Of a stretch of DNA of 64,000 nt, positions 1 to 64,000 are shown piece after piece (position 1 is the stretch's first letter; every line of letters starts with the position of its first letter). The translations under genes were made by a program, and so were the position numbers. The stretch is from Verrucomicrobiia bacterium DG1235 (GTDB lineage Bacteria; Verrucomicrobiota; Verrucomicrobiia; Opitutales; Opitutaceae): assembly GCA_000155695.1 (NCBI GenBank), contig DS990592.1, positions 5,450,227 through 5,514,226 on the forward strand, in the 5' to 3' direction. A model generated the notes under the pieces. The model ran no database searches and was not told the DNA's origin. It saw nothing but the letters and a program-made list of their open reading frames with translations.

Positions 1-1131
1 CTGGAACTGCTCGATATGAGCATTTCGGTTGGCAACGATGACGTATGGACAGTTTCGATACCGAGCTATCGTGGCGATCTTTACCGTCCGGTTGATCTCC
101 TCGAGGAGGTGTTGCGCATCTTTGGAACCGATAAGATACCCGGTGGGCAAGTGAGAGCTACGACGACGACTGCGAGCGATAGCCCGATCACTGAGTTTGT
201 CCGAAAGTCATCGGCGTTTCTGGTAGGACAGAATTTCTCTGAAAGCGTCACCTACACCTTGCGATCCGCTGAAGAGCAAACGCTTTGGGCGAGCCATGTT
301 TCTGCCGATGAGCTCGCTCTTCTCAACCCGATCAGCGAAGACCAGACGCAGCTGCGTCATAGCTTGCTTCCGGGCATGCTAGAAGTTCTCCACCTGAATC
401 AGTCCCGTAAGACAGGCGCCTATCGCTTTTTCGAAACGGGGCGGATTTTCCAAGAGCTGAATGGCAAGATCGTGGAAATGGTGGCGGTCGCATTTCTCGA
501 ATGCAACGGGGCTACGGGTCGTACCTGGAAGGAAAAGGGCTACGATGATTTCTACACTGCGAAGCAGCGCGTGAAGACGATTGCGAGCTACGCTGGAATC
601 GATTTGTCGAAGTTCAAGACTCGTCCGGTTGAGGAGAATGTGAGCGCTTGGCAGGAAGGGCATAGCTCTGCGTATGAAGAGCCGAAAGCCGGATTTTTTG
701 CGCGAATGGGACTTATGAATCTATCGCGTATCAAGGAAATGGATATCCAAGGCGAAGTGTTGGCCGGGATTTTCTGCTATTTGCCCGAACGATTGCGAGA
801 GCCGAAGCGTATCAAGTTTAAGCCATTCAGTCTTTTCCCCGCTTCGAGTCGAGATCTCGCATTGGTCGTGGATAAGAACGAGCAGGCAGAAGAGGTGGTT
901 CGCGCTATTGGCAAGATCGCTACCAAGGCGAGCAAGGGCTTTGACGTCGAAAACGTATCCGTGTTCGACGTTTACGAAGGTGTCGGTGTTCCCGGTGACA
1001 AGAAGAGCATCGCGGTATCGATGACTTTTAGGGCGCTCGATCGGACCTTGAAGGACAAGGAAGTGAACTCCGCCTTTGACGAAATCCAGAAGCAAGTGCG
1101 CGAGAAGTCGCCGTACGGCATTCGCGATTAA
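1..1131 (+). CDS. pheT: Phenylalanyl-tRNA synthetase beta subunit, 3' part
   Basis: This is the C-terminal 376 residues of PheT, which pairs with PheS to charge tRNA-Phe in the cytoplasm. The reading frame is open from base 1, so the gene starts outside the window and the ATG at 16 is internal. Near the start is the stretch YRGDLYRPVDLLEEVLRIFG, typical of the B5/core region, then FFETGRIFQ of the catalytic-like core. The last ~95 residues are an anticodon-binding FDX-ACB domain (SSRDLALVV, then VFDVYEG and the closing SPYGIRD). gatC follows after 17 bp in the same direction, so the four translation genes are probably one operon. Identification is firm; only the 5' part is missing. Confidence 0.95.
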   Translation: MELLDMSISVGNDDVWTVSIPSYRGDLYRPVDLLEEVLRIFGTDKIPGGQVRATTTTASDSPITEFVRKSSAFLVGQNFSESVTYTLRSAEEQTLWASHVSADELALLNPISEDQTQLRHSLLPGMLEVLHLNQSRKTGAYRFFETGRIFQELNGKIVEMVAVAFLECNGATGRTWKEKGYDDFYTAKQRVKTIASYAGIDLSKFKTRPVEENVSAWQEGHSSAYEEPKAGFFARMGLMNLSRIKEMDIQGEVLAGIFCYLPERLREPKRIKFKPFSLFPASSRDLALVVDKNEQAEEVVRAIGKIATKASKGFDVENVSVFDVYEGVGVPGDKKSIAVSMTFRALDRTLKDKEVNSAFDEIQKQVREKSPYGIRD

Positions 1132-1148
1132 TTTCAGCAGTTTGTCCT

Positions 1149-1439
1149 ATGTCTGAAGAAAAGCATATCGATATCGATTACACTGCGAAGTTAGCGCGTA
1201 TCAACCTGACTGATGCCGAAAAGGAAAAACTTTCGAGTCAGCTCGATTCAATCATTGGATACGTCGAGAAACTCGAAGAGTTGGATACGTCTGGAGTTGA
1301 GCCGACGGCTCATCCGCATCCTGTCTACAATGTTTGGCAGGAAGACGTGGTTGCGAGTGAGTTGTCGATCGAGGAGGCATTGAAGAATGCCCCTGCTCAG
1401 CGAGATAACATGATCGTAGTGCCCAAGGTGGTTGATTGA
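1149..1439 (+). CDS. gatC: Asp/Glu-tRNA amidotransferase subunit C
   Basis: A 96-residue GatC, the small subunit that stabilises the GatA-GatB complex converting Glu-tRNA-Gln and/or Asp-tRNA-Asn to the cognate amide forms. Family landmarks are the N-terminal YTAKLARINLTDAEKEKL, the segment IIGYVEKLEELDTSGVEPT and the C-terminal VVPKVVD. It lies between pheT and gatA, with gatA 42 bp downstream. The order gatC-gatA-gatB on one strand supports the call. The short length and full set of conserved segments match the family. Confidence 0.95.
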   Translation: MSEEKHIDIDYTAKLARINLTDAEKEKLSSQLDSIIGYVEKLEELDTSGVEPTAHPHPVYNVWQEDVVASELSIEEALKNAPAQRDNMIVVPKVVD

Positions 1440-1481
1440 TTTTTTTAACCACGAAAATCGTTAAGATTAGCGAATAATACT

Positions 1482-2954
1482 GTGTCGGAAGAACTTCACT
1501 ACAAGTCGGCTAGCGAGCTCTCGGAGTTGCTAGGGAAGAAAGAACTATCGGCGGTCGAGCTTATGAAAGCGACGATTGCTCGAACGAAGGCAGTGGAAGA
1601 CAAGGTCGCTGCTTTTAATTCCTACGACGAGGCGGATGCTCTCAAGCAGGCGGAAGCGTCGGACGCGCGTAGAGCGGCGGGTGAGGCGCTTGGTCCGCTG
1701 GATGGGATTCCGGTAGGGATTAAGGACAATCTGGCTGTCAATGGGCAGCCGCTGACTTGCTCTAGCAAGATGTTGGAGAAGTTCGTTTCTCCCTATGATG
1801 CGACTTGTATCGAAAAACTGAAGACGGAGGGGGCGGTACTTTGGGGGCGCTTGAATCTAGATGAATTTGCGATGGGCTCGTCAACGGAGAACTCTGCGTT
1901 CAAGACCACCTCGAATCCTTGGAATCTAGAATGTATTCCAGGAGGCAGTTCGGGCGGTTCGGCCGCTGCGACTGCGGCTGGGCAGGCAGCGATGACTCTC
2001 GGTAGCGATACCGGTGGATCGATTCGTCAGCCGGCGTCGCATTGTGGCGTGGTAGGCGTGAAGCCGACTTATGGCCGTGTTTCGCGTTATGGTTTGGCGG
2101 CGTTCGCGTCTTCCTTGGATCAGATCGGTCCGGTAACTCGCAACGTTAAAGATGCCGCTTTGCTCCTGCAGGCGATTTCTGGTCATGACGAGCGTGATTC
2201 GACTTCGTATAGGATTTCCGAGCCGAATTTTCTAGCGTCAATGGAGAAGCAGCGTGGCCGTAAATGGACGCTTGGATTGCCAAAGGAGTACTTTGCGAAT
2301 GCTGCGAGTACGCCGGCGATGGAGCCGGTATTGAAGGCGATAGAATTTTATAGGAGTCTAGGCTGCGAGGTTAAGGAAGTTTCTCTTCCGCATACGGATT
2401 ACGCGGTGGCGACGTATTACATTATCGCGACTGCTGAGGCGTCTTCGAATTTGGCTCGCTACGATGGTATCCGCTATACGCATCGCGCTGAGAAATTCGA
2501 TACGAAAGACTCCGTTGATATTTACTGTCAGTCGCGAGCGGAAGGCTTTGGCGAGGAGGTGAAGCGTCGCGTGATCCTCGGCACTTATGTGCTTAGCAGC
2601 GGCTACTACGATGCGTACTACTTGAAAGCTCAAAAGGTTCGCACTTTGATACGTCAGGATTTCGAGAAAGCGTTTGAGGAGGTCGACGCTTTGCTGACGC
2701 CGACTTCGCCGACCCCTGCTTTCAAGAAGGGGGAGAAGTCGAGCGATCCGCTTTCTATGTACCTAAGCGACATTTATACGATTTCCGCGAATCTGGCGGG
2801 CATACCTGGGATGTCGTTGCCGTGCGGATACAGTGACGGTCTCCCGGTTGGGCTACAAATTCTTGGCAAGCCTTTTCAGGAAGATGAAATGCTCTCGATC
2901 GCGAATGAGTTCGAGGCGGCTCATGGTTTTAAGGATCAACACCCAAGCCTCTAG
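1482..2954 (+). CDS. gatA: Asp/Glu-tRNA amidotransferase subunit A
   Basis: A 490-residue amidase-signature protein that releases ammonia from glutamine for the transamidation of misacylated tRNA. The catalytic Lys-cisSer-Ser triad is visible: Lys in [12 protein letters not shown], and the serines in [11 protein letters not shown] and [12 protein letters not shown]. The start is GTG at 1482; no strong Shine-Dalgarno is seen, but the protein begins with the normal GatA N-terminus and the length is typical. gatB begins 8 bp after the stop. No irregularity was found. Confidence 0.96.
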
Positions 2955-2962
2955 TTTTTAAG

Positions 2963-4411
2963 ATGGAATACGAAGCAGTAATTGGTCTGGAAGTTCACGT
3001 TCAGATAAAGGCGGAATCCAAGATTTTCTCGCGCGTTCGCGCGGGCTACGGGCATGAGCCGAACAAGTTGGTCGATCCCGTTGTGATGGGCTTGCCTGGA
3101 GCCTTGCCAGTGATGAACAAGGCGGCGCTTGATGGGATCATCAAGGCGGGTCTTGCCCTTAATTGTACGATTCCTGAAACCTGCAAATGGGACCGTAAGA
3201 ATTACTTTTATCCGGATAGTCCGAACAACTATCAGATAACTCAGTACGACCAGCCGATCTGTGATGGCGGCTATGTCGAGATTGAGTTGCCGGGCGATAC
3301 GCGCGCGGTGATGGGAGAGCATAAGAAGATCGCTCTGACTCGTATCCACCTGGAGAACGACGTGGGGAAACTAAACCACTTTGCGGAGGATAGCCTTGTT
3401 GACTATAATCGCGCTTTCACGTCCTTGATGGAGATCGTGAGTGAGCCGGATATGCATTCCGGCGAAGAGGCTTTCGCCTTTCTGACGGCGATTCGTCAAA
3501 CGATGATCTATTGCGGCATCTCCGACTGCGATATGGAAAAGGGCCAGATGCGGGCCGACGCCAATATTTCGGTGAGGCCGGTGGGACAGAAGGAGCTCGG
3601 GCAGAAGATAGAGCTCAAGAATCTTAACAGCATCACTGGTGTAAAGAATGGCATCGAATACGAGATCAAGCGCCAGACGCGTGAGCTCAAAAAGGGAAAT
3701 CCGATCACTCAGGCCACCTGGCGTTGGAATGCGAATCTCGGGCAAACTGAGATGATGCGCGAAAAGGAAGACGCCCATGATTATCGTTACTTCCCGGATC
3801 CCGATTTGATGCCGGTGAAGATTGACGAGGATTGGAAATCGCGTCTTTTTGCGGAGATACCAGAGCTTCCTTGGAATAAGCAGCGTCGCTTCATGGAAGA
3901 GTATGAGTTGCCATACTCTATCACTTCGGTGCTGGTGCCGGATCGATTGTTGAGCGAGTGGTTCGAGGCAGCCGCTAAGCAGGCTCCGAAGCTGGCTCAG
4001 TCTGTTGGGAATTTGGTCGCCAATGATCTTCTTCGCGAATTGAGCGAAGCGGGGCAGGCACTGGTTGATTGTAAGATAACTCCGGATACATTGCTAGGTC
4101 TTGTGAAAGTTGTCGAAAAGGGGACAATACCCAAGAACGTGGCGAACAAGGACGTTTTTCCTGAGATGTTCAAGACCGGCGAAACTGCGGAAGAGGTGAT
4201 CGAACGCAAAGGACTCAAGGCAGATTTTGACGAAGGGCAGGTGAAAGTCTGGTGTCAGGAAGCGATCGATGAGAACCCGAAGCCGGTTCAGAATTACAAG
4301 GATGGAAACGAGAAGGCATTGAATGCTTTGCTCGGTCCTGTGATGAAGAAGAGTCGCGGCAAGGCTAATCCGCAGGTAGTGAATAAACTGATACGGGAGT
4401 TATTGTCTTAA
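2963..4411 (+). CDS. gatB: Asp/Glu-tRNA amidotransferase subunit B
   Basis: A 482-residue GatB, which binds the misacylated tRNA and activates the acyl group with ATP. It opens with YEAVIGLEVHVQIKAESKIFS, then has GLPGALPVMNK and CKWDRKNYFYPDSPNNYQIT, all signature segments. The C-terminal ~150 residues are the helical YqeY-like tRNA-binding tail ending in VVNKLIRELLS. It is the last gene of the pheT-gatCAB run; a hairpin follows 20 bp after the stop. Confidence 0.96.
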   Translation: MEYEAVIGLEVHVQIKAESKIFSRVRAGYGHEPNKLVDPVVMGLPGALPVMNKAALDGIIKAGLALNCTIPETCKWDRKNYFYPDSPNNYQITQYDQPICDGGYVEIELPGDTRAVMGEHKKIALTRIHLENDVGKLNHFAEDSLVDYNRAFTSLMEIVSEPDMHSGEEAFAFLTAIRQTMIYCGISDCDMEKGQMRADANISVRPVGQKELGQKIELKNLNSITGVKNGIEYEIKRQTRELKKGNPITQATWRWNANLGQTEMMREKEDAHDYRYFPDPDLMPVKIDEDWKSRLFAEIPELPWNKQRRFMEEYELPYSITSVLVPDRLLSEWFEAAAKQAPKLAQSVGNLVANDLLRELSEAGQALVDCKITPDTLLGLVKVVEKGTIPKNVANKDVFPEMFKTGETAEEVIERKGLKADFDEGQVKVWCQEAIDENPKPVQNYKDGNEKALNALLGPVMKKSRGKANPQVVNKLIRELLS

Positions 4412-4429
4412 CTCCTATTTTTGAATAGC

Positions 4430-4462
4430 AAAAAGCCAACCACCTCGATAGGGGGTTGGCTT
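4430..4462 (-). terminator. Intrinsic terminator, better placed for the minus strand
   Basis: AAGCCAACC (4433-4441) pairs with GGTTGGCTT (4454-4462), with extra pairing inside the loop. The A-run at 4430-4434 becomes a U-run after the stem on minus-strand RNA, so it best ends the small minus gene 4491-4727. It also lies just past gatB and may act in both directions. Confidence 0.7.
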
Positions 4463-4490
4463 GTAGATTCGACGCAGGTTGTGGCAAATT

Positions 4491-4727
4491 TTAAATCTGC
4501 GCTTTAGAACGTCTACTCGCAATCACTGTGGCCATAGCGAGCGCACCGCAGACTCCGTACATTGAGGGAGTGAAATCGATGTTTGGGCTGATGGAGGCCT
4601 TTGATTCCATTGCTTGCACAGTAGGCAAGGCAGATTGATGATCAGGATTTAATTCATCATTGGAGATGTCAGCGCATACAATCGTAGCCGTAATCAGGCA
4701 GGCAGTTGTGATGAGGAGAGGTTTCAT
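4491..4727 (-). CDS. Small secreted protein with PEP-CTERM-like tail
   Basis: A 78-residue protein with a signal peptide (MKPLLITTACLITATIVCA) and a short hydrophilic middle. Its C-terminus has the layout of an exosortase sorting signal: a proline-containing TPSMYG, a hydrophobic segment (VCGALAMATVIA) and a basic RRSKAQI end. The canonical Val-Pro-Glu-Pro is not present, so this is either a variant sorting signal or a C-terminal membrane anchor. The protein is single-gene, flanked by its own terminator, and its function is unknown. The mature part would be only about 35 residues. Coding nature is likely because both termini are organised, but no family is recognised. Confidence 0.6.
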   Translation of the reverse strand: MKPLLITTACLITATIVCADISNDELNPDHQSALPTVQAMESKASISPNIDFTPSMYGVCGALAMATVIASRRSKAQI

Positions 4728-4928
4728 TGCGTTGTTGAGTGGATGCTACTACAACAACGGCTCGTTTGTGCGGCTTCAATCCTTAGACTGGTCTGCTCAT
4801 GCGAATCCGAACTTGGATGAACATCCACTCATCCAATCCCTTATGGGCAGGAATCGCTTAACCTTAGCGTGATCCAATAATTAACAAATTAACTGAGTTT
4901 TTTCTAATTAGTGCTAAAGGAATGGGTT

Positions 4929-5576
4929 TCACTTTAAACTCATTTCACTGATCAGCTGCTCTGAGGAGCTCCAATTTTGATCGATAGAGTCCTTGGTGCC
5001 ACTCATGGTGATCACCAGAAGTCGGTCGCCGACCTTTGCGAAGATCTCTCGACGTTTGATGGTCATGTTTGCTGTGACTTGTTCGTAGGCGATCTGTCTG
5101 AATGTTTGTCCAAACACATAGGGCGTGGCGGGGGATTCGATATTCGAGTTTTCGAAGACGATCTCGATGCCTGGTTTATCGATCATTAGGCCCGCTTTGT
5201 AGCTTTCCCATGATTGATCGGATAGGTCTTCTAGAAACTCCCCTTGATTGAAGATGGAGAGTCCGATGGAAACTCCAGGGATTCGCTCGTCGGAGAGCTC
5301 TCCCGAGTATCGAGGTGAACTCGATTTCCGGATTTTGAGGCTCTTCCGCTTCGATAGCTCGAAGGACAGCTTATCCAATTGAAGCAGAAGCATGGGCACG
5401 CTGATCCCGTCAAAGGTCGTTCGGTATTCCATAGCCCCGAGTGCGGGGCGAGGCGTTTGTGGCCAATGAATGGGGACGATGTCCGATTCTTCCGTTTGCA
5501 AAACTGTCTGTCTCGGGTCCGCCGCCATGGAAGTGGCGGCGGCAAGCAGGAGAGCTATGAGTGCCTTGAGTTTCAT
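4929..5576 (-). CDS. Secreted protein of unknown function
   Basis: A 215-residue protein with a clear signal peptide (MKLKALIALLLAAATSMAA, cleavage near residue 19). The mature part is soluble, with no membrane segment, cysteine cluster or motif I recognise. It begins 51 bp after the pilin-like gene 5628-7955 on the same strand, so it may be co-transcribed with the pseudopilin operon and act at the envelope. That link is positional only. It could equally be an independent periplasmic protein. Confidence 0.7.
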   Translation of the reverse strand: MKLKALIALLLAAATSMAADPRQTVLQTEESDIVPIHWPQTPRPALGAMEYRTTFDGISVPMLLLQLDKLSFELSKRKSLKIRKSSSPRYSGELSDERIPGVSIGLSIFNQGEFLEDLSDQSWESYKAGLMIDKPGIEIVFENSNIESPATPYVFGQTFRQIAYEQVTANMTIKRREIFAKVGDRLLVITMSGTKDSIDQNWSSSEQLISEMSLK

Positions 5577-5627
5577 TTGCTGGTTTGGCTGTATGCGCGT
5601 GCGCTGAGTCGGAGCGGATTGAGCTCG

Positions 5628-7955
5628 CTACCAGCGCCACCACCACCATTTTTTCTTCTTCTTATTGTCGTGCCCGTTGTCGTCGGGATCTGGATCGGTT
5701 GAAGTGTCGGGCTCTGGATCGACTACTGGATCTGGTTCCGGATCTGGTTCCGGATCTGTATTTGGATCCGGTTCAGGATCAGTGGTCGGCTCTGGCTCTG
5801 GATCAGGTTCTGGCTCTGGATCTGTGGTTGGCTCCGGATTCGGCTCAGGTTCCGGATCTGGAGTGACGACGCTGCCAGACCAGGGAAGGCCAGCGATGGA
5901 GCTCGCGTATTCGCTTTCCGTTAAATTTGTGTAGTTGATTCTACGATACGTTCTGAGAAGAGGAGTGCCTGGAGGGTAGGTGCCGTTGAGGAAGAGCTCG
6001 CTGAACCCCCACTTACGACCGGGAGGGCCGTAGTAGTCGATACGCCACGCGCTGTCATCTGTCTCGCTTTCGTAGAGGCAGACGAGAGATCCGCGAATGT
6101 AGAGATCTTGATTGGACCAACTCTCGAGGAAGCGTGGAAAGTTGTGCACGCCACCGCTACTGCGCCCATTATTGTCCGCGTTGCTCGGGATGAGGCCCGA
6201 TACGATTGCGGCTGCGACTTCGGTGGTTGAGGCTTGGGGCGATTTGGTCGTGACCGAGTCGTTCCAACTGTTTGAGAGTATTGTCACGCTGTCTCCGTAG
6301 AGCGCTACGGGTACTTCGCCGACCTCTGGAACGATGGAGCTGTTTTCGCTAGTCCAGGTGTCGTGTACGGTTCCGTCCGCGTTGAAGTGTCCCTTCACGT
6401 AGAGGGCGTTGTTTGTTGCGAAGGTCATGCCTGGATCTACGCCGCGGCTGGGGATGCCTTGTCCTGTGCGATCGGTTTCGCCACCCCACAAGCGTACTCC
6501 GGAGTAGTGTAGCCTCTCCTTGTCCGTGGTGCTGGTAGAGCTTGTCTTGGTCTCGAAGTACACGATTCCATTCCACTCGGTTGATGGACTGAATGTAGCT
6601 GAGAGGTATTCAGTGGAGTCTTCCTCGGGCATTTCGCCTGGCTCAAAGTGAGGTTTGATGTATCCATTCTCTGCATCGTAGTCGGGTGTTTCGATCAGCT
6701 GTTTCAGCTTTCCGACATTGAATTCGAGGATGTCGATATACTGGTAGCGACGGTGGTCGTACATCGCGTTTGGCTTGATTTCGTAAAGGTAGTCAGTGCC
6801 GGCGCCTTCTAGGTCAGAAAGGTCGTATTCGGTGCCATCGATATCGAATGCCTTTACGTCGCCCGTCTGGACGTCCCATGTGAAATAGAGGCCGGCTTTG
6901 TTAGAGAGTTTTTGATCTTCGACTTCTTCGTTGTAGTCGGGATCTGAGGAGGGAAGCGGCGGTTCGATGAGAGCGTGGCCAGAATTGACTGGATCGTAAG
7001 CTGAGGTCGTTGGATCGTCTGGTTCGTAGTCTGGGAAGGCGACAGGCTGATAGACTTCGACGCCGTGCTCCTGGGTGAGCAGGTTTCCGTTCCAACGATT
7101 TGCGGCGTAGATACGCCAATCGCTGTAGTCGGAATCCATATACGAGCTTCCGTCTTTCATTGAGACTAGGTTGCCGGCTCGGTTCTTGAATTTCACGTGA
7201 CCGGTTTGCAGAGACTCATTGCCGGAGCCCTGAGCTGAACTGACATCTGTACCCCAGCCGTAGAACATGTCTTGAGCGGTGGAGACAGGGTAAAAGAAGT
7301 CTACACCGGAAATTGCTTGTAGATAGAGGTCGCCGTTTGTGTGGACGGGACCGTGGATTTCCATCTTCGGACCGGGAGAGACTTCGAGGTCGAGGTTGTA
7401 GAAAATGGCGTGAGCGAAGAGCGGAGCATCGCGAACCTGCATCTTCTGGGTCACGTAGCTGGTAATGTCGGGACCGCCGCGAGGATCTTGCACGGTGGCT
7501 TTCGCGAAGAGCGCGATTTGGCGGGCGTAGACTTTTTGTCCGCGAAGGGGGTCGAACTCGTTAGCTGGGTCAGCTGGGTCGATATAGGTTAGTTCCGTCG
7601 GTTCCGCTTCGATGACGCCGCCTACGATTTGAGAGTTCTGGTGGTCGACGTGCGAGCCGAAGAGGTCGGTGGATGGCATCGAAAGGGCATCGGCGGAATC
7701 GGGGGAGAGAGCCGATTCGGAGAAGTTGGTGCGATTTTCGAATTTGTGCCGAAGCTGAGCGAAGCCGTATTCGACGACGGCTTCGGAGGCGTTTTTGGCG
7801 ATCAATCTCAGCTCGTGGCGAGTGTTGACCTTTCGTTCCGTGAGCGAGTGGCTAAGCACTGCTCCGAGCACGATCGCAAGGGAGGTCGAAATAACGAAGA
7901 CCGCCATCATGACGCTGCCTCGCTTGTCGCTGAATTTCTTAGATGATGTTCTCAT
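5628..7955 (-). CDS. PilX-like secreted/pilus-associated protein with acidic-proline repeat
   Basis: A 775-residue protein. The N-terminus has a basic stretch then a hydrophobic segment (GSVMMAVFVISTSLAIVLGA), followed by a helix containing KNASEAVVEYGFAQLR, the layout of PilX-type minor pilus proteins. The body (~residues 150-690) is a large predicted extracellular region. From about residue 695 there is a low-complexity run of Pro-Glu/Asp-Pro repeats with Thr-Asp inserts, then DDNGHDN, and the protein ends in five lysines followed by WWWWRW. It is the last of three tightly spaced pilin-type genes: the pilW-like stop is 5 bp upstream of its start. It is probably an adhesin or surface-displayed minor pilin. 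The exact role is unknown. Confidence 0.75.
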   Translation of the reverse strand: MRTSSKKFSDKRGSVMMAVFVISTSLAIVLGAVLSHSLTERKVNTRHELRLIAKNASEAVVEYGFAQLRHKFENRTNFSESALSPDSADALSMPSTDLFGSHVDHQNSQIVGGVIEAEPTELTYIDPADPANEFDPLRGQKVYARQIALFAKATVQDPRGGPDITSYVTQKMQVRDAPLFAHAIFYNLDLEVSPGPKMEIHGPVHTNGDLYLQAISGVDFFYPVSTAQDMFYGWGTDVSSAQGSGNESLQTGHVKFKNRAGNLVSMKDGSSYMDSDYSDWRIYAANRWNGNLLTQEHGVEVYQPVAFPDYEPDDPTTSAYDPVNSGHALIEPPLPSSDPDYNEEVEDQKLSNKAGLYFTWDVQTGDVKAFDIDGTEYDLSDLEGAGTDYLYEIKPNAMYDHRRYQYIDILEFNVGKLKQLIETPDYDAENGYIKPHFEPGEMPEEDSTEYLSATFSPSTEWNGIVYFETKTSSTSTTDKERLHYSGVRLWGGETDRTGQGIPSRGVDPGMTFATNNALYVKGHFNADGTVHDTWTSENSSIVPEVGEVPVALYGDSVTILSNSWNDSVTTKSPQASTTEVAAAIVSGLIPSNADNNGRSSGGVHNFPRFLESWSNQDLYIRGSLVCLYESETDDSAWRIDYYGPPGRKWGFSELFLNGTYPPGTPLLRTYRRINYTNLTESEYASSIAGLPWSGSVVTPDPEPEPNPEPTTDPEPEPDPEPEPTTDPEPDPNTDPEPDPEPDPVVDPEPDTSTDPDPDDNGHDNKKKKKWWWWRW
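5631..5870 (-). repeat. Acidic-proline coding repeat and Lys/Trp tail
   Basis: A degenerate 6-bp-periodic repeat (variants of ggatct/ggttcc/ggctct on the plus strand, ~5695-5863) encodes Pro-Glu and Pro-Asp dipeptides. It is followed toward the stop by a run encoding five Lys then Trp-Trp-Trp-Trp-Arg-Trp (5631-5663). The repeat is prone to slippage, so copy number may vary between strains. Confidence 0.8.
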
Positions 7956-7959
7956 AGGC

Positions 7960-8577
7960 TTACCCTCTTGGTGAGACTGTGAAGTTATAGGTATTGGTGG
8001 CTCGTTTGAGATTGCTGCCTTGATGGAGAATCTCTCCCTGGATCGTTATGCTTCGGTTGAAAAAGTTGTAGAAGAGTCGTCCGTCGCTGAGGCCTTTCGA
8101 GAGCTCGATGATTTCTTCGTGCGTTCCGTTCGTGCTGGCTGCTGGCAATAGGTCGGCGAGTAGCTCGTCTTGGGGAGTGTTGTAGCTTATCGCGAACTTT
8201 CGCACCGGTCCTTCGGTGTCTTCCGTGGCTGAGCGGTAGAATCCGATAACGGCAGTGTAGAGCGAGGGGTTGTCGTCGTCCACGAAGGCCAGCACGAGGA
8301 AGTCGCCGGATCCGCCGTCGTCGATGACGGTGCGGTCTGTGAAGGATTTGTAGATGACGAAAAAGTTTGAGTAGGTGGCGAAGTCGCTAAGTTCGCTGGT
8401 GAACTTTCGAATGTCGCGGTTCACGAGCAGCTTGCCTTCGTTGTAGGCAGTGAAGTTCGCGCTTGAGATGAGGAAGCTCATCACGGCTCCCATAACGACA
8501 CCGAAGACCACGGTGGTGACCATGACTTCGACAAGGGTGAATGCTTTCTTTCGTGCGGCTGTAACTGTTTTTCTCAT
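7960..8577 (-). CDS. PilW-like pseudopilin
   Basis: A 205-residue prepilin-type protein. The leader RKTVTAARKKAFTLVEVM contains the type IV prepilin peptidase site with the Glu at position 5 of the mature chain, followed by a ~20-residue hydrophobic helix. A TTG start at 8628 is possible but would overlap the upstream gene by 47 bp and give a longer leader. I prefer the ATG at 8577, which lies 4 bp after the upstream stop. The rest is a globular pilin-like domain without recognised motifs. It sits between the PilV-like and PilX-like genes, so it probably belongs to a minor-pilin priming complex or a type II-like secretion pseudopilus. Confidence 0.8.
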   Translation of the reverse strand: MRKTVTAARKKAFTLVEVMVTTVVFGVVMGAVMSFLISSANFTAYNEGKLLVNRDIRKFTSELSDFATYSNFFVIYKSFTDRTVIDDGGSGDFLVLAFVDDDNPSLYTAVIGFYRSATEDTEGPVRKFAISYNTPQDELLADLLPAASTNGTHEEIIELSKGLSDGRLFYNFFNRSITIQGEILHQGSNLKRATNTYNFTVSPRG

Positions 8578-8581
8578 ACGC

Positions 8582-9136
8582 CTAGAAAGTTGGGATTCGG
8601 GATCGGATGGAGTAGAGCGTGTTGCCAATCGGAACGTCGCTTCCCGTGGTGTTGTCTATGTATCCCCAGCGGAGAATAATTCTGCGGGCTTCGCCCACGC
8701 CGTTGGCCTCGTCAGTGATGTCTTCGACGTAGACGACAAATTCGATGTCGAGATCGTCTTGGGCGTTGTCCGGCGTATTGTTTATGTCGATACTGCGCGT
8801 GTTGACGAGGTCTGAGGATGAGTCGCCAGCTTCGGGATCAGAGGGAAGAGGGGAGATGTTGAGAAAATCGGGAGTACCTTGGCTCATTAGCTCCGGAATG
8901 GTAGAGCCATCGAGGAGATTGAACTCCATATTCTTGATTTGCTCGATGTAGCCTTGGGCGACGGTCGTGGCGGTGGCGACGTAGATGGATCCCTCGGTCA
9001 TTTTCCGAGCCTGGAGCAGGCCGGTAAGGACTCCGATGCCTGTAATTGTCAGAATTACGGACGCGACCATGACTTCCACGAGCGTGAACGCGGATTTTCG
9101 ATTCAAGGATTTGGGGTTTTCGGCAGTTTTTTTCAT
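8582..9136 (-). CDS. PilV-like pseudopilin
   Basis: A 184-residue prepilin-type protein with the motif RKSAFTLVEVMVASVILT, the cleavage site and N-terminal helix of type IV pilins. An ATG at 9280 is in frame, but it would add 48 residues before the leader. The ATG at 9136 gives a normal short basic leader (MKKTAENPKSLNRKSAF) and is chosen. The mature protein after the helix is about 150 residues and unremarkable. It is the first gene of a pilV-pilW-pilX-like operon. No assembly ATPase or secretin lies in the window. Confidence 0.8.
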   Translation of the reverse strand: MKKTAENPKSLNRKSAFTLVEVMVASVILTITGIGVLTGLLQARKMTEGSIYVATATTVAQGYIEQIKNMEFNLLDGSTIPELMSQGTPDFLNISPLPSDPEAGDSSSDLVNTRSIDINNTPDNAQDDLDIEFVVYVEDITDEANGVGEARRIILRWGYIDNTTGSDVPIGNTLYSIRSRIPTF

Positions 9137-9398
9137 CCAGTTTTGGCTGATTAAGTATTTATCGGTAAAATTGATCGAAATTTTGGACTGATCCTTGAAA
9201 TGGCGTATTTGCGTAAAAACTGATGAATGAAACTCCTCAGGCCGTGGCTTTTGTTGGTGGTCAGGACTCAGTGAGTTCATGTGAAATTTTCGCTTCTCCC
9301 CTAAGTGAATTGCCTTCGTGGTTCGCTTTGCCCCGTTTTCTTATTTGGGTTGCGACTGCTATTGGCGGCGATTATGCCCTACCGTTTATTTTGAACCG

Positions 9399-10937
9399 AT
9401 GAAGTCCTTTTACATCACTACCGCTATCGACTACGCGAACGGCTCCCCGCACCTCGGGCACGCCTACGAAAAGGTGCTGACCGACGTGGTCGCCCGCTTC
9501 CGCCGCCTGATGGGGGACGAGGTCTATTTTCTCACTGGAATCGATGAGCACGGGCAGAAGGTGCAGCAGTCTGCGGCCAAGCGCGGCATCGAGCCGATCG
9601 AGCTATGCGACGAGGCTGCGGGGCAGTTTCAGGAGCTTTGCGAGAGCCTTGAGATCTCCAATGACGATTTCATCCGCACGACTGAGACACGCCATAAGGA
9701 CGTGGTGCGGAGCATTCTGCAGGATCTCTTTGATCGTGGTGAGATTTACAAAGCGGAGTACAAGGGCTTCTACAGCGCTCGCGCCGAGCAGTTTCTTCAA
9801 GAAAAGGACATGGTCGACGGAAAGTGGCCGGAGATCTTCGGCGAAGTGAACGAAATCACGGAGAGCAACTATTTCTTCAAGCTCAGCAAGTACCAGGATT
9901 GGCTCGTCGAGCACATCAAGACGCACGAGGATTTCATCTTCCCGCGTTTCCGCGCGAAGCAGGTTCTCGAATTTCTCAAGGAGCCAATAAACGATCTTTG
10001 TATTTCTCGTCCGAAGGAACGCCTCGAATGGGGTATTCCGCTTCCGTTTGACGAGGAATACGTGACCTACGTTTGGTTCGATGCGTTGGTGAACTACATC
10101 AGCGCGATCGGCTACGGCACTCCGGATTTCGAGAAGTATTGGCCCGTCAACTACCACGTAATTGGGAAGGACATTCTTGTTCCGCCGCATGCGGTCTATT
10201 GGCCAATCATGCTCAAGGCCATTGGCATTGAAATTCCGTCCAGTTTGCTGGTGCACGGGTGGTGGTCGATCAACGGCGAGAAGATGTCCAAGAGCACGGG
10301 CAACTTCATCGAGCCAAGCGAGTTCGTGAAGGAGTACAGCGTGGATGCTTTGCGCTATTTTCTGATACGCGAAATGAGCGTGGGACAGGACAGCGACTTT
10401 TCGGACGAGCTCTTCACGAATCGCTACAATAGCGACCTCGCCAACGATCTTGGCAATTTGCTCAATCGTGTCCTCACGATGACGCCGCGCTACTGTGGAG
10501 AGACTTTTCCCGCTCGCACGGTAAGCGAAGGTCCCGAGGAGGAACTTGAGGCTGCGTGGGCGGAGACCGAGAAAAAGGTGGTCGAGCTCTATGAGGAATT
10601 CCAGTTTCACAAGGGGCTAGAGCTTACGTTTAACTTCATACGTCAGATCAATCGTTATGCCGAGCAGCGTTCGCCGTGGCGGCTAGCCAAATCAGAGGAT
10701 CCTAAAGATAAGGAAATCGTTGCGACTTCGTTGTCGCTGATGGCCGAGGCCCTGCGCAGGGCAGTGGGCTTGCTTGAGCCTGTCATGCCAGCGACCACTA
10801 CTCGCGTGTATGAGCTTCTCGGATACGATGGATCGGCTTCTTGGCTCGAGCGGATTCAGGCTTCCGATGCTCTGACTGGCGCGAAGGTAGGAGAGAAAGT
10901 CATTCTTTTTCCTAAGCCCCAGCAAGAGAAGAAGTAG
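9399..10937 (+). CDS. metG: Methionyl-tRNA synthetase
   Basis: A 512-residue class I synthetase that charges tRNA-Met. It carries the HIGH signature as HLGH in GSPHLGHAYEKV, LTGIDEHGQK in the active site, and the KMSKS loop as GEKMSKSTGNF. An in-frame GTG at 9318 would add 27 residues, but MKSFYITTAIDYANGSP at 9399 is the usual family start. The connective-peptide knuckle reads FYSARAEQFLQ and lacks the zinc cysteines seen in many MetRS, so this is the zinc-less short form. There is no C-terminal tRNA-binding EMAP-like domain. Isochorismate synthase follows after 15 bp. Confidence 0.95.
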   Translation: MKSFYITTAIDYANGSPHLGHAYEKVLTDVVARFRRLMGDEVYFLTGIDEHGQKVQQSAAKRGIEPIELCDEAAGQFQELCESLEISNDDFIRTTETRHKDVVRSILQDLFDRGEIYKAEYKGFYSARAEQFLQEKDMVDGKWPEIFGEVNEITESNYFFKLSKYQDWLVEHIKTHEDFIFPRFRAKQVLEFLKEPINDLCISRPKERLEWGIPLPFDEEYVTYVWFDALVNYISAIGYGTPDFEKYWPVNYHVIGKDILVPPHAVYWPIMLKAIGIEIPSSLLVHGWWSINGEKMSKSTGNFIEPSEFVKEYSVDALRYFLIREMSVGQDSDFSDELFTNRYNSDLANDLGNLLNRVLTMTPRYCGETFPARTVSEGPEEELEAAWAETEKKVVELYEEFQFHKGLELTFNFIRQINRYAEQRSPWRLAKSEDPKDKEIVATSLSLMAEALRRAVGLLEPVMPATTTRVYELLGYDGSASWLERIQASDALTGAKVGEKVILFPKPQQEKK

Positions 10938-10952
10938 GGACTGCTCGAAACG

Positions 10953-12377
10953 GTGGATACCATTCAGTTAGACCCAACGCAGGCCAAGAGCTACGAAGCT
11001 CTCTATGCCTTCTTGCAAGGGTGTCAGTTCAAGGCGGTAGAGAAGGGACGCGCTCAATTGGTGAGTATCGCGGCGGCCTCTTCCGCTCTTGATCCTTTGG
11101 CTGTTTTGGAATCGATCTACGAGGACCGTCAGCAGCATTTCTATGTGGAGCGTAAGCGCGACGATGTTGCGATCGCTGGGGCGGAGAATGCTATCAGCTA
11201 CTCTCCTGAAAGCTGTACCCGTTTCAAATCGGTCAGGGATTGGATTGAAGACACACTAGACAACACCATTGCGGTAGGTGACCCGAATCTGCCGTTTTTT
11301 GGTCCTACCTTTTTTTGCGGTTTCAGCTTTTTCGAAAAGGTAGACGAGGATGCTTCGTTTCCTGCGTCTACGGTTTTCGTGCCACGTTGGCAGGTGGCAG
11401 TGACCGGAGGACGTTGCGTGGCGATTGCCAATGCGACTATTGCCGATGGCGATGACGTGGAGGCAGTTGCCAAGCGTATCTGGAACGCGAATACGAAGTT
11501 TAGAACATTCGACTATTCGGACGAAGAAGAACGATCCAAGCGGGAGCGTTTAAAGGTTCTTGAGACGACGGAATGTGGCGGGGATTCCGTTTTTAAGGAA
11601 TCTGTCGCGGCCGCATTGGAAAGGATTTCGGCGGGCGAATTCGAGAAGATCGTTCTAGCTCGAGCTCTTGATTTGAGGGCGGATCAATCGTTTCATCCGC
11701 TTGAGATTCTGAACACGCTTCGCGAGCGTTATGAAGATTGCTATGCGTTCTCGATAGCCAACGGAAAGGGGCAGAGCTTCATCGGGGCGAGCCCGGAGCG
11801 GCTTGTATCCGTGTCAAAAGGACGAGTGAACGTGGACGTGCTGGCTGGCACTGCTTCTCGAGGGAAGACCGCATCGGAAGATGCTCGGCTCGGTGCAGGC
11901 TTGCTTGAGAGCGAGAAGGATCGTCGAGAGCATCAAATCGTCTATGAGTCGGTTTGCCGCCGCTTGAGTGATTTGGGCCTGATCGTAAAAGGAGAGTGTT
12001 TGCCTTCATTGAAAAAACTACAGAATGTGCAGCATCTCTTCGTTGATGTTGAGGCGGAATTGGTGAACGGTATCCATCTTCTCGATATGGTCACTGCTCT
12101 GCATCCTACGCCAGCAGTTGGAGGGACTCCACGTGAAGCGGCGGTGCCGCGTATTCGCGAGCTTGAGCGATTTGATCGCGGACTGTATGCGGGGCCGATT
12201 GGATGGATCAATGCCAAGGGAGAGGGAGAGTTTTTGGTAGGCATCCGCTCTGCGCTAGTAGATGGGGAAAAGGCTCGTCTGTATGCGGGAGTTGGCATCG
12301 TCGAGGGATCCGTTCCAGAGCGAGAGTACGTTGAAACGAACTTGAAGTTTCAGGCTCTTAAAGAGAATTTGCTTTGA
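10953..12377 (+). CDS. menF: Isochorismate synthase
   Basis: A 474-residue chorismate-binding enzyme that turns chorismate into isochorismate. The C-terminal half carries the family blocks: FEKIVLARALDLRA, SFIGASPERLVSV, the Gly-rich LAGTASRG, HPTPAVGGTPREAA and a final GVGIVEGSVPE. The next gene is menD, one base after the stop, so the product feeds menaquinone synthesis rather than a siderophore pathway. The start is GTG at 10953. The first ~180 residues are divergent, as is normal for this family. Confidence 0.9.
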   Translation: MDTIQLDPTQAKSYEALYAFLQGCQFKAVEKGRAQLVSIAAASSALDPLAVLESIYEDRQQHFYVERKRDDVAIAGAENAISYSPESCTRFKSVRDWIEDTLDNTIAVGDPNLPFFGPTFFCGFSFFEKVDEDASFPASTVFVPRWQVAVTGGRCVAIANATIADGDDVEAVAKRIWNANTKFRTFDYSDEEERSKRERLKVLETTECGGDSVFKESVAAALERISAGEFEKIVLARALDLRADQSFHPLEILNTLRERYEDCYAFSIANGKGQSFIGASPERLVSVSKGRVNVDVLAGTASRGKTASEDARLGAGLLESEKDRREHQIVYESVCRRLSDLGLIVKGECLPSLKKLQNVQHLFVDVEAELVNGIHLLDMVTALHPTPAVGGTPREAAVPRIRELERFDRGLYAGPIGWINAKGEGEFLVGIRSALVDGEKARLYAGVGIVEGSVPEREYVETNLKFQALKENLL

Positions 12378-12378
12378 T

Positions 12379-14104
12379 ATGCCGTACAATTGGGCAAATG
12401 CGAACGAGCTTTGGGCGGACGTGCTGGTCGAGACGCTGCGTCGCAAGGGCGTCGACTATGCGATCACTTGTCCGGGGTCGAGGAGTTCGCCTCTGACATT
12501 TGCCTTCGCCCGAAATGAGGCGATCGAGGCAATTCCGATTCTTGATGAGCGTTCCGCCGCGTTTTTCGCTCTGGGCTTGGCGAAGCGGACGGGAAAGCCG
12601 GTGGCCTTGGTATGCACCTCCGGTTCGGCGGTGGCCAATTTTTTCCCAGCGATTGTAGAAGCCAGTGAAAGTGGCGCTCCCATAATTGTTTTGACTGCGG
12701 ATCGTCCACCGGAGCTTCGCGATTGTTCTGCAGGGCAGACGATTGACCAGGTGAAGTTTTTTGGTGGATACGTTCGCAAACAAGTTGAGCTGGCGGTACC
12801 TGAGGCGTCTGTGGCGATGCTGAGGTATTTGCGGCAGGCAGTTTCGCACTGCACGAATCTGGCGATTGCGCCGGATCGTGGACCTGTGCACTTGAATGTA
12901 CCTTTTCGCGATCCGCTCATACCAGTGGCGGTCGATGGTTTTGCGTCTCCGTTTGACGAGGAGAGCTACGAGGCGTTTTTTGCGCACTTGGAGTCGACCG
13001 ATAGCTTGCCTTTGATTCAGGCGCAGCTTCCGAAGACTCTTTTGAAAGTAGAGCGAGGTTTGATCCTTGTGGGCCCTTGTTCTCCCGTGAATGAAGACGC
13101 TTGGTGCGAGAATGTCGCGAGTTTGGCGAACTCCTTGGGTTGGCCTGTTTTGGCAGATGCCTTGAATCCCGCTCGTTCGAATTGCTCTGACTTTGAGTCA
13201 TTGGTGAGTGGATACGAGTACATATTGAGAAGCGAGGCTCTGAAAGAGGAGCTCGCTCCGGAGCATGTACTTGTGGTTGGGTCGCTGCCTACGAGCAAAG
13301 AGCTTCGGGCTTGGATTGGTAAAGGGGATGTTTCGATGACGTTCTTGTCTGATCGACCTGTGAATACTGACGCTACGCAGTCACGGGCGAATCATGTGTA
13401 TGCGGATTTTGAATTCGGGGGAGTATTAGTTGGGGAAGGGAACTCTCAGGATTATTGCAGGCGATGGTTGGGCCTGGATGCAGATGTGTCAGCCGAACTT
13501 GATAAGCGTTTCGAATCCATGGAGGAGTTTTTTGAGGGCAAGGTGTCTTGGATGCTGTCGCAGGCCTTGCCGGAATGGTCGGCTCTCTGCGTTTCCAATA
13601 GCATGCCTCCGCGTGATATGGAGTTCTATTTCGGAAAGCGTGAAGGATCCGTTTCTGTGTACAGCTCGCGTGGGGCGAACGGGATTGATGGGATTCTTTC
13701 TACTGCGATGGGGGTCGCTCACGAAGGCGAGCCGACTTATCTGCTGACGGGAGATCTCGCGCTCCTTCACGATACGAACGGCGCCTTGATCTCGAAGCAA
13801 CTGAAAGAAGCCTGACGATTGTGCTGGTGAACATGCGGGGGGCGGGATTTTCGAGATGTTGCCGGTATCGGAGTTCGAGGATGTATTCGAAAAACATTAC
13901 GGTACGGACCAGCAGGTGGATTTCTCGGATTGGGCAAAAACCTACGGAATCTCTTACGAGTTGATGAGTTCCTGGGATGATTTCTCGGCTAAGCTTACAG
14001 AGCCGTCTCAAGGTGCGCGTATTCTGGAAATCGCTACAGATCGCAAGCGAGACGCGACTATGCGGAAGCAATGGTTCGCGGAGATTGCGAAGCTGCTTAA
14101 ATAG
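12379..14104 (+). pseudogene. menD: menD (SEPHCHC synthase) with two single-base frameshifts
   Basis: The gene encodes the thiamine-diphosphate enzyme joining isochorismate and 2-oxoglutarate in menaquinone synthesis. The first frame (12379-13815, 478 aa) contains the N-terminal TCPGSRSSPLTFAFA block and the ThDP segment LLTGDLALLHDTNGA, then hits a stop after SKQLKEA. The next frame supplies SLTIVLVNMRG for about 30 bp, and a third frame supplies IFEMLPVSEFEDVFEKH through to the stop at 14104. One extra A near 13807-13810 and one extra G in the six-G run 13837-13842 would restore a normal 575-residue MenD containing RGGGIFEMLP. It is either a recent pseudogene or two sequencing errors. The stop overlaps the convergent ppx stop by 8 bp. 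Confidence 0.9.
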
Positions 14105-15041
14105 CAACCAGTCGACCGTGGGTGAGGAGAGTGGTCGCGACTCCGAAGCGAAGATTGTATTCGGAGAAATAGAGTCGCTCGCAGCCAAGGTGTTTGAGGG
14201 ATTCCTCGAGGGTGATCATGGCAGTAGGAAAAATGTCTGCACGGCTTTCGGGAATTCCGTATTGCTGGACGCGTTCGATAAGCGGTAGCGAACAAAGGTG
14301 GTGTGCGATGCGGGTGAACTCTGAGATGGAGAGTCCGTTTATGAGTTGGGAACCGGTGAGAGATTCCGATAGGTGTTTGGCGGCTCCGCCAGTGAGGACC
14401 GCGATTTCGCTAGGGCTAGAGTTTTTGGGGAATTGGGAGACGCTCCAATGTTCTTGAACATAGCGGGCGATACGGGCGCGGTTGGCTGGCGTGAGGGGCT
14501 CGGTTCGGTCTGTGAGGAGCAGAGATGCGAGGCGGACGGATCCGAGTTGGAGGCTTTCCGCGTTTAGGAGTTTGTGATTGGAAAACTGGATACATTCGAG
14601 GCTGCCGCCTCCGAGATCGAGCAGGGAGTAGGAGTCGAGTTGAGAGAGGGCGGGGTCGCACTTGAGGGCGAGTCCTATGTAGGCGGCTTCTTCGTCGCCC
14701 GAGAGGATGCGCAGTTCGTGGCCGCAGGCTTTTTCGACGGCGTTGACGAAGGCTTGCTTGTTGGAAGAATCTCGAACGGCAGAAGTGGCGACTATGCAGA
14801 TAGCGTTGCAATTGCTTGCGGCTTGGGCGAGACGGGCGATCGCTGCAGATCCGCGGGCTATGGCGTCGGCGTCGATGGTGGGCGGTTGGCCTGTCATGCC
14901 TTCTCCGATACGAGTTTCCTCGACGATGAATTCGACTTTTTCGGCCGGAACTTTTGATCCGGGTTTTGCGATGAGCAGTTTGATGGTGTTGCTGCCGACG
15001 TCGATGACTCCGACAGTTTCGGGACTAGAGCTCGTAGCCAT
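14097..15041 (-). CDS. Ppx/GppA-family phosphatase
   Basis: A 314-residue member of the exopolyphosphatase / guanosine-pentaphosphatase family (ASKHA fold). The first phosphate loop is GVIDVGSNTIKLLI and the second is LLDLGGGSLE; the conserved ATSAVRDS and LSGDEEAAYIGL segments are also present. It has only the ~310-residue catalytic core and lacks the extra C-terminal helical domains of E. coli Ppx. Polyphosphate or pppGpp hydrolysis cannot be told apart from sequence alone. Its start overlaps the 3' end of rsmI by 17 bp, so the two are translationally coupled. Confidence 0.88.
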   Translation of the reverse strand: MATSSSPETVGVIDVGSNTIKLLIAKPGSKVPAEKVEFIVEETRIGEGMTGQPPTIDADAIARGSAAIARLAQAASNCNAICIVATSAVRDSSNKQAFVNAVEKACGHELRILSGDEEAAYIGLALKCDPALSQLDSYSLLDLGGGSLECIQFSNHKLLNAESLQLGSVRLASLLLTDRTEPLTPANRARIARYVQEHWSVSQFPKNSSPSEIAVLTGGAAKHLSESLTGSQLINGLSISEFTRIAHHLCSLPLIERVQQYGIPESRADIFPTAMITLEESLKHLGCERLYFSEYNLRFGVATTLLTHGRLVAI

Positions 15042-15741
15042 TGGGAGCGATGAGAACGACGAACTCGCCTTTTTTGCTGGAGGCTGCCATCTGCTCGCGG
15101 ATTTTTGAGATCGGACCGGAGCGGATGGTCTCGAATTTTTTGGTGATTTCCCGGCCGATACAGACGACCCGATCTGGACCGAGCACGTCTTCCAGTTCAG
15201 CGGTCATTTTCTCGATGCGGTGTGTTGATTCGTAGAGGGCGATGGTGTGTTTGAAATCTCGATACTCTTCGAAAAAGCGTCTTCGAGCGGCGGATTTAGG
15301 AGCGAGGAATCCGGCGAAGAAAAAGGCGTCTGTAGGGAGTCCGCTGACGGAAAGCAGCGAGGTAAGGGCGCAGGCTCCGGGGACGGGGACGACGGGGAGG
15401 CCGAGGCGCTGGCATTCGCGGGCGGCTCGAAATCCTGGGTCTGAAATGCCGGGAGTGCCCGCGTCAGAGACGAGCGCTACGGATTTGCCTGCTTGCAGCT
15501 TCGCTACGATGGTATCGGCGGCGCGTTTCTCGTTGTGGTCGTGGTAGGCGAAGAGGGGGCGCCGGATCTCGAGGCGAGTGAGCATGGCGCCGGTGGTGCG
15601 GGTATCCTCGCAGGCAATGGAATCGACCTTTGAGAGGATGGAGAGGGCGCGCTGCGAGAGATCGGCAAGGTTGCCGATGGGCGTGGCAACGACGTAGAGG
15701 TGGCCCGCTTCGGGAGTGAGTGAGGGATTGTCGCTAGACAT
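15025..15741 (-). CDS. rsmI: 16S rRNA (cytidine-1402-2'-O)-methyltransferase
   Basis: A 238-residue tetrapyrrole-methylase-fold enzyme that 2'-O-methylates C1402 in the decoding site of 16S rRNA. The signatures are VVATPIGNLADLSQRAL, CEDTRTTGAML, LVSDAGTPGISDPGF and VPGACALTSLLSVSGLP. The C-terminal part (ALYESTHRIEKM) is also typical. The length is slightly shorter than E. coli RsmI (286 aa), consistent with the core-only form. ppx overlaps its 3' end. Confidence 0.94.
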   Translation of the reverse strand: MSSDNPSLTPEAGHLYVVATPIGNLADLSQRALSILSKVDSIACEDTRTTGAMLTRLEIRRPLFAYHDHNEKRAADTIVAKLQAGKSVALVSDAGTPGISDPGFRAARECQRLGLPVVPVPGACALTSLLSVSGLPTDAFFFAGFLAPKSAARRRFFEEYRDFKHTIALYESTHRIEKMTAELEDVLGPDRVVCIGREITKKFETIRSGPISKIREQMAASSKKGEFVVLIAPNGYEL

Positions 15742-15785
15742 TCGCTAGCGCGTATTGCGAGCTAGGTGGTGAGTGCAGGAAGCGG

Positions 15786-15935
15786 TTAGTTGCTTCCCAT
15801 ACCGGGAACTCCGCCCTCCCAGTCCTTTGGACGGCTCCAAGGAATGGTGGATTCGTCTGGATCGGCGCAGCCGGTGACGAAGAAGAGAGTCGAGATGCTC
15901 GCGATGGCGAGGACAAGGGAGATGAACTTTTTCAT
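15786..15935 (-). CDS. 49-residue lipoprotein
   Basis: A short gene read directly from the sequence. It starts with MKKFISLVLAIASIS, has a lipobox-like FFVTGC (Cys at residue 23), and has a mature tail of about 26 residues containing STIPWSRPKDWEGG and ending in GMGSN. The signal peptide, lipobox and well-placed ATG make it a credible small lipoprotein. It lies 11 bp after the coiled-coil gene 15947-16696 on the same strand and 44 bp before rsmI. The function is unknown. The tail, rich in Trp, Pro and Gly, has no motif I can assign. Confidence 0.7.
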   Translation of the reverse strand: MKKFISLVLAIASISTLFFVTGCADPDESTIPWSRPKDWEGGVPGMGSN

Positions 15936-15946
15936 GGTTTGTAAGG

Positions 15947-16696
15947 TCAGTTTAGGCTCGAGACCGAGTCCCCTATTTGCGGGGTTTTGATGAGTGACTC
16001 TGGCAGAACTCGGGCGATGCTCAAGTTTTCCTTCACTTCGGTTACCTGTATTTTGGCAATAGGTGTGTCAGCGTGTTGGATATAAAGTTCATTTTGGAGC
16101 CGGACCCCGTCGTTGTAGCCGATGTCGAGGACCACGAATGAGGCGCCTTTGCCGACGGTCAGGATACTTCCTTTTAGGCTGGGATCGGTCGCGATGGCTG
16201 TGGGAAGAGAGCGGGCAAGCTCTTGAGGGGCTCGGGTTTGCTGAAGCTCGAGGATCTGCCGTTCAAGGTCCTCGATTTGGATTTCGTAGCTGGCGATTTC
16301 GTCTTGCGGCACGCTGGTGGCCTTGAGGACGTTGAGCTCCTGGGTGAGGCGTCCGTTCTCTTTCTGCAATTGGCGTTCGGCAAGTTCCTGGGCTTTCTGC
16401 TCGTCGAGGAGGCGCTTGTTTTCCCGCTGGATCTGCATGAGTTGGTTGTTGGCGAGGGTGGCGTCCGCGGTGAGTTTCTTGAGAACGCTCTCTCGCGATG
16501 CGAGGGTTTCGGCTTGGGAGTCGCGTTCTTTTTGAAGGGCGTCGGCTCTGGCTCTCTCTTGGCGAAGGCTGGCGTTGGCGGATTGGAGATCGGTGTCGAA
16601 GGTCTGGTATTCCGATTTATGCTGGAAGTAGAACACGCCGGACGCGATGGCTCCGATGAGGGCCAGGGCTTGTAGAATGCGGTTCGCGACTTTCAT
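15947..16696 (-). CDS. Membrane-anchored coiled-coil protein
   Basis: A 249-residue protein with one N-terminal transmembrane segment (ILQALALIGAIASGVFYF). A long heptad-rich coiled coil follows, about residues 30-155 and dense in Gln, Glu, Leu and Lys. The C-terminal ~90 residues form a compact beta-rich domain (GSILTVGKGASFVVLDIGYN, then IAKIQVTEVKENLSIARVLP). The overall plan recalls MreC-like or other periplasmic scaffold proteins, but no specific family is claimed. It lies in a run with cmk, plsC and a small lipoprotein. A structural role at the envelope is an inference. Confidence 0.75.
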   Translation of the reverse strand: MKVANRILQALALIGAIASGVFYFQHKSEYQTFDTDLQSANASLRQERARADALQKERDSQAETLASRESVLKKLTADATLANNQLMQIQRENKRLLDEQKAQELAERQLQKENGRLTQELNVLKATSVPQDEIASYEIQIEDLERQILELQQTRAPQELARSLPTAIATDPSLKGSILTVGKGASFVVLDIGYNDGVRLQNELYIQHADTPIAKIQVTEVKENLSIARVLPESLIKTPQIGDSVSSLN

Positions 16697-16765
16697 GAGT
16701 TTACTCTAATTAAAAGCGCTAAGCTAATGCGACCCGACGCGACTTAAAGAATTTTCTGCAGGCGA

Positions 16766-17419
16766 CTAGAGGGCGAGCGCTCTGGGTCGGGTAAGTTTGG
16801 CGATCTCTTCCATGATGCGGTTGGCGACGATTTGGTAGCGTTCTTTGCCAGCTTCGCGCCCCGGGTCGTAGGCCGAGGGAGGGAGGGGAGAGCCGTAGCG
16901 CATGTGTACGCTGAGGTCGAAGTTTGGCAGGGCTTTGCCCTTGGAGAGGACTTTGGAGGAATTGAAAATGCGGCAGGGGATGACGGTGGCCTGCGATTTG
17001 GCGGCGATGAGTCCGATGCCCGGTTTGGCTGTTTGGAGCTTGCCGTCCGGGCTGCGGGTGCCTTCGGGGAAGAGCGAGAGCAGGCCGCCGTTTTTGAGGG
17101 TGGAAAGGGTGGCTTTCATGGCCTTGATGTCGGAGTCGCCGTCGCGGTCGACGGGAATTGTGCCGACGGAGTCGAGCCACCAGCTGGCCCCTTTGTTGAA
17201 CCAAAGGGTTTTGCGGGCGAAGAAGTTGATGGGGCGTGGCAAGAGGCAACCGATAAGCGGGGGATCGAAGTGGCTGGCGTGGTTGACTGCGAGGATGACG
17301 GGGCCGTGTCTCGGCACGTTTTTCATGCCTTCGACCTCGCCGATCAGAAGCTGCTTAAGAACGCCGGCTGCAAAGGTTTTGCTGGCGTGGTAGATGGTGG
17401 GCGAGTAGGAGGCTGGCAT
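16766..17419 (-). CDS. plsC: 1-acyl-sn-glycerol-3-phosphate acyltransferase
   Basis: A 217-residue PlsC-type acyltransferase that forms phosphatidic acid from lysophosphatidic acid at the inner membrane. The catalytic HX4D box is NHASHFD, and the acceptor-binding block is LFPEGTRSPDG. Basic hydrophobic stretches near the N-terminus suit a peripheral membrane protein. It begins 2 bp after the cmk stop, in a tight run tyrA-aroA-cmk-plsC. Substrate chain preference cannot be read from the sequence. Confidence 0.88.
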   Translation of the reverse strand: MPASYSPTIYHASKTFAAGVLKQLLIGEVEGMKNVPRHGPVILAVNHASHFDPPLIGCLLPRPINFFARKTLWFNKGASWWLDSVGTIPVDRDGDSDIKAMKATLSTLKNGGLLSLFPEGTRSPDGKLQTAKPGIGLIAAKSQATVIPCRIFNSSKVLSKGKALPNFDLSVHMRYGSPLPPSAYDPGREAGKERYQIVANRIMEEIAKLTRPRALAL

Positions 17420-17421
17420 GT

Positions 17422-18090
17422 CTATTGCGCTTGAACTTCGGATACGAGTTGAGAGACGTGTTCGACGACTTCTTCAAGGGTGAGTTCCGAGGAGTCGACG
17501 AGGGTGGCGCCTTCGGGGACGGAGAGTGGAGCTGTCTTGCGGTTTTCGTCCATGGCGTCGCGTTTTTCAATGCTGTCGGTAAGGCCTTCTGCGGCGCGAC
17601 GAGCGGCGCGTTTGGCGGGGTCTGCGTAAAGATATAGGCGGAGATCGGCGTCGGGGAAGATAACGGATCCTATGTCGCGGCCTTCCATGACTAGTCCGGC
17701 GAAGCCTTTTTCGCGAGCGATGCGGGCTTGGTTGCGCTGGTAGTCGAGGAGGAATTTTCGCAGCTCGGGAATGGCTGCGTAGTGGGATACGTTTGCGTTG
17801 ACTTTTTCCGAGCGGATGGACGAGTCGGGTATCCAGTCGTTGACTACGATGGATGCGGAGGTGCCGTCGATATGGGTGCCAAGTTTTAGGGAGGAGAGCC
17901 AATTGTTGAGGGCAGGGCCTGCTTCGGCGGGCACTTTAGCTTCGAGGAGCTTGACAGTGGTGGCTCGGTAGAAGGAACCTGTGTCCACGTGCATGAGGTT
18001 AAAGTGTTTGCTTAGAGCTCGCGAGGTGGAGCTTTTACCGGCAGCTGCGCCGCCGTCTATGGCGACGATGATAAAATCTTTTTTAGGCAT
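17422..18090 (-). CDS. cmk: Cytidylate kinase
   Basis: A 222-residue P-loop NMP kinase phosphorylating CMP/dCMP. The Walker A loop is IDGGAAAGKSSTS; the substrate-binding block is MHVDTGSFYRATT; the central RDIGSVIFPDADLRLYL is diagnostic of Cmk; and the lid contains a conserved Arg-rich stretch (KRAARRAAEG). It overlaps the aroA 3' end by 8 bp. aroA-cmk adjacency is common in bacteria, supporting the call. Confidence 0.95.
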   Translation of the reverse strand: MPKKDFIIVAIDGGAAAGKSSTSRALSKHFNLMHVDTGSFYRATTVKLLEAKVPAEAGPALNNWLSSLKLGTHIDGTSASIVVNDWIPDSSIRSEKVNANVSHYAAIPELRKFLLDYQRNQARIAREKGFAGLVMEGRDIGSVIFPDADLRLYLYADPAKRAARRAAEGLTDSIEKRDAMDENRKTAPLSVPEGATLVDSSELTLEEVVEHVSQLVSEVQAQ

Positions 18091-19423
18091 CCGTTTTAGC
18101 TATGAGGCTTTCTTGTCTCAGTTTTTCCAATACTTGAAAGAAGTCGGGAAAAGTTTTTTTGCAACAGGTCGGGTTTTCAATTTGCAGCCAGGGCTGTCCG
18201 TTGCCGAGGGCGTCGTAGCAGCCGAGAATGCCGAAGCTCATGGCGACGCGGTGGTCGTGATAGGTGGCGACGGAGGAAGGCTGAAGGGGTTGCGGAGTGA
18301 TCGTGAGTGAGCCTTCGGTTTCGGCGACGATTTGGCCGAGGCGTTGGAGTCCGTCTGCCATTGCGGCGATGCGGTCGCATTCTTGGTGTCGGGTGTGTCC
18401 TATTTCCTCGATAGTGGTGGGGCCGTTTAGGAGCGGAGCGATGGCGGCGGCGGTGAGAAAGGTGTCCGAGTAGGGATAGAAGCTTCCTTGAAGAGATTCT
18501 GGCTGGGCTCCTGGCTCGTAGTGGCAGACGGCGTAGGTGTCGTGCCACTCGATGTAGGCGCCTGCTTCTTCCATGCGGGTGGAGAAGGCGATATCACCTT
18601 GTAAGGATTTTTTGGTGACACCGTGAATTTCTAGTTGCCCGGTAACGGCGACCGGCAGGGCGAAAAAGTAGGAGGCTGCGGAGGCGTCGCCTTCTACGAG
18701 GTAGCCTTCCGGCTTGGCTTGGTAGGGCGTATGCCGTTGGATGGAGTATCCAGATTCTGAGGATGCGAGGGCAGATTTTGGGACGCCGAATTGCTTGAGC
18801 ATTTCGAGGGTCATGTCGATGTAGCCGCGGCGTACGGAGGTATCGGCTAGGACAATCTCGACGCCTTCGGTCGCGTAGGGAGCTGCCATGACGAGCGCGG
18901 AGACGAATTGGCTGGAGGAGGAGGCGTCGATGCTGGCGCGGCCGCCGCGGAGTCCGCGGGACTTAATGCGCAGGGGGGCGAAGCCGTTGGTGGTTTCGAT
19001 TTCGGCTCCGAGCTGGTTGAGCGTTTCGGCGAGGTCTGCGATGGGGCGCTTTCGCATTTGCGGGACGCCGTCGAGGGTGTAGTCGCCTCCTTCGCTGAGG
19101 CAGAGGAAAGCGGTGAGGAAGCGGGCGGAGGTGCCGGAGTTTCCGACGAAGATGTTGGCCTGCTTGTTGGGGATCTGTCCTGAGAGGCCGGATACGCGGA
19201 TGGTTTTGGCGTCGCGGTCCGGCTGGATTTCGAAGCCTAGGTCCTGCAGGGCTTTGACCATGATCTCAGTATCTTCGCTGAAGAGGCAGTTTTCGAGCAG
19301 GGTTTCTCCGTTGGCGAGGGCGGCGATGATGAGGGCTCGGTTGGTGATGCTTTTCGAGCCTGGAACGGTGACGCTGCCGTTGACGGGAGTGGTGAAGGGG
19401 ATGATGGGATGTGGGTCTTGCAT
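18083..19423 (-). CDS. aroA: 3-phosphoshikimate 1-carboxyvinyltransferase (EPSP synthase)
   Basis: A 446-residue EPSP synthase, the sixth shikimate-pathway step. Key blocks are PGSKSITNRALIIAAL near the N-terminus, FVGNSGTSARFL for the phosphate site, DGVPQMRKRPIADL, and a C-terminal YHDHRVAMSFGILG. The full length and both pseudo-symmetric domains are present. It sits between tyrA (10 bp upstream) and cmk (8-bp overlap), so aromatic amino-acid and chorismate supply genes are co-transcribed. The first active-site loop keeps the usual Gly in NSGTSAR. Confidence 0.95.
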   Translation of the reverse strand: MQDPHPIIPFTTPVNGSVTVPGSKSITNRALIIAALANGETLLENCLFSEDTEIMVKALQDLGFEIQPDRDAKTIRVSGLSGQIPNKQANIFVGNSGTSARFLTAFLCLSEGGDYTLDGVPQMRKRPIADLAETLNQLGAEIETTNGFAPLRIKSRGLRGGRASIDASSSSQFVSALVMAAPYATEGVEIVLADTSVRRGYIDMTLEMLKQFGVPKSALASSESGYSIQRHTPYQAKPEGYLVEGDASAASYFFALPVAVTGQLEIHGVTKKSLQGDIAFSTRMEEAGAYIEWHDTYAVCHYEPGAQPESLQGSFYPYSDTFLTAAAIAPLLNGPTTIEEIGHTRHQECDRIAAMADGLQRLGQIVAETEGSLTITPQPLQPSSVATYHDHRVAMSFGILGCYDALGNGQPWLQIENPTCCKKTFPDFFQVLEKLRQESLIAKTDA

Positions 19424-19433
19424 CTTGAAATTC

Positions 19434-20276
19434 CTAAAGTTTATCGCGGAAGGCTTTTCCGTCGGACAGTTGGCGCAGGAGCTCGAAGTCGCTTTCGTTG
19501 GCGATGGCGGAGTTTAAGGCTTGCAGGTGGTCCTGGTAGTCGCGGATGGCGCGGAGGACTTCGTGGCGGTTTTGGCCGATGATCTCTCGCCAGAGGTCGG
19601 GACTGCCGGAGGCGACGCGGGTGGTGTCGCGGAGTCCGTTGCCGCAGTACTCTTCGGCATTTGGGCAGCGTTGGGCGAGAAAGGCGGAGAGCGACGAGGC
19701 GAGCACGTGGGGGAGGTGGCTGACTTGGGCGACGATTTCGTCGTGCTTGTCGGGCGTTTCTTCGATGATGGTGGAGCCGACGGCTTTCCAGAAGGCGATG
19801 GTTTTGGCGAGGGCGTCGGAATCGGAGTTTGGCGATGGGGTTACGAAACAAGCGCGGTCTTCGAAGAGGTCGCTGCAGGCGTTTTCCATGCCGGTCTTTT
19901 CGGAGCCTGCCATGGGGTGGGAGCCGATGAAGCGGGCTTTGCCGGTGAGGGCGGTTTCGCAGTGGCGAACGATGTCGCCCTTGACGGAGCCGACGTCGGT
20001 GACGATGGGGTTGCCGGTGGCGAATTTGGCGATTTCCTGGGCGAGGGTGATGATGCGGTCGACGGGGGCGCAGAGTACGATGAGTTCGGCGTCGCGGCAG
20101 GCTTCGGCGAGGTCGGCGCTGGCTCGGGAGCACCAAGGCTTCTGCAGGAGCTGGTCGACGGCTTCCTGTCGTCGGGCGTAGAGGGAGACGTGTTGGGCGA
20201 TGCCTTTCTCGCTTGCCGCGATAGCGAGGGAGGCGCCGAGGAGTCCGGGAGCTACGATGGTGATTGTTTGAAACAC
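19434..20276 (-). CDS. tyrA: Prephenate dehydrogenase
   Basis: A 280-residue NAD(P)-dependent prephenate/arogenate dehydrogenase for tyrosine synthesis. The Rossmann start is ITIVAPGLLGASLAIAA, where the usual Gly-x-Gly is replaced by Ala-Pro-Gly-Leu-Leu-Gly. Family blocks VTDVGSVKGDIV, FIGSHPMAGSEKTG and QVSHLPHVLASSL are intact. There is no fused chorismate mutase or ACT domain. It is the first gene of the run leading to aroA, cmk and plsC. Choice of prephenate or arogenate as substrate is open. Confidence 0.9.
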   Translation of the reverse strand: MFQTITIVAPGLLGASLAIAASEKGIAQHVSLYARRQEAVDQLLQKPWCSRASADLAEACRDAELIVLCAPVDRIITLAQEIAKFATGNPIVTDVGSVKGDIVRHCETALTGKARFIGSHPMAGSEKTGMENACSDLFEDRACFVTPSPNSDSDALAKTIAFWKAVGSTIIEETPDKHDEIVAQVSHLPHVLASSLSAFLAQRCPNAEEYCGNGLRDTTRVASGSPDLWREIIGQNRHEVLRAIRDYQDHLQALNSAIANESDFELLRQLSDGKAFRDKL

Positions 20277-20393
20277 GTTGGAAAAATGGATGTGGGAGCT
20301 GGGGATTTGGAGGAATGTCAGGAGATAGGGTCGCCGGTTTCGGTCTTTACTGAAAGTGGCTGTGGTCTAGCGTGTGTTTTGACGACCCTATTG

Positions 20394-20516
20394 ATGGAAG
20401 AGCCGGAAGAAAACAGTGAAGAGGCGAAGCGCGCCAAGCGAATAATTTATTGGGTGATGGCGGTGTTCATCGCTGTGCCGCTGATTGGGTTGTTGTACGT
20501 GTCTTTTTCCGGTTGA
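20394..20516 (+). CDS. Small single-pass membrane protein
   Basis: A 40-residue open frame starting at the ATG at 20394. It has a charged N-terminus (EEPEENSEEAKRAKR) followed by one transmembrane segment (IIYWVMAVFIAVPLIGLLYV) and a short SFSG end. It lies between the divergent tyrA and the membrane PIN-TRAM gene. The charge-then-helix pattern is non-random, but there is no strong ribosome-binding site and no recognised family, so the call is tentative. Confidence 0.45.
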   Translation: MEEPEENSEEAKRAKRIIYWVMAVFIAVPLIGLLYVSFSG

Positions 20517-20619
20517 TTGGAGGGCTTTCCGGTCGATATGAACTTGTTGGTCAGGGCTTTGATTATTGCCCTGCGGACTTCCACGTTATTCCCCATCCCT
20601 GTCCGGCCCGACTCGACTC

Positions 20620-21624
20620 ATGAATCAATCCATTCTCATTTTTCGCGCGATTCTGCTGAGCTTCTGCGCTCTCGGCGGCTATGTCGTTTGGTATCTTTTT
20701 CCCGATATTGGCTCGGTGTGGCTGAGCATAACGGTGGCTGGCTTGATCGGTTTTCTGCTGATCTTGATCGATATGCTGCTGAAAGGGTTTTCGTTGCGAG
20801 GCTTGTCGGCGCTGACCTTTGGCCTGCTGGCGGGGATTTTAGCGGCGCACTTGATCACGATTTCGCCGCTTTTTGAGGGCGGTGACGCGCAGGTGATCTA
20901 TATTTCGCGGGTTGGCGTCTTTATCGCGGTGACATATCTGGGGGCGATCATCGCCTTGCGGGGCAAGGACGAGTTTAACTTGGTGATCCCGTACGTGCGT
21001 TTCGATCCGCAGCATGTGGAGTCGCCTTTGGCGGTGCTTGACGACGCGGCGCTCGTCGATGGCAGGGTGTCGAAACTGGCAGCGGCGCGCTTGCTGGTGG
21101 ACGTGCTTTTCGTGCCAAAGTTCGTGGTGGACGAACTGAACGAGTTGAGCAATTCGACGGTTGAGGAGGAGAGGAATCGCGGTAAGCGCGGTTTGAAGAC
21201 TTTAGGGGAGCTGCGTTCGTTTGAGCATTTGGAGGTGCGCTTGCATGAGAGCGAGCTGAAGGCAGGTCAAAGTAGGGAGGAGAAGATGCTTTTCATCGCT
21301 CGTAGCTTGAAGGGTAGGCTTCTGACGACGAGCGAGTCTTTGACAGCTCGAGCGAAGCAGGAAGGGGTGCCTTTTATCGATATGTTGGGTCTGGCTAAGG
21401 CTCTCGCTCGGGAAGTAGATGTCGGGCAGGCGGTATCTGTTAAGCTCGTCAAGACGGGCCGCGAGGATAGTCAGGGGGTTGGCTATCTCGAGGATGGATC
21501 GATGGTGGTGGTGAATGGGGCGGCGGATCTGGTCGGCTCCAGCGTGTTGGTCGAGGTGGACAGTATCATTCCGACCAGTGGGGGGCGCATGGTGTTTGGG
21601 AAGATGTTGGGTCAGGAGTCGTAG
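20620..21624 (+). CDS. Membrane PIN-TRAM domain protein
   Basis: A 334-residue YacL-like protein. It has an N-terminal membrane part with about four helices (residues ~1-125), then a PIN nuclease domain (~130-265) with conserved acids in LAVLDDAALVDGRV, VVDELNEL and TTSESL. It ends in a TRAM-like RNA-binding domain (VGYLEDGSMVVVNGA). The ATG at 20620 is chosen; an upstream in-frame start at 20566 would add an 18-residue tail without membrane character. PIN-TRAM membrane proteins probably act on RNA, but the substrate is unknown. galM is 114 bp downstream. Confidence 0.85.
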   Translation: MNQSILIFRAILLSFCALGGYVVWYLFPDIGSVWLSITVAGLIGFLLILIDMLLKGFSLRGLSALTFGLLAGILAAHLITISPLFEGGDAQVIYISRVGVFIAVTYLGAIIALRGKDEFNLVIPYVRFDPQHVESPLAVLDDAALVDGRVSKLAAARLLVDVLFVPKFVVDELNELSNSTVEEERNRGKRGLKTLGELRSFEHLEVRLHESELKAGQSREEKMLFIARSLKGRLLTTSESLTARAKQEGVPFIDMLGLAKALAREVDVGQAVSVKLVKTGREDSQGVGYLEDGSMVVVNGAADLVGSSVLVEVDSIIPTSGGRMVFGKMLGQES

Positions 21625-21738
21625 ACGAGTTTGACTTGGGGCTTGCGTCGGCGGGGTAGCGCTTAGAATGCGAAGCGTCGGCGGATTTTTGGCCCGTCGG
21701 CGTATTCTAAAACCCTCTACACTTCTCGAATCGAATTC

Positions 21739-22755
21739 ATGGAATTCTACACCCTCGAAAACAAAAACGGTCTGAAACTGAAGCTCACGAACTTTGGCGG
21801 AATCGTATCTGAAATTCACGTACCAGATCGTGACGGAAAATTCGCTGATATCGCGCTCGGTTTCGATTCGATCGAAGAGTATCAGGATCATAATGACGCG
21901 TATTTTGGCGCGATCATAGGTCGCTTCGGCAATCGTATCGGCGGTTGCGGCTTTTCGGTCGACGGCGCTGAAGTGAGCGGCCTTTTCGACAATGATGAAG
22001 GCAACCACTTGCACGGCGGCAAGGTTGGCTTCGACAAGGTAGCGTGGACGGCGGAACGCATTTCCGGCGAGGGGTACACAGGCGTGAAGCTCAGCTATCG
22101 CAGCGTGGATGGCGAAGAAGGTTATCCAGGTAATCTCGATGCTACTGTGGTCTATAAGCTCACGGACGCGAACGAGTGGGTGATCGAGTACGAGGCGGTG
22201 TCGGACAAGGCGACGGTCTACAACCCGACGAACCACAGCTATTTCAATTTGGCGGGGCATGATGGCGCGTCTCCGCTGAGCCACGAGGTACAATTAAATG
22301 CGAAGCTTTTCACGGCGTGTGACGCTGGCGGAATCCCGACGGGTGAGGTTTTGAGCGTAGCTGGAACGGATATGGATTTCCGCGCGGCGAAGACGATTGG
22401 CAGCGCGGTAGATTCGGCTGACCCGGTTGTCAGTTCACGCGGTGGTTTCGATCACAATTTCGTGATCGACAAGAAGCCCGGCGAGCTCGGTTTGGCTGCT
22501 GTGGCTTACGACGCTGCCTCTGGGCGCGAGTTGAAAGTTTATACGACGGAGCCAGGCGTGCAGTTTTACTCCGGCAATTTCCTCGATGGTTCTCTGACCG
22601 GTAAAGGCGGGCACGTGTACGAGAAGCGCAGCGGCTTTTGCCTGGAGACGCAGCATTTTCCCGATTCGCCGAATCACGGTCACTTCCCAATGACGACGCT
22701 ACGTCCGGGGGAAGTTTTCTGCTCGAAGACGGTACATGTCTTTGGCGTTCGCTAA
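21739..22755 (+). CDS. galM: Aldose 1-epimerase (galactose mutarotase)
   Basis: A 338-residue mutarotase interconverting alpha and beta anomers of aldohexoses. The signatures are YFGAIIGRFGNRI, GNHLHGGKVGFDKV (first catalytic His), NPTNHSYFNLAGH (second catalytic His), and a C-terminal FCLETQHFPDSPNH with the catalytic Glu. The length is typical of the single-domain enzyme. It is not in a galactose operon here, so it may serve general sugar use. A strong terminator follows 16 bp after the stop. Confidence 0.95.
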   Translation: MEFYTLENKNGLKLKLTNFGGIVSEIHVPDRDGKFADIALGFDSIEEYQDHNDAYFGAIIGRFGNRIGGCGFSVDGAEVSGLFDNDEGNHLHGGKVGFDKVAWTAERISGEGYTGVKLSYRSVDGEEGYPGNLDATVVYKLTDANEWVIEYEAVSDKATVYNPTNHSYFNLAGHDGASPLSHEVQLNAKLFTACDAGGIPTGEVLSVAGTDMDFRAAKTIGSAVDSADPVVSSRGGFDHNFVIDKKPGELGLAAVAYDAASGRELKVYTTEPGVQFYSGNFLDGSLTGKGGHVYEKRSGFCLETQHFPDSPNHGHFPMTTLRPGEVFCSKTVHVFGVR

Positions 22756-22770
22756 GCGGCTTTGAAATTG

Positions 22771-22809
22771 GGCCACCGCTTTTGTGGAAAGGCGGTGGCT
22801 TTTTGTTTT
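22771..22809 (+). terminator. Rho-independent terminator after galM
   Basis: GCCACCGC (22772-22779) pairs with GCGGTGGC (22792-22799) and is followed by a T-rich run to 22809. It ends galM and precedes the HAD gene, which argues for a start of that gene downstream of the hairpin. Confidence 0.85.
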
Positions 22810-22827
22810 AGGAAACGGGATCTGAAA

Positions 22828-23526
22828 ATGAGTTTGGCAGATCGAGTATCAGAGTCATCGGCCATATACTTCGACTTGTTTCATACGCTTTTCTCGTTCA
22901 AGTCGGATGGGATAAAGGGTAGAAACACGAGCGAGGTTTTGGGGATTCCAGAAGACGTTTGGAACAATCTGCTTTTTAATTCTTCTGATCGCAGGCTGCG
23001 CGGTGAAGTTCGCGACAAGTATTCGATCATTCGAGAGCTTGCCAAGGTGTATGATCCGCGGATCAGTGAGGAAAGGGTGCGAGAGGCGGCGGATTTGCGT
23101 GAAGTTCGGTTTCGAGATGGACTGAAAAACGTTCGTAAGGAAACAGTCGATACCCTTGCTCGTTTGAAAAGAGATGGAAAGAAGCTCGGGTTAATCAGCA
23201 ATGCGGATTCTGTAGAAGTCGCCGGATGGGGCGAGTCTCCATTGGCTTCGTATTTTGATACTGTGATTTTTTCCTTTGAGGTCGGTTCTATCAAACCTGA
23301 GCCAGAGATTTACAGGCGAGGATTGGCGACTTTTGGGGTTTCAGCGGAGGAGTCTTTATTTGTTGGCGATGGCGGATCTGACGAGTTGCGAGGAGCTCGC
23401 TCTCTGGGATTTACGACGGTCTTCACGATGGAGATAATACAAGCGATTTGGCCGCAGAAGATTGATGAGAGGAAGCTTGAGGCGGATTTTAGCATTTCCC
23501 GTTTAAGCGAGTTGTTGGAGCGTTGA
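22828..23526 (+). CDS. HAD-superfamily hydrolase
   Basis: A 232-residue subfamily IA haloacid-dehalogenase-like phosphatase. Motif I is YFDLFHTLFS (nucleophile Asp with Phe-His in place of the usual Asp-Gly/Asp), motif II is GLISNAD, motif III is the Lys in IKPEPEIY, and motif IV is FVGDGGSDELRGAR. The ATG at 22828 is preceded by AGGAAACGGGA. An earlier in-frame start at 22762 would read through the galM terminator and is rejected. The second Asp of motif I, the usual general acid, is replaced by His, so activity may differ from a standard phosphatase. The substrate is unknown. Confidence 0.85.
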   Translation: MSLADRVSESSAIYFDLFHTLFSFKSDGIKGRNTSEVLGIPEDVWNNLLFNSSDRRLRGEVRDKYSIIRELAKVYDPRISEERVREAADLREVRFRDGLKNVRKETVDTLARLKRDGKKLGLISNADSVEVAGWGESPLASYFDTVIFSFEVGSIKPEPEIYRRGLATFGVSAEESLFVGDGGSDELRGARSLGFTTVFTMEIIQAIWPQKIDERKLEADFSISRLSELLER

Positions 23527-23540
23527 GGAGATCGTTGCCT

Positions 23541-24068
23541 ATGAAGGATTCGACTTTTTTTCATGTGAGTGAATTTCCGGGAATCGAGCGTTTCGAGCCT
23601 CGCTTGCCAGTGAGGCGCGTGGAAGGGGTTGCCCGGCCCATTGTGTGGGCGATTGACGAAAAGCGACTGGTTAACTACCTGCTTCCGAGAGACTGTCCGC
23701 GGGTCGCCTTCAACGTGAAGAAGGGGTGTTTGAAAGAGGATGTTGAGCGCGTGTATGGATGTTCAACTACAGGGCATGTTGTAGCTATTGAGAAAAGTTG
23801 GGAACGGCGCGTCCGCAATGCTGTAGTTTGGGTTTATCATTTGCCCTCGGAAATTTTTCGATTGGTGGACTCGGAGGCGGGCTACTACGTTTCGGAAGAG
23901 ACCGTTGAGCCAATTCGAAGGGTGAGGATTGACGATGTCGTGGGAGAGTTGGCGATCCGAGGTGTGGAGTTGCTAATTTGTGATTCGCTTTGGCCGCTTC
24001 ATGACGAAGTAGTCAATTCGTCACTACAATACTCCTGCATTCGCATGAGGAATGCGAGCCACCGGTAA
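23541..24068 (+). CDS. Conserved hypothetical (DUF6886-like)
   Basis: A 175-residue soluble protein beginning MKDSTFFHVSEFPGIERF. It contains the blocks IVWAIDEKRLVNYLLPRDCPRV and VYHLPSEIFRLVDSEAGYYV. These recall a small family of uncharacterised proteins annotated as DUF6886, from memory and unverified. The ATG at 23541 has GAGGAG upstream and follows the HAD gene by 14 bp, suggesting co-transcription. A TTG at 23523 is possible but would overlap. The reaction is unknown. Confidence 0.7.
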   Translation: MKDSTFFHVSEFPGIERFEPRLPVRRVEGVARPIVWAIDEKRLVNYLLPRDCPRVAFNVKKGCLKEDVERVYGCSTTGHVVAIEKSWERRVRNAVVWVYHLPSEIFRLVDSEAGYYVSEETVEPIRRVRIDDVVGELAIRGVELLICDSLWPLHDEVVNSSLQYSCIRMRNASHR

Positions 24069-24103
24069 GGTTGGTTGATCGCTCGTTGCTTTGAATAGCA
24101 ACT

Positions 24104-24698
24104 CTAGCTTTTGTGGGCGATGAGTTGGGCGACGGATCCGCGGCCGGTGTGGAGGGAGCCTTCATGGATGTTACGTTCGATTTCGCGGGCGAGGGTAATG
24201 TCTAGACCCGTCAGCTCTTGGCGTAGTTGTTCGATGGTGACAAGTAGCTCTGGAGTGGGTGGGCCTCCGGTCCTGTGCTTGAGCTGGGCGGGTGTATAGG
24301 CTTCGAGGATGAAGACGCCTCCGGGACGGAGGGATTGGGCGACTTGGGCGTAGGTGCTTCGGCGAAGCTCGGGCGGAAGGTGGCAGAAAATGGATACGAT
24401 GCCGGTGTAGGCTTGAATGGGGAATGCGAAGTCGGCGATGTCGCAGCAGAGGGTTTCGATGCTGGCTTTGTTTTCCTTGGCGAGTTGATGGGCTTTCTGC
24501 AGGCCGACTGATGAGGAGTCGAGGGAGGTGACTGGATGTCCAAGAGTGGCGAGGTAGACGGCCGTTTCGGCCTTCGCCATCGGCGAGGCAGAGGACGGGT
24601 CCAGCGGGGATGAGATGGGCGTTTTCCTTGAGGAAGGCGTTTGGCTGCTTGCCGTATGCGAATTCTGCGGCGGCGTAGCGTTGGTCCCATTTGTTCAT
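24104..24698 (-). pseudogene. Class I SAM methyltransferase, one-base frameshift
   Basis: The first frame from 24698 reads MNKWDQRYAAAEFAYGKQPN and LCLADGEGRN, the start and SAM-binding motif I of a TehB-like methyltransferase. The expected continuation AVYLATLGHPVTSLDSSSVG is in another frame, which runs to the stop at 24104 and contains RPGGVFILEAYTPAQL. Removing one base from the GGCC at about 24560-24563 restores a 197-residue protein. Total length is 3n+1, consistent with a single insertion. The start overlaps the tsaE stop by 4 bp, so it belongs to the thiL-tsaE run. It is either a recent pseudogene or a sequencing error. Confidence 0.85.
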
Positions 24699-25135
24699 GT
24701 TACCTTTTTCAGGGTGATAGTTCGGGGTTCGTTGTTAGCTGCCAACTGGAGTTGATGGGTGATGGGCCAGGGGATGAAGGGGAGCTTGCTGGGCCATTCG
24801 ATGGCGAGGCAGAAGGGTGGGGAGATGAGCTCTTCGAGCATGAGCTCGTCCCAGATTTCTGGTGACTCCTCGAGGCGGTAGGCGTCCATGTGGGCGAGCT
24901 GGCGTTCGCCTTGGTAGAGGTTATAGATATTGAAGGTAGGGCTAGTAACTGTTTCTTGGATACGCCATGCTTGAGCGAGTCCTTTGACGAAGGTGGTTTT
25001 GCCGGCGCCTAGATCGCCTTCGAGGGTGAGGACGGCTTCTTCGGGCAGGGTGTCGGCTAGTTCTCGAGCGATGGCGTAGGTCTCTTCGGGCGACTGGGTG
25101 GTGACGCCGGCCTGGAGCTTATCTAAGATGTTCAT
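24695..25135 (-). CDS. tsaE: tRNA threonylcarbamoyladenosine biosynthesis ATPase TsaE
   Basis: A 146-residue P-loop ATPase needed for t6A37 formation with TsaB, TsaC and TsaD. The Walker A motif is LEGDLGAGKTTFVKGLA. SPTFNIYNLY and the MDAYRLEE segment are typical, and the end contains LAIEWPSKLP. It overlaps thiL by 17 bp upstream and the methyltransferase by 4 bp downstream. mtaB, which modifies the same t6A residue further, is 2 kb away on the other strand. Confidence 0.94.
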   Translation of the reverse strand: MNILDKLQAGVTTQSPEETYAIARELADTLPEEAVLTLEGDLGAGKTTFVKGLAQAWRIQETVTSPTFNIYNLYQGERQLAHMDAYRLEESPEIWDELMLEELISPPFCLAIEWPSKLPFIPWPITHQLQLAANNEPRTITLKKVT

Positions 25136-26099
25136 AGCCGGTGGCGGAGAGGCCTGCAGGGGCGTTTAGGAGGTGGAGGGCGGACGGAGCGTTGGCGGGC
25201 CGTTTGATGGCGGTGCCGATTTGATGGAGGGGGGTGGAGAAGGCTTGGCTCCAGGCGGCGTGGAAGGCGGGCAGGTCGGTCTCGGGTGGGAGAGCGAAGA
25301 GGAGCTCGTAGTCTTCGCCGTCGTTGAACGCGTGATACATGGGAAGGAGACCGGAGGATTTGGCGAAGGTTTTGGCGTCTTCTGATATGGGGATGTGATG
25401 GCAGTCGATTTGAGCGGCGAGGTGGCTTGGAAGGAGGTTGGCGAAGTCTTTGCCGAGGCCGTCGCTGATGTCGGTGCAGGTGAGGCAGGCGCCCTTTTGG
25501 GCGAGCCATTGGCCTTCGGCGAGACGGGGCGTGAAGGCGTGGTGTTTTTGGATAAGGCTGCCGCCGAGGGTTCCGGTTACGAAGAGGGGGCTGCGGAGGA
25601 CGGCTCGTTTGCGGAGGAGGGGCTGCGTGCCTGGAAGGGTTTCGCCGTGGAGCGTGAGGAAGGCTCCGAGGAAATCGTCGGTGCTGGAAACGTCGCCGCC
25701 GATGATTTTGAATTGGTGAGTGTTGGCCTCGTGTGCAAGGGTTTGGTAGAAGCGTTTGATCCAGGATATGGATACGTTTTTCGAGAGGGCGAGGCAGATG
25801 ATCGCGTGGGTGGGGCGTCCGCCCATGGCGGCGATGTCGGAGAGGTTGCGTCGGGCGAGTTTGGAGGCCGCTTGCTCGGGGGAGTGAGAATCGTTGAAGT
25901 GCTTGCCGTAGATGACGGGGTCGGCGGTGACGAGTTGCTTTGTGTTTGGAGTTGGAGTAGGGGCGACGGCGCAGTCGTCTCCGATGCCATTTGGCGGGGC
26001 TGGGTTGGCTTCGCCGAGCCAGACTTGCATTTGCTCGATGAGTTTTGATTCGCCGAGGCTGGAGATGGCTTGAGAGGGATCGGCGGCGAAGGGGTTCAT
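25119..26099 (-). CDS. thiL: Thiamine-monophosphate kinase
   Basis: A 326-residue PurM-like kinase phosphorylating thiamine monophosphate to the diphosphate cofactor. The N-terminal GIGDDCAVAP carries metal-binding acids, ASKLARRNLSDIAAMGGRP is the diagnostic block, and IIGGDVSSTDDF and CTDISDGLGKDFANLL follow. It overlaps the CPBP protease stop by 4 bp at its start and tsaE by 17 bp at its end. ThDP made here is the cofactor of MenD encoded in this window. Confidence 0.94.
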   Translation of the reverse strand: MNPFAADPSQAISSLGESKLIEQMQVWLGEANPAPPNGIGDDCAVAPTPTPNTKQLVTADPVIYGKHFNDSHSPEQAASKLARRNLSDIAAMGGRPTHAIICLALSKNVSISWIKRFYQTLAHEANTHQFKIIGGDVSSTDDFLGAFLTLHGETLPGTQPLLRKRAVLRSPLFVTGTLGGSLIQKHHAFTPRLAEGQWLAQKGACLTCTDISDGLGKDFANLLPSHLAAQIDCHHIPISEDAKTFAKSSGLLPMYHAFNDGEDYELLFALPPETDLPAFHAAWSQAFSTPLHQIGTAIKRPANAPSALHLLNAPAGLSATGYEHLR

Positions 26100-26869
26100 T
26101 GGAGTTCGGGAAAGAGGAGGATGAGCAGGAGGTTGATGGTATTAAAGGCGGCGTGGAAGGAGATGGCGGATACGAGGGAGCCGGATTCGCGGTAGGCGAG
26201 TGCGAGCGTACAGCCAATGACCATGAGGGGAGCGAAACTGTACAGGTTTGAGTGCAGCAGGGCGAAGAGCGCGGCTGAAAGGGCGATGGCTCCGTAGAGT
26301 GGAAGGCGATGGTGGAGGTAGCGGAAGATGGCGCCGCGAAAGACGAATTCCTCGCAGATGGGTGCGACGAGGACGATCATGGCATAGATGACTCCTTGCT
26401 CGAGACGGGTTCCGCCTTCCTGCACCATGCGGATGGGATCTTGAATGACTTGCTCGAAGCCTTGTGCGTTGAGGATGGTGCGAGAAAGGAGATTGACCCC
26501 AATCATGATAGGGTAGGCGATGAGCAGCCATTTCAGGCCGATAGAGATGGCTTTTGTGATGGGGGCGCGATTGGGTGAAACGAGCGTAAAGTCCTGATGG
26601 TAGGTTATTTTCAGGAATGCCAGAAAGGCGGCCAGCATGCCGAATTGCATGCCGAGGTTTTCCGCGAGGGAAATAAGCATGGGGCGATCCGCTTCTGGGT
26701 CGGGTTTGATAATCCATTCGGCCAGGTTGCCGAAAATAGCGGAGGCGACGACCATGCACGAGAAGAGCAGGGCTACGAAAATGCCGAAATCGCTGCCGCT
26801 GATTTCCCATTTGGCGAGTTTTGGGGCCGGAGCTTGGGAGGGTGTGTTGTCTAGTGATTCGGACAGCAT
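26096..26869 (-). CDS. CPBP-family (CAAX/Abi) membrane protease
   Basis: A 257-residue integral membrane protein with about six to seven helices. The CPBP active-site motifs are present in order: CEEFVFRG (EExxxR), FALLHSN (FxxxH) and HAAFNTIN (HxxxN). I start it at the ATG 26869 (MLSESLDNTP). The same frame runs open for another ~1 kb upstream, but that part lies opposite mtaB and lacks protein-like character. It overlaps thiL by 4 bp. Substrates of bacterial CPBP proteins are mostly unknown. Confidence 0.88.
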   Translation of the reverse strand: MLSESLDNTPSQAPAPKLAKWEISGSDFGIFVALLFSCMVVASAIFGNLAEWIIKPDPEADRPMLISLAENLGMQFGMLAAFLAFLKITYHQDFTLVSPNRAPITKAISIGLKWLLIAYPIMIGVNLLSRTILNAQGFEQVIQDPIRMVQEGGTRLEQGVIYAMIVLVAPICEEFVFRGAIFRYLHHRLPLYGAIALSAALFALLHSNLYSFAPLMVIGCTLALAYRESGSLVSAISFHAAFNTINLLLILLFPELQ

Positions 26870-26951
26870 TGTGCAGTGGGTTCGAGGGAAGCGCCTTGGC
26901 GGTCGGGGGCGAGTCCAAAATCGAAGCTTATTTGTTAGGCTTCGGGAAGGT

Positions 26952-26991
26952 GGCGCAATCCAATGTCTAACGTTAGACATTGGATTGCGCC
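26952..26991. repeat. 40-bp perfect palindrome
   Basis: The half-site GGCGCAATCCAATGTCTAAC (26952-26971) is followed directly by its exact reverse complement (26972-26991), with no spacer. It lies in the divergent region between the CPBP protease and mtaB. It could be an operator, cruciform or a mobile-repeat remnant. Confidence 0.95.
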
Positions 26992-27007
26992 TGATTTTAG
27001 GTGCGGG

Positions 27008-27038
27008 GGTTGGTTGGTTGGTTGGTTGGTTGGTTGGT
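27008..27038. repeat. GGTT tetranucleotide microsatellite
   Basis: Seven tandem GGTT units (27008-27035) plus GGT, flanked by G-runs. It lies 66 bp upstream of the mtaB start. The plus strand has many GG pairs and could form a two-tetrad G-quadruplex; copy number may vary by slippage. Confidence 0.95.
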
Positions 27039-27103
27039 GTGGGGGAAATCGCGATTTTGCATGACATCTGGGCGGGAGGGCTTTTGTTTGCGGGTTTTCT
27101 AGA

Positions 27104-28438
27104 ATGGATAGCGCGAAGAGGAAAAGGGCGTCGCTGCATACTTTGGGATGCAGGTTGAACCAGTCGGAGACTTTGCTGATCGAGCAGGGGCTGCAGGAGC
27201 GTGGCTACGATATCGTGCCGTTTGGGGAGGCGGCGGATCTGGGTATCATCAATACCTGCACGGTGACGAATCTGGCGGATTCGAAGTGCCGGCAGACGAT
27301 TCGGCAGTTCGTGCGGAAGAATCCGGAGGCATATACGGCGGTGATTGGCTGCTATTCGCAGATGGGGTCGAAGGAAATCGCGGAAATTGGCGGCGTTGAT
27401 TTGATCATCGGCAATCAGGAGAAGATGAGCGTGATCGACTACATCGGCCAGGAGAAGAACGAGAAGCCGGTGATCGTGCGGGAGAAGATCTCTCAGGAGG
27501 ATTTCACGATTCATAATTTCGGGGATATCCCGTTCAACCAGCGGGCGAATCTGAAGATTCAGGATGGGTGCAGTTTCGTGTGCAGCTTTTGCATCATTCC
27601 GTTCGCGCGCGGGGCGGCTCGGGCGCGGGAGATGGGAAATCTCTTGGAGGAGGCGCGGCAGAAGGCGGAGCAGGGAATTCGCGAGATCGTGATCACGGGC
27701 GTGAATATCGGGACTTATGACACGAAGGGCGGGGGCTTGCTGAAGGTGTTGGAGGGCTTGAACGCGGTTGAGGGAATTGATCGGATTCGGATCAGCAGCA
27801 TTGAGCCGACGACGATTCCGACGGAGTTGTTCGGGTTGATGAACGATCCTCAGCATGCCTTGCTGCCGTTTTTTCACATTCCGCTGCAGAGCGGGTGCGA
27901 CAAGGTGCTGAAGGAGATGCGGCGGCGGTATTCAGTTGGCGAATACTTGGAGTTTTTGCATTTGGCGCACGATAACGTGCCTGGTTTGTATGTTGGCTCG
28001 GACATCATGGTCGGATTTCCCGGGGAGACGGAGGAGGACTTTCAGGAGACGTGCCGCGTGTTTTTGGATAACCCTTTCGATTTTTGCCATGTGTTCAGCT
28101 ACTCGGAGCGGAAGGGCACGGTGGCGGCGCGTCGGGAGGATCAGGTGGAGATTCCCGAGCGGGCGAGGCGGAGCGCGTATCTGCGTCGGCTGTCGGCGAA
28201 GAAACGGTACGATTTTTACGAGAGCTATCTCGGCAAGGAGATGCGGGTGCTTTTCGAGAATCCGAAGCCCGAGAGCTGGCCTAGCTACACAGATAATTAT
28301 ATCCGGGTAGTGGTGCCGCGTTTGGGGGAGCTGGCGGCGGAGCAGGGAATGGATTTAGCGAACCGTTGCGGGCGGGTGAGGCTAAAAAAACTCGCCGGCG
28401 ACGTGGTCGAGGGCGAGTTGCTGGAGATGTTGGACTGA
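27104..28438 (+). CDS. mtaB: tRNA t6A37 methylthiotransferase
   Basis: A 444-residue radical-SAM methylthiotransferase converting t6A37 to ms2t6A37. The N-terminal UPF0004 domain has the cluster cysteines in TLGCRLNQ, NTCTVTN and VIGCYSQ. The radical-SAM cluster motif is CSFVCSFC, and GVNIGTYD and PLQSGCDKVLKEM follow. A TRAM domain closes the protein. The TLGCRLNQSE start and the lack of a MiaB-type pattern favour MtaB over MiaB or RimO. Upstream DNA carries a palindrome and a GGTT repeat. Confidence 0.92.
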   Translation: MDSAKRKRASLHTLGCRLNQSETLLIEQGLQERGYDIVPFGEAADLGIINTCTVTNLADSKCRQTIRQFVRKNPEAYTAVIGCYSQMGSKEIAEIGGVDLIIGNQEKMSVIDYIGQEKNEKPVIVREKISQEDFTIHNFGDIPFNQRANLKIQDGCSFVCSFCIIPFARGAARAREMGNLLEEARQKAEQGIREIVITGVNIGTYDTKGGGLLKVLEGLNAVEGIDRIRISSIEPTTIPTELFGLMNDPQHALLPFFHIPLQSGCDKVLKEMRRRYSVGEYLEFLHLAHDNVPGLYVGSDIMVGFPGETEEDFQETCRVFLDNPFDFCHVFSYSERKGTVAARREDQVEIPERARRSAYLRRLSAKKRYDFYESYLGKEMRVLFENPKPESWPSYTDNYIRVVVPRLGELAAEQGMDLANRCGRVRLKKLAGDVVEGELLEMLD

Positions 28439-28480
28439 GTTGGGTCGAGAGCGCCTGCCGAGGACGTCGGGTGCCACCTT

Positions 28481-28858
28481 TTAGCGTTTGTTGGGGAGAA
28501 TTTCGACTTCGTAGCCGTCGGGGTCTGTGATGAAGGCCATGTTGAAGTTTTCCTTTTCCTTCCAGTTGCCGGGCCAGACTTCGACTCCGGCGTCTTCGAG
28601 CTTTTGGCAGTAGGCGTTGATATCGTCGACGCCGATGCAGGTGTGCATGAGGTCTTCTGGGAACTCGACTTTGAAGTCGGGCGAGTAGGTGAGCTCGAGC
28701 ATGTGTTCGTTGCCCGGGAGCTCGAGGTGGACGATCTTGTTGCCTTGCGGGCTGGTGTTGGGGCCTTTGAAGACTTTGAAGCCACAGTGCTGGGTGTAGA
28801 AGTCGATGGACTTTTCGAGATCGGCTACGCGGACGCGGGTATGGAGAAATTTGATCAT
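28481..28858 (-). CDS. gloA: Glyoxalase I / lactoylglutathione lyase
   Basis: A 125-residue vicinal-oxygen-chelate enzyme that isomerises the hemithioacetal of methylglyoxal. All four metal ligands of glyoxalase I are visible: His in KFLHTRV, Glu in HMLELTYS, His in DLMHTCIGV and Glu in GYEVEILP. The ATG at 28858 gives the usual family N-terminus; an in-frame start 36 bp upstream would add a non-conserved leader. It stands alone, convergent with mtaB. Confidence 0.9.
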   Translation of the reverse strand: MIKFLHTRVRVADLEKSIDFYTQHCGFKVFKGPNTSPQGNKIVHLELPGNEHMLELTYSPDFKVEFPEDLMHTCIGVDDINAYCQKLEDAGVEVWPGNWKEKENFNMAFITDPDGYEVEILPNKR

Positions 28859-28938
28859 GGCATCTGTTAAAAGGCCGGTAGGCTTTGGCGACAAGCTTGG
28901 AAGAGGCTAGTCTTTTGTTTGCGCGAAGCCGAGGCGCT

Positions 28939-29430
28939 CTAGCTGGCGAATTCGGTGAACTCCGGAAAGAGCGTGTGCTGTCGGGAGCCGGTGTCTGAAT
29001 CGGAGGATTCTAGGAGGTTGGCGTGGTCGGCCTCGAGATGGATTCTAGAGCTTTTAGTCGGCACGAGCTTGTAAGCGTCTAGGTTTTTACGCTCTTCGAG
29101 AAAATAGGCTACGACGTCGAAAGCGTGGCGAGTCGCGGCGGTGATGATGACGCGGTCCATGGGTTCGCGGCCGATAGGGAATGGGAATTCTGTCTGGGAG
29201 CGGTGGAGCTCGCGGCGGATGAGTATGTAGGCGACGGCTTCGATTTCAAAGAGCCAGTCTTTGACGCGAGCTTTTAGATTTGGGAGCTCGATGTCGAAGG
29301 AATGCGCTAAAAATTTGTCCTGTATCGAGTAAGCAATTACGATGATTTCGTCTTCGGAGTCGGGCACGAAATCGCTCGATCTGCATTCGCAAAAGCGTCT
29401 GCCGGTTTGGATGAGTTGGCCAAGGATCAT
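28939..29430 (-). CDS. Hypothetical protein
   Basis: A 163-residue soluble protein with no signal peptide or membrane segment. It contains CECRSSDFVPDSEDEIIVIAY near the start and a middle helical stretch (VKDWLFEIEAVAYILIRRE). The C-terminus is Ser/Asp-rich. I do not recognise a family. It lies 122 bp before the multihaem cytochrome stop and is not obviously part of that operon. Codon-phase openness and a clean ATG support it as a gene. Confidence 0.6.
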   Translation of the reverse strand: MILGQLIQTGRRFCECRSSDFVPDSEDEIIVIAYSIQDKFLAHSFDIELPNLKARVKDWLFEIEAVAYILIRRELHRSQTEFPFPIGREPMDRVIITAATRHAFDVVAYFLEERKNLDAYKLVPTKSSRIHLEADHANLLESSDSDTGSRQHTLFPEFTEFAS

Positions 29431-29552
29431 CGGCGTTGAATCTATTCAAAAAAGCATATAGCGAAAGGCTTATCGTCATTTCTTCGGTTAAAAAATGGTG
29501 CCTTCACAAGCCCTGTCGATTGGGGTACGGGTAGGCTCTTAGAGGCAAGTCC

Positions 29553-30902
29553 TCAGTTTGTCCCCTGAGAGCGCCTAGCGGCTACGCGGCTTAGTTTTTC
29601 GACTACCATTTCGAGGCTTTCGACGTGTATGGACGAGGGGCCGCTGAAGTTGTTTTCGAGGAGATTTGGGTCTGCGAGGGCGTCGATGGAGAAGCCGACT
29701 CCGTGGCATTGGATGCAGACGGGGCGAATCATTTTCTCGTTGGGGCGGAGGACGTCGTTTTGGTTGTGCAGGACCTTGGTGAGCGTTTCGCCGAATTCGG
29801 TGACTTCCACTCGCGGCAAGTGGCAGGTGGCGCAGCTGACGCCAGTGCCGGCGGGAGCGGTGCCGTTGGATTCCGCCAGCCAGAGCTGGTAGTGTTTCGA
29901 CTCTTTGTAGGAGTTGGTGTGGGAGTCGTCGTGGCAGCTCATGCAGGCGTTTACAGCAGCGAAGCGAGTTTCGAAGCTATGGTCGTCGTGGCAGGAGACG
30001 CAGCTGAGCTCTTTGTGGCCGGCGCCGGCGTGCATGGGCAGCTTGGCGTGAGCGGGAGTCATGGGTGAGAGGCCGAGGTCGAGACGCATGCCGTGTCGGC
30101 TTTGGAGAAAGGTGTCTGTTTCGTAGTCGTGGCAATTCTGGCAGGAAGCTATTCCAGGCTTGGCGACCCAATCGGAGGATTGCTCGCTTTGGTGGCAGTC
30201 CATGCAATTGACTCCGGCTTGGGCGTGGCTGGAGGTGGACCACTCGAAAGCGATGTCTTGCGAGTAGTGGGTGGAGGTGGGGGCGTCGCGTTGGGCGAGG
30301 GAGAGTGGGGACGTTTCGTTTTCGTGGGCCCAGTTTTGGTAGAGGGTACGAGGCGGAACGCTGGGATCGGGTTTGTGGATGGGGTCGTCGAGGTGTTTTT
30401 CGAGGAAGTCTTCGTAGAGGGCGGAGTTGTCGTGGAAGTTGTGGCAGCCGGTAGTCGAGCAGCTGTTGAAGGGAAGGCCTTCGTGGGTGGGACGTTCTTC
30501 GGCGACGTCTTGATGGCAGAAGTAGCAGTAGTCTTCGGGGAGAGTGACTCCCATCTGGGCCGTCTGGTCGGGCTGATGCTCGACGTGGCAGGTAACGCAT
30601 TTGCGAGCGTCCAGGATGGCGACGCGGTCGGCGTTTCTGGGATCGAGAAATTTGGTGACCGGGTGGGAATCGGCGACGCGATCCAGTTCCTCCTGGTGGC
30701 AGCTGGCGCAGGCGTCGTGCTTCACTCCCATATCCTCGGTATGGCAGGCGGAGCATTGTAGCTGAATCTGATGGTGGCCGTGGGAGGCGTCGCCCGGCAT
30801 GAAGGCGTTTTGCTTCTCGCCTTTGATGGATGCGGAAAAGTGAAATGCAAGCCAGAGCGGGGCGAGGGCGGCGAGGATCCACTGGAGCTTTTTGCGATTC
30901 AT
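29553..30902 (-). CDS. Undecahaem c-type cytochrome
   Basis: A 449-residue periplasmic multihaem protein. An N-terminal hydrophobic segment (WILAALAPLWLAFHF) serves as signal or anchor. Eleven haem-binding sites follow: CSACH, CASCH, CVTCH, CYFCH, CSTTGCH (a CX4CH variant), CMDCH, CQNCH, CVSCH, CMSCH, CATCH and CIQCH. Many extra histidines suit bis-His ligation. It starts 1 bp after the stop of the flavoprotein-cytochrome b fusion, so it is likely the periplasmic partner that takes electrons from it. I cannot assign a catalytic type such as NrfA or HAO. Transfer to nitrite, NO or an outer carrier is open. Confidence 0.88.
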   Translation of the reverse strand: MNRKKLQWILAALAPLWLAFHFSASIKGEKQNAFMPGDASHGHHQIQLQCSACHTEDMGVKHDACASCHQEELDRVADSHPVTKFLDPRNADRVAILDARKCVTCHVEHQPDQTAQMGVTLPEDYCYFCHQDVAEERPTHEGLPFNSCSTTGCHNFHDNSALYEDFLEKHLDDPIHKPDPSVPPRTLYQNWAHENETSPLSLAQRDAPTSTHYSQDIAFEWSTSSHAQAGVNCMDCHQSEQSSDWVAKPGIASCQNCHDYETDTFLQSRHGMRLDLGLSPMTPAHAKLPMHAGAGHKELSCVSCHDDHSFETRFAAVNACMSCHDDSHTNSYKESKHYQLWLAESNGTAPAGTGVSCATCHLPRVEVTEFGETLTKVLHNQNDVLRPNEKMIRPVCIQCHGVGFSIDALADPNLLENNFSGPSSIHVESLEMVVEKLSRVAARRSQGTN

Positions 30903-30903
30903 G

Positions 30904-32901
30904 CTAGTAGGCGTAGGCTTTGTAGATGTGGAATCCTAGGAGGACGGGGTAGGGCCAGAAGAAGAGGATATGGGTCTTTGTAACGAAAGAACGAATACGT
31001 CTTGACCAAGGGCCGCTGAAGCGGTCTTCCATGGCGACGCTGAGGGCGGCGAAGGCACCGACAAGGTTTAGGCCGACGAAGCAAGTCATCAGCCAGAGGT
31101 TTAGGTTGTTGCCAAAGTCGAGCCCGGTGTGGGCGACGAGCGCAATGAGGCAGAGGACGCCAAGGCTGCTATGGACGGCCCGCCACCAGCCGAAATTGCC
31201 AAAGCGTAGGAAGCGGATGCGTTTGCGGGCGGACAGGAGAAGAGCCAGCAAGGAGAGGCCTGCCATGGTGTAACCCGAGATTTGCTTGTAGAGGGATTCG
31301 TGCCAGAGGCGGGAGATCTGGTAGTAGGCGGTCTGAACGCTTTCGGGCTCAGGAAAGGCGGAGAGAGCTAGGAAAGCGATGCAGGTAGCGAGAGCGGCGA
31401 GCCCTGCGATCCAAAGCGGCTTGCGGCCTTTGGGCTTGTAGGCGGCTTCATCGCCTGTTTCTCCACAGAGTTGAGCGAGAAGCGGACGACAGGATCCGCA
31501 GACTTCGCCCGCTCCGGTAGCGGCTGAGAGGTCGGCGGCAGTTTTGCATCCAGAGGAAATGCATGCGGAAAGGGTGCCTTTGCTTGTTTGGGTGCAGTTG
31601 CAGATGATAGCGTTGGCGGGCCAGTCCGCGAGAGCGTCTGCGGCAGGGATTTCGCCGCTTCGCTCGAATGCGGCTTGCTCGGAGGGAGTCATGAACCGCT
31701 CTTCCCTGATAGAAAGCTGGAGCTGGTGGGTTTGGTCCCAGTCGCCAACTACGGTGCCGCCTGCGAAGCAGTCCCGTTTGAGAATCAGCGAACGGTAGCT
31801 TGTCGGAGTGCGGTGCACGAGGGTGCGTCCTTCGCCGAGATAATCGCCGAAGGCGCTCACCTCGATGCCCATGAGCTTGAGGCGGCAGGAGAGATCGGAG
31901 CCTTGAAAAGTCTTTGAGCCGCCGCAGAGCTGATCGACGAGAGCTTCTGCCATTTGGTATCCTGGAGCGACGAAGCCGTAGATTTGACCTCGGTGCAGGG
32001 CACATTCGCCTATGGCGTAGATTGAAGGATCTGAGGTTTGCAGCTGGTCGTTTATGATGATGCCACCTCGAGCTCCGACCTGTAGCTCGGACTTTCGGGC
32101 GAGCTCGTCGGCGGGTCGGACTCCAGTGGCAATGATGAGGATATCGGTATGTTGTGATGACTCGTCGCTGAAAGAGACTAGGAGGCCACTATCGGTCGTT
32201 TCGATCTTCTGGGCTCCTTTTCCGACGAGTGGATTGACGCCAAGCTCCCGTATTTGCTGTTCAAGTACAAGGGAGGCGTCTTGATTAAGCTGGCGAGGCA
32301 TGAGTCCGTTTGCGAATTCGACCACGGTCGCGTGAAGCCCGAGTTCCCGCATGGCATTGGCCGCCTCGAGCCCGAGCAATCCTCCGCCGAGTACTATGGC
32401 AGATTTTTTGCTTTTGCAGTGACTTATAATAGCGTCGGCGTCCTGAAGCGTCCGGTAGACGAAAACTCCTGGAGATTCCTTTCCTTCGATGGGGGGTACG
32501 AAAGGATAAGAGCCGCACGCGAGTATGAGCTCGTCGTAGGAGTGAAGATTCCCTTTGGAATCTAGAACTTGTTTCTTCTCGCGATCGATGGAATCAATGC
32601 GGGCTGAAACATGGAGCGTGTATCCGTTTTTCGAGTACCAATCGGAACTCCCTAGGCTGAGAGTGTGGGAAGACGGGTTTTTGAAATAGTCCGTTAGGTG
32701 AACGCGATCGTAGGCGGGGCTTGACTCCTCTCCGAATACGGTGACGTCGAAGGTCTTGTTGGCTTTTCGCTTGGCGAGTTCGTGGCAAAAACGATGCGAG
32801 ACCATGCCGTTGCCGACGACGATTATCCGGCGTTTCTTAGGTTTTGAAGCGGATGCGATCAAAGTAGGAATGATGGCTACGCGGAGGCGTGGGCGAGCCA
32901 T
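30904..32901 (-). CDS. NirB-like flavoprotein / [2Fe-2S] / cytochrome-b-like membrane fusion
   Basis: A 665-residue fusion. Residues ~25-400 are a pyridine-nucleotide oxidoreductase like the N-terminal part of NirB: FAD site VVGNGMVSHRFC, NAD site VLGGGLLGLEAANAM, and IYAIGECALHRG. Residues ~430-475 are a Bfd-like [2Fe-2S] domain with CNC and CGSC. NirB's sirohaem/[4Fe-4S] domain is absent. Instead, residues ~495-665 hold about five membrane helices with His in WWRAVHSSLG, VAHTGLD, TKTHIL and GFHIYK, suggesting haem-b ligands. Electrons may flow from NAD(P)H to the adjacent multihaem cytochrome. A GTG at 32913 would add four residues; the ATG at 32901 is preferred. Confidence 0.82.
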   Translation of the reverse strand: MARPRLRVAIIPTLIASASKPKKRRIIVVGNGMVSHRFCHELAKRKANKTFDVTVFGEESSPAYDRVHLTDYFKNPSSHTLSLGSSDWYSKNGYTLHVSARIDSIDREKKQVLDSKGNLHSYDELILACGSYPFVPPIEGKESPGVFVYRTLQDADAIISHCKSKKSAIVLGGGLLGLEAANAMRELGLHATVVEFANGLMPRQLNQDASLVLEQQIRELGVNPLVGKGAQKIETTDSGLLVSFSDESSQHTDILIIATGVRPADELARKSELQVGARGGIIINDQLQTSDPSIYAIGECALHRGQIYGFVAPGYQMAEALVDQLCGGSKTFQGSDLSCRLKLMGIEVSAFGDYLGEGRTLVHRTPTSYRSLILKRDCFAGGTVVGDWDQTHQLQLSIREERFMTPSEQAAFERSGEIPAADALADWPANAIICNCTQTSKGTLSACISSGCKTAADLSAATGAGEVCGSCRPLLAQLCGETGDEAAYKPKGRKPLWIAGLAALATCIAFLALSAFPEPESVQTAYYQISRLWHESLYKQISGYTMAGLSLLALLLSARKRIRFLRFGNFGWWRAVHSSLGVLCLIALVAHTGLDFGNNLNLWLMTCFVGLNLVGAFAALSVAMEDRFSGPWSRRIRSFVTKTHILFFWPYPVLLGFHIYKAYAY

Positions 32902-32960
32902 GGGGCTGCCCACGCCAATCTATTAGCGTCTACCTGTATTCTGGTTTGTTGAAAGAAACG

Positions 32961-33377
32961 CTATGCAGCCGTTTCGTTGGCTGCATCCTTCATGGTCGTC
33001 GCTAGGAGAGTGTAAGTGGCGATCCAGGCTTCCTCGGTCTCATCCGTGAAAGCGTCGCCAAGGCCTTGGCCGAGGGTCCAGATGAGGGCGGTGCCGACCG
33101 TCTCGTAGTGCTCGTCTTTGACGCCGTATCCAACGTGGCGTTTGCCCATGGCCTGGACGGCGCCTACGATGCCTTCGAGGTTATTGAGTCCTCGGACGGC
33201 GGTAGTGATCATGGTCATGAGCTTGCGGCCTTGTTCTTTGATATCCGAGGTGAAGAGAGGTCTCAGCGAGGGATCGATTTCGAAGAGTTTCGCGTAGAAT
33301 ATGGAAGCGGCTGTATCGGCGATGGGGATACATTTGTTCCAGGAGGTTTGTACGAGTTCGATTTGTCGTTCTGTCAT
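32961..33377 (-). CDS. Single-domain globin
   Basis: A 138-residue bacterial haemoglobin like VHb or the globin domain of Hmp. The proximal His is in MGKRHVGYGV (about His81), the B10 Tyr is in IFYAKLF (about Tyr28), and a Gln in KEQGRKL fits the E7 position. Tyr-B10/Gln-E7 is the set used for O2/NO chemistry in flavohaemoglobins. No FAD reductase domain is attached, so a separate reductase must re-reduce it. The neighbouring flavoprotein fusion is a candidate, by inference. It lies between the cytochrome c and that fusion in the NsrR-headed run. Confidence 0.9.
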   Translation of the reverse strand: MTERQIELVQTSWNKCIPIADTAASIFYAKLFEIDPSLRPLFTSDIKEQGRKLMTMITTAVRGLNNLEGIVGAVQAMGKRHVGYGVKDEHYETVGTALIWTLGQGLGDAFTDETEEAWIATYTLLATTMKDAANETAA

Positions 33378-33404
33378 GTCGTTAGATTTTGGAGGTTGTT
33401 CAGG

Positions 33405-33821
33405 TTATTGGCTTAGGTGAGTCATGAAGCGGACGGCTTGCTTGACTTGTTCGTCGCTCAGTTCAGCAAATCCGCCTTTGGGCGGCATTTCCGTGTAGTC
33501 CGGACCGATGAATCCGTTGAGGGCGTGGTCGTAGAGCGTGTCTAAGCCTTTGGCTATTCGCGGAGCCCATGCTTCATGGTTTCCTATAATGGGCGCTCCT
33601 GTAAGACCTGTTAGGTGACAGGTCTTACAAGTGGCTCCCCAGGTGGCTTGTCCAGCTATCAGATCGGGGTCCGTGAGAGTTATCGATAGCGGGTCAAGGG
33701 GCTTCTCGGCAGCGGCCGGTTCGCTTTTTGCGCAACCAGCAATTGCGAGGAGGGCGCATAAGGCGACGCTGGCGCTAATGAAGAGCTTGGCGTTTTGCTC
33801 CTCTTCCAGTGAGCGGATCAT
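33405..33821 (-). CDS. Cytochrome c5-like lipoprotein
   Basis: A 138-residue monohaem cytochrome. The signal peptide ends in a lipobox (LLAIAGC), followed by an Ala/Glu/Pro-rich linker. The haem site is CKTCHLTG, and the distal Met is in YTEMPPKGGF, giving His/Met ligation. The C-terminal helix LSDEQVKQAVRFMTHL is typical of c5/class I proteins. It sits 27 bp upstream of the globin and 35 bp downstream of the DUF3365 gene. It is probably a periplasmic electron shuttle in the same redox path. Confidence 0.88.
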   Translation of the reverse strand: MIRSLEEEQNAKLFISASVALCALLAIAGCAKSEPAAAEKPLDPLSITLTDPDLIAGQATWGATCKTCHLTGLTGAPIIGNHEAWAPRIAKGLDTLYDHALNGFIGPDYTEMPPKGGFAELSDEQVKQAVRFMTHLSQ

Positions 33822-33856
33822 GATAGCGGTCGAGGTTGTGTAGAATTCGAAGACCG

Positions 33857-34453
33857 CTAGTCGATTGGAATGCGGATTACGACTCCCCCCATCACGTCTC
33901 CGAGCTTGAAGTCAGTTTTCGGAGAGTCCTTGTGCTCGTTATGGCAGTCGATACAGGCAGCGGCCACGCCCGTGTCCGCGTACACTCCGGTGAAATAATT
34001 GACGCCTCCCAGTTCTTCTTCGGCGTAGTAGTTCTGTCCTGGATTATCAATTACGTATTGAAGGCCGATTTTTTCGGCTTCGGTTTTTGGCGCGTTTTGC
34101 TGATTGATGGGCCAAATGGATTGGAGCGAGTAGCTGAAACCGGCGTCCGGTTCTTTGGCGACCATTTCAGCTCCCATGCGAAACATCTGGGCGGGCAGTG
34201 GAAGGGCCTTGTCGTCCGCCCAATGCTCGGAGGCTTTGATAACTTTGTCCTGCTTGACGAGGCGATTGACGACGTTGCGTGTATATATAGTACGGTCTGA
34301 CTTCATTACAAGGTGTAGTCCGTCCGCCATTTTCTGGGGAGATATCCCGCTCGTAGAGGCTTCGGCGCTTCCGCCGCAACCTGATAGGAATAGTGTCGAA
34401 GAGATTAGGGCACCGCCAAGCAGCGCCGTGTAGAGGATGGCTTTCTTTTTCAT
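33857..34453 (-). CDS. DUF3365 (Tll0287-like) haem-c lipoprotein
   Basis: A 198-residue protein with a signal peptide ending in a lipobox (LFLSGC) and a DUF3365-type domain. A CIDCHNEH haem site lies near the C-terminus, followed by KLGDVMGGVVIRIPI, the usual end of this domain. Such domains occur as sensors or stand-alone haem proteins. It is the first structural gene after the NsrR-like repressor. Its start is preceded by a strong hairpin (34458-34484) only 4 bp upstream, so translation may be controlled by RNA structure. Gas sensing is a possibility, not shown. Confidence 0.85.
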   Translation of the reverse strand: MKKKAILYTALLGGALISSTLFLSGCGGSAEASTSGISPQKMADGLHLVMKSDRTIYTRNVVNRLVKQDKVIKASEHWADDKALPLPAQMFRMGAEMVAKEPDAGFSYSLQSIWPINQQNAPKTEAEKIGLQYVIDNPGQNYYAEEELGGVNYFTGVYADTGVAAACIDCHNEHKDSPKTDFKLGDVMGGVVIRIPID

Positions 34454-34457
34454 TTTT

Positions 34458-34484
34458 CGGATTAGGCAATGGATTGCTAATCCG
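34458..34484 (-). promoter_or_regulatory. Hairpin next to the DUF3365 start codon
   Basis: CGGATTAGGCAAT (34458-34470) pairs with ATTGCTAATCCG (34473-34484) with one bulge and a 2-nt loop. It occupies the normal ribosome-binding region, ending 4 bp from the ATG at 34453. No U-run follows, so it is not a terminator. Confidence 0.6.
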
Positions 34485-34497
34485 GTTTTAGCATCTG

Positions 34498-34517
34498 AAA
34501 TGCCAAAACAGGCATTT
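34498..34517. promoter_or_regulatory. Inverted repeat, candidate NsrR operator
   Basis: AAATGCC (34498-34504) and GGCATTT (34511-34517) are exact inverted repeats separated by 6 bp. The half AACAGGCATTT (34507-34517) matches 9 of 11 positions of the known E. coli NsrR half-site AAGATGCATTT. It lies 45 bp upstream of the DUF3365 start, so NO-responsive control of the redox operon is plausible. Confidence 0.4.
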
Positions 34518-34686
34518 AGAATACAACTTTAAGAAAATATCCCTAAAGGCCTCGTTGTAGGTGATATTTAACTACAATAGTTGTGATCGATTCTCAGTAA
34601 GAGAGAACTATGAATTCCATTAATGTAAATGAGTTCTGGGAATTCTAGAAGCTGCGGAAAATCGTGATTCCGGAAATCGCCGGCGC

Positions 34687-35121
34687 TCAATCTTTGGCAA
34701 AAGTGGCGGCGAGGCCTTTGCGATTTTTCAAGAGATCTTGAAGCGTATGCTGATCGAGTTCTGCGTAGAAGGCTTTCTCCGCCTTTTTAAGCACGCTCTT
34801 GAGAGTGCAGTTTTTTGTGATGCAGCAGCGGTTGTTTTCTGGGTCGAAACACTCGACCAGTGGCGTGTGGCCTTCTGTGCTGCGGACTACGGTGCCAATG
34901 TTGATCTCGTGTGGCTGTTTTGCCAGGCGTATGCCTCCGCCTTTTCCGCGAGTGGCGGCGACTATTCCATTTTGGGAGAGGTGCGCGGAAATCTTTACCA
35001 AGTGATTTTTTGAAATGGAGTAGGCGTCGGCGATTTCGGTCAGGGAGACGAGACGTTCTTCATTCAGTCCGAGGTATAGGAGCATCCGAAGGCTATAGTC
35101 TGTGAATTTCGTAAGCTCCAT
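34687..35121 (-). CDS. nsrR: Rrf2-family NsrR-like repressor
   Basis: A 144-residue Rrf2 winged-helix regulator. The start MELTKFTDYSLRMLLYLGL and the block SKNHLVKISAHLSQNG, RGKGGGIRLA match NsrR closely. The [Fe-S] ligand region has cysteines as CFDP, CCIT and NCTLK, comparable to the three conserved cysteines of NsrR. NsrR loses DNA binding when NO attacks its cluster. Its placement ahead of a globin and haem proteins supports a nitrosative-stress regulon. IscR is less likely, because the DNA-binding and cluster regions fit NsrR better. Confidence 0.82.
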   Translation of the reverse strand: MELTKFTDYSLRMLLYLGLNEERLVSLTEIADAYSISKNHLVKISAHLSQNGIVAATRGKGGGIRLAKQPHEINIGTVVRSTEGHTPLVECFDPENNRCCITKNCTLKSVLKKAEKAFYAELDQHTLQDLLKNRKGLAATFAKD

Positions 35122-35155
35122 TTGGCGGGGGTTGAAATCAGCGGGGAGCGTTTTG

Positions 35156-35911
35156 TTAAAGGCGAGCGGGGAGTCCAGCGGCGGCGAGGTGTTCTTTGGC
35201 TTCCTTTATAGTGTAGGTGCCGAAGTGGAAGATGGAGGCGGCGAGCACGGCGGAGGCTTTGCCTTTTTCGAGGACATCGACGAGGTGGTCGAGGTTGCCG
35301 GCTCCACCGGAGGCGATGACGGGGACTTCGACGGATTCGGAAATGCGGCGGGTGAGTTCGCAATCATAGCCGGCGAGGGTGCCGTCGGCGTCCATGGAGG
35401 TGAGGAGTATTTCGCCGGCGCCGAGCGAGACGGCTTTTTTCGCCCATTCGATGGCGTCGAGGGGAGTGGGGTTGCGTCCCCCGTGGGTGTAGACGCGCCA
35501 GGAGTCGCCGTCGCGCTTGGCGTCGATGGCGAGGACGATGCACTGGTTGCCGAATTTTCTGGCGGACTGGAAGATGAGGTCCGGATTGTTGATGGCGGCG
35601 GTGTTGAGGGAGACTTTGTCGGCTCCGGAGTGAAGCATCTTAGTGATGTCGTCGACGGTGCGGAGTCCGCCGCCGACGGTGAGGGGCATGAAGCACTCGG
35701 ATGCGGTGCGTTCGACGACGTCGCGCATGATGCCGCGCTCGTCGGAGGAAGCGGTGATGTCGAGGAAGACGAGTTCGTCGGCTCCTTGCTGGTCGTAGGC
35801 TTTGGCGGATTCGACGGGGTCGCCCGCGTCGCGGAGCTCTTTGAACTTAACGCCTTTGACGACGCGGCCGGCGTGGACGTCGAGACAGGGAATGATGCGT
35901 TTGGCTAGCAC
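35156..35911 (-). CDS. hisF: Imidazole glycerol phosphate synthase cyclase subunit
   Basis: A 251-residue (beta/alpha)8 barrel making IGP and AICAR in histidine synthesis with HisH. The catalytic acids are in [16 protein letters not shown] (first) and [10 protein letters not shown] (second), with the phosphate-binding [13 protein letters not shown] and [12 protein letters not shown]. The length is standard. No other his gene is adjacent, so the pathway is scattered. The nsrR-like gene begins 34 bp downstream on the same strand. Confidence 0.95.
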
Positions 35912-35970
35912 GGTGGTGGAAGAGTGAGTGGTGAGTGGTGAAGAGTGAAAGGATCGTCGAGTGGGACAAT

Positions 35971-36005
35971 AAAAAAAGGGCGGCTCCGAATTGGAGCCGC
36001 CCTTT
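35971..36005 (-). terminator. Rho-independent terminator of the 588-aa gene
   Basis: AAAGGGCGGCTCC (35975-35987) pairs perfectly with GGAGCCGCCCTTT (35993-36005) across a 5-nt loop. The A7 run at 35971-35977 is a U-run on minus-strand RNA, so it ends the gene 36023-37789. Confidence 0.9.
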
Positions 36006-36022
36006 GGAAAAGTGCCTTTCGT

Positions 36023-37789
36023 TTACTCGGCTTCGCCGACCGCGATGATATCGGGATCGAAGGAGGCCGCGAAGCGGTAGGTTTGACCAGGACGCATGAT
36101 AAGCGGGTGGTCGCGCTCGAGGATTTGAAGGTAGTGCAGGTTGCCGTAGTTGGAGCGGTAGGAGCGGTCGTTGGTGACGACTTCAGTCTCTTTCCAGGTG
36201 CCTTGGAAGTCATCCTTCTGGATGGCGCAACGCAGGCCTTCGGCTCCTAGCATTGGCGAGGAGTCCACGCGGTAGCGCGAGTGCGGCGCCGCAATGGCGA
36301 GGACGTAGCGGAAGCGGTCCAGGGTGACCTGGTTCTTCACGGCGTAGATGAACTCGCAGGAGATCTTGTTGCCGGCGAAGGTCCAGTTGACCTTGACGGT
36401 TCCGAGTCCTGGAACGATCTGCTCTTGGGTGTTGATCCACTCTGGCTGCTCGTAGCGGAAGTAGAAGGAGCGCTTGAAGCCGAGGCCGGTAGTGCACTTC
36501 TTTCCGTAGTAGGAGGGAACGAATACGTTATCCCCTACGGTGAGCTCTGGAATCATGACGGGCAGGTACTGGCTGTTTGGCCAATCGAATACGCCGGGAG
36601 AGTGAGGGAAGGCTTGGCAGTCTGCGCCGGGGTGTCCGTTGTTGGACATGAGGGGCATTTGCAGCTGGAGGCCGGACTCTACGTTGCGGTAGAGCAGGAG
36701 GCCTTGCTCCTTCTTGTTGGACTTATCGAAGATGACGAAGCGGCAGCCAGACTTGAAGGGTGCCGGAGGCGTGGCTGGCGGAGCGTCGATCTGCTTGGAG
36801 AGACGAGCCCACTGGGAGAGGTAGCGAGCGCCGTCGAAGTTGGCCATACGGGTGGTATGGTTCGGGAAGGCGGTGCGCTCTTCGTCCCGTACGACGAGGT
36901 AGCCGTGCTCCTGGTCGAGGTAGGTGACGTAGAAGAAGTAGAAGAGGCGACGCAGCAGGTCGAAGTATTGCGGGCGCTTGTCGTCGGGGACCCATCCGTC
37001 GCGGAATCCTTGGAGAAGGAGGGAGATGAGGTGCATCTGGCCGTAAGCTCCTGCGTTTTCAGAGCAGGTCCAGCCGAGGCCGTCTTCGCGGACCATGTCC
37101 GGAAGCAGCTTGATGTACTTTTCCGCGAAGGTGCGGAGGGATGGGAGCTTGCGTTCGCGAAGCCCCGGGTTGCTGTGCAGCTGCAGGGCTTGGCGAGTGA
37201 AGACGAAAGCCATGACTCCGTGGAGGGAGAATGCTCCTCCGATGCCTTCTTCGGATACGTCGTCGAAGTAGCCGTTTGAGCTGGTTTCTTCGATGCGGGA
37301 GAGGAAGCGCTCGATGAGGCGTCCTGTTTCGTCCTTTTTCGAGAGTCCGAGCGAGAAGCGGCAGACAGCCTTGGCGACATTGAACGACTGCCAGTGGTTG
37401 TTGTAGTCGCTGCGGTTGAGCAGGAGGCGGTCGAGGTTTTCGCGTGTCTCGTCTACGAGGCGCTCCCAGACGGGATTGCGTTCCTTGGACGGGCCGAAGG
37501 AGAGTAGGGCGAGGGCGGCGTATGCGAGTCCGTTCTCCTGAGGAGGGTCACGGAAGGCCTGCGCTGTGATGCAGCGGGCCGCGAGGTCGATGAGATCCTT
37601 GCCGTCAAGCTCGGTTTCTCCGGTGGCGCGGTAGAATTCGCCAATAGCGAGCGCGGCATGGCCGGACTCGTCTAAGCGCGAATCTTCACCTTCGACGGGT
37701 GTGATGGTTCCATCGGGATTGATGGAATCCAAATTGTGGCTGAGCATGGAGCGAGCCATGTCGAGGCACTGTTCGGAGAAGCTATCCAT
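36023..37789 (-). CDS. Large protein of unknown function
   Basis: A 588-residue soluble protein with no signal peptide. The first ~350 residues are helix-rich, with recurrent aromatic and acidic stretches (LDESGHAALAIGEFY, GGAFSLHGVMAFVF, RLFYFFYVTYLDQEHGY), which suggests an alpha/alpha-barrel. The C-terminal ~230 residues look beta-rich. This two-part plan is seen in some polysaccharide lyases and hydrolases, but I see no diagnostic motif and do not assign an enzyme. It is a single-gene unit with its own strong terminator. Confidence 0.65.
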   Translation of the reverse strand: MDSFSEQCLDMARSMLSHNLDSINPDGTITPVEGEDSRLDESGHAALAIGEFYRATGETELDGKDLIDLAARCITAQAFRDPPQENGLAYAALALLSFGPSKERNPVWERLVDETRENLDRLLLNRSDYNNHWQSFNVAKAVCRFSLGLSKKDETGRLIERFLSRIEETSSNGYFDDVSEEGIGGAFSLHGVMAFVFTRQALQLHSNPGLRERKLPSLRTFAEKYIKLLPDMVREDGLGWTCSENAGAYGQMHLISLLLQGFRDGWVPDDKRPQYFDLLRRLFYFFYVTYLDQEHGYLVVRDEERTAFPNHTTRMANFDGARYLSQWARLSKQIDAPPATPPAPFKSGCRFVIFDKSNKKEQGLLLYRNVESGLQLQMPLMSNNGHPGADCQAFPHSPGVFDWPNSQYLPVMIPELTVGDNVFVPSYYGKKCTTGLGFKRSFYFRYEQPEWINTQEQIVPGLGTVKVNWTFAGNKISCEFIYAVKNQVTLDRFRYVLAIAAPHSRYRVDSSPMLGAEGLRCAIQKDDFQGTWKETEVVTNDRSYRSNYGNLHYLQILERDHPLIMRPGQTYRFAASFDPDIIAVGEAE

Positions 37790-37932
37790 TGAATATTTGA
37801 GAACTAGTGTGGCGCTCGCTTGTGTCCTGCGAGCAGAGGAAACGTTCTTTTTCTCGCGACTAGACGAGGCAGTTCAAGCGTTAAGCGCGTTTGGCGCAGC
37901 TTATTGTCGAAAGAACCGCCTTTTCGGGTCGC

Positions 37933-39063
37933 TTATCTACTAATTAGGTCGAGGAGGTCCTGGTTCGAGTCGGTTTTTGAAAGTCGAGTGATCATGGTCT
38001 CGGCAGCTTCCTCTGGCTTCTGCTGCACGAGGGCGCGGCGGAAGAAGTGGATGGCTTCGAGTTTTTCTTCCGGAATGAGCAATTCTTCGCGGCGAGTGCC
38101 GGAAGTGGCGATGTTCATTGCCGGGTAGATTCGCATGTCGGCGATTTTTCGGTCGAGCACCATCTCCATGTTGCCCGTGCCTTTGAATTCCTGAAAAATG
38201 AGTTCGTCCATGCGGCTGCCGGTCTCGATGAGAGCGGAGGCGACGATGGTAAGGCTGCCAGCTTCTTCGGTATTGCGAGCGGCGGCGAATATCTGGCGTG
38301 GTTTTTCGAGGGCTCGGATGTCGAGGCCGCCCGACATGGTGCGTTTTCCTTTGCTCGCAGCGTTGTGGGCGCGGGCGAGTCGAGTGATGGAGTCCATGAG
38401 GATGACGACGTCCTTGCCGGTTTCGACGAGGTTTTTGGCTCGCTCTATGCAGAGGTCGGCGACGCGAAGGTGGCTTTCGAGCTGTTCGTCGTTGGAGGAG
38501 GCCCAGACTTCGGCATCTATGTTGCGGCGAAAGTCGGTGACTTCCTCGGGGCGTTCGTCGACGAGAAGCACCATGAGGTGTATCTCGGGGTGGTTGGCGT
38601 TGATTCCTTGGGCGATGTGGGTGAGGAGAGTGGTCTTGCCGGTACGGGGCGGGGCGACGATGAGGCCGCGGGTTCCTTTGCCGATCGGGCAGAAGAGGTC
38701 CATGCAACGGGTGGTCATGAGCTTCTGCGTCGTCTCGAGGCGGATGTGCTCTTCCGGCGTGATGGTCGTGAGCTGCGTGAAAGGCATGAATTTGCGGCGT
38801 TCTTCTACGCTGACGCCGTCCACTTTCTCGATGAAACGAACTTTCGGATTTTGAAAGCGAGGATCGGCGGTCGCCTGGGCGACGATATGGCTGCCGGAGC
38901 GAAGCTTAAAGCGTCGGATGAGCTCTTTCGGGACGAATGGGTCCGTCGGGCGCTGGCGACCGTTTTTGCTCAAGTCCAGTAGTTGGCCGGTCTTCTTTTT
39001 GCTGACCTCGAGGACTCCCTCGACGGTGATGGTTTGTTCTGATTGCTCGTTTTCGTTGTCCAT
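37933..39063 (-). CDS. rho: Transcription termination factor Rho
   Basis: A 376-residue RecA-like RNA translocase that ends transcription. Walker A is VAPPRTGKTTLL (about Lys143), Walker B is DVVILMDSITRLARA, and the signature blocks are SGGLDIRALEKPRQIFAAAR and EFKGTGNMEMVLDRK. The protein begins almost directly with the RNA-binding cold-shock domain and lacks the usual N-terminal helix bundle, so it is shorter than E. coli Rho (419 aa). The canonical RNP-1 GFGFLR is replaced by TGQLLDLS, so primary-site RNA binding may differ. It is monocistronic. Confidence 0.93.
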   Translation of the reverse strand: MDNENEQSEQTITVEGVLEVSKKKTGQLLDLSKNGRQRPTDPFVPKELIRRFKLRSGSHIVAQATADPRFQNPKVRFIEKVDGVSVEERRKFMPFTQLTTITPEEHIRLETTQKLMTTRCMDLFCPIGKGTRGLIVAPPRTGKTTLLTHIAQGINANHPEIHLMVLLVDERPEEVTDFRRNIDAEVWASSNDEQLESHLRVADLCIERAKNLVETGKDVVILMDSITRLARAHNAASKGKRTMSGGLDIRALEKPRQIFAAARNTEEAGSLTIVASALIETGSRMDELIFQEFKGTGNMEMVLDRKIADMRIYPAMNIATSGTRREELLIPEEKLEAIHFFRRALVQQKPEEAAETMITRLSKTDSNQDLLDLISR

Positions 39064-39204
39064 AACGAACCGAAATTAATGCGGCGGATTTGTGAAAGTA
39101 ATGAGTGTGTGTGAATAATTCGAATACGGTGGCGATCTGGGGGTTAAAGCCGGCGGTCCGATTCGAAAAAGTTAGAGGAGAGTGATTTAAGCGCCTTCCA
39201 AAGC

Positions 39205-39234
39205 TTGACCGAACTCGTTCGCGAGGAACATTAT
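39205..39234 (+). promoter_or_regulatory. Possible acs promoter
   Basis: TTGACC (39205-39210) and CATTAT (39229-39234) lie 18 bp apart, upstream of acs. The -10 match is only 4 of 6, so this is a weak sigma-70-like candidate. Confidence 0.3.
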
Positions 39235-39280
39235 CGAGTCTGTTTTAATCCCCTAACCCCCAACAAAGAGGACTACGAGA

Positions 39281-41230
39281 GTGCCAGACAAGAACACTTC
39301 AGTTGCGAAGATGGGCGAAAAGATTTCGCCGTCACCCGAATTCAAAAAGCAGGCTACCGTTAGTAGTATGGCCGAATATAAGCGGCTTTACACGGAGTCC
39401 GTTTCTAACCCGGAAAAGTTTTGGAATGCGCAAGCGAAGGAATTGCTTCAGTGGCGTAAGCCTTGGAAGAAAACGCTTGAGTGGAAAGAACCCCAAGCCA
39501 AATGGTTCGTAGGAGGCAAGCTAAATGTTTGCGAGAATTGCGTCGACCGTCATCTTGGAACGCCTCGCGAGAACAAGGCGGCCCTTATTTTCGAGGGTGA
39601 GACGGGTGATCAGCGCACGCTCACCTACAAGCAATTGCATGTAGAAGTCTGTAAATTCGCCAATGTCTTGGAAGGTCTTGGTCTGAAGAAGGGCGATCGT
39701 GTCGCGATCTACATGCCGATGGTTTGCGAAGCGGTGGTGGCGATGCTGTCGTGCGCGCGTATCGGAGTGGTGCACACTGTGATTTTTGGCGGATTCAGTG
39801 CCGAATCGATTAAGGATCGTGTGAATGATTGTCAGGCGAAGGTCGTGATAACGGCTGATGGCGGTTGGCGCCGAGGCTCTGTTGTAGAACTAAAAAAGAG
39901 CGTCAATGAAGCCGTAAAGGGTTGTCCATCAGTTGATTCAGTCGTGGTAGTGAAGCGAATTGGAAATCGTGTATCCATGAAATCGGGACGCGATGTCTGG
40001 TATCACGACCAGATGGCGACTGCTAGCCATAAGCATACGGCAAAGGCGTTCGACTCTGAAACTCCACTATTCATTCTTTATACGAGTGGAAGCACCGGTA
40101 AGCCCAAAGGGGTGTTGCACACGAGTGGGGGCTATCTTCTCGGTACGACGATCAGCGCGAAGTATGTTTTCGATCTCAAGGAATCGGATACCTACTGGTG
40201 TACCGCGGATATTGGATGGATTACCGGGCACAGCTATGTGACTTATGGAATTCTTAGCAATGGGGCGACGAATCTCATTTACGAGGGAGCTCCAAATTTT
40301 CCAGATTTGGATCGATTCTGGGATATCGTGGAACGGCATCGCGTTTCTATTTTCTACACGGCTCCGACGGCGATACGCGCTTTCATGAAATGGGGCGATC
40401 AGCACATCAAGAAGCATGATTTGAGTTCGCTGCGCTTGCTTGGAACCGTTGGAGAGCCGATTAATCCGGAAGCTTGGAGATGGTATCATAAGACAATTGG
40501 TGGGGGACGTTGCCCAATCATTGACACCTGGTGGCAGACGGAAACAGGCGGCATTATGATAACGACCTTGCCCGGCGCTGTGTATTCAAAACCTGGATCT
40601 GCGGGGCTGCCATTTTTCGGAGTGGTGCCAAAGGTGTTCGACGACGATGGAAAGGAAGTCAAAAAGGGCGAGAACGGCAAGCTGGTGCTCACGCAGCCTT
40701 GGCCGTCTATGCTTCGCACTCTTTACGGAGATAGTCAGCGCTTCAAGGATACGTACTGGAGCGAGTACAAGGGAGTCTATTTCTGTGGCGATGGTTGCAA
40801 GCAAGACAAGGATGGCTATTTTTGGATCGTTGGTCGGATCGACGATGTATTGAATGTTTCAGGACATCGCCTGGGAACCGCTGAGGTAGAGAGCGCTTTG
40901 GTAAGCCATCACTCCGTAGCTGAGGCGGCAGTTGTCGGTCGTCCGCATGATCTCAAGGGAAGCGCCGTTGTCTGTTTCGTGACGGTGAAAGAAGGGATTA
41001 AGACGACTGAAGAGCTTCGTAAGCAGCTGCGTGAACATGTGGGAAAAGAAATTGGAGCGATAGCCAAACCGGATGAAATTCGCTTCGCTTCCGCTCTTCC
41101 GAAAACACGTAGCGGAAAGATTATGCGTCGTCTTTTGAAGGACATTGCGGCTGGTAAGGAGATCAAGGGAGACACCACGACTCTTGAAGACATAGGGGTT
41201 GTTAAACAGCTGCAGGCTCAGGGGGCCTGA
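39281..41230 (+). CDS. acs: Acetyl-CoA synthetase
   Basis: A 649-residue AMP-forming acetyl-CoA ligase converting acetate, ATP and CoA to acetyl-CoA. The P-loop-like block is [19 protein letters not shown], the A5 motif is [10 protein letters not shown], and the acetylatable lysine lies in [14 protein letters not shown]. The GTG start at 39281 is preceded by AAAGAGGA. It is single and followed by a strong terminator. All conserved blocks are intact, including [16 protein letters not shown]. Confidence 0.96.
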
Positions 41231-41251
41231 ATGGATCGCTAATTTACGCGG

Positions 41252-41288
41252 AAGGCCGAAGCCCTACTACGGGCTTCGGCCTTTTTTT
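41252..41288 (+). terminator. Rho-independent terminator after acs
   Basis: AAGGCCGAAGCCC (41252-41264) pairs with GGGCTTCGGCCTT (41271-41283) across a 6-nt loop, and T7 ends at 41288. Confidence 0.92.
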
Positions 41289-41306
41289 GGTTTTATGATT
41301 GTGTTT

Positions 41307-42377
41307 CTACCAAACTCCGGTTTCGCCGGATTTTAGGTTTTTCGAGAACGCCACCAGAAGTTGGATACAGTGTTCGACGTCTTCGAGATCGACGAGTTCG
41401 CTGGGTGTGTGCATGTAGCGCAGTGGGAGACTGATGAGACCTGTCGCGACGCCGGGACCGGCGACTTGGATGGCGCGGGCGTCGGTGCCGGTCGGGCGCG
41501 GATCGCCTTCGAGTTGGTAGGGAATATTGTTGGATTCCGCGGCGTCTATGAGTTTTTGGAAGACGATAGGATTGATGTTTGGACCGCGGGTGATGATGGG
41601 GCCGCCTCCGAGCTTGATGTCGCCGAATTTGCGTTTGTCGCAATCGGGATGGTCGGTTGCGTGGCCGACGTCGACGGCTACGGCGAAGGTGGGCTTGGCT
41701 CCGTAGGTGGAAATCATGGCTCCGCGCACGCCGACTTCTTCCTGGGCGTTGCCGACGGAGATGACTTTGGCTTGGAGCTTGTCCTTTTCCTCAGAAAGGC
41801 GACGGAGGGTTTCGCCGACGATGTAGGAGCCGCCTTTGTTGTCGAAGGCTCGGGCGGTGGCTACGCTTCCGTTGAGGAGCGTGAACTCGTGGTCGTAGGT
41901 GGCGACGTCGCCGACTTGCACGCGGGATTCGGCGTCGGCTTTGTCTTTAGCGGCGATATCGATCCACATCTCGTGGATTTGCGGGACTTTTTCGCGGTCT
42001 TTGGCGTCCATGAGATGGACGGCTCGTTTGCCGGTAACGCCGTTGACGATGCCGTTTTTGGTTTGGATGAGGACGCGGCGTCCGGAGATGACGATGCGAT
42101 CGTGACCTCCTAGGGTGCTGAAATAGAGAAAGCCGTTGTCGTCGATGTAGTTGATTTGCAGGCCAAGTTCGTCGAGGTGTCCGGCGAAGAGTACGGAGGT
42201 TTCGGCGTTCGGGTTGATGATTCCAATGCGGTTTCCGATGGTGTCTTTTTGGTATTCGTCGGAGAAGGGCTCGACGTATTTGTCGAATACGGCTTGAGCT
42301 TGATGCTCGGCTCCGGAGGGGCTTTTAGCTTCGAGGAGCTCTAGTAGAAAGTCGGGTGCTTGTTTTTTAGATGACAT
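41307..42377 (-). CDS. M42-family aminopeptidase
   Basis: A 356-residue binuclear metallopeptidase of the M42 (glutamyl aminopeptidase / TET) family. The metal ligands are visible: His in FAGHLDELG, the bridging Asp in RAFDNKGG, the catalytic Glu pair in NAQEEVGVRG, Asp in VAVDVGHATD and His in RYMHTPSELV. It is a cytoplasmic peptide-degrading enzyme. Some relatives were annotated as endoglucanases in error. It converges on acs and stands alone, with the short-chain dehydrogenase 47 bp upstream. Confidence 0.9.
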   Translation of the reverse strand: MSSKKQAPDFLLELLEAKSPSGAEHQAQAVFDKYVEPFSDEYQKDTIGNRIGIINPNAETSVLFAGHLDELGLQINYIDDNGFLYFSTLGGHDRIVISGRRVLIQTKNGIVNGVTGKRAVHLMDAKDREKVPQIHEMWIDIAAKDKADAESRVQVGDVATYDHEFTLLNGSVATARAFDNKGGSYIVGETLRRLSEEKDKLQAKVISVGNAQEEVGVRGAMISTYGAKPTFAVAVDVGHATDHPDCDKRKFGDIKLGGGPIITRGPNINPIVFQKLIDAAESNNIPYQLEGDPRPTGTDARAIQVAGPGVATGLISLPLRYMHTPSELVDLEDVEHCIQLLVAFSKNLKSGETGVW

Positions 42378-42424
42378 AAAGTGTTTGATGTGAATGGCTG
42401 AGGCGGGAGCAAGTGAAAGGCGGC

Positions 42425-43156
42425 CTAGTAGTTGGCGAGTGAGTAGGTTTTACCGTTTTCTAAAGAAGCCGCGTTGGAAAGGAGATCGCGAATCTTTGCC
42501 GCAACTGTATCCGGAGTCGGAATACGTCCTTCTTCTTTCATCTTTATAAATCGTTCGACTTCGGGAAAGGACTCAGGAGTGGTTTGACGGATCTGCTCTT
42601 GCATGGAGGTTTCCATGACGCCGGGGTTTATATTGACGAAGGTGGTCGGGTGCTGGGCGTTTTCTTGTTCTCGGGCGATTGAGCGGACCAGTTGCTCCTG
42701 TCCGGCTTTAGAGGCGCAGTAGAGGGACCAGCTTGCTTTGGCTCGATCGGGGAGGGCGGCGCCAGATGAGATTTGGACGAATGTTTTGGGGACGGGGATT
42801 TGTTCGACGCGTCTGAGGAACGCTGAAGCGGCGAGAGCGGAGCCGGTAAGGTTTGCGGCGATGGTTTCCTCGATGTCGTAGGAATCTAGGTTTTGGGCTT
42901 TGGCTAGGATTCCGAGGCGCCCGGCGTTCGCTATGAAGGTGATGGATTCGGAGTCTTCGAGCGGTAATGCTGCGAGGGCGGACTCGAAGATGCTGGCGGC
43001 GAGCTGGGGCTTGGTGAAGTCGCAGCTGTGAAACGTTCCGGTGAAGTCGCCTTGAGTTCGACCGAAGCCAATGAGGCGCGTATCTTCGTCTGCTAGCGTT
43101 TTAGCAAGGGCTTGTCCCAGGCCTTTGGATACGCCTGTAATGATTATTGTACGCAT
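42425..43156 (-). CDS. Short-chain dehydrogenase/reductase
   Basis: A 243-residue classical SDR. The cofactor motif is ITGVSKGLGQALA (TGxxxGxG), the NAG block is FIANAGRLG, and the catalytic Ser and Tyr-x-x-x-Lys lie in QISSGAALP and SLYCASKAGQ. FGRT after beta-2 hints at NADP use. Sequence style resembles sepiapterin- or benzil-reductase-like SDRs, but the substrate is unknown. It is 26 bp downstream of the disulfide oxidoreductase. Confidence 0.85.
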   Translation of the reverse strand: MRTIIITGVSKGLGQALAKTLADEDTRLIGFGRTQGDFTGTFHSCDFTKPQLAASIFESALAALPLEDSESITFIANAGRLGILAKAQNLDSYDIEETIAANLTGSALAASAFLRRVEQIPVPKTFVQISSGAALPDRAKASWSLYCASKAGQEQLVRSIAREQENAQHPTTFVNINPGVMETSMQEQIRQTTPESFPEVERFIKMKEEGRIPTPDTVAAKIRDLLSNAASLENGKTYSLANY

Positions 43157-43182
43157 GCTTTTTTTGTTGTTGGCCGCGATTT

Positions 43183-44574
43183 TTATTCAAGTTCGTCTAC
43201 GATATCTTCTAGGGGATACGAGATGATTTCGGCGAGGGTGGGGTGGTACCAATGTGTTTTTAGAAGGTCGGCGGCCGTGAGGTTGTTTGAGACTGCGACC
43301 GATAGCGCGTGGATGAGTTCGCCTGCGTCTTTGGACACGATTTCGGCGCCAAGGATTCGTCCGGTCGGTTTTTCTCCGAAGAGGCGGACGAAGCCGTACT
43401 TGGCTTCCATGAGGATGGATTTTCCGTGGTCGTCGAATGGGTAGTCGGCAGCGATGTAGTCGATGCCCCGTTCGTCGAGGGTTTTCTGGGTGAGGCCCAC
43501 GCGAGCGACTTGGGGATCGGTGAAGACGACGTCGAGCATGTGGTCGTAGTTGATTGGGCCGAAGACGCTGCTCGGTTTGTCGAAGGCGTGTCGGGCGGCG
43601 TATTCGCCTTGGAGCACGGCGGTGTGTACGATTTCGAAGGGGCCACAGACGTCGCCCGCCGCGTAGATGTCGGGGTTGGTGGTGCGTTGGTGCTCGTCGG
43701 TCTGAATCTGGCCGTTTGGCTTGAGTTCTACGCCTGCGAGATCGAGTCCAAGGTTTGAAGTGTTGGGAGCGCGGCCGAGAGCGTTAACGAGGTAGGCGGC
43801 TGAGGCGGATTTTTCCTTTCCTTCGTGTGCGAAGTGGGCAGTGAAACCGGTGTCCGTTTTTTCGATACGGCTTAGCTTCGTGTCGGTATAGAGCGTGAGT
43901 CCTTCGTCGCGGAAGGCTTTTTCGACGGTTTCGGAAACGTCGGACGCTTGGTCTTTGAGGATGTGGGGGCTTCGCTGGATTTGGGTGACTTTTGATCCGA
44001 CGCGATTGAGGAATTGGGCGAGCTCGCAGGCGACGACTCCACCGCCGAGGACGATGACGGATTCGGGGAGGAAATCGAGGTCGAGGACTTGGTCGCTTGT
44101 CCAGATGTCGGAGTGGTCGAGTCCTGGTATTGAAGGAACGGATACGGAGGACCCTGTGCTGACGATGAATTTCTTGCCTTGAAGGCGAGTACCGTCGGCG
44201 AGCTCGATGGTGTTGCGGTCAACGAATTTGGCGAAGGAGCGGTAGAGGTCGTACTTGCCGCTGGTCATCGACTCGACGCGGTAGTCTGTGAATTCCTTGA
44301 TGGTGTCCAGCTTGCGTTGGTGGAGGGTTGGCATGTCCACCTTGGCACTCGGTATGTTTAGGCCGAATTTCTTGGCGTTCTGGGCGAGGTGAAGCACTTC
44401 GGCCGAGTAGATCAGGGTTTTGGATGGCATGCAGCCGCGGAGGATGCAGAGTCCGCCGAGCTCGCTGGCTCCGTCGATTACAGCGACGCTGTCAGAAAAT
44501 CCGCGGGCGACGCGGGCTGCGTTGAAGCCGCCGGAGCCGCCGCCGATGGCTATGAAATCGTACATTTTGGTCAT
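43183..44574 (-). CDS. Dihydrolipoamide-dehydrogenase-like oxidoreductase
   Basis: A 463-residue class I FAD/NAD(P) disulfide oxidoreductase. The FAD motif is FIAIGGGSGGFNAARVA, the redox pair is in GGLCILRGCMPSKTL (CX4C), and the second Rossmann motif is VILGGGVVACELAQF. The C-terminal KTHWYHPTLAEII carries the conserved His and Glu of the active-site dyad. It is not next to 2-oxoacid dehydrogenase genes, so it may be a mercuric- or glutathione-reductase-like relative rather than the E3 subunit. The SDR follows it on the same strand. Confidence 0.88.
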   Translation of the reverse strand: MTKMYDFIAIGGGSGGFNAARVARGFSDSVAVIDGASELGGLCILRGCMPSKTLIYSAEVLHLAQNAKKFGLNIPSAKVDMPTLHQRKLDTIKEFTDYRVESMTSGKYDLYRSFAKFVDRNTIELADGTRLQGKKFIVSTGSSVSVPSIPGLDHSDIWTSDQVLDLDFLPESVIVLGGGVVACELAQFLNRVGSKVTQIQRSPHILKDQASDVSETVEKAFRDEGLTLYTDTKLSRIEKTDTGFTAHFAHEGKEKSASAAYLVNALGRAPNTSNLGLDLAGVELKPNGQIQTDEHQRTTNPDIYAAGDVCGPFEIVHTAVLQGEYAARHAFDKPSSVFGPINYDHMLDVVFTDPQVARVGLTQKTLDERGIDYIAADYPFDDHGKSILMEAKYGFVRLFGEKPTGRILGAEIVSKDAGELIHALSVAVSNNLTAADLLKTHWYHPTLAEIISYPLEDIVDELE

Positions 44575-44590
44575 GGTTTTGGAAATTGGA

Positions 44591-45154
44591 CTAGAAAATT
44601 CTTGATGAGTGGTGGATGGATTCGGCGATTTTTTGGGCTAGGGCTTCGCCTTTCAGTTTCTTAACGAGTGTGAGTGAGAAGTCGACTGCGGTGCCGAGGC
44701 CCTGGGAGGTGGTGATATGGCTGTCGATGACTACTGGGTCGTCGCTGGGACGTGGAAGGGCATCGCGCACGGAGCTGTGGGATGTGGCTTTGCGACTGTT
44801 GAGGATTCCGTGGTTAGCTAGGACCTTTGGAGCAGCGCAGATGGCGGCGAGCTCTTTTTGGGCTTTGTCTTGTGCGACGAGGATGTGGCTGACTGCTTGG
44901 TTTTCGAGAAGTTCCAGAACTCCGGGTCCTCCGGGCAGGATGACGAGGTCAAATGAGTCCTCGGCCACGCGGGTGATCGAGGTGTCGGCGGCGAAGGTGA
45001 TTTGGTTTCGTCCGGTGACGGTTGGTAGGCCGTTGACGCTGGCGACCGTGACCTTGATTTCGGCGCGGCGGAGGATGTCGACGGGGGTCAGGGCCTCGAT
45101 TTCTTCGATGCCGTCGAAGACGATGACGAGTGCGGTTGGTGTGGTTGCGGGCAT
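44591..45154 (-). CDS. DJ-1/PfpI family protein
   Basis: A 187-residue YajL/DJ-1-like protein. It has TALVIVFDGIEEIEALTPVD at the start with the conserved acidic residue, LVILPGGPGVLEL, and the nucleophilic elbow AAICAAPKVLA with the reactive Cys. Such proteins act as glyoxalase- or deglycase-like stress proteins; the exact activity is debated. An upstream TTG at 45190 is possible but the ATG at 45154 fits the family start. The stop is 16 bp from the disulfide-oxidoreductase gene. Confidence 0.9.
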   Translation of the reverse strand: MPATTPTALVIVFDGIEEIEALTPVDILRRAEIKVTVASVNGLPTVTGRNQITFAADTSITRVAEDSFDLVILPGGPGVLELLENQAVSHILVAQDKAQKELAAICAAPKVLANHGILNSRKATSHSSVRDALPRPSDDPVVIDSHITTSQGLGTAVDFSLTLVKKLKGEALAQKIAESIHHSSRIF

Positions 45155-45260
45155 GGCTTTGATTTGGGGGGAAGGTGGTGTGGCGGGCAATTGTTTTTGT
45201 TGTGGTTGGGTGGAGTTGGTTTGGCTTGCGAGCGGTGATGAGGTTTCAGAGAAGAGTGGG

Positions 45261-46172
45261 ATGACTGATTTGGCGGGGAAGTGTTTGCTGGTATTGGGCT
45301 GCGGTTATTTGGGGACGCGTTTGGTGGATGAGGCTGTTTCCAGAGGGATGCGGGTGAAAGCGGTGTCACGAAATCTGGATACGTTGGCTGAGGCGCGCTC
45401 GATAGGGGCTGATGTTTTCGAGGGAATGGTAGATGAGGCCGGCTGGCATGAGTTCGCGGGGTCGGAAGTGGATTTTGTGGTGAATTGCGTGAGTTCCGCA
45501 GGGGGTGGTTTGGCTGGCTATCGTCAATCATACATTGGCGGGAATGAGTCGCTTTGCAAATGGGCGGAGCAGTCGGGATTCGAAGGGCGAGCGATCTATA
45601 CGAGTAGTGTTAGTGTTTACGGTGACGCTGGCGGCGATTGGGTGGATGAGGACTCTGATTGCGATCCTTCGAATGAGCGGGGCTCTTTGGTTCGCGAGTC
45701 AGAGGCTGTCTTTCTCGATGGTCTTTGGAAGGGGACGGGCGTCGTACTGCGACTGGCTGGGCTTTACGGTCCGGGTCGACATATCATGCTGAATCGACTG
45801 AAGGAAGGACCGGGCGAATTGCCTGGATGGGGGGACTATTACTTGAACTTGGTACGCATCGAGGATGTGGTTTCGGCGGTAAGGGCTTGTTTGGAAGCGG
45901 TCGCGTTGACGGAAGGGATTTACACGGTGGTGGATGACGAGCCGGCTTTGAAGCAGGATATGGTAGAGTGGCTAGCGGGAACGCTAGGGACGCCGGTTCC
46001 GGAGTTCTCAGGGAGAGCAGACTCAAGCGGCCGGGCTTCGCGCAGGCTTGGGGAAACGGGGCGACCCGCTAATCGAAGAATTAGCAATGCGAAACTGAAG
46101 CGAGCGGTGGAGTGGAAGCCGTATTTCGCCAGCTTTCGAGAGGGTTTTTCGGACTTGCTGGAGCGGGGATAG
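45261..46172 (+). CDS. NAD-dependent epimerase/dehydratase family protein
   Basis: A 303-residue extended SDR, YeeZ-like. The Rossmann motif is LVLGCGYLGTRLVDEA, with SSAGGG and YTSSVSVYGDAGGDWVDED, then RLAGLYGPGRHI. The Tyr-x-x-x-Lys pair is not clear, as in the YeeZ subgroup. The ATG at 45261 follows GAAGAGTGGG; the same frame extends upstream as an antisense shadow of the DJ-1 gene and is not used. ebfC follows after 92 bp. The substrate is unknown. Confidence 0.82.
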   Translation: MTDLAGKCLLVLGCGYLGTRLVDEAVSRGMRVKAVSRNLDTLAEARSIGADVFEGMVDEAGWHEFAGSEVDFVVNCVSSAGGGLAGYRQSYIGGNESLCKWAEQSGFEGRAIYTSSVSVYGDAGGDWVDEDSDCDPSNERGSLVRESEAVFLDGLWKGTGVVLRLAGLYGPGRHIMLNRLKEGPGELPGWGDYYLNLVRIEDVVSAVRACLEAVALTEGIYTVVDDEPALKQDMVEWLAGTLGTPVPEFSGRADSSGRASRRLGETGRPANRRISNAKLKRAVEWKPYFASFREGFSDLLERG

Positions 46173-46264
46173 AGATTGACGAGGAGTTTGTGGAACGGCA
46201 GGTTTGCCCGCTGTTTTAAGTCACTCAATTAACCCTGAAACAACAAATAGATAGGAGCTGAACA

Positions 46265-46573
46265 ATGGCTGGTGTTGGCAAATTAATGAAGCAAGCGGCG
46301 AAGATGCAGAAAAAGATCGAAAGCATGCAGGAAGAGCTTGCTCAGAAGGAGCTCGAGATTTCGAGCGGCGGCGGCGCTGTCGTGATTAAGATCAATGGGC
46401 AGAGCGAGTTTCGCTCCTTGAAGATCGATCCAGAGCTTTTGAAGGAAGAGGCGAGTCTTGTGGAGGAAACGTTGCTCGAGGCGGTAAAGGAAGCCGCGAG
46501 CAAGGCGAAGGCCTTCAACGAAGAGGAAATGGCCAAGGCGACCCAAGGGTTTAGCATGCCTGGCTTGATGTAG
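46265..46573 (+). CDS. YbaB/EbfC nucleoid-associated protein
   Basis: A 102-residue small DNA-binding protein. It opens MAGVGKLMKQAAKMQKKIESM, followed by the conserved SSGGGAVVIKINGQSEF beta segment and a C-terminal helix with KEAASKAKAFNEEEM and a Met-rich FSMPGLM end. ebfC-recR is a classic gene pair, and recR follows after 22 bp here. AGGAG lies just upstream of the start. Functional symbol ebfC/ybaB applies. Confidence 0.93.
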   Translation: MAGVGKLMKQAAKMQKKIESMQEELAQKELEISSGGGAVVIKINGQSEFRSLKIDPELLKEEASLVEETLLEAVKEAASKAKAFNEEEMAKATQGFSMPGLM

Positions 46574-46595
46574 TCGATTCTTTGATACGATCCTG

Positions 46596-47189
46596 ATGAC
46601 TCCTGCTTTTGAAGCATTGCAGAAAGAGCTGAAGCGTTTGCCGGGCGTTGGTTTTCGCTCGGCGGAGCGTATGGCGATTTATCTGCTTTTGGAGAAGCCG
46701 GAGGCGGCTGAACGATTGAGCGAGGCAATTCTCAGGGCGCGGGAATGCGTTAGGAGTTGTTCCGTTTGCGGAAATGTCTGCGAGGACGAGCTTTGTTCGA
46801 TTTGCGCGGATTCTCGTCGCGAGGAGAGCGGATCGCTTTGCGTGGTCGAGCATGTGAGTGATTTGATGGCGATTGAGAAGTCGGGAGCTTACCGTGGTCG
46901 CTATCACGTGCTGCACGGCAAGCTTTCGCCTATAAATGGGGTGGGACCGGAGAATCTAAATTTGGATGGTTTAGCGAAGCGTATTGAAGAGGAGGGGGTG
47001 GGAGAGCTGATACTCGCCTTGCCTAACGACGTGGAAGGAGAGGCGACTTGCCATTACCTGACGGAGCTAGTTGAGAGCGATAAAGTCGAGGTGTCTCGGA
47101 TCGGGTTTGGCCTACCGAGCGGGGCTTCGGTGCTTTATGCGGATTCCGGCACTCTGAAAAGCGCGCTTGACGCTCGCAAACGTTACTGA
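46596..47189 (+). CDS. recR: Recombination mediator RecR
   Basis: A 197-residue RecR that works with RecO/RecF in loading RecA at gaps. It has an HhH-type N-terminus (LKRLPGVGFRSAERMAIYLL), a C4 zinc finger (CSVCGNVCEDELCSIC), and the Toprim domain with CVVEHVSDLMAIEKSG and ILALPNDVEGEAT. The length matches the family (about 200 aa). It lies directly after ebfC. Confidence 0.95.
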   Translation: MTPAFEALQKELKRLPGVGFRSAERMAIYLLLEKPEAAERLSEAILRARECVRSCSVCGNVCEDELCSICADSRREESGSLCVVEHVSDLMAIEKSGAYRGRYHVLHGKLSPINGVGPENLNLDGLAKRIEEEGVGELILALPNDVEGEATCHYLTELVESDKVEVSRIGFGLPSGASVLYADSGTLKSALDARKRY

Positions 47190-47211
47190 GGTTGCTTAGG
47201 TTTTTGCCATA

Positions 47212-47583
47212 ATGCTACCTGACGTCTCAAACGAAGTTGTTTACGACAAGGCCACGGTTGACGAATTGCTGCTGCGGGAGAAAGACGGCCGCCCGTTGCT
47301 GCGTCGCTTGTTCGAAATTTATTTGGAGGAGACTCCGCGTTTGCTCGAGGAGCTTGAGGCGGCGGTAGCGGCGAAGAATGAGGAGGACGTTTACGACGTG
47401 ATTCACCAGATGAAGGGTTCGGCTGCGGCTTTGGGGGCTCGAAAGCTTTATCGGGTGACTGAAAGCGCGCTCACGCTCTGTCGCGAAGGGAAAATTTTGA
47501 CGATCCCCGATCTTGTGGAGAGAATTGAGAGTGAGTCGGATGCTTACATTCGCGATGTATCCGATATTCTAAATAGACTTTGA
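47212..47583 (+). CDS. Histidine phosphotransfer (Hpt) protein
   Basis: A 123-residue helical Hpt domain protein. The phosphorylated His is in VIHQMKGSAAALGA (about His65). The four-helix bundle spans nearly the whole length, and no kinase or receiver domain is attached. It may relay phosphate between the 1467-aa hybrid kinase (which ends in a receiver) and the LuxR-type regulator encoded next door in the opposite direction. That link is positional. It follows recR by 22 bp. Confidence 0.85.
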   Translation: MLPDVSNEVVYDKATVDELLLREKDGRPLLRRLFEIYLEETPRLLEELEAAVAAKNEEDVYDVIHQMKGSAAALGARKLYRVTESALTLCREGKILTIPDLVERIESESDAYIRDVSDILNRL

Positions 47584-47599
47584 TGCGAATTTCATTCGC

Positions 47600-47636
47600 A
47601 AAAAAAGCGACCCGGCCAGCCGGGTCGCTTTTTTTT
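47600..47636. terminator. Bidirectional intrinsic terminator
   Basis: AAGCGACCCGG (47605-47615) pairs with CCGGGTCGCTT (47620-47630) across a 4-nt loop. A7 on the left and T8 on the right make it work in both directions, between the convergent Hpt and response-regulator genes. Confidence 0.92.
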
Positions 47637-47662
47637 GAAAGTTGAAACAAGGGGTGTTTGCC

Positions 47663-48298
47663 CTAGTCTTGGCTGACCAGTTTGAGCTTCACCGCGAGCC
47701 GAGTCATATCGGTGGCCCCCCTGAGGTTCAGCTTGCGCATGATATTTGACCGATGGGCGTCGATCGTGCGGACGCTCAGGTTGAATGAGCGAGCGATTTC
47801 TTTGGAGCTGTAGCCCTCTCCCACCATTTGGAGCACATCGGTCTCGCGGGGCGTGAGCATCTTGAGGCTATCGTTGTAGTCCTTGTTGGTGATGGGTTGG
47901 CGGAGCAGCTTGTAGGCCTCGGGCGAGTAGTAGACGGCTCCTTTGAGGATTTGTCCGATCGCGTCTTTGAGGCTTTCGATAGAGCTGTTTTTGGTGACGA
48001 GTCCGTTAACACCGCGTTCCACGGTGTTCTTAACAATCTCCGGCGTGAAGTGAGCTGATACGAGGATGACCTTACATTCTGGCGTCCGGTCCTTGATGCG
48101 GTTGAACACCGTCAAGCCTCCCAGCTTCTTTATCTTAAGGTCGAGGATTACGAGATCCGGTTGGAGATCGAGACACGCTTGCAAGCCTTCTTCTCCGTCG
48201 TCGTATTGCCCGACGACGTCGAGCCCGAAATCGGTCCTGACAATGGATTCGGTGAGTTCTCTAAATAGGATTTGGTCTTCTATGAGTACGACTTTCAT
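47663..48298 (-). CDS. NarL/FixJ-type response regulator
   Basis: A 211-residue two-domain regulator. The receiver has the acidic pair in LIEDQILF, the phospho-acceptor Asp53 in LVILDLKIKK, and Lys in GLVTKNSS. The output is a LuxR-type helix-turn-helix: LTPRETDVLQMVGEGYSSKEIA and VRTIDAHRSNIMRKLN. It acts as a DNA-binding regulator; the target genes are unknown. It is single, with ~400 bp of non-coding DNA before the divergent ketosynthase gene. Confidence 0.92.
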   Translation of the reverse strand: MKVVLIEDQILFRELTESIVRTDFGLDVVGQYDDGEEGLQACLDLQPDLVILDLKIKKLGGLTVFNRIKDRTPECKVILVSAHFTPEIVKNTVERGVNGLVTKNSSIESLKDAIGQILKGAVYYSPEAYKLLRQPITNKDYNDSLKMLTPRETDVLQMVGEGYSSKEIARSFNLSVRTIDAHRSNIMRKLNLRGATDMTRLAVKLKLVSQD

Positions 48299-48696
48299 GC
48301 GGTCTACGGTCTAAATACAGAGCGACGGGTGATGGAGTTTTCTTAGGTGACGATTCAGGAGTTGTACGTATTAATACTACTTTATTAAGTCCTATTAATG
48401 ATCACTGAATAAATCTAGGCAACATGTTTGTTGCAGCTTTAGGCGCTTATATTTGTTTCTGTTTAAGGAAATTCAAGTTAATAGGGTGAACGCCCTATGG
48501 TTTTGAGGCAAGTTTACTGACAAGGGCGCTGGATCTCCGATTGTTGCGGTCACGTAGGCGCGCTCGCTGTCAGTACGGCATTATAGGGCTACTTTTCGCT
48601 CAGGTAAAGCTTGGGTCTGAAATTGTGTTGAACGGCGATGAGAAATGGCTAACCCCGATGCCTTGTCTTGCTCGCTAGCAAACTTCGAAAATACCC
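48299..48696. other. Intergenic region without recognised gene
   Basis: About 400 bp between the divergent response regulator and ketosynthase genes. I see a 10-bp palindrome GTATTAATAC near 48368 in an AT-rich part, probably promoter DNA for one or both genes. No convincing small gene or RNA structure was found. Confidence 0.5.
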
Positions 48697-49932
48697 ATGG
48701 CATTAAGTAGAGTAGTAATCACAGGCGTAGGTCTAACTTCTCCCAACGGCAACACGCTTGCGGAGTTTCGACAAAGTCTTCTTGAGGGACAAGGAGGAAT
48801 CAGTCGCATTGATATGCGCTACATGGGGCAGGTGCTTGCAGGAGTGTGCGATTTTGAGGCGACTAAGTACCAGAAGCGCAAGGAGCTTCGCGTTGGCACA
48901 CGAGCGGGCAGCATCTCGATCTACTGCGCTCGCGAGGCCCTGGCTGATGCTGGGATTGAAGCTGATCAGCTGGACTCCAAGCGAACTGGAATTTATGTGG
49001 GAACGACCGAGCACGGAAACGTGGAGACGGAGAACGAGGTCTACAACATTTCGCAATTCGACTACGACACGAAGTTCTGGTCTCATCATCACAATCCGCG
49101 TACGGTTTCGAACAACCCTGCTGGCGAAGTATCGCTGAACCTCAAAGTGCACGGCCCCGCCTACACCATAGGAGCCGCCTGCGCGGCCGGAAATCTCGGT
49201 TTGATTCAAGGAATGCAGATGCTTCAACTCGGCGAGGTTGATTTTGCGATCGCTGGCGGCGTTTCTGAAAGCATTCGCACCTTTGGCATTTTCGCCGGCT
49301 TCAAGAGTCAAGGAGCGTTGGCGGAGCACGAGGATCCCAACAAGGCTTCGCGTCCGTTCGACACGGGGCGAAACGGTATCGTGGTTTCGGAAGGCGGGGC
49401 GCTTTATACGCTTGAGAGGCTCGAAGACGCGCAGGCGCGCGGAGCGAAAATCTACGGGGAGATCGTTGGCTACAAAATCAATTCAGACGCGACTGACTAC
49501 GTGCTTCCGAATCCGGAACGCCAGGCCGAGTGCATGCGCGGAGCGCTTCAAAAGGCTGGTATGCAGCCTAATGACATTCACATCGTGAGCACGCATGCGA
49601 CGGCGACTCCGATGGGAGATATTCAGGAGTGTGAAGCAGTTCGCGAGGTGTTCAAGGACTGTCCAGATACGCATGTAAACAACACGAAGGGCTACATTGG
49701 ACATGCGATGGGAGCGGCTGGCGCTCTTGAGTTGGCGGGTAACCTGCCTTCGTTTGAAGATGGTTTGGTTCATCCCACGATCAACCTAGATGATCTCGAT
49801 CCGAAGTGCGATTTGCCAGGTTTGGTGATCAACAAACCGAAGCAAGCGAAACGGGTTGACGCCATTCTTAATAATTCCTTTGGTATGCTCGGTATTAACT
49901 CGGCGCTGATCATAAAGCGCTTTTCGAACTAG
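48697..49932 (+). CDS. Beta-ketoacyl-ACP synthase (FabF-like)
   Basis: A 411-residue condensing enzyme. The active-site triad is Cys162 in TIGAACAAGNLG, His300 in VSTHATATPMGD and His336 in NTKGYIGHAMGAAG, so the enzyme looks fully active. Elongating KAS I/II features are present. It is the first gene of a three-gene set with a dedicated ACP and a CrtI-like oxidoreductase, not with the usual fab genes, so a specialised acyl product is likely. Housekeeping FabF cannot be excluded. Confidence 0.88.
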   Translation: MALSRVVITGVGLTSPNGNTLAEFRQSLLEGQGGISRIDMRYMGQVLAGVCDFEATKYQKRKELRVGTRAGSISIYCAREALADAGIEADQLDSKRTGIYVGTTEHGNVETENEVYNISQFDYDTKFWSHHHNPRTVSNNPAGEVSLNLKVHGPAYTIGAACAAGNLGLIQGMQMLQLGEVDFAIAGGVSESIRTFGIFAGFKSQGALAEHEDPNKASRPFDTGRNGIVVSEGGALYTLERLEDAQARGAKIYGEIVGYKINSDATDYVLPNPERQAECMRGALQKAGMQPNDIHIVSTHATATPMGDIQECEAVREVFKDCPDTHVNNTKGYIGHAMGAAGALELAGNLPSFEDGLVHPTINLDDLDPKCDLPGLVINKPKQAKRVDAILNNSFGMLGINSALIIKRFSN

Positions 49933-49947
49933 CTAAAGACAACTTAC

Positions 49948-50202
49948 ATGACCAAAGACGAATGCAAGCAAGTGGTGCTCGACATCATTGCGGAAATAGC
50001 TCCTGACGAGGATCTTAGCGATGTAAAAGGCGAGATCGCCCTGCGTGAGCAACTGGATCTCGATTCGATGGATTTTCTCGATATCGTGATGGAACTCCGT
50101 AAACAACACAGCATCGAAGTGCCTGAGGCCGACTACGGCCAGCTCGCTTCTCTAGACAGTTGTTCGGAGTACTTGACACCCAAGTTCAACGCTCTCGTCT
50201 AA
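49948..50202 (+). CDS. Acyl carrier protein
   Basis: An 84-residue ACP. The phosphopantetheine attachment Ser is about Ser40 in LDLDSMDFLDIV. The acidic helix pattern is normal, but the sequence differs from a standard housekeeping AcpP (DSMDFLD in place of DSLD). It starts 15 bp after the ketosynthase and precedes the oxidoreductase by 84 bp. It probably carries the acyl chain between those two enzymes. Confidence 0.9.
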   Translation: MTKDECKQVVLDIIAEIAPDEDLSDVKGEIALREQLDLDSMDFLDIVMELRKQHSIEVPEADYGQLASLDSCSEYLTPKFNALV

Positions 50203-50286
50203 GACGCTGACAGCACAGAATTGCTTTCCTGAACTGGCCCGCCGTAACAGGTTGGGCCATTATTGTATCCACGAGGCGAGTACGAA

Positions 50287-51693
50287 ATGTCACAGCATTA
50301 CGATGTAGCGATCATTGGGGCGGGGATGTCTGGCTTGTCCGCTGGAATTCGCGCCGCGCATTTTGGCAAGCGCGCGATCATTCTGGAGCAGCACAATGCT
50401 CCTGGGGGCCTGAATAGCTTCTACGCAAAGGAAGGGCGAAAGTACGACGTGGGCTTGCACGCCATGACGAACTATGTGCCCGCCTCCGAGCGAAGGGCTA
50501 TTTTCAATAAGCTGCTTCGCCAGTTGAGAATTGATCGGGCGGATCTTGACCTGATAGAGCAAAAGACATCCCGTATTGCGTTTCCGGATACTAACCTTCG
50601 GTTTGGGAACGACGAGTCGTTGCTTGATAGTGAAGTAGAACGGGCTTTTTCTGGCCAAATCGATGGCTTCAGACGACTTAGCGAAACGATCCGAAACTAT
50701 CCCGATGCTGACCTTGAGCAGTCGTTTCGCTCGACCCGCGAGTGGATTAAGCAATTCATTACAGATCCGGATTTGGAGGAGATGATCTTTTGCCCGTTGA
50801 TGTATTACGGATCCGCAGTTGAGGATGATATGGATGTCGGTCAGTTCGTGATCATGTTTCGGTCGATCTTTCACGAAGGATTGGCTCGTCCAGTTGAAGG
50901 CATTCGCCTGTTGATACGAGTAGTGCTTGATCGTTATCGCAAGCTTGGCGGTATCCGAAAAATGAAGACGGGTGTGAAGCGACTTGTGGCGGAGAACGGA
51001 CGCATTTCGAGAATTGTCTTGGATTCGGGAGAGGAGATCACAGCTGATGTGGTGCTTTCCTGCGCAGGCTTGCCTGAGACGTATGAATTGGTCGATCCGT
51101 CGCTTGTCTCGGATGAGTCGAATCAGGCGGGTAAGCTTTCGTTTTCTGAGACTATAGCGGTGTATCGCGAGCTTCCGGAGACTTGGGGGTGGGGCGACGA
51201 TACAATCGTGTTTTTCAACAACGCGAAGCGGTTCGCTTACCGAAATCCTGCTGAACCAATAGACTTGCGGAGCGGAGTCATTTGCTTGCCGAACAATTTC
51301 GAGTTCGCGGATCGTCCTCTTGGCGAGGGGCTTGTCCGTGTGACATGCTTAGCGAACTATGAAACGTGGATTGGGTATTCGGATACTGATTACGCAGAGG
51401 CGAAAAAGCAGTGGTTTAGGCGTATCCAGAAATCGATACTTCCGATGATGCCTGAGGCGACGCGTAACTATTCGGATGACCTTGTGGCAACGGACATGTT
51501 TACGCCGCGTACAGTGAAGAAGTTTACGCGTCGGGCGCGCGGGGCGATTTATGGATCTTCGGAGAAGCTTAAGGATGGTCGAACGCCTTGGGAGAATCTC
51601 TTTCTGTGCGGGACCGATCAGGGCTACCTTGGGATCGTGGGCAGTATGCTGAGTGGAGTCGTCATGGCGAACGAGCATGTGCTCAAGGGCTAG
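50287..51693 (+). CDS. CrtI/retinol-saturase-like FAD oxidoreductase
   Basis: A 468-residue flavoprotein of the phytoene-desaturase / carotene-isomerase superfamily. The dinucleotide-binding motif is VAIIGAGMSGLSAGIRAA, with LEQHNAPGGLNSFY next, and the C-terminal FLCGTDQGYLGIVGSMLSG closes the FAD site. The ATG at 50287 is used; an in-frame start at 50263 is weaker. No carotenoid gene is nearby. With a ketosynthase and ACP upstream it may desaturate or isomerise ACP-bound acyl chains, as suggested for CrtI-like enzymes in ladderane-type clusters. Substrate is inference. Confidence 0.82.
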   Translation: MSQHYDVAIIGAGMSGLSAGIRAAHFGKRAIILEQHNAPGGLNSFYAKEGRKYDVGLHAMTNYVPASERRAIFNKLLRQLRIDRADLDLIEQKTSRIAFPDTNLRFGNDESLLDSEVERAFSGQIDGFRRLSETIRNYPDADLEQSFRSTREWIKQFITDPDLEEMIFCPLMYYGSAVEDDMDVGQFVIMFRSIFHEGLARPVEGIRLLIRVVLDRYRKLGGIRKMKTGVKRLVAENGRISRIVLDSGEEITADVVLSCAGLPETYELVDPSLVSDESNQAGKLSFSETIAVYRELPETWGWGDDTIVFFNNAKRFAYRNPAEPIDLRSGVICLPNNFEFADRPLGEGLVRVTCLANYETWIGYSDTDYAEAKKQWFRRIQKSILPMMPEATRNYSDDLVATDMFTPRTVKKFTRRARGAIYGSSEKLKDGRTPWENLFLCGTDQGYLGIVGSMLSGVVMANEHVLKG

Positions 51694-51742
51694 GGAAGCG
51701 CGCTAAGAATGGCTTCTTAGCTCTTCTTTTTTCGGGTTGAGG

Positions 51743-52087
51743 CTAGTAGTAGAAAATTACGTAGCCGCAGATGGCTGCGAAGGAGGCGAAGGCGATACCT
51801 CCGATGATGAGGCAGCCGCGTTTGGTGTCTGCGACTGCGTTTTTGGTATCTGGTCCGAGTTCGGTATAGAGGTCGGAAGCGACTTGTGATTGAGGGGCGT
51901 TTTCAAGTTCTAGGCTTGCGGCGACGAGCTTGTCATCGGGTATGGCTTCGGCGAGGCGACTTGCTTTGGGGCTCGTATTTGGAGTGGCGGCTAGGGTTTC
52001 CCGATCAATCTCTTGATTGATCCAGTCGAGATGCTCGAGGAGGATGTTTTTCTGTCTTCGTAGTTTTTGAAGTCGTTCGCTGTCCAT
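51743..52087 (-). CDS. Small tail-anchored protein
   Basis: A 114-residue protein with a charged N-terminal helix (SERLQKLRRQKNILLEHLDWI), a low-complexity middle and a single C-terminal membrane segment (GCLIIGGIAFASFAAICGYVIFYY). It may be anchored in the inner membrane by its tail. No family is recognised. It lies between the convergent oxidoreductase and the hybrid kinase, on the kinase strand. Confidence 0.65.
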   Translation of the reverse strand: MDSERLQKLRRQKNILLEHLDWINQEIDRETLAATPNTSPKASRLAEAIPDDKLVAASLELENAPQSQVASDLYTELGPDTKNAVADTKRGCLIIGGIAFASFAAICGYVIFYY

Positions 52088-52163
52088 TGGTTTCTGCTTC
52101 TAGCATCGGCAGAATGAGGGGTGGATTGAGCGGTGGTGGATGACTCACCGCTTGCTCCTGGCT

Positions 52164-55100
52164 TCAAACATTGGAATCGACCAGTAGGCTCTGAATGGTC
52201 TGGCGAAGGGCGGCTAGGGTTACGGGCTTTGAGAGGAATGCGTGAAAACCTTTCTTGAGACAGGTTTGTCGCATGCTGTTTGAGGCGTGAGCTGTTACGG
52301 CGATTGCCGTGGTGTGTTCGTAGAAGTCTGGGATGAGTTTGAGCTTTTCGAGGGTCTCGATTCCGCTGAGGCCTGACATGCTGATATCGATCATGGCGAT
52401 TTCGAAATGAGCTTTGCTGCAGCGTTTGATGGCTTCCTCTCCGCTTGTCACGTGGATAATCTCGACGTCGAACTCTCTGAGGGCGTGTAGGAAGTAGTCG
52501 GCGTTTTCCTGGTTGTCTTCGACGATTAGGATTTTTGGCCGGCTCGGTGCCGGTAGGTGGGTGGAGGTTTTGTGAGCGAGAGCCTCCATGCCCCGTTGGC
52601 TGGCAGGGACGAGTCTGACGGGAACTGAGAATGTGAAAACGGCTCCTTGAGGAAGGTTGGGCCGAAACTTGATGGATCCGTTCATTTGCTGGACTAGCTT
52701 TTCGCTGATGGCGAGGCCGAGTCCGAGGCCGCCGTGCCTGCGGGTGTGGGAGCTGTCTGCTTGATTGAAGGGGGTGAAGAGTTCGGGAACGTATTCGGGA
52801 GGTACGCCTGGACCGAGGTCGCTCACTTCAATTTGGAGATATTCTTCGGGTGGATCTGTTCGCTGCTTGTAACTGAGCGTGATAATTACTCCGCTATCGC
52901 CGGCGTATTTGAAGGCGTTGCCGACGAGGTGGGAGAGGACTTTTCGAATTGGCTCGAGCGGTCCGCAAAGTTTCGCGTTTTCTGGAATGCCGGAAAGAGG
53001 GTCGCACCCGTTGCGGATTTGGAGGCTGCACGGGTATTCGATGGTCTCACGAAGGGCTTTCACTTCTGCGAGGAGTTCTTCGAGCGAGAATGACTCTAGC
53101 GGGAAGTTGGCATTGGTGCGGTCTAGGTTTGCGAAGTCGAGAAGGCTATCGACGAGGCTGAGCATTCTTTGAGCTGAACTTAGTGTGAAGGATGAAGCCT
53201 CCTTTACGAAGGCTTCGTCGCTCCGTTGCGCCAATAGTTGAGCGAATCCGATAATGGGGTTGAGGGGGGTTCGAAGCTCGTGGCTCATGACCGAGAGGAA
53301 CTCGTCCTTTGCTCTGTTTGCTTTCTCGGCCGCGTTTTTGGCGCTGATCAATTCTTCCTCGCGTTGGAGCAAGGCGTCTTCCGCCCGCTTCTGCGCGTTA
53401 ATATCTCTTGTGATTGAAATGAAGTAGTCGGGGCTTCCATCATCGGAGAGTTGAAGGGAAACGGTGAGCGAGACCCAGGTTGTGGAGCCGTCTCTCCGGA
53501 TGTACCTCTTATCTATCGAGTAATTGCTGATATCTCCGACTAGCACCTTTCTTGCGAGGTCCCAGTCTGCTTCGAGGTCGTCGGGATGAGTGATGTCACC
53601 GAAGGTCATCGATAGGAGCTCTTCCTTGCTGTAGTCGACCATATCGCAAATCTTCTGATTGACGCGCAGCCAGTTTCCTTCGGGTGAGAGGTGGGCGATG
53701 CCGACTGCGGCGTTTTCGAAGGTGCTACGAAAGCGCAGGTCGCTTTCCAATTGTAGTTTTTCTGCAACTACATTATCAGTAATGTCTTCAGCCATGATAG
53801 CTAGGCCGCCGATCTGACTATCGTTTTCGGTCCAAGGCATGCAGACCCACTTTATCCATTGGCTTGTTCCGTCGGCTCGAATGAATTCGTCCTTGTCGTC
53901 ACTGATGATTTCACCTGCCAGTGTCCGGCGGTGTATGTCTTTCCATCTTTCTGGTATTTCTGGAAAGAGGTGGTAGTGTGACTTGCCGATGACATCTTGA
54001 TCCCTGTCAAATCCGTAGTCGTTTAGCCAACGTCGACTTGCTGCCAGATAGCGCATTTTTGTATCGAATACGGCGATACCGGCTGGGGCGTTTTCCAGGT
54101 AGAGTTTTGCTCTTCGTTCGCTTTCTTCGAGGAGGTTCTCGGCTTTCACTCGATCTGTAATCTCCTCGGTCATGAGGACGATTCCTCCTATCTCACCGTC
54201 GCCATTTAGCCATGGCCTTGTTTCCCACTTTATCCATCTGACTTGTTCGTTATCATCTACGAACAAGTCTTTGTTGGCTTTCACGGTTTCGCCTTTGAGT
54301 GATCTTCGGTGGGCTGCCTTCCAGTGGTCGGGCATGTACTGAACGACTTCGTAGTGATGCTTTCCGATGAGGCTTTCCGTGTGCTTATTGTCGTCCATCC
54401 AGCGCTGGCTGACGGACAGGTAGAGCATGTCGCGATCGAATATTGCGATGGCTGCTGGAGCGTTGTCGAGGAGGAGGCGAGCTCGTTCCTCGCTCTCGCG
54501 TAGCGTTTCTTCAGTCAAGGCTCGTTCAATTGCGGGGAAGAGTCGTGAGCAGACCTCTCGCAGCAGTTGAGTTTCGTGGGGCTTCCATTTCCGCGGGGAG
54601 CTAGACGTGACGGTGATGAGTGATTTTGCTTCCTTTACGATGACGAGTGGTTCGGTGAGATAGGCGGCGACTCCGATCTTGTTGAATCTTTCTATGACAT
54701 CTCTCGATAGGCCCTTCTGATTGACGTCGTCTACCTGTATTTCTTGGCCGGCCAGCATTTTTTCGGAATCTGCCTGGGCTCCGAAGTCTGAGATTTTGTG
54801 GCGACCGAGTATACTGGGACGGTGGTCCTGAAATTCTTGTTGAACGATAAGGTACTGGGCATCGCTGGTGAATATTCCGAAATTGGCGCCATCGACATCG
54901 AGGTGCTTGACCAGTGCTTTGAGGGTAAATTCTTTGAGCTTTTGAGGCGAGTTCGGCTTCATGAGCTCCGCGTGCAGCCTGTCGAGGAATGCGTGGTTTT
55001 GCTCGATTTGCTTGTTTTCTGAAATGTCTTGTACGATCCCCGCTCCACCGATTATCGCGCCCCGTTCATCGTAGATCGGAGAGACCGTGACTTTGACCCA

Positions 55101-56567
55101 AATAACACTTCCATCTTTTCTGATATAACGCTTTTCGTGTTTGTGGATGGGTTCGCTTCCATTTATAAAGCGCGCGATTGCTTTGCGATCGGATTCTTTG
55201 TCATCCGGGTGATCGAGATTGCTGGGGGAAGTGTCGAGAAGCTCGGAGCGACTGTAGCCGGTCATTTCGCAATAGCGATCGTTTACCCGTAGGAGCCGCC
55301 ACTTGGAGTCGAGCTGTATGGCGCCAATCGCGGATCCTTGGAAAAAGGCGTGGAATTGCTGGTCGCTGGCGCGTTCACCGGCTGTGAGTATGGCGGCTGT
55401 AACATCGTTATGAACGCCGAGCATTCTGATGGGCTTGCCATCTTGATTTCTAATTGCAAGGCCATGGCAGCGTATCCAAATTGTGGATCCGTTCTTGTGA
55501 TGGTAGCGTACGAGTTGGTCGTAGGGGTGCTTGGGGTCGTCGCAGTGCTTCTCGAAATTCTTTTGAGAAAGAGCGAGGTCTTCCGGGTAGATTAGTTTTT
55601 GCCACTCGCGAGGACTGTGCTGTTTTTCATTAGGCGAGAATCCGAGGGTCGTCCAGAATTTCGGACTCATCCATTCGCGATCGGGGTTTTCGATATCCCA
55701 ATACCAAATGCCGTCTATTGAACTGTTGTCCAGAAATTCAATGACTTCGGGGTTCGTGCGAAACTTTTCGTAGAGCTCGCGTTTCAAGTAGTGATCTTGA
55801 GTGGCTATTTGGAAGCGAATGTCGCTGTCCCTCCGAGCTTCCTCCTTGCTTGGCAGTTGGCTGGTGTCGACGCTGTTGATTTCGGCCCTGACGGTGGACG
55901 GGTAGAATCGAATCCATAGTTTCAATTCCGATTGCTTGTCGAGCAGCTCCTTGATGTCTCTTTCGAAGTGTATTTCAGGATGGGTTTCTGTCCAGAAGTG
56001 AGCTGTTTGTATGAATGCAAGCAGGCTGAGGAGCTCGTTGAATCGAGTTTTTCCAAGGAGGCGGGTCAGGGTTTTCTGGCATTCTTGGTAGTTTTCGCGC
56101 CTCAGGAAAATGCAGGCTGAGCTGAGGATAATGCACAGCTCGAGCTCTTCTTCGGGAGCTGGCCAGGAGGGCAGTGGGGTGTCTGCTGCTGCTAGAGTTT
56201 CCAGTCTCTCGGCTAGCTCCTTTGCGTTTGGAAATGGCTGCTTGAGCAGTCGTAGGATCGAAGCGGGATCGACGGGCTCGCAGGAGGGATCGCCCGCGAT
56301 ATGTCCTTGGCCGGCGAGAAAGGCGCAGTGGCGGGCGAGGCAGTAGGGAGTTTCGCAAAACCGAGACAGGTAGGTGAAGAGGCGGTCCTTGAATAGGGAG
56401 GGGAGGGGGTTGTCCAGGTAGGATAATTGGGCTTGGCGCCACAGATTCTCTAGAACCTTGGGAGAGTCTTCAGCTGTTAGGAAGAAGGCCGGGCAGAGTC
56501 CTATTCGGTTTTCAATCTCAGCCTTGATCGCGTCTATGTTAGGGTAGCTATCGCTGAGTTTTGGCAT
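52164..56567 (-). CDS. Multi-PAS hybrid sensor histidine kinase
   Basis: A 1467-residue cytoplasmic hybrid kinase. An N-terminal helical region (~1-250; with CETPYCLARHCAFL) recalls an AhpD-like domain seen in some PAS kinases. It is followed by PAS1 (~270-395), PAS2 (~400-525), a GAF domain (~525-690), PAS3 (~692-812), PAS4 (~815-940) and PAS5 (~943-1065). HisKA carries His1096 in VMSHELRTPLNP, HATPase spans ~1190-1325 (GGLGLGLAISEKL), and a receiver (~1348-1462) has Asp in IAMIDISMSG. No membrane helix is seen. Output may pass to the Hpt and LuxR proteins nearby. Confidence 0.9.
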   Translation of the reverse strand: MPKLSDSYPNIDAIKAEIENRIGLCPAFFLTAEDSPKVLENLWRQAQLSYLDNPLPSLFKDRLFTYLSRFCETPYCLARHCAFLAGQGHIAGDPSCEPVDPASILRLLKQPFPNAKELAERLETLAAADTPLPSWPAPEEELELCIILSSACIFLRRENYQECQKTLTRLLGKTRFNELLSLLAFIQTAHFWTETHPEIHFERDIKELLDKQSELKLWIRFYPSTVRAEINSVDTSQLPSKEEARRDSDIRFQIATQDHYLKRELYEKFRTNPEVIEFLDNSSIDGIWYWDIENPDREWMSPKFWTTLGFSPNEKQHSPREWQKLIYPEDLALSQKNFEKHCDDPKHPYDQLVRYHHKNGSTIWIRCHGLAIRNQDGKPIRMLGVHNDVTAAILTAGERASDQQFHAFFQGSAIGAIQLDSKWRLLRVNDRYCEMTGYSRSELLDTSPSNLDHPDDKESDRKAIARFINGSEPIHKHEKRYIRKDGSVIWVKVTVSPIYDERGAIIGGAGIVQDISENKQIEQNHAFLDRLHAELMKPNSPQKLKEFTLKALVKHLDVDGANFGIFTSDAQYLIVQQEFQDHRPSILGRHKISDFGAQADSEKMLAGQEIQVDDVNQKGLSRDVIERFNKIGVAAYLTEPLVIVKEAKSLITVTSSSPRKWKPHETQLLREVCSRLFPAIERALTEETLRESEERARLLLDNAPAAIAIFDRDMLYLSVSQRWMDDNKHTESLIGKHHYEVVQYMPDHWKAAHRRSLKGETVKANKDLFVDDNEQVRWIKWETRPWLNGDGEIGGIVLMTEEITDRVKAENLLEESERRAKLYLENAPAGIAVFDTKMRYLAASRRWLNDYGFDRDQDVIGKSHYHLFPEIPERWKDIHRRTLAGEIISDDKDEFIRADGTSQWIKWVCMPWTENDSQIGGLAIMAEDITDNVVAEKLQLESDLRFRSTFENAAVGIAHLSPEGNWLRVNQKICDMVDYSKEELLSMTFGDITHPDDLEADWDLARKVLVGDISNYSIDKRYIRRDGSTTWVSLTVSLQLSDDGSPDYFISITRDINAQKRAEDALLQREEELISAKNAAEKANRAKDEFLSVMSHELRTPLNPIIGFAQLLAQRSDEAFVKEASSFTLSSAQRMLSLVDSLLDFANLDRTNANFPLESFSLEELLAEVKALRETIEYPCSLQIRNGCDPLSGIPENAKLCGPLEPIRKVLSHLVGNAFKYAGDSGVIITLSYKQRTDPPEEYLQIEVSDLGPGVPPEYVPELFTPFNQADSSHTRRHGGLGLGLAISEKLVQQMNGSIKFRPNLPQGAVFTFSVPVRLVPASQRGMEALAHKTSTHLPAPSRPKILIVEDNQENADYFLHALREFDVEIIHVTSGEEAIKRCSKAHFEIAMIDISMSGLSGIETLEKLKLIPDFYEHTTAIAVTAHASNSMRQTCLKKGFHAFLSKPVTLAALRQTIQSLLVDSNV

Positions 56568-56778
56568 TGAGCTTAAATCTGCAGGAATTCTTTTAGCGCA
56601 AAGCAGGGATGAATATTAGTACTGCTTCGTAAGTAATCAGCGCAAGGAAACAATGTACCTTGATCTTTGAACCTAACTTGAACGAGTTTTATTTGTGGCC
56701 TTTGTCAAGGAGGGGGTGAATTCCAGTGCGGTTTCGGATCCTGTTCGATTAGAATGGTTCATGACTCGTTTGGGCACG

Positions 56779-56813
56779 AAAAAGCCCTCTCCGAACTGTT
56801 TCGGAAAGGGCTT
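56779..56813 (-). terminator. Intrinsic terminator of rplU-rpmA
   Basis: AAGCCCT (56782-56788) pairs with AGGGCTT (56807-56813), and TCCGAA with TTCGGA inside. The A-run at 56779-56783 is a U-run on minus-strand RNA, so it ends rpmA. Confidence 0.85.
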
Positions 56814-56837
56814 AGTAAATTTTACTGTTTACGCGTC

Positions 56838-57080
56838 TTAGGCTTCGACGGCTACCTTGCGGTGCTCTTTGTCGAAAACGACCTTGCCGTCGGAGAGGGC
56901 GAAGAGTGTGTGGTCGCGGCCCATGCCAACGTTTTTTCCAGCGTGGAAGCGAGTGCCGCGCTGGCGGATGATGATGTTACCCGCGATGACTTCTTCTCCG
57001 CCGAACTTCTTTACGCCGAGGTTCTTTGGGTTTGAGTCGCGTCCGTTCTTGGAAGTGCCTTGTCCTTTTTTATGTGCCAT
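56838..57080 (-). CDS. rpmA: 50S ribosomal protein L27
   Basis: An 80-residue L27. It starts [16 protein letters not shown], the conserved tail that reaches the peptidyl-transferase centre, and has [22 protein letters not shown]. rplU is 40 bp upstream. No N-terminal extension requiring cleavage is seen. Standard length. Confidence 0.97.
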
Positions 57081-57120
57081 GGCTGAAAGGTGCTATCGTT
57101 CTAGCTAAAAGGGTAGATGG

Positions 57121-57435
57121 TTATGACTCGATGGAGTCGATCTTGATGACGGAGAGTTCCTGGCGGTGACCGCGTCGGCGCTCGTAGCCTTTGCGCTTCT
57201 TCTTCTTGAAGACGACGATCTTGCGACCGCGCTTGTTTTCAAGAATCGTTGCGGAGACCTTGGCGCCGTTTACGAACGGGGCGCCGAGCTTGAAAGCATC
57301 GCCTTCGCCCACGGTGAGGACTTCGCTGATTTCGAGCTTCTGTCCAGCTTCCGTGTCTGGGTAGCGGTTCAAGATGAGAACGTCGCCTTCTGTGACGGTG
57401 TACTGTTTGCCCTGTGTTTGGATGGTTGCTTTCAT
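57121..57435 (-). CDS. rplU: 50S ribosomal protein L21
   Basis: A 104-residue L21. It has [17 protein letters not shown] and the basic C-terminal block [18 protein letters not shown]. It forms the usual rplU-rpmA operon, transcribed away from the methyltransferase gene; 76 bp of shared promoter DNA separate them. Confidence 0.97.
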
Positions 57436-57511
57436 CGGAAAAATTGGAAACCGCGTAATAAGGTCGCTTCGCGGCGTTTGATCAATCTTTTTATCGGAAA
57501 AATTTTGATAA

Positions 57512-58240
57512 ATGGACGTAGAGAGAGTTCGGGGTTATTTCAACGAGAAGAGCACAGTGCAACACTATGCTAAGGCTGTGGCGAACGTGGGCTTGTGGGA
57601 GTCGGAGAAGCTGTTGTTTAACAGGTACTTCTCTCGCCAAGATTATTTGCTCGATCTAGGCTGCGGAGCGGGTCGGGCGAGCGTCGGCCTGTGGGAGGAG
57701 GGGTTCGAGAGAGTGTTGGGCGCGGATTTGGCGGAGGGCATGGTGGAGGAGTCGAGGGAGATTGCGGAGTGCTTGGGCTGTCCGTTTCGCTTTCAGAGGG
57801 AGGACGCGACGGCATTGAGCTTCGCGGACGGGAGTTTTGACGGTGTGGTGTTCGCGTTTAACGGTCTGATGCAGATACCCGGCCGGAGCGAGCGCCGGAA
57901 AGCGCTGGCGGAGATGCGGCGCGTGCTGCGACCGGGCGGGCATATCGTGTTTTCGACATTGGACCGCGACGATCGCTTGTACTCGAAGGTTTTCGCGGAC
58001 GCGGACGATCCGGAGCACGATTTGGCTCGGAACGCGAACCTGGTCGATTTCGGAGACCGCCATTTCGAGACGGAGCACGGGACCACGTTTATGCATGTGC
58101 CGCGTCGGGCGGAGGTAGTGGAGGATTTGGAGAGCGTGGGATTGAGCCTGGTGGAAGACGCGATGCGCAGCGAGCTGGCTCGGGAATCGGCGGCTGTACG
58201 GGATTTTTCGGAGGATTGTCGGATGTGGGTAGCTAGATGA
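57512..58240 (+). CDS. Class I SAM-dependent methyltransferase
   Basis: A 242-residue methyltransferase. SAM motif I is [15 protein letters not shown], motif II has [10 protein letters not shown], and the later block is [13 protein letters not shown]. No metal or substrate-binding motif identifies the target; small molecules, lipids or proteins are all possible. It is divergent from rplU and stands alone. The epimerase downstream is convergent. Confidence 0.82.
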
Positions 58241-58298
58241 CTGGTGATACTATTGAGTACTGAGGGGTGAATTGAGATTGAGATGAGTTGAGGCTTGG

Positions 58299-59204
58299 CT
58301 AGCTGGTGGGGAGTTGGTCGACGAAGTGCTGGAGATGGGCGGGGATTTTTGGCTCTCCGTTGAAGGCGTAGCCGAAGTGCTCCTGGATTTTAGCGACGCA
58401 CCAGAGGTTTGGTTCGGCGTCGTAGCCTTGGTTGATTGTGCGGATCTCGCTGCTGGATCCGGTGAGTTCGATGGCCTGTCGGGCGACGTCTTCCCAGGAG
58501 GTGAAGACGGAGGCGAGGCCTTGGTAGATTTCTCGGTTGCAGTCGCTTTCGAGCACGGAGCGGTAGATTTTGGCGAGGTCGCCGGCCCAGATGAACTGGG
58601 TGCCGTCGTGCTGGGTGACTTCGATGGGGAGGCCGCGGGCGGCGTTTCGGGCGATGTCCTTGAAGCGGGTGTCGGAGTAAATGGACGCGCCGGGTACGAC
58701 GGGGTTTCCGAAGGTGTAGCCGGGCCGGATGATGTTGCAGCGCATCTCGCTTTGGTGGGAGAGGGCGATGAGGAAGTTTTCGGTACTGGCCTTGGTTGCG
58801 CCGTAGAAGTCGGTGGGGCGGGTTTTGGAATCTGGACCCATCAGCTTGCGCATCTCGCCGTGGCAGGCGGTGGAGGAGGTGTAGATGAAGTGTTGCACGC
58901 CAGCGTTTTTGGCCGCTTCCATTAGTATAATGGAGGGAAGCGTATCGTTCAGGAGCATGGTTTCCGCTTCGTCGCCCCAGCCGAGGGCTACGTGAATGAC
59001 GGCGTCCATGCCGCGAACAGCGTCGCGGAGGATAGCGTGTTCGGATAGGTCTCCTTTTATGAAACGTATGCGTTCGTCTTGGGTGAAGGTGGAAACTTTG
59101 CTCGGATTGCGGGCGAGGATAGTGATTTCGTGTCCGGCTTCGAGCAGTTCGACGACGATATAGGAGCCAATGAATCCGGTGCCACCGGTAACGAGTGCTT
59201 TCAT
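58299..59204 (-). CDS. NAD(P)-dependent epimerase/dehydratase
   Basis: A 301-residue extended SDR. The cofactor motif is ALVTGGTGFIGSYIV, with ITILARNPSKV after it. The active site is YTSSTACHG with YGATKAS (YxxxK). GNPVVPGAS and a C-terminal substrate-binding half follow. It resembles dihydroflavonol-reductase-like NAD(P)-binding proteins; the substrate is unknown. It is divergent from ilvC, with 147 bp between them. Confidence 0.85.
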   Translation of the reverse strand: MKALVTGGTGFIGSYIVVELLEAGHEITILARNPSKVSTFTQDERIRFIKGDLSEHAILRDAVRGMDAVIHVALGWGDEAETMLLNDTLPSIILMEAAKNAGVQHFIYTSSTACHGEMRKLMGPDSKTRPTDFYGATKASTENFLIALSHQSEMRCNIIRPGYTFGNPVVPGASIYSDTRFKDIARNAARGLPIEVTQHDGTQFIWAGDLAKIYRSVLESDCNREIYQGLASVFTSWEDVARQAIELTGSSSEIRTINQGYDAEPNLWCVAKIQEHFGYAFNGEPKIPAHLQHFVDQLPTS

Positions 59205-59234
59205 GAGGAAGCTTGTTAGTGGGATATGCTCAGA

Positions 59235-59299
59235 GGGTAAGCGCTGCGTTCTCTCGTATTAATGCACGGTTTCGCGCCCTGTGAAAAAGCGCTTTACCC
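59235..59299 (+). promoter_or_regulatory. Long inverted repeat upstream of ilvC
   Basis: GGGTAAGCGCT (59235-59245) is complementary to AGCGCTTTACCC (59288-59299) with one bulged base, enclosing 42 bp. It lies 52 bp before the ilvC start. It could be an operator or a leader hairpin; no peptide-coding attenuator was found. Confidence 0.35.
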
Positions 59300-59351
59300 G
59301 AGGGGCTAGGGGAGCATAGTGCGTGCTTTCCCAATTTTTGAGGACCTACCC

Positions 59352-60836
59352 ATGAGCAGAAAAAACTACTTCAATACACTGACTTTGGCCCAGAAGCTTG
59401 AGCAGCTCGGCCGTTGCCGTTTCATGAATGCCTCCGAGTTCAACGGAGTCGAAGCCCTCAAGGGCAAGAAGGTTGTGATCGTGGGTTGTGGCGCTCAGGG
59501 GCTTAATCAAGGTCTCAACATGCGCGATTCCGGTCTCGATGTTAGCTACACGCTTCGCGAAGCGGCGATCTCCGAAAAGCGTCAGTCGTGGAAGAACGCG
59601 ACTGAGAACGGCTTCGCGGTTGGCACCTATGCGGAAATGCTGCCGACGGCTGACCTCGTGCTCAATCTCACTCCTGACAAGCAACATACCGCAGTGATCA
59701 ACGCGGTGCAGCCCCTCATGAAAAAGGGCGCGACACTCGCTTATTCGCACGGCTTCAACATCGTCGAGGAAGGCATGGAAATTCGTGAGGATCTCACGGT
59801 GATCATGGTGGCTCCGAAGAGCCCCGGTACGGAAGTTCGCGAAGAGTACAAGCGCGGTTTTGGCGTGCCGACTCTTCTCGCGGTGCACACGGAAAACGAT
59901 CCGGAGGGCAAGGGCTGGGATACCGCCAAGGCCTACGCGGCTGCGACGGGTGGCGATCGCGCCGGCTGTCTCGAGTCGAGCTTCATCGCTGAAGTTAAGT
60001 CCGACCTCATGGGCGAGCAGACGATTCTCTGCGGTCTTTTACAGGCCGGTTCCTTGCTTGCATACGACAAGATGATCGAGGAAGGGATTGAAGCGGGTTG
60101 GGCGTCCAAGTTTGTTCAGCACTCTTTCGACACGATTTGCGAAGCGCTGAAGCATGGCGGCATCACCAATATGATGGATCGCTTGTCCAACCCTGCGAAA
60201 CTGAAGGCGTTCGAGCTTTCCGAGCAGCTGAAGGACATCATGCGCGACCTTTTCGACAAGCATCAGGAAGACATTATGTCCGGCGCGTTCTCCAGCGGTA
60301 TGATGGCTGACTGGGACAAGGACGACGTGGATCTGCTCGCATGGCGCGAAGCGACGAATACGACCGCTTTCGAAAAGTCCACTGCGGGCGATGTTGAAAT
60401 TTCCGAGCAAGAGTACTTCGACAAGGGCATCTTGATGGTGGCGTTTGTTCGCGCTGGGGTTGAGCTCGCATTCGAGTCGATGACCAATGCGGGAATCAAG
60501 GCTGAGTCCGCTTACTACGAGTCCCTCCATGAAACTCCGCTCATCGCTAACACAATCGGTCGGAAGAAGCTCTACGAGATGAACAAGGTTATTTCCGACA
60601 CGGCTGAGTACGGTTGCTACTTGTTCTCCAACGCGGCGATTCCGTTGCTTGGCGATTTTATGAAGGGCGTTAAGACCGATGTGATCGGCAAGGGTCTGGA
60701 GTGCGGCTGTGCTGCAGTTGACAACCAGGAGCTCGTGGCGGCCAACGCTAAGATCCGCAGCCACGGTGTCGAGAAGATCGGCGCAGTGCTCCGCGGACAC
60801 ATGGGCGCGATGGCGAAGATCGCGGTAGGTGGTTAA
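59352..60836 (+). CDS. ilvC: Ketol-acid reductoisomerase, class II
   Basis: A 494-residue KARI for valine, leucine and isoleucine synthesis. The NADP motif is [20 protein letters not shown], with [18 protein letters not shown] and [18 protein letters not shown]. Metal-binding acids lie in [15 protein letters not shown]. The C-terminal knotted domain is doubled, as in the E. coli-type long form. The ATG at 59352 follows GAGGA; the earlier in-frame ATG at 59319 adds 11 residues not found in the family. No ilvB or ilvN is adjacent. Confidence 0.96.
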
Positions 60837-60864
60837 TCGATTCTACTGTAGTTAAAATTTGAGG

Positions 60865-60897
60865 ACGCCTCGCTTGGTTTGAGCGGGGCGTTTTTTT
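60865..60897 (+). terminator. Rho-independent terminator after ilvC
   Basis: ACGCCTCGCT (60865-60874) pairs with AGCGGGGCGT (60882-60891) with one G-U pair, followed by T7. Confidence 0.88.
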
Positions 60898-61003
60898 GTG
60901 ATTCTTTTCAATGGCGATAAGAGTGATGAGGTGAGTTTTTGTTCTGGTACGAGTGTTGAAGAAACGCGTTAAGGTTTTAAGTATTTTTGCCGTATGGGAA
61001 GTG

Positions 61004-61735
61004 ATGCCTACGGTAGGAAAATTCAGTCACTCAAACTCCCCTAAGCGCTTGTTTCGGTTTTGGCTTGCTGCTCTCCCGATTATTGGTGCCGCGTTGGCTT
61101 TATCTGCCTGTCTGCCGTCTACGGAAAAAAAGAGTGGCACAGAGGTGGGTGACAAGGCGGACGAATCTCCGGGATTTGAGCCTATTCTTGTTGGCGATAC
61201 ACTCGAGATGGTTTTTCAAAAAGCTGGACGTGATCCTACTGGCGAACTGAAGAGAAACGGTGTTCATCACATAATGTTTGGAGAGAGCAGTATTCGCTTG
61301 GAAGAGGGTAGGGTGATATATGTTGATCCGGACTTTGCAGCTGGGCCGGAGGATTCAACTGCGCAGAACACAGCTCGCAAATCCATTTCTCGCGTAGTCG
61401 AACGAAATACAATTGTGAGATCGGCTCAAGTTTCTCAGCCAGTGATCAACAATAATCAGACTGTGAATGTGGTGTCGGGATCATCTGGATACAACCGAGG
61501 TCGAGTGCGTTATGCGAATCCTGGAAAGGTGACTGTCGTTTGTGGAACGGCTGACGACAATTTTCTAGAACGTGTGCAGTATCTCTGTCGGACTTACAGC
61601 AACGTCGTTTGCGAGTATGGAGGCCGTAGTTCGAGCGCGACCGTCTATGATCAGTATGGAACCCGAATCAGTCCGAGCACGAGCAATCTTGACGACCTGC
61701 GTCGGGGGATTCGCGAAGGCCTTGACGATCTATAG
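61004..61735 (+). CDS. Lipoprotein of unknown function
   Basis: A 243-residue protein. The signal peptide ends in a lipobox-like ALALSAC. A region with LVGDTLEMVFQKAGRDPTGE follows, and the C-terminal half has NNNQTVNVV and a Cys-containing segment (VVCGTADDNF, YLCRTYSNVVCEYGG). The ATG at 61004 is preceded by GGGAAG; a GTG at 60953 would add 17 residues before the signal peptide. No family is recognised. It may be an outer-membrane-attached protein. Confidence 0.65.
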   Translation: MPTVGKFSHSNSPKRLFRFWLAALPIIGAALALSACLPSTEKKSGTEVGDKADESPGFEPILVGDTLEMVFQKAGRDPTGELKRNGVHHIMFGESSIRLEEGRVIYVDPDFAAGPEDSTAQNTARKSISRVVERNTIVRSAQVSQPVINNNQTVNVVSGSSGYNRGRVRYANPGKVTVVCGTADDNFLERVQYLCRTYSNVVCEYGGRSSSATVYDQYGTRISPSTSNLDDLRRGIREGLDDL

Positions 61736-61777
61736 ATAAGTCAAGCGTCGGAGCATTGCGCCATATTCTCGCCACGG

Positions 61778-61978
61778 TTACTTGTGGCCGAGGATTCTGG
61801 CTGGTAGGAAGAGGATGCTCTTAACGGTGGCTAGGATGGCTTCCATTAGGGTGCCTACGATGCGAAAGGGAATGGAGAGCAGCCAGAAAAGGGGCCAAAG
61901 CAGCAAGGTGAGAATGGCGAGCGGCCAGCAGATTACGAAGAGCAGGACTAGGAGAATGAAGGTTAGAAGCGTTTTCAT
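61778..61978 (-). CDS. Small hydrophobic membrane protein
   Basis: A 66-residue protein made almost wholly of hydrophobic residues, with two likely membrane segments (FILLVLLFVICWPLAILTLLL, then a second from LLSIPFRIVG on) and a basic end ARILGHK. Small hydrophobic proteins of this type are common, and no function can be given. It is convergent with the lipoprotein gene. Confidence 0.6.
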   Translation of the reverse strand: MKTLLTFILLVLLFVICWPLAILTLLLWPLFWLLSIPFRIVGTLMEAILATVKSILFLPARILGHK

Positions 61979-62341
61979 GGAACGGAATGGAGAGATGAAG
62001 ATTTCGTACTCTATAGTACAACAAGAACGCTTGGAGGGTTACAGGTCTTTTCTCTCTAGATTGCCGTCGTTTGTGGTCAGCTCGGCTTTGAGGGTGTGAA
62101 AGATTTTGTGTAAGTAGCTGGCTTCGGGGCTGTTCGTAACCACATAGTACGCCGTTCCTCGGTTGCTTGGTTGTAGCTTATTCGCTTCGGGTCTAATACC
62201 CCGTCGCTTGCGACGCTAGGTCCGGGGCGGCGCCCGGGCCCTACCCTTTTGCTGGTCGAAAAGGTAGGGCTTGGGCGCTGTCCCAAGCATAGTTGAATTG
62301 TTTTTCAAATATCCTGCTGCTTGCGGCGGGGATCTTGATTT
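61979..62341. other. Intergenic region with hairpin cluster
   Basis: About 360 bp with no convincing gene; the open frame at 62077-62286 lacks protein-like character. It holds several strong, partly overlapping hairpins at 62202-62288. It marks the edge between ordinary chromosome and the AT-rich cassette region. Confidence 0.6.
62202..62288. repeat. Cluster of overlapping hairpins (REP-like)
   Basis: CGTCGC/GCGACG (62202-62215) is followed by a 49-nt stem-loop (62230-62278) with ~20-bp arms. The arms can also fold into alternative hairpins: CCGGG/CCCGG (62222-62237) and GCTTGGG/CCCAAGC (62269-62288). The folds are mutually exclusive. This pattern suits a REP/BIME-type intergenic repeat. Confidence 0.6.
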
Positions 62342-62668
62342 TTATTCTTTTATATACTCGGCTAAGCTGGATTTAAGTTCTTCGGAGAATCCATCAAGAT
62401 CCTCTTTCCTCATCATTCCATAACTACACATCGAAACCATGTAGAAGAACTGCTTTGATCTTGAGTGACCGTCCAAACAGTCTTCTAGAATCTTTTTCTC
62501 TTTTTTCATCTTTTCGAAAGTGTCCCAGAACTGTTCGGTTGGAGTTTTTCCAGCATCAGACAGGCTCTTGAGAAGCTCTTTGTTTTTCTTTTCGAGGTAG
62601 CGTTCACGGAGCTCGGGAACAATCTTCCCAAATCGCTTCCAGTCGGATTCGTTGTGCTCTCTTTTCAT
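62342..62668 (-). CDS. Cassette-like protein of unknown function
   Basis: A 108-residue soluble, charged protein (15% Lys-rich helices such as YLEKKNKELLKSL). No signal peptide, membrane segment or motif is recognised. Its ATG lies 9 bp after one end of the attC-like repeat at 62678-62739, the usual distance from the recombination point to the first codon in a gene cassette. The base composition is AT-rich compared with upstream genes. It looks like the content of an integron cassette. Its own downstream side has no clear third attC-like site. Confidence 0.65.
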   Translation of the reverse strand: MKREHNESDWKRFGKIVPELRERYLEKKNKELLKSLSDAGKTPTEQFWDTFEKMKKEKKILEDCLDGHSRSKQFFYMVSMCSYGMMRKEDLDGFSEELKSSLAEYIKE

Positions 62669-62677
62669 TTTATTCTA

Positions 62678-62739
62678 CAACTCCAATTGCATACAATGGA
62701 GGCGGCACAGTTGCCGAAATTGTATGCCACGTTTAGTTG
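62678..62739 (-). repeat. attC-like site, copy A
   Basis: A 62-bp imperfect palindrome. Read on the minus strand it starts CAACTAAACG and ends GGAGTTG. The arms share GCATACAAT/ATTGTATGC. AAC is separated from GCATAC by 8 nt, while the other arm has 7 nt between GTATGC and GTT, the one-base asymmetry expected of attC extrahelical bases. It directly follows the stop of 62743-63396 and precedes the next start by 9 bp. Confidence 0.65.
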
Positions 62740-62742
62740 GGG

Positions 62743-63396
62743 TTATTCTATTTGAGTAAGTGGATTACCGTTATACGGATTGAATTTATAGTTCCCCGGA
62801 AACTCTTCTCCGGTTTCTGAATCAATTACTGACGGCATGAGAGAACCGAGTGGAAGTCTCCATCTGAAATCGTTTTCAAAGGATGTAATGATGAACGAAC
62901 CGTCGGAGGTCGGATCTAGTATTTTTTCGCCGGCCACTTCACCCGGATAGACTATGAATTCTATTCCTTTTCCTAGTTCGCCCATTGCTTGACCGAGCAA
63001 TGGCTTCATGGAGATTAGTAGATTTGAAACTTCTTGATCAACTACAGTGTATGGAATTTCTTCAATTTCGACCCCGTCAGATTGAAGCTTAATATTCTGT
63101 CTTATTTCTCGCTTTTCTTTATGGGTAAACGACCCAAAAGTGCCGATATCGCTTTGGACCACAGCGAAGATATTGTACTTTTTTAATCGTTTCAGAATTT
63201 CCTCTTTTTGTCCTTCTGTCATTCCTGGGTTTTGATCAAAATTATTCTCCCAATAGACTTGAGGCATCCACCATACAAAACTTAATTGCTGTGGTTTTTG
63301 TGCAATTTGTTGGGTCTCTTGAATGAGTTTTGTTAAATCCATTCCGTTTGCATGAGCAAACAAGAATAGGATAAGGAAGAGCGTTTTTGTTTTCAT
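62743..63396 (-). CDS. Secreted protein of unknown function (cassette gene)
   Basis: A 217-residue protein with a clear signal peptide (MKTKTLFLILFLFAHANG). The mature part is soluble and has VWWMPQVYWE near its start and two proline-rich loops, but no family I recognise. It is flanked on both sides by near-identical attC-like repeats, with its ATG 14 bp after one and its stop 3 bp before the other. It is therefore the clearest single gene cassette in the window. Its AT-rich composition agrees with transfer. Confidence 0.7.
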   Translation of the reverse strand: MKTKTLFLILFLFAHANGMDLTKLIQETQQIAQKPQQLSFVWWMPQVYWENNFDQNPGMTEGQKEEILKRLKKYNIFAVVQSDIGTFGSFTHKEKREIRQNIKLQSDGVEIEEIPYTVVDQEVSNLLISMKPLLGQAMGELGKGIEFIVYPGEVAGEKILDPTSDGSFIITSFENDFRWRLPLGSLMPSVIDSETGEEFPGNYKFNPYNGNPLTQIE

Positions 63397-63410
63397 AATG
63401 ATTAATTTTT

Positions 63411-63473
63411 CAACGCCGAGTGCATACGATGGAGGCGGCGCAGCCTATCGGAATTGTATGCCACGACTTGTTC
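63411..63473 (-). repeat. attC-like site, copy B
   Basis: A 63-bp imperfect palindrome about 70% identical to copy A. On the minus strand it starts GAACAAGTCG and ends CGGCGTTG, with GCATACAAT/ATCGTATGC arms. It shows the same 8-versus-7 nt asymmetry between AAC/GTT and the arms. It follows the PIN-gene stop and precedes the 217-aa gene start by 14 bp. Confidence 0.65.
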
Positions 63474-63474
63474 T

Positions 63475-63873
63475 CTATTTTATTTGGGAAGGTTCTCTTG
63501 CTGGGATCTTAGATTTTTTGAAATCTCCGATGTTTCTTGTGGCTATCAAGTCGACATCGCTCCCTATGCATACCGCCTCGATCACTGCGTCTTCGAAATC
63601 TGTAATTTCGCTCTCGAGTGCGACTTTGAAAGTCTGTCGAGACATTTTCCCTACTTTGCAGATCGTGATGAGCTTATCGAGTAGTGATCTCGTATTTTTC
63701 TCACCTAGGACCTTTTTGCCAAGGTAGTGAAGCGTAGTGATTGTCGTAGGGCAGATCCATCCTTCTATTTCCTTCCTTTCCGCTTTTGCCAGTACTGCCG
63801 CTGCATCCTTCCAGAAAGGCTCTCTCGCAAGCCAAACGTCCAGAATCACATTGGTATCCAATAGGACTTTCAC
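63475..63873 (-). CDS. PIN-domain ribonuclease toxin (VapC-like)
   Basis: A 132-residue PIN protein. Conserved acids are in MKVLLDTNVILDVWL (first Asp), the Glu-containing middle, and SEITDFEDAVIEAV with the final Asp in SDVDLIATRN. The start is GTG and overlaps the stop of the upstream antitoxin by 4 bp (GTGA), the normal toxin-antitoxin layout. Such pairs are frequent stabilising cassettes in integron arrays. The attC-like copy B follows its stop. Confidence 0.88.
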   Translation of the reverse strand: MKVLLDTNVILDVWLAREPFWKDAAAVLAKAERKEIEGWICPTTITTLHYLGKKVLGEKNTRSLLDKLITICKVGKMSRQTFKVALESEITDFEDAVIEAVCIGSDVDLIATRNIGDFKKSKIPAREPSQIK

Positions 63874-63998
63874 AGGTACCTGTCCTCTAGGTGTTTGCGG
63901 TAGTCATTTTCGTCGATTTCGGCTCCTTCTTTTCGGATGATTCCAATCATGGAGGAGGTGATTGGTGGGAGTTCGTCACTTGGAAGCTCGTCGCTTTG
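63870..63998 (-). CDS. Antitoxin, C-terminal part (runs off window)
   Basis: An open frame at the window edge encodes the last 42 residues of a small protein, with ELPPITSSMIGIIRKEG and a final DYRKHLEDRYL. Its TGA overlaps the toxin GTG. The acidic tail and coupling mark it as the PIN antitoxin; it resembles DUF6364-type antitoxins from memory. The DNA-binding N-terminus lies outside the window. Confidence 0.75.
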   Translation of the reverse strand, partial: QSDELPSDELPPITSSMIGIIRKEGAEIDENDYRKHLEDRYL

Positions 63999-64000
63999 CG

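Follow-up and report, generated by a model that had tools for sequence, protein, structure and literature searches.

A putative NADH-driven clean-up system for nitric oxide or nitrite, combining a NirB-type flavoprotein-cytochrome b fusion with an eleven-haem cytochrome c

Results

Gene content and layout of the locus

The stretch of DNA analysed here (henceforth the window) comprises 64,000 nucleotides of contig DS990592.1 from Verrucomicrobiia bacterium DG1235. From 35121 down to 29553 it carries six genes, all on the minus strand, of which the first encodes an Rrf2-family repressor (R) and the last an 11-haem cytochrome c (M). The repressor gene is separated by 233 bp from the gene of a DUF3365 protein (D), which is followed, after gaps of 35, 27, 47 and 1 bp, by the genes of a one-haem cytochrome c (c), a single-domain globin (G), a flavin/[2Fe-2S]/cytochrome b membrane fusion (F) and M (Table 1). 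Gene calls and gap sizes thus agree with the preliminary description of this DNA, which had claimed six same-strand genes with short gaps among the last five. The Pfam matches quoted for the six genes lie above the curated cut-offs. The closest named relatives come from Pelagicoccus, with 78% identity for F and 80% for M. No Rfam family was found between positions 28000 and 37000 of the window. Just 3' of the six genes lies a 163-aa ORF (28939-29430, minus strand) for which a Pfam search at E 0.001 gave no match.

Table 1. Positions in the window of the genes, domains and sites discussed in the text
Feature	Positions	Strand	Basis or remark
Rrf2-family repressor, NsrR type (R), 144 aa	34687..35121	-	Pfam Rrf2, 137.4 bits
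NsrR-box-like site AAGTTGTATTCTAAATGCCTGTT	34507..34529	-	76 bases before the start of D
Second palindrome GTTTTGGCATTTCAGATGCTAAAAC	34485..34509	-	abuts the NsrR-box-like site; similar in relatives
DUF3365/Tll0287 (sCache_heme) lipoprotein (D), 198 aa	33857..34453	-	Pfam Tll0287-like, 64.8 bits (cut-off 24.1)
One-haem cytochrome c (CBB3/c5-like) lipoprotein (c), 138 aa	33405..33821	-	Pfam Cytochrome_CBB3, 49.9 bits
Single-domain globin (G), 138 aa	32961..33377	-	Pfam Globin, 59.3 bits
Flavin/[2Fe-2S]/cytochrome b membrane fusion (F), 669 aa from GTG	30904..32913	-	
F residues 28-308, FAD/NAD(P)H domain, NirB type	31990..32832	-	Pyr_redox_2, 172.3 bits
F residues 436-482, BFD-like [2Fe-2S] domain	31468..31608	-	Fer2_BFD, 32.3 bits
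F residues 497-669, membrane domain, two b haems predicted	30907..31425	-	hydrophobic segments and conserved His
11-haem cytochrome c with N-terminal membrane anchor (M), 449 aa	29553..30902	-	
CX4CH haem motif of M, residues 148-154	30441..30461	-	motif reading
M residues 203-421, six-haem part, HAO/ONR/NrfA-like	29640..30296	-	predicted model

The membrane fusion F

The soluble part of F is related to the front of NirB: residues 30-489, which include the FAD/NADH and BFD-like [2Fe-2S] domains, match positions 1-471 of the 794 positions of the NirB model with 464 bits, below its cut-off of 578. The match ends at that point, the siroheme/[4Fe-4S] reductase half of NirB was not found in F, and a membrane cytochrome b, for which Pfam gave no matching family, stands in its place. 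In an alignment of 79 sequences (the window plus the loci matching above 700 bits) the four Cys residues of the BFD domain are kept throughout (79/79), and His581, His595, His648 and His662 are kept in 79, 79, 79 and 78 sequences, respectively. The spacing is 14 residues in each pair of these histidines, and the His pairs of membrane cytochromes with two stacked b haems are spaced likewise. The positively charged stretches ARKRIRFLR and RRIR come after the second and the fourth hydrophobic segment, so that, by the positive-inside rule, the flavin would lie on the cytoplasmic side. The second strand of the nucleotide fold ends in Glu (VVEF), a position at which Glu is a rule pointing to NADH over NADPH, which suggests that F would favour NADH. 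F has the parts (flavin and [2Fe-2S] domains and membrane histidines) needed for the transmembrane path from NAD(P)H to the periplasm that the preliminary description had postulated. An alternative ATG start of F is present at 32901.

In two loci of Dadabacteria the gene preceding M encodes the cytochrome b part only, corresponding to F residues 506-669 (in the 669-aa numbering). Cytochrome b and M are thus the most closely linked two components, whereas the flavin input derived from NirB can be absent. In the Polyangium loci L066 and L073, F reaches about 1,270-1,280 aa owing to a long Pro/Ser-rich stretch of low complexity that separates the [2Fe-2S] domain from the membrane domain.

The eleven-haem cytochrome M

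M contains ten CXXCH motifs and one CX4CH motif, which is exactly the number of haems claimed beforehand, and this pattern is identical in 118 of 120 homologues among the matches listed. Pfam assigns M to Cytochrom_c3_2 (60 bits) and to other multihaem families. A structure predicted from an alignment of 144 rows reached a pLDDT of 91.1 (an earlier model from 34 rows was poor, with a pLDDT of 56, and was discarded), and its C-terminal half matches hydroxylamine oxidoreductase-type proteins (HAO), octahaem nitrite reductase (ONR) and NrfA best, in a VIA-align list that scarcely covers the N-terminal half, one HAO row starting at residue 68. Thus, according to the predicted fold of residues 203-421 and to short profile matches, M would resemble the HAO/ONR/NrfA enzymes, but it differs from them in having eleven haems, a separate five-haem front and the CX4CH motif, in lacking CXXCK, and in the source of its electrons, which would be NADH via F rather than quinol. 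No CXXCK motif was found anywhere in M; however, HAO and some NrfA proteins carry CXXCH at the catalytic haem, hence its absence is compatible with an enzyme. When hhalign was used to locate the counterpart of the NrfA/ONR catalytic haem in M, the matches were short and shifted, and the superposition of C320-H324 on the CLNCK haem of ONR was set aside as a weak alignment (7.5 bits, E 14).

Relatives of M are numerous, with 2,664 proteins at E 1e-3 among the 7,999 candidates scored, most of them named "cytochrome c3 family protein" or "hypothetical protein"; none was found in the plasmid collection at E 1e-20. The DG1235 genome also encodes a NrfA-family protein of 569 aa (L123, G000:C6:702788-704260), the first haem motif of which reads CLHCH where classical NrfA has CXXCK, and similar CXXCH variants occur in the NrfA-family ORFs L113-L122.

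Conservation of the module across genomes

The genomes with names were scanned with a profile of M, which yielded 431 relatives; the best 80 of these 431 were taken together with flanking sequence of at most 10 kb in either direction. The profiles used to annotate these 80 loci were seeded from the window proteins, and divergent members of the c, globin and Rrf2 families may escape them, so that "absent" below means "not detected". In 79/80 loci M is immediately preceded by F on the same strand, the remaining locus (L047) ending at a contig edge. D occurs near M in all 80, at a distance of 7 kb in L021; for the short loci L009 and L010 it lies in their longer versions, L098 and L099. A globin is found in 59/80 loci, of the single-domain type in 54 and truncated in five (L019, L020, L021, L054, L056); in L019 and L020 the truncated globin sits between c and F. 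The c gene is present in 35-40 loci, depending on the measure, and R in seven, six of them from Verrucomicrobiota. The commonest orders are F-M-D-c-G (25 loci), F-M-D-G (21) and F-M-D (18), and the order of the window, R-D-c-G-F-M, recurs in 2/80. The complete six-gene set is present in the window, L017, L018, L097 and L098, and L099 combines R, D, c, F and M with a divergent globin-like ORF.

The conserved core is thus the cytochrome b fusion, the eleven-haem cytochrome and the DUF3365 protein, usually with a globin. Conservation of gene order in relatives had been set beforehand as a point on which the preliminary description could fail, and gene order is indeed conserved. Co-occurrence of the six families in other genomes, which it had also proposed to look for, holds for F, M and D, but only in about half of the loci for c and in 7/80 for R; likewise, the "NsrR-headed island" describes the local form, which does have the repressor, whereas in the loci at large the repressor falls outside the core.

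The 80 loci represent seven phyla (Pseudomonadota, Planctomycetota, Verrucomicrobiota, Lentisphaerota, Poribacteria, Myxococcota and Dadabacteria), as named in the sequence records, many of which are metagenome-assembled genomes; in the classification used for the tree, Dadabacteria count as Thermodesulfobacteriota. Recurrence of the core across these phyla indicates that the gene set is more than a chance assembly. The tree of M tracks the phyla, with eight changes against a minimum of six, with weakly supported deepest forks and with Verrucomicrobiota in two places. The M family therefore looks old, transfers being possible as well. Among genomes near that of DG1235, full-length F is present in 6/57. 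In L021, positions 5079-8010 between the truncated globin and F are occupied by two ORFs that resemble, by eye, the ResB/CcsA cytochrome c biogenesis proteins.

The haem-Cache protein, the small cytochrome c and the globin

D possesses a lipobox-like LSGC sequence and a single CXXCH motif, CIDCH. According to the available text of a 2026 preprint (PMC12889525), DUF3365 domains are haem-c Cache domains; the stand-alone protein of P. putida has Cys/His ligation and binds NO weakly, the signalling protein of P. azotoformans, without the axial Cys, holds NO firmly, and removal of the Cys from the P. putida protein did not yield firm binding. In 84/84 module members no Cys was found in the D domain outside CXXCH, the equivalence of the axial position being inferred. 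D is thus a stand-alone haem-c Cache domain like the tested protein of P. putida, yet it is without the axial Cys of the latter and has the make-up of the NO-binding signalling kind described in the same text. D is on these grounds a predicted NO binder, with the reservation that loss of the Cys was not sufficient for firm binding in the P. putida protein. For comparison, 28 DUF3365 ORFs from 30 loci of relatives, two of them module members, were sorted by length. All 15 ORFs of at least 547 aa lack the axial Cys; at stand-alone size, a Cys 79-93 residues before the motif is present in L161, L140, L146, L151 and L155 and missing from six ORFs (L147, L152, L154, L158, L159, L160).

The c protein has a haem motif CKTCH and a lipobox-like AGC. 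The best PDB matches of the globin are 3wfw and 3s1i, and its residues Tyr28, Gln49 and His81 fit globin positions B10, E7 and F8, in line with the earlier assignment to the Tyr-B10/Gln-E7 globins.

A proposed route for electrons from NADH to M

We propose that F takes electrons from NADH and, by way of FAD, the [2Fe-2S] cluster and two b haems, passes them through the inner membrane to M, which would likely reduce NO or nitrite in the periplasm; in our judgement the chances for and against this proposal are evenly balanced. The main alternative, which we consider possible but distinctly less probable, is that M serves as an electron wire, relaying electrons from F to c and D, from where they would reach a terminal oxidase or a different partner, for the sake of redox balance or with another acceptor. 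The lack of CXXCK in M, the invariant histidines of which suffice for an all-bis-His set of haems, is consistent with such a wire, as are the presence of c in about half of the loci and the COX2- and COX1-family genes directly after c in L061 (12433-14464). Moreover, the known undecahaem cytochromes act in extracellular electron transfer (PMC10734462, PMC5371394). M shares the number of haems with one of them, UetJ of the Uet complex, to which it is likened here by description, but in the available parts of these two papers UetJ is accompanied by a porin and tri/tetrahaem cytochromes, and no such partners were found among the recurrent neighbour clusters of M in the 80 loci. The HAO/ONR/NrfA-like fold predicted for the six-haem part argues against a mere wire, as do the globin, the NsrR-type repressor and the nitrate-gene neighbours discussed below, and COX genes follow c in that one locus only.

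The repressor and its putative operator

Against the NsrR model, which is the best for it, the Rrf2 protein scores 139.5 bits, below the cut-off of 182 (RirA: 129.7); it is therefore called here NsrR-type rather than an NsrR equivalog. Its best PDB match is the Streptomyces NsrR (5n07), and it carries Thr4, Thr7, Asp8, Arg12, Cys91, Cys99/100 and Cys105. Residues Asp8, Arg12, Thr4, Thr7 and three Cys are those named for NsrR in the available text of PMC11500311, where Asp8 and the Cys residues are the cluster ligands. These residues, together with an NsrR-box-like site upstream of the operon, are consistent with the NsrR-like repressor of the preliminary description.

The site agrees at 17/22 positions with the E. 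coli NsrR consensus, an 11-1-11 inverted repeat (PMC5320621, as far as its available text goes), and 0/300 shuffled sequences did as well. Similar sites in relatives score 18 in L099, 18 in L018 (with a second site of 20), 16 in L017, 15 in L097, 15 in L021 (shuffle fraction 0.03) and 14 in L098 (0.06); L037 is borderline (0.08), and those of L019, L020 and L022 are no better than shuffles. The left half of the L099 site, AAGTTGCATTA, is also a half-site of E. coli hcp in the available text of PMC5320621. A pattern built from the sites of the window and L099 has a single match in the window and one other in the genome, with three mismatches; the latter falls at the 3' terminus of an ORF of unrelated content and was considered fortuitous. 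The second palindrome, TTTTGGCAT...ATGCTAAAA, is similar in Pelagicoccus relatives and partly in Cerasicoccus, and the weak site matches of L019 and L020 are of this kind.

It is rather unlikely that the Rrf2 protein senses redox state, iron or Fe-S clusters, like RsrR or RirA, instead of NO, and that the genes form a general redox-stress operon. The NsrR score below the cut-off and close to that for RirA would fit such a sensor, and a Streptomyces venezuelae homologue of NsrR is reported to represent a novel type within the superfamily (PMC5015018, available part). However, the protein has the NsrR switch residues and NsrR as its best PDB match, the box recurs at a similar distance in seven relatives or lineages, and the boxes of the window, L099, L018, L017, L097 and L021 beat shuffles at a fraction of at most 0.03. 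NO control by NsrR would thus be a feature of the lineage, and the ANTAR regulators found elsewhere (see below) suggest nitrate control there. The arrangement resembles the NsrR regulon (hmp, hcp, ytfE, nnrS, norB, nirK; PMC1274295) in having an NsrR-type repressor and a box before a globin-bearing operon, but in the NsrR section of that paper there is no 11-haem cytochrome, DUF3365 protein or NirB-cytochrome b fusion.

Nitrogen-related neighbours

Neighbour clustering placed NrtA or NrtB within 10 kb of the module in 29/80 loci (both in 27), ANTAR regulators in 22, of which 21 also have Nrt genes, a NasC/formate-dehydrogenase-like molybdoenzyme in eight and NirD in four. A representative NrtC/D passes the nitrate-transporter cut-off and NrtB falls just short of it. 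The Nrt loci include 26 from Pseudomonadota and two from Verrucomicrobiota, with none from Planctomycetota or Poribacteria; among the loci with full flanks, 17/45 have Nrt genes. No Nrt gene was found in the window. An outer-membrane-type protein of the Alginate_exp family is encoded in 10/80 loci (e.g. L076:4835-6127), often beside Nrt genes.

NasC-like matches occur in 47/50 module genomes and in 217/293 genomes of the order of an Alcanivorax, the NasC model also matching in E. coli and giving no match above its cut-off in that order. Within the order they are found in 29/31 genomes with M versus 188/262 others (Fisher p 0.004, kinship ignored), and among the window relatives in 6/6 module genomes versus 22/51 others (p 0.010, kinship ignored). 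Being little above background, they provide weak evidence. A siroheme domain is encoded in 58/59 genomes searched. That F and M form an assimilatory nitrite reductase replacing NirB, in which F is NirB minus its siroheme half and M makes ammonia in the periplasm, is very improbable: the NirB ancestry of the front of F, the Nrt, NirD or NasC-like genes near M and the lack of a full NirB match in the DG1235 genome could be read in this way, but siroheme ORFs of NirB size (815-1,040 aa) are present in at least 35/50 module genomes reached through the loci, in which the module is therefore no NirB stand-in, and in DG1235 itself a NasC-like gene adjoins that of a 596-aa siroheme protein (C6:2.12 Mb), far from the window.

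Discussion

We propose that the module is most likely an NADH-driven clean-up system for NO or nitrite, the substrate being inferred. In DG1235, NsrR would repress the operon until NO meets its cluster. With the flavin of F in the cytoplasm, His581 and His648 would hold the haem on the cytoplasmic side and His595 and His662 that on the periplasmic side, a placement (by the positive-inside rule) that would let electrons bypass the quinone pool. M, held by its N-terminal helix, may receive them in its five-haem N-terminal half and spend them on NO or nitrite in the six-haem C-terminal half. D, lacking the axial Cys, could be a periplasmic NO binder or an electron relay, and c a further electron carrier. 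The globin would clear cytoplasmic NO and might be re-reduced by the flavin of F, as Flp serves Bjgb in Bradyrhizobium. Such a system would probably be called upon when NO and nitrite arise beside nitrate assimilation.

The parallel with Bradyrhizobium is one of function and presumably not of family. According to the available text of PMC4724949, the NrtABC-NarK-Bjgb-Flp-NasC operon encodes a haemoglobin and a flavoprotein that remove NO arising from nitrate assimilation, and Bjgb and Flp lie beside nitrate transport genes under nitrate-responsive control. Both systems have a single-domain globin and an NAD(P)H flavoprotein, and Nrt genes lie within 10 kb of the module in 29/80 loci. However, the same text describes no membrane cytochrome b, 11-haem cytochrome or DUF3365 protein, and Flp is cytoplasmic, whereas the flavoprotein of the module forms one chain with a membrane domain, and nasC usually lies outside the cluster.

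Joining all these elements, we tentatively suggest a reading that, in its entirety, is clearly more likely to fail than to hold: an inner-membrane NADH:nitrogen-oxide reductase, shared by several phyla and independent of quinones, in which a NirB flavin module on a di-haem cytochrome b would drive a new 11-haem enzyme composed of a five-haem receiver and an HAO/NrfA-like six-haem reactor, while, during the use of nitrate, either side of the membrane would be guarded, the periplasm by the haem-Cache protein as an NO binder and the cytoplasm by the globin. Each theme is known (the NirB flavin unit, NrfA/HAO-like haems, the NO-removing globin, NsrR), and the wiring is unusual. The preliminary description knew of no system with this gene set, and we found no description of the set or its wiring in the open-access papers searched. 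If the reading is true, bacteria of several phyla share a route by which NADH is the direct electron source for nitrogen oxides in the periplasm, apart from the quinol-linked NrfA and Nor systems, and in nitrate-using bacteria NO and nitrite are lost in one more way. Numerous 11-haem cytochromes would acquire a function, and stand-alone DUF3365 proteins without the axial Cys would gain a partner and a testable role in relation to NO.

The DG1235 genome contains a second stand-alone DUF3365 protein, the Cys-bearing L140 (G000:C6:3885001-3885465). Its gene lies about 2.5 kb from that of a flavoprotein, L002 (G000:C6:3887940), which has 32% identity to the flavin domain of F.
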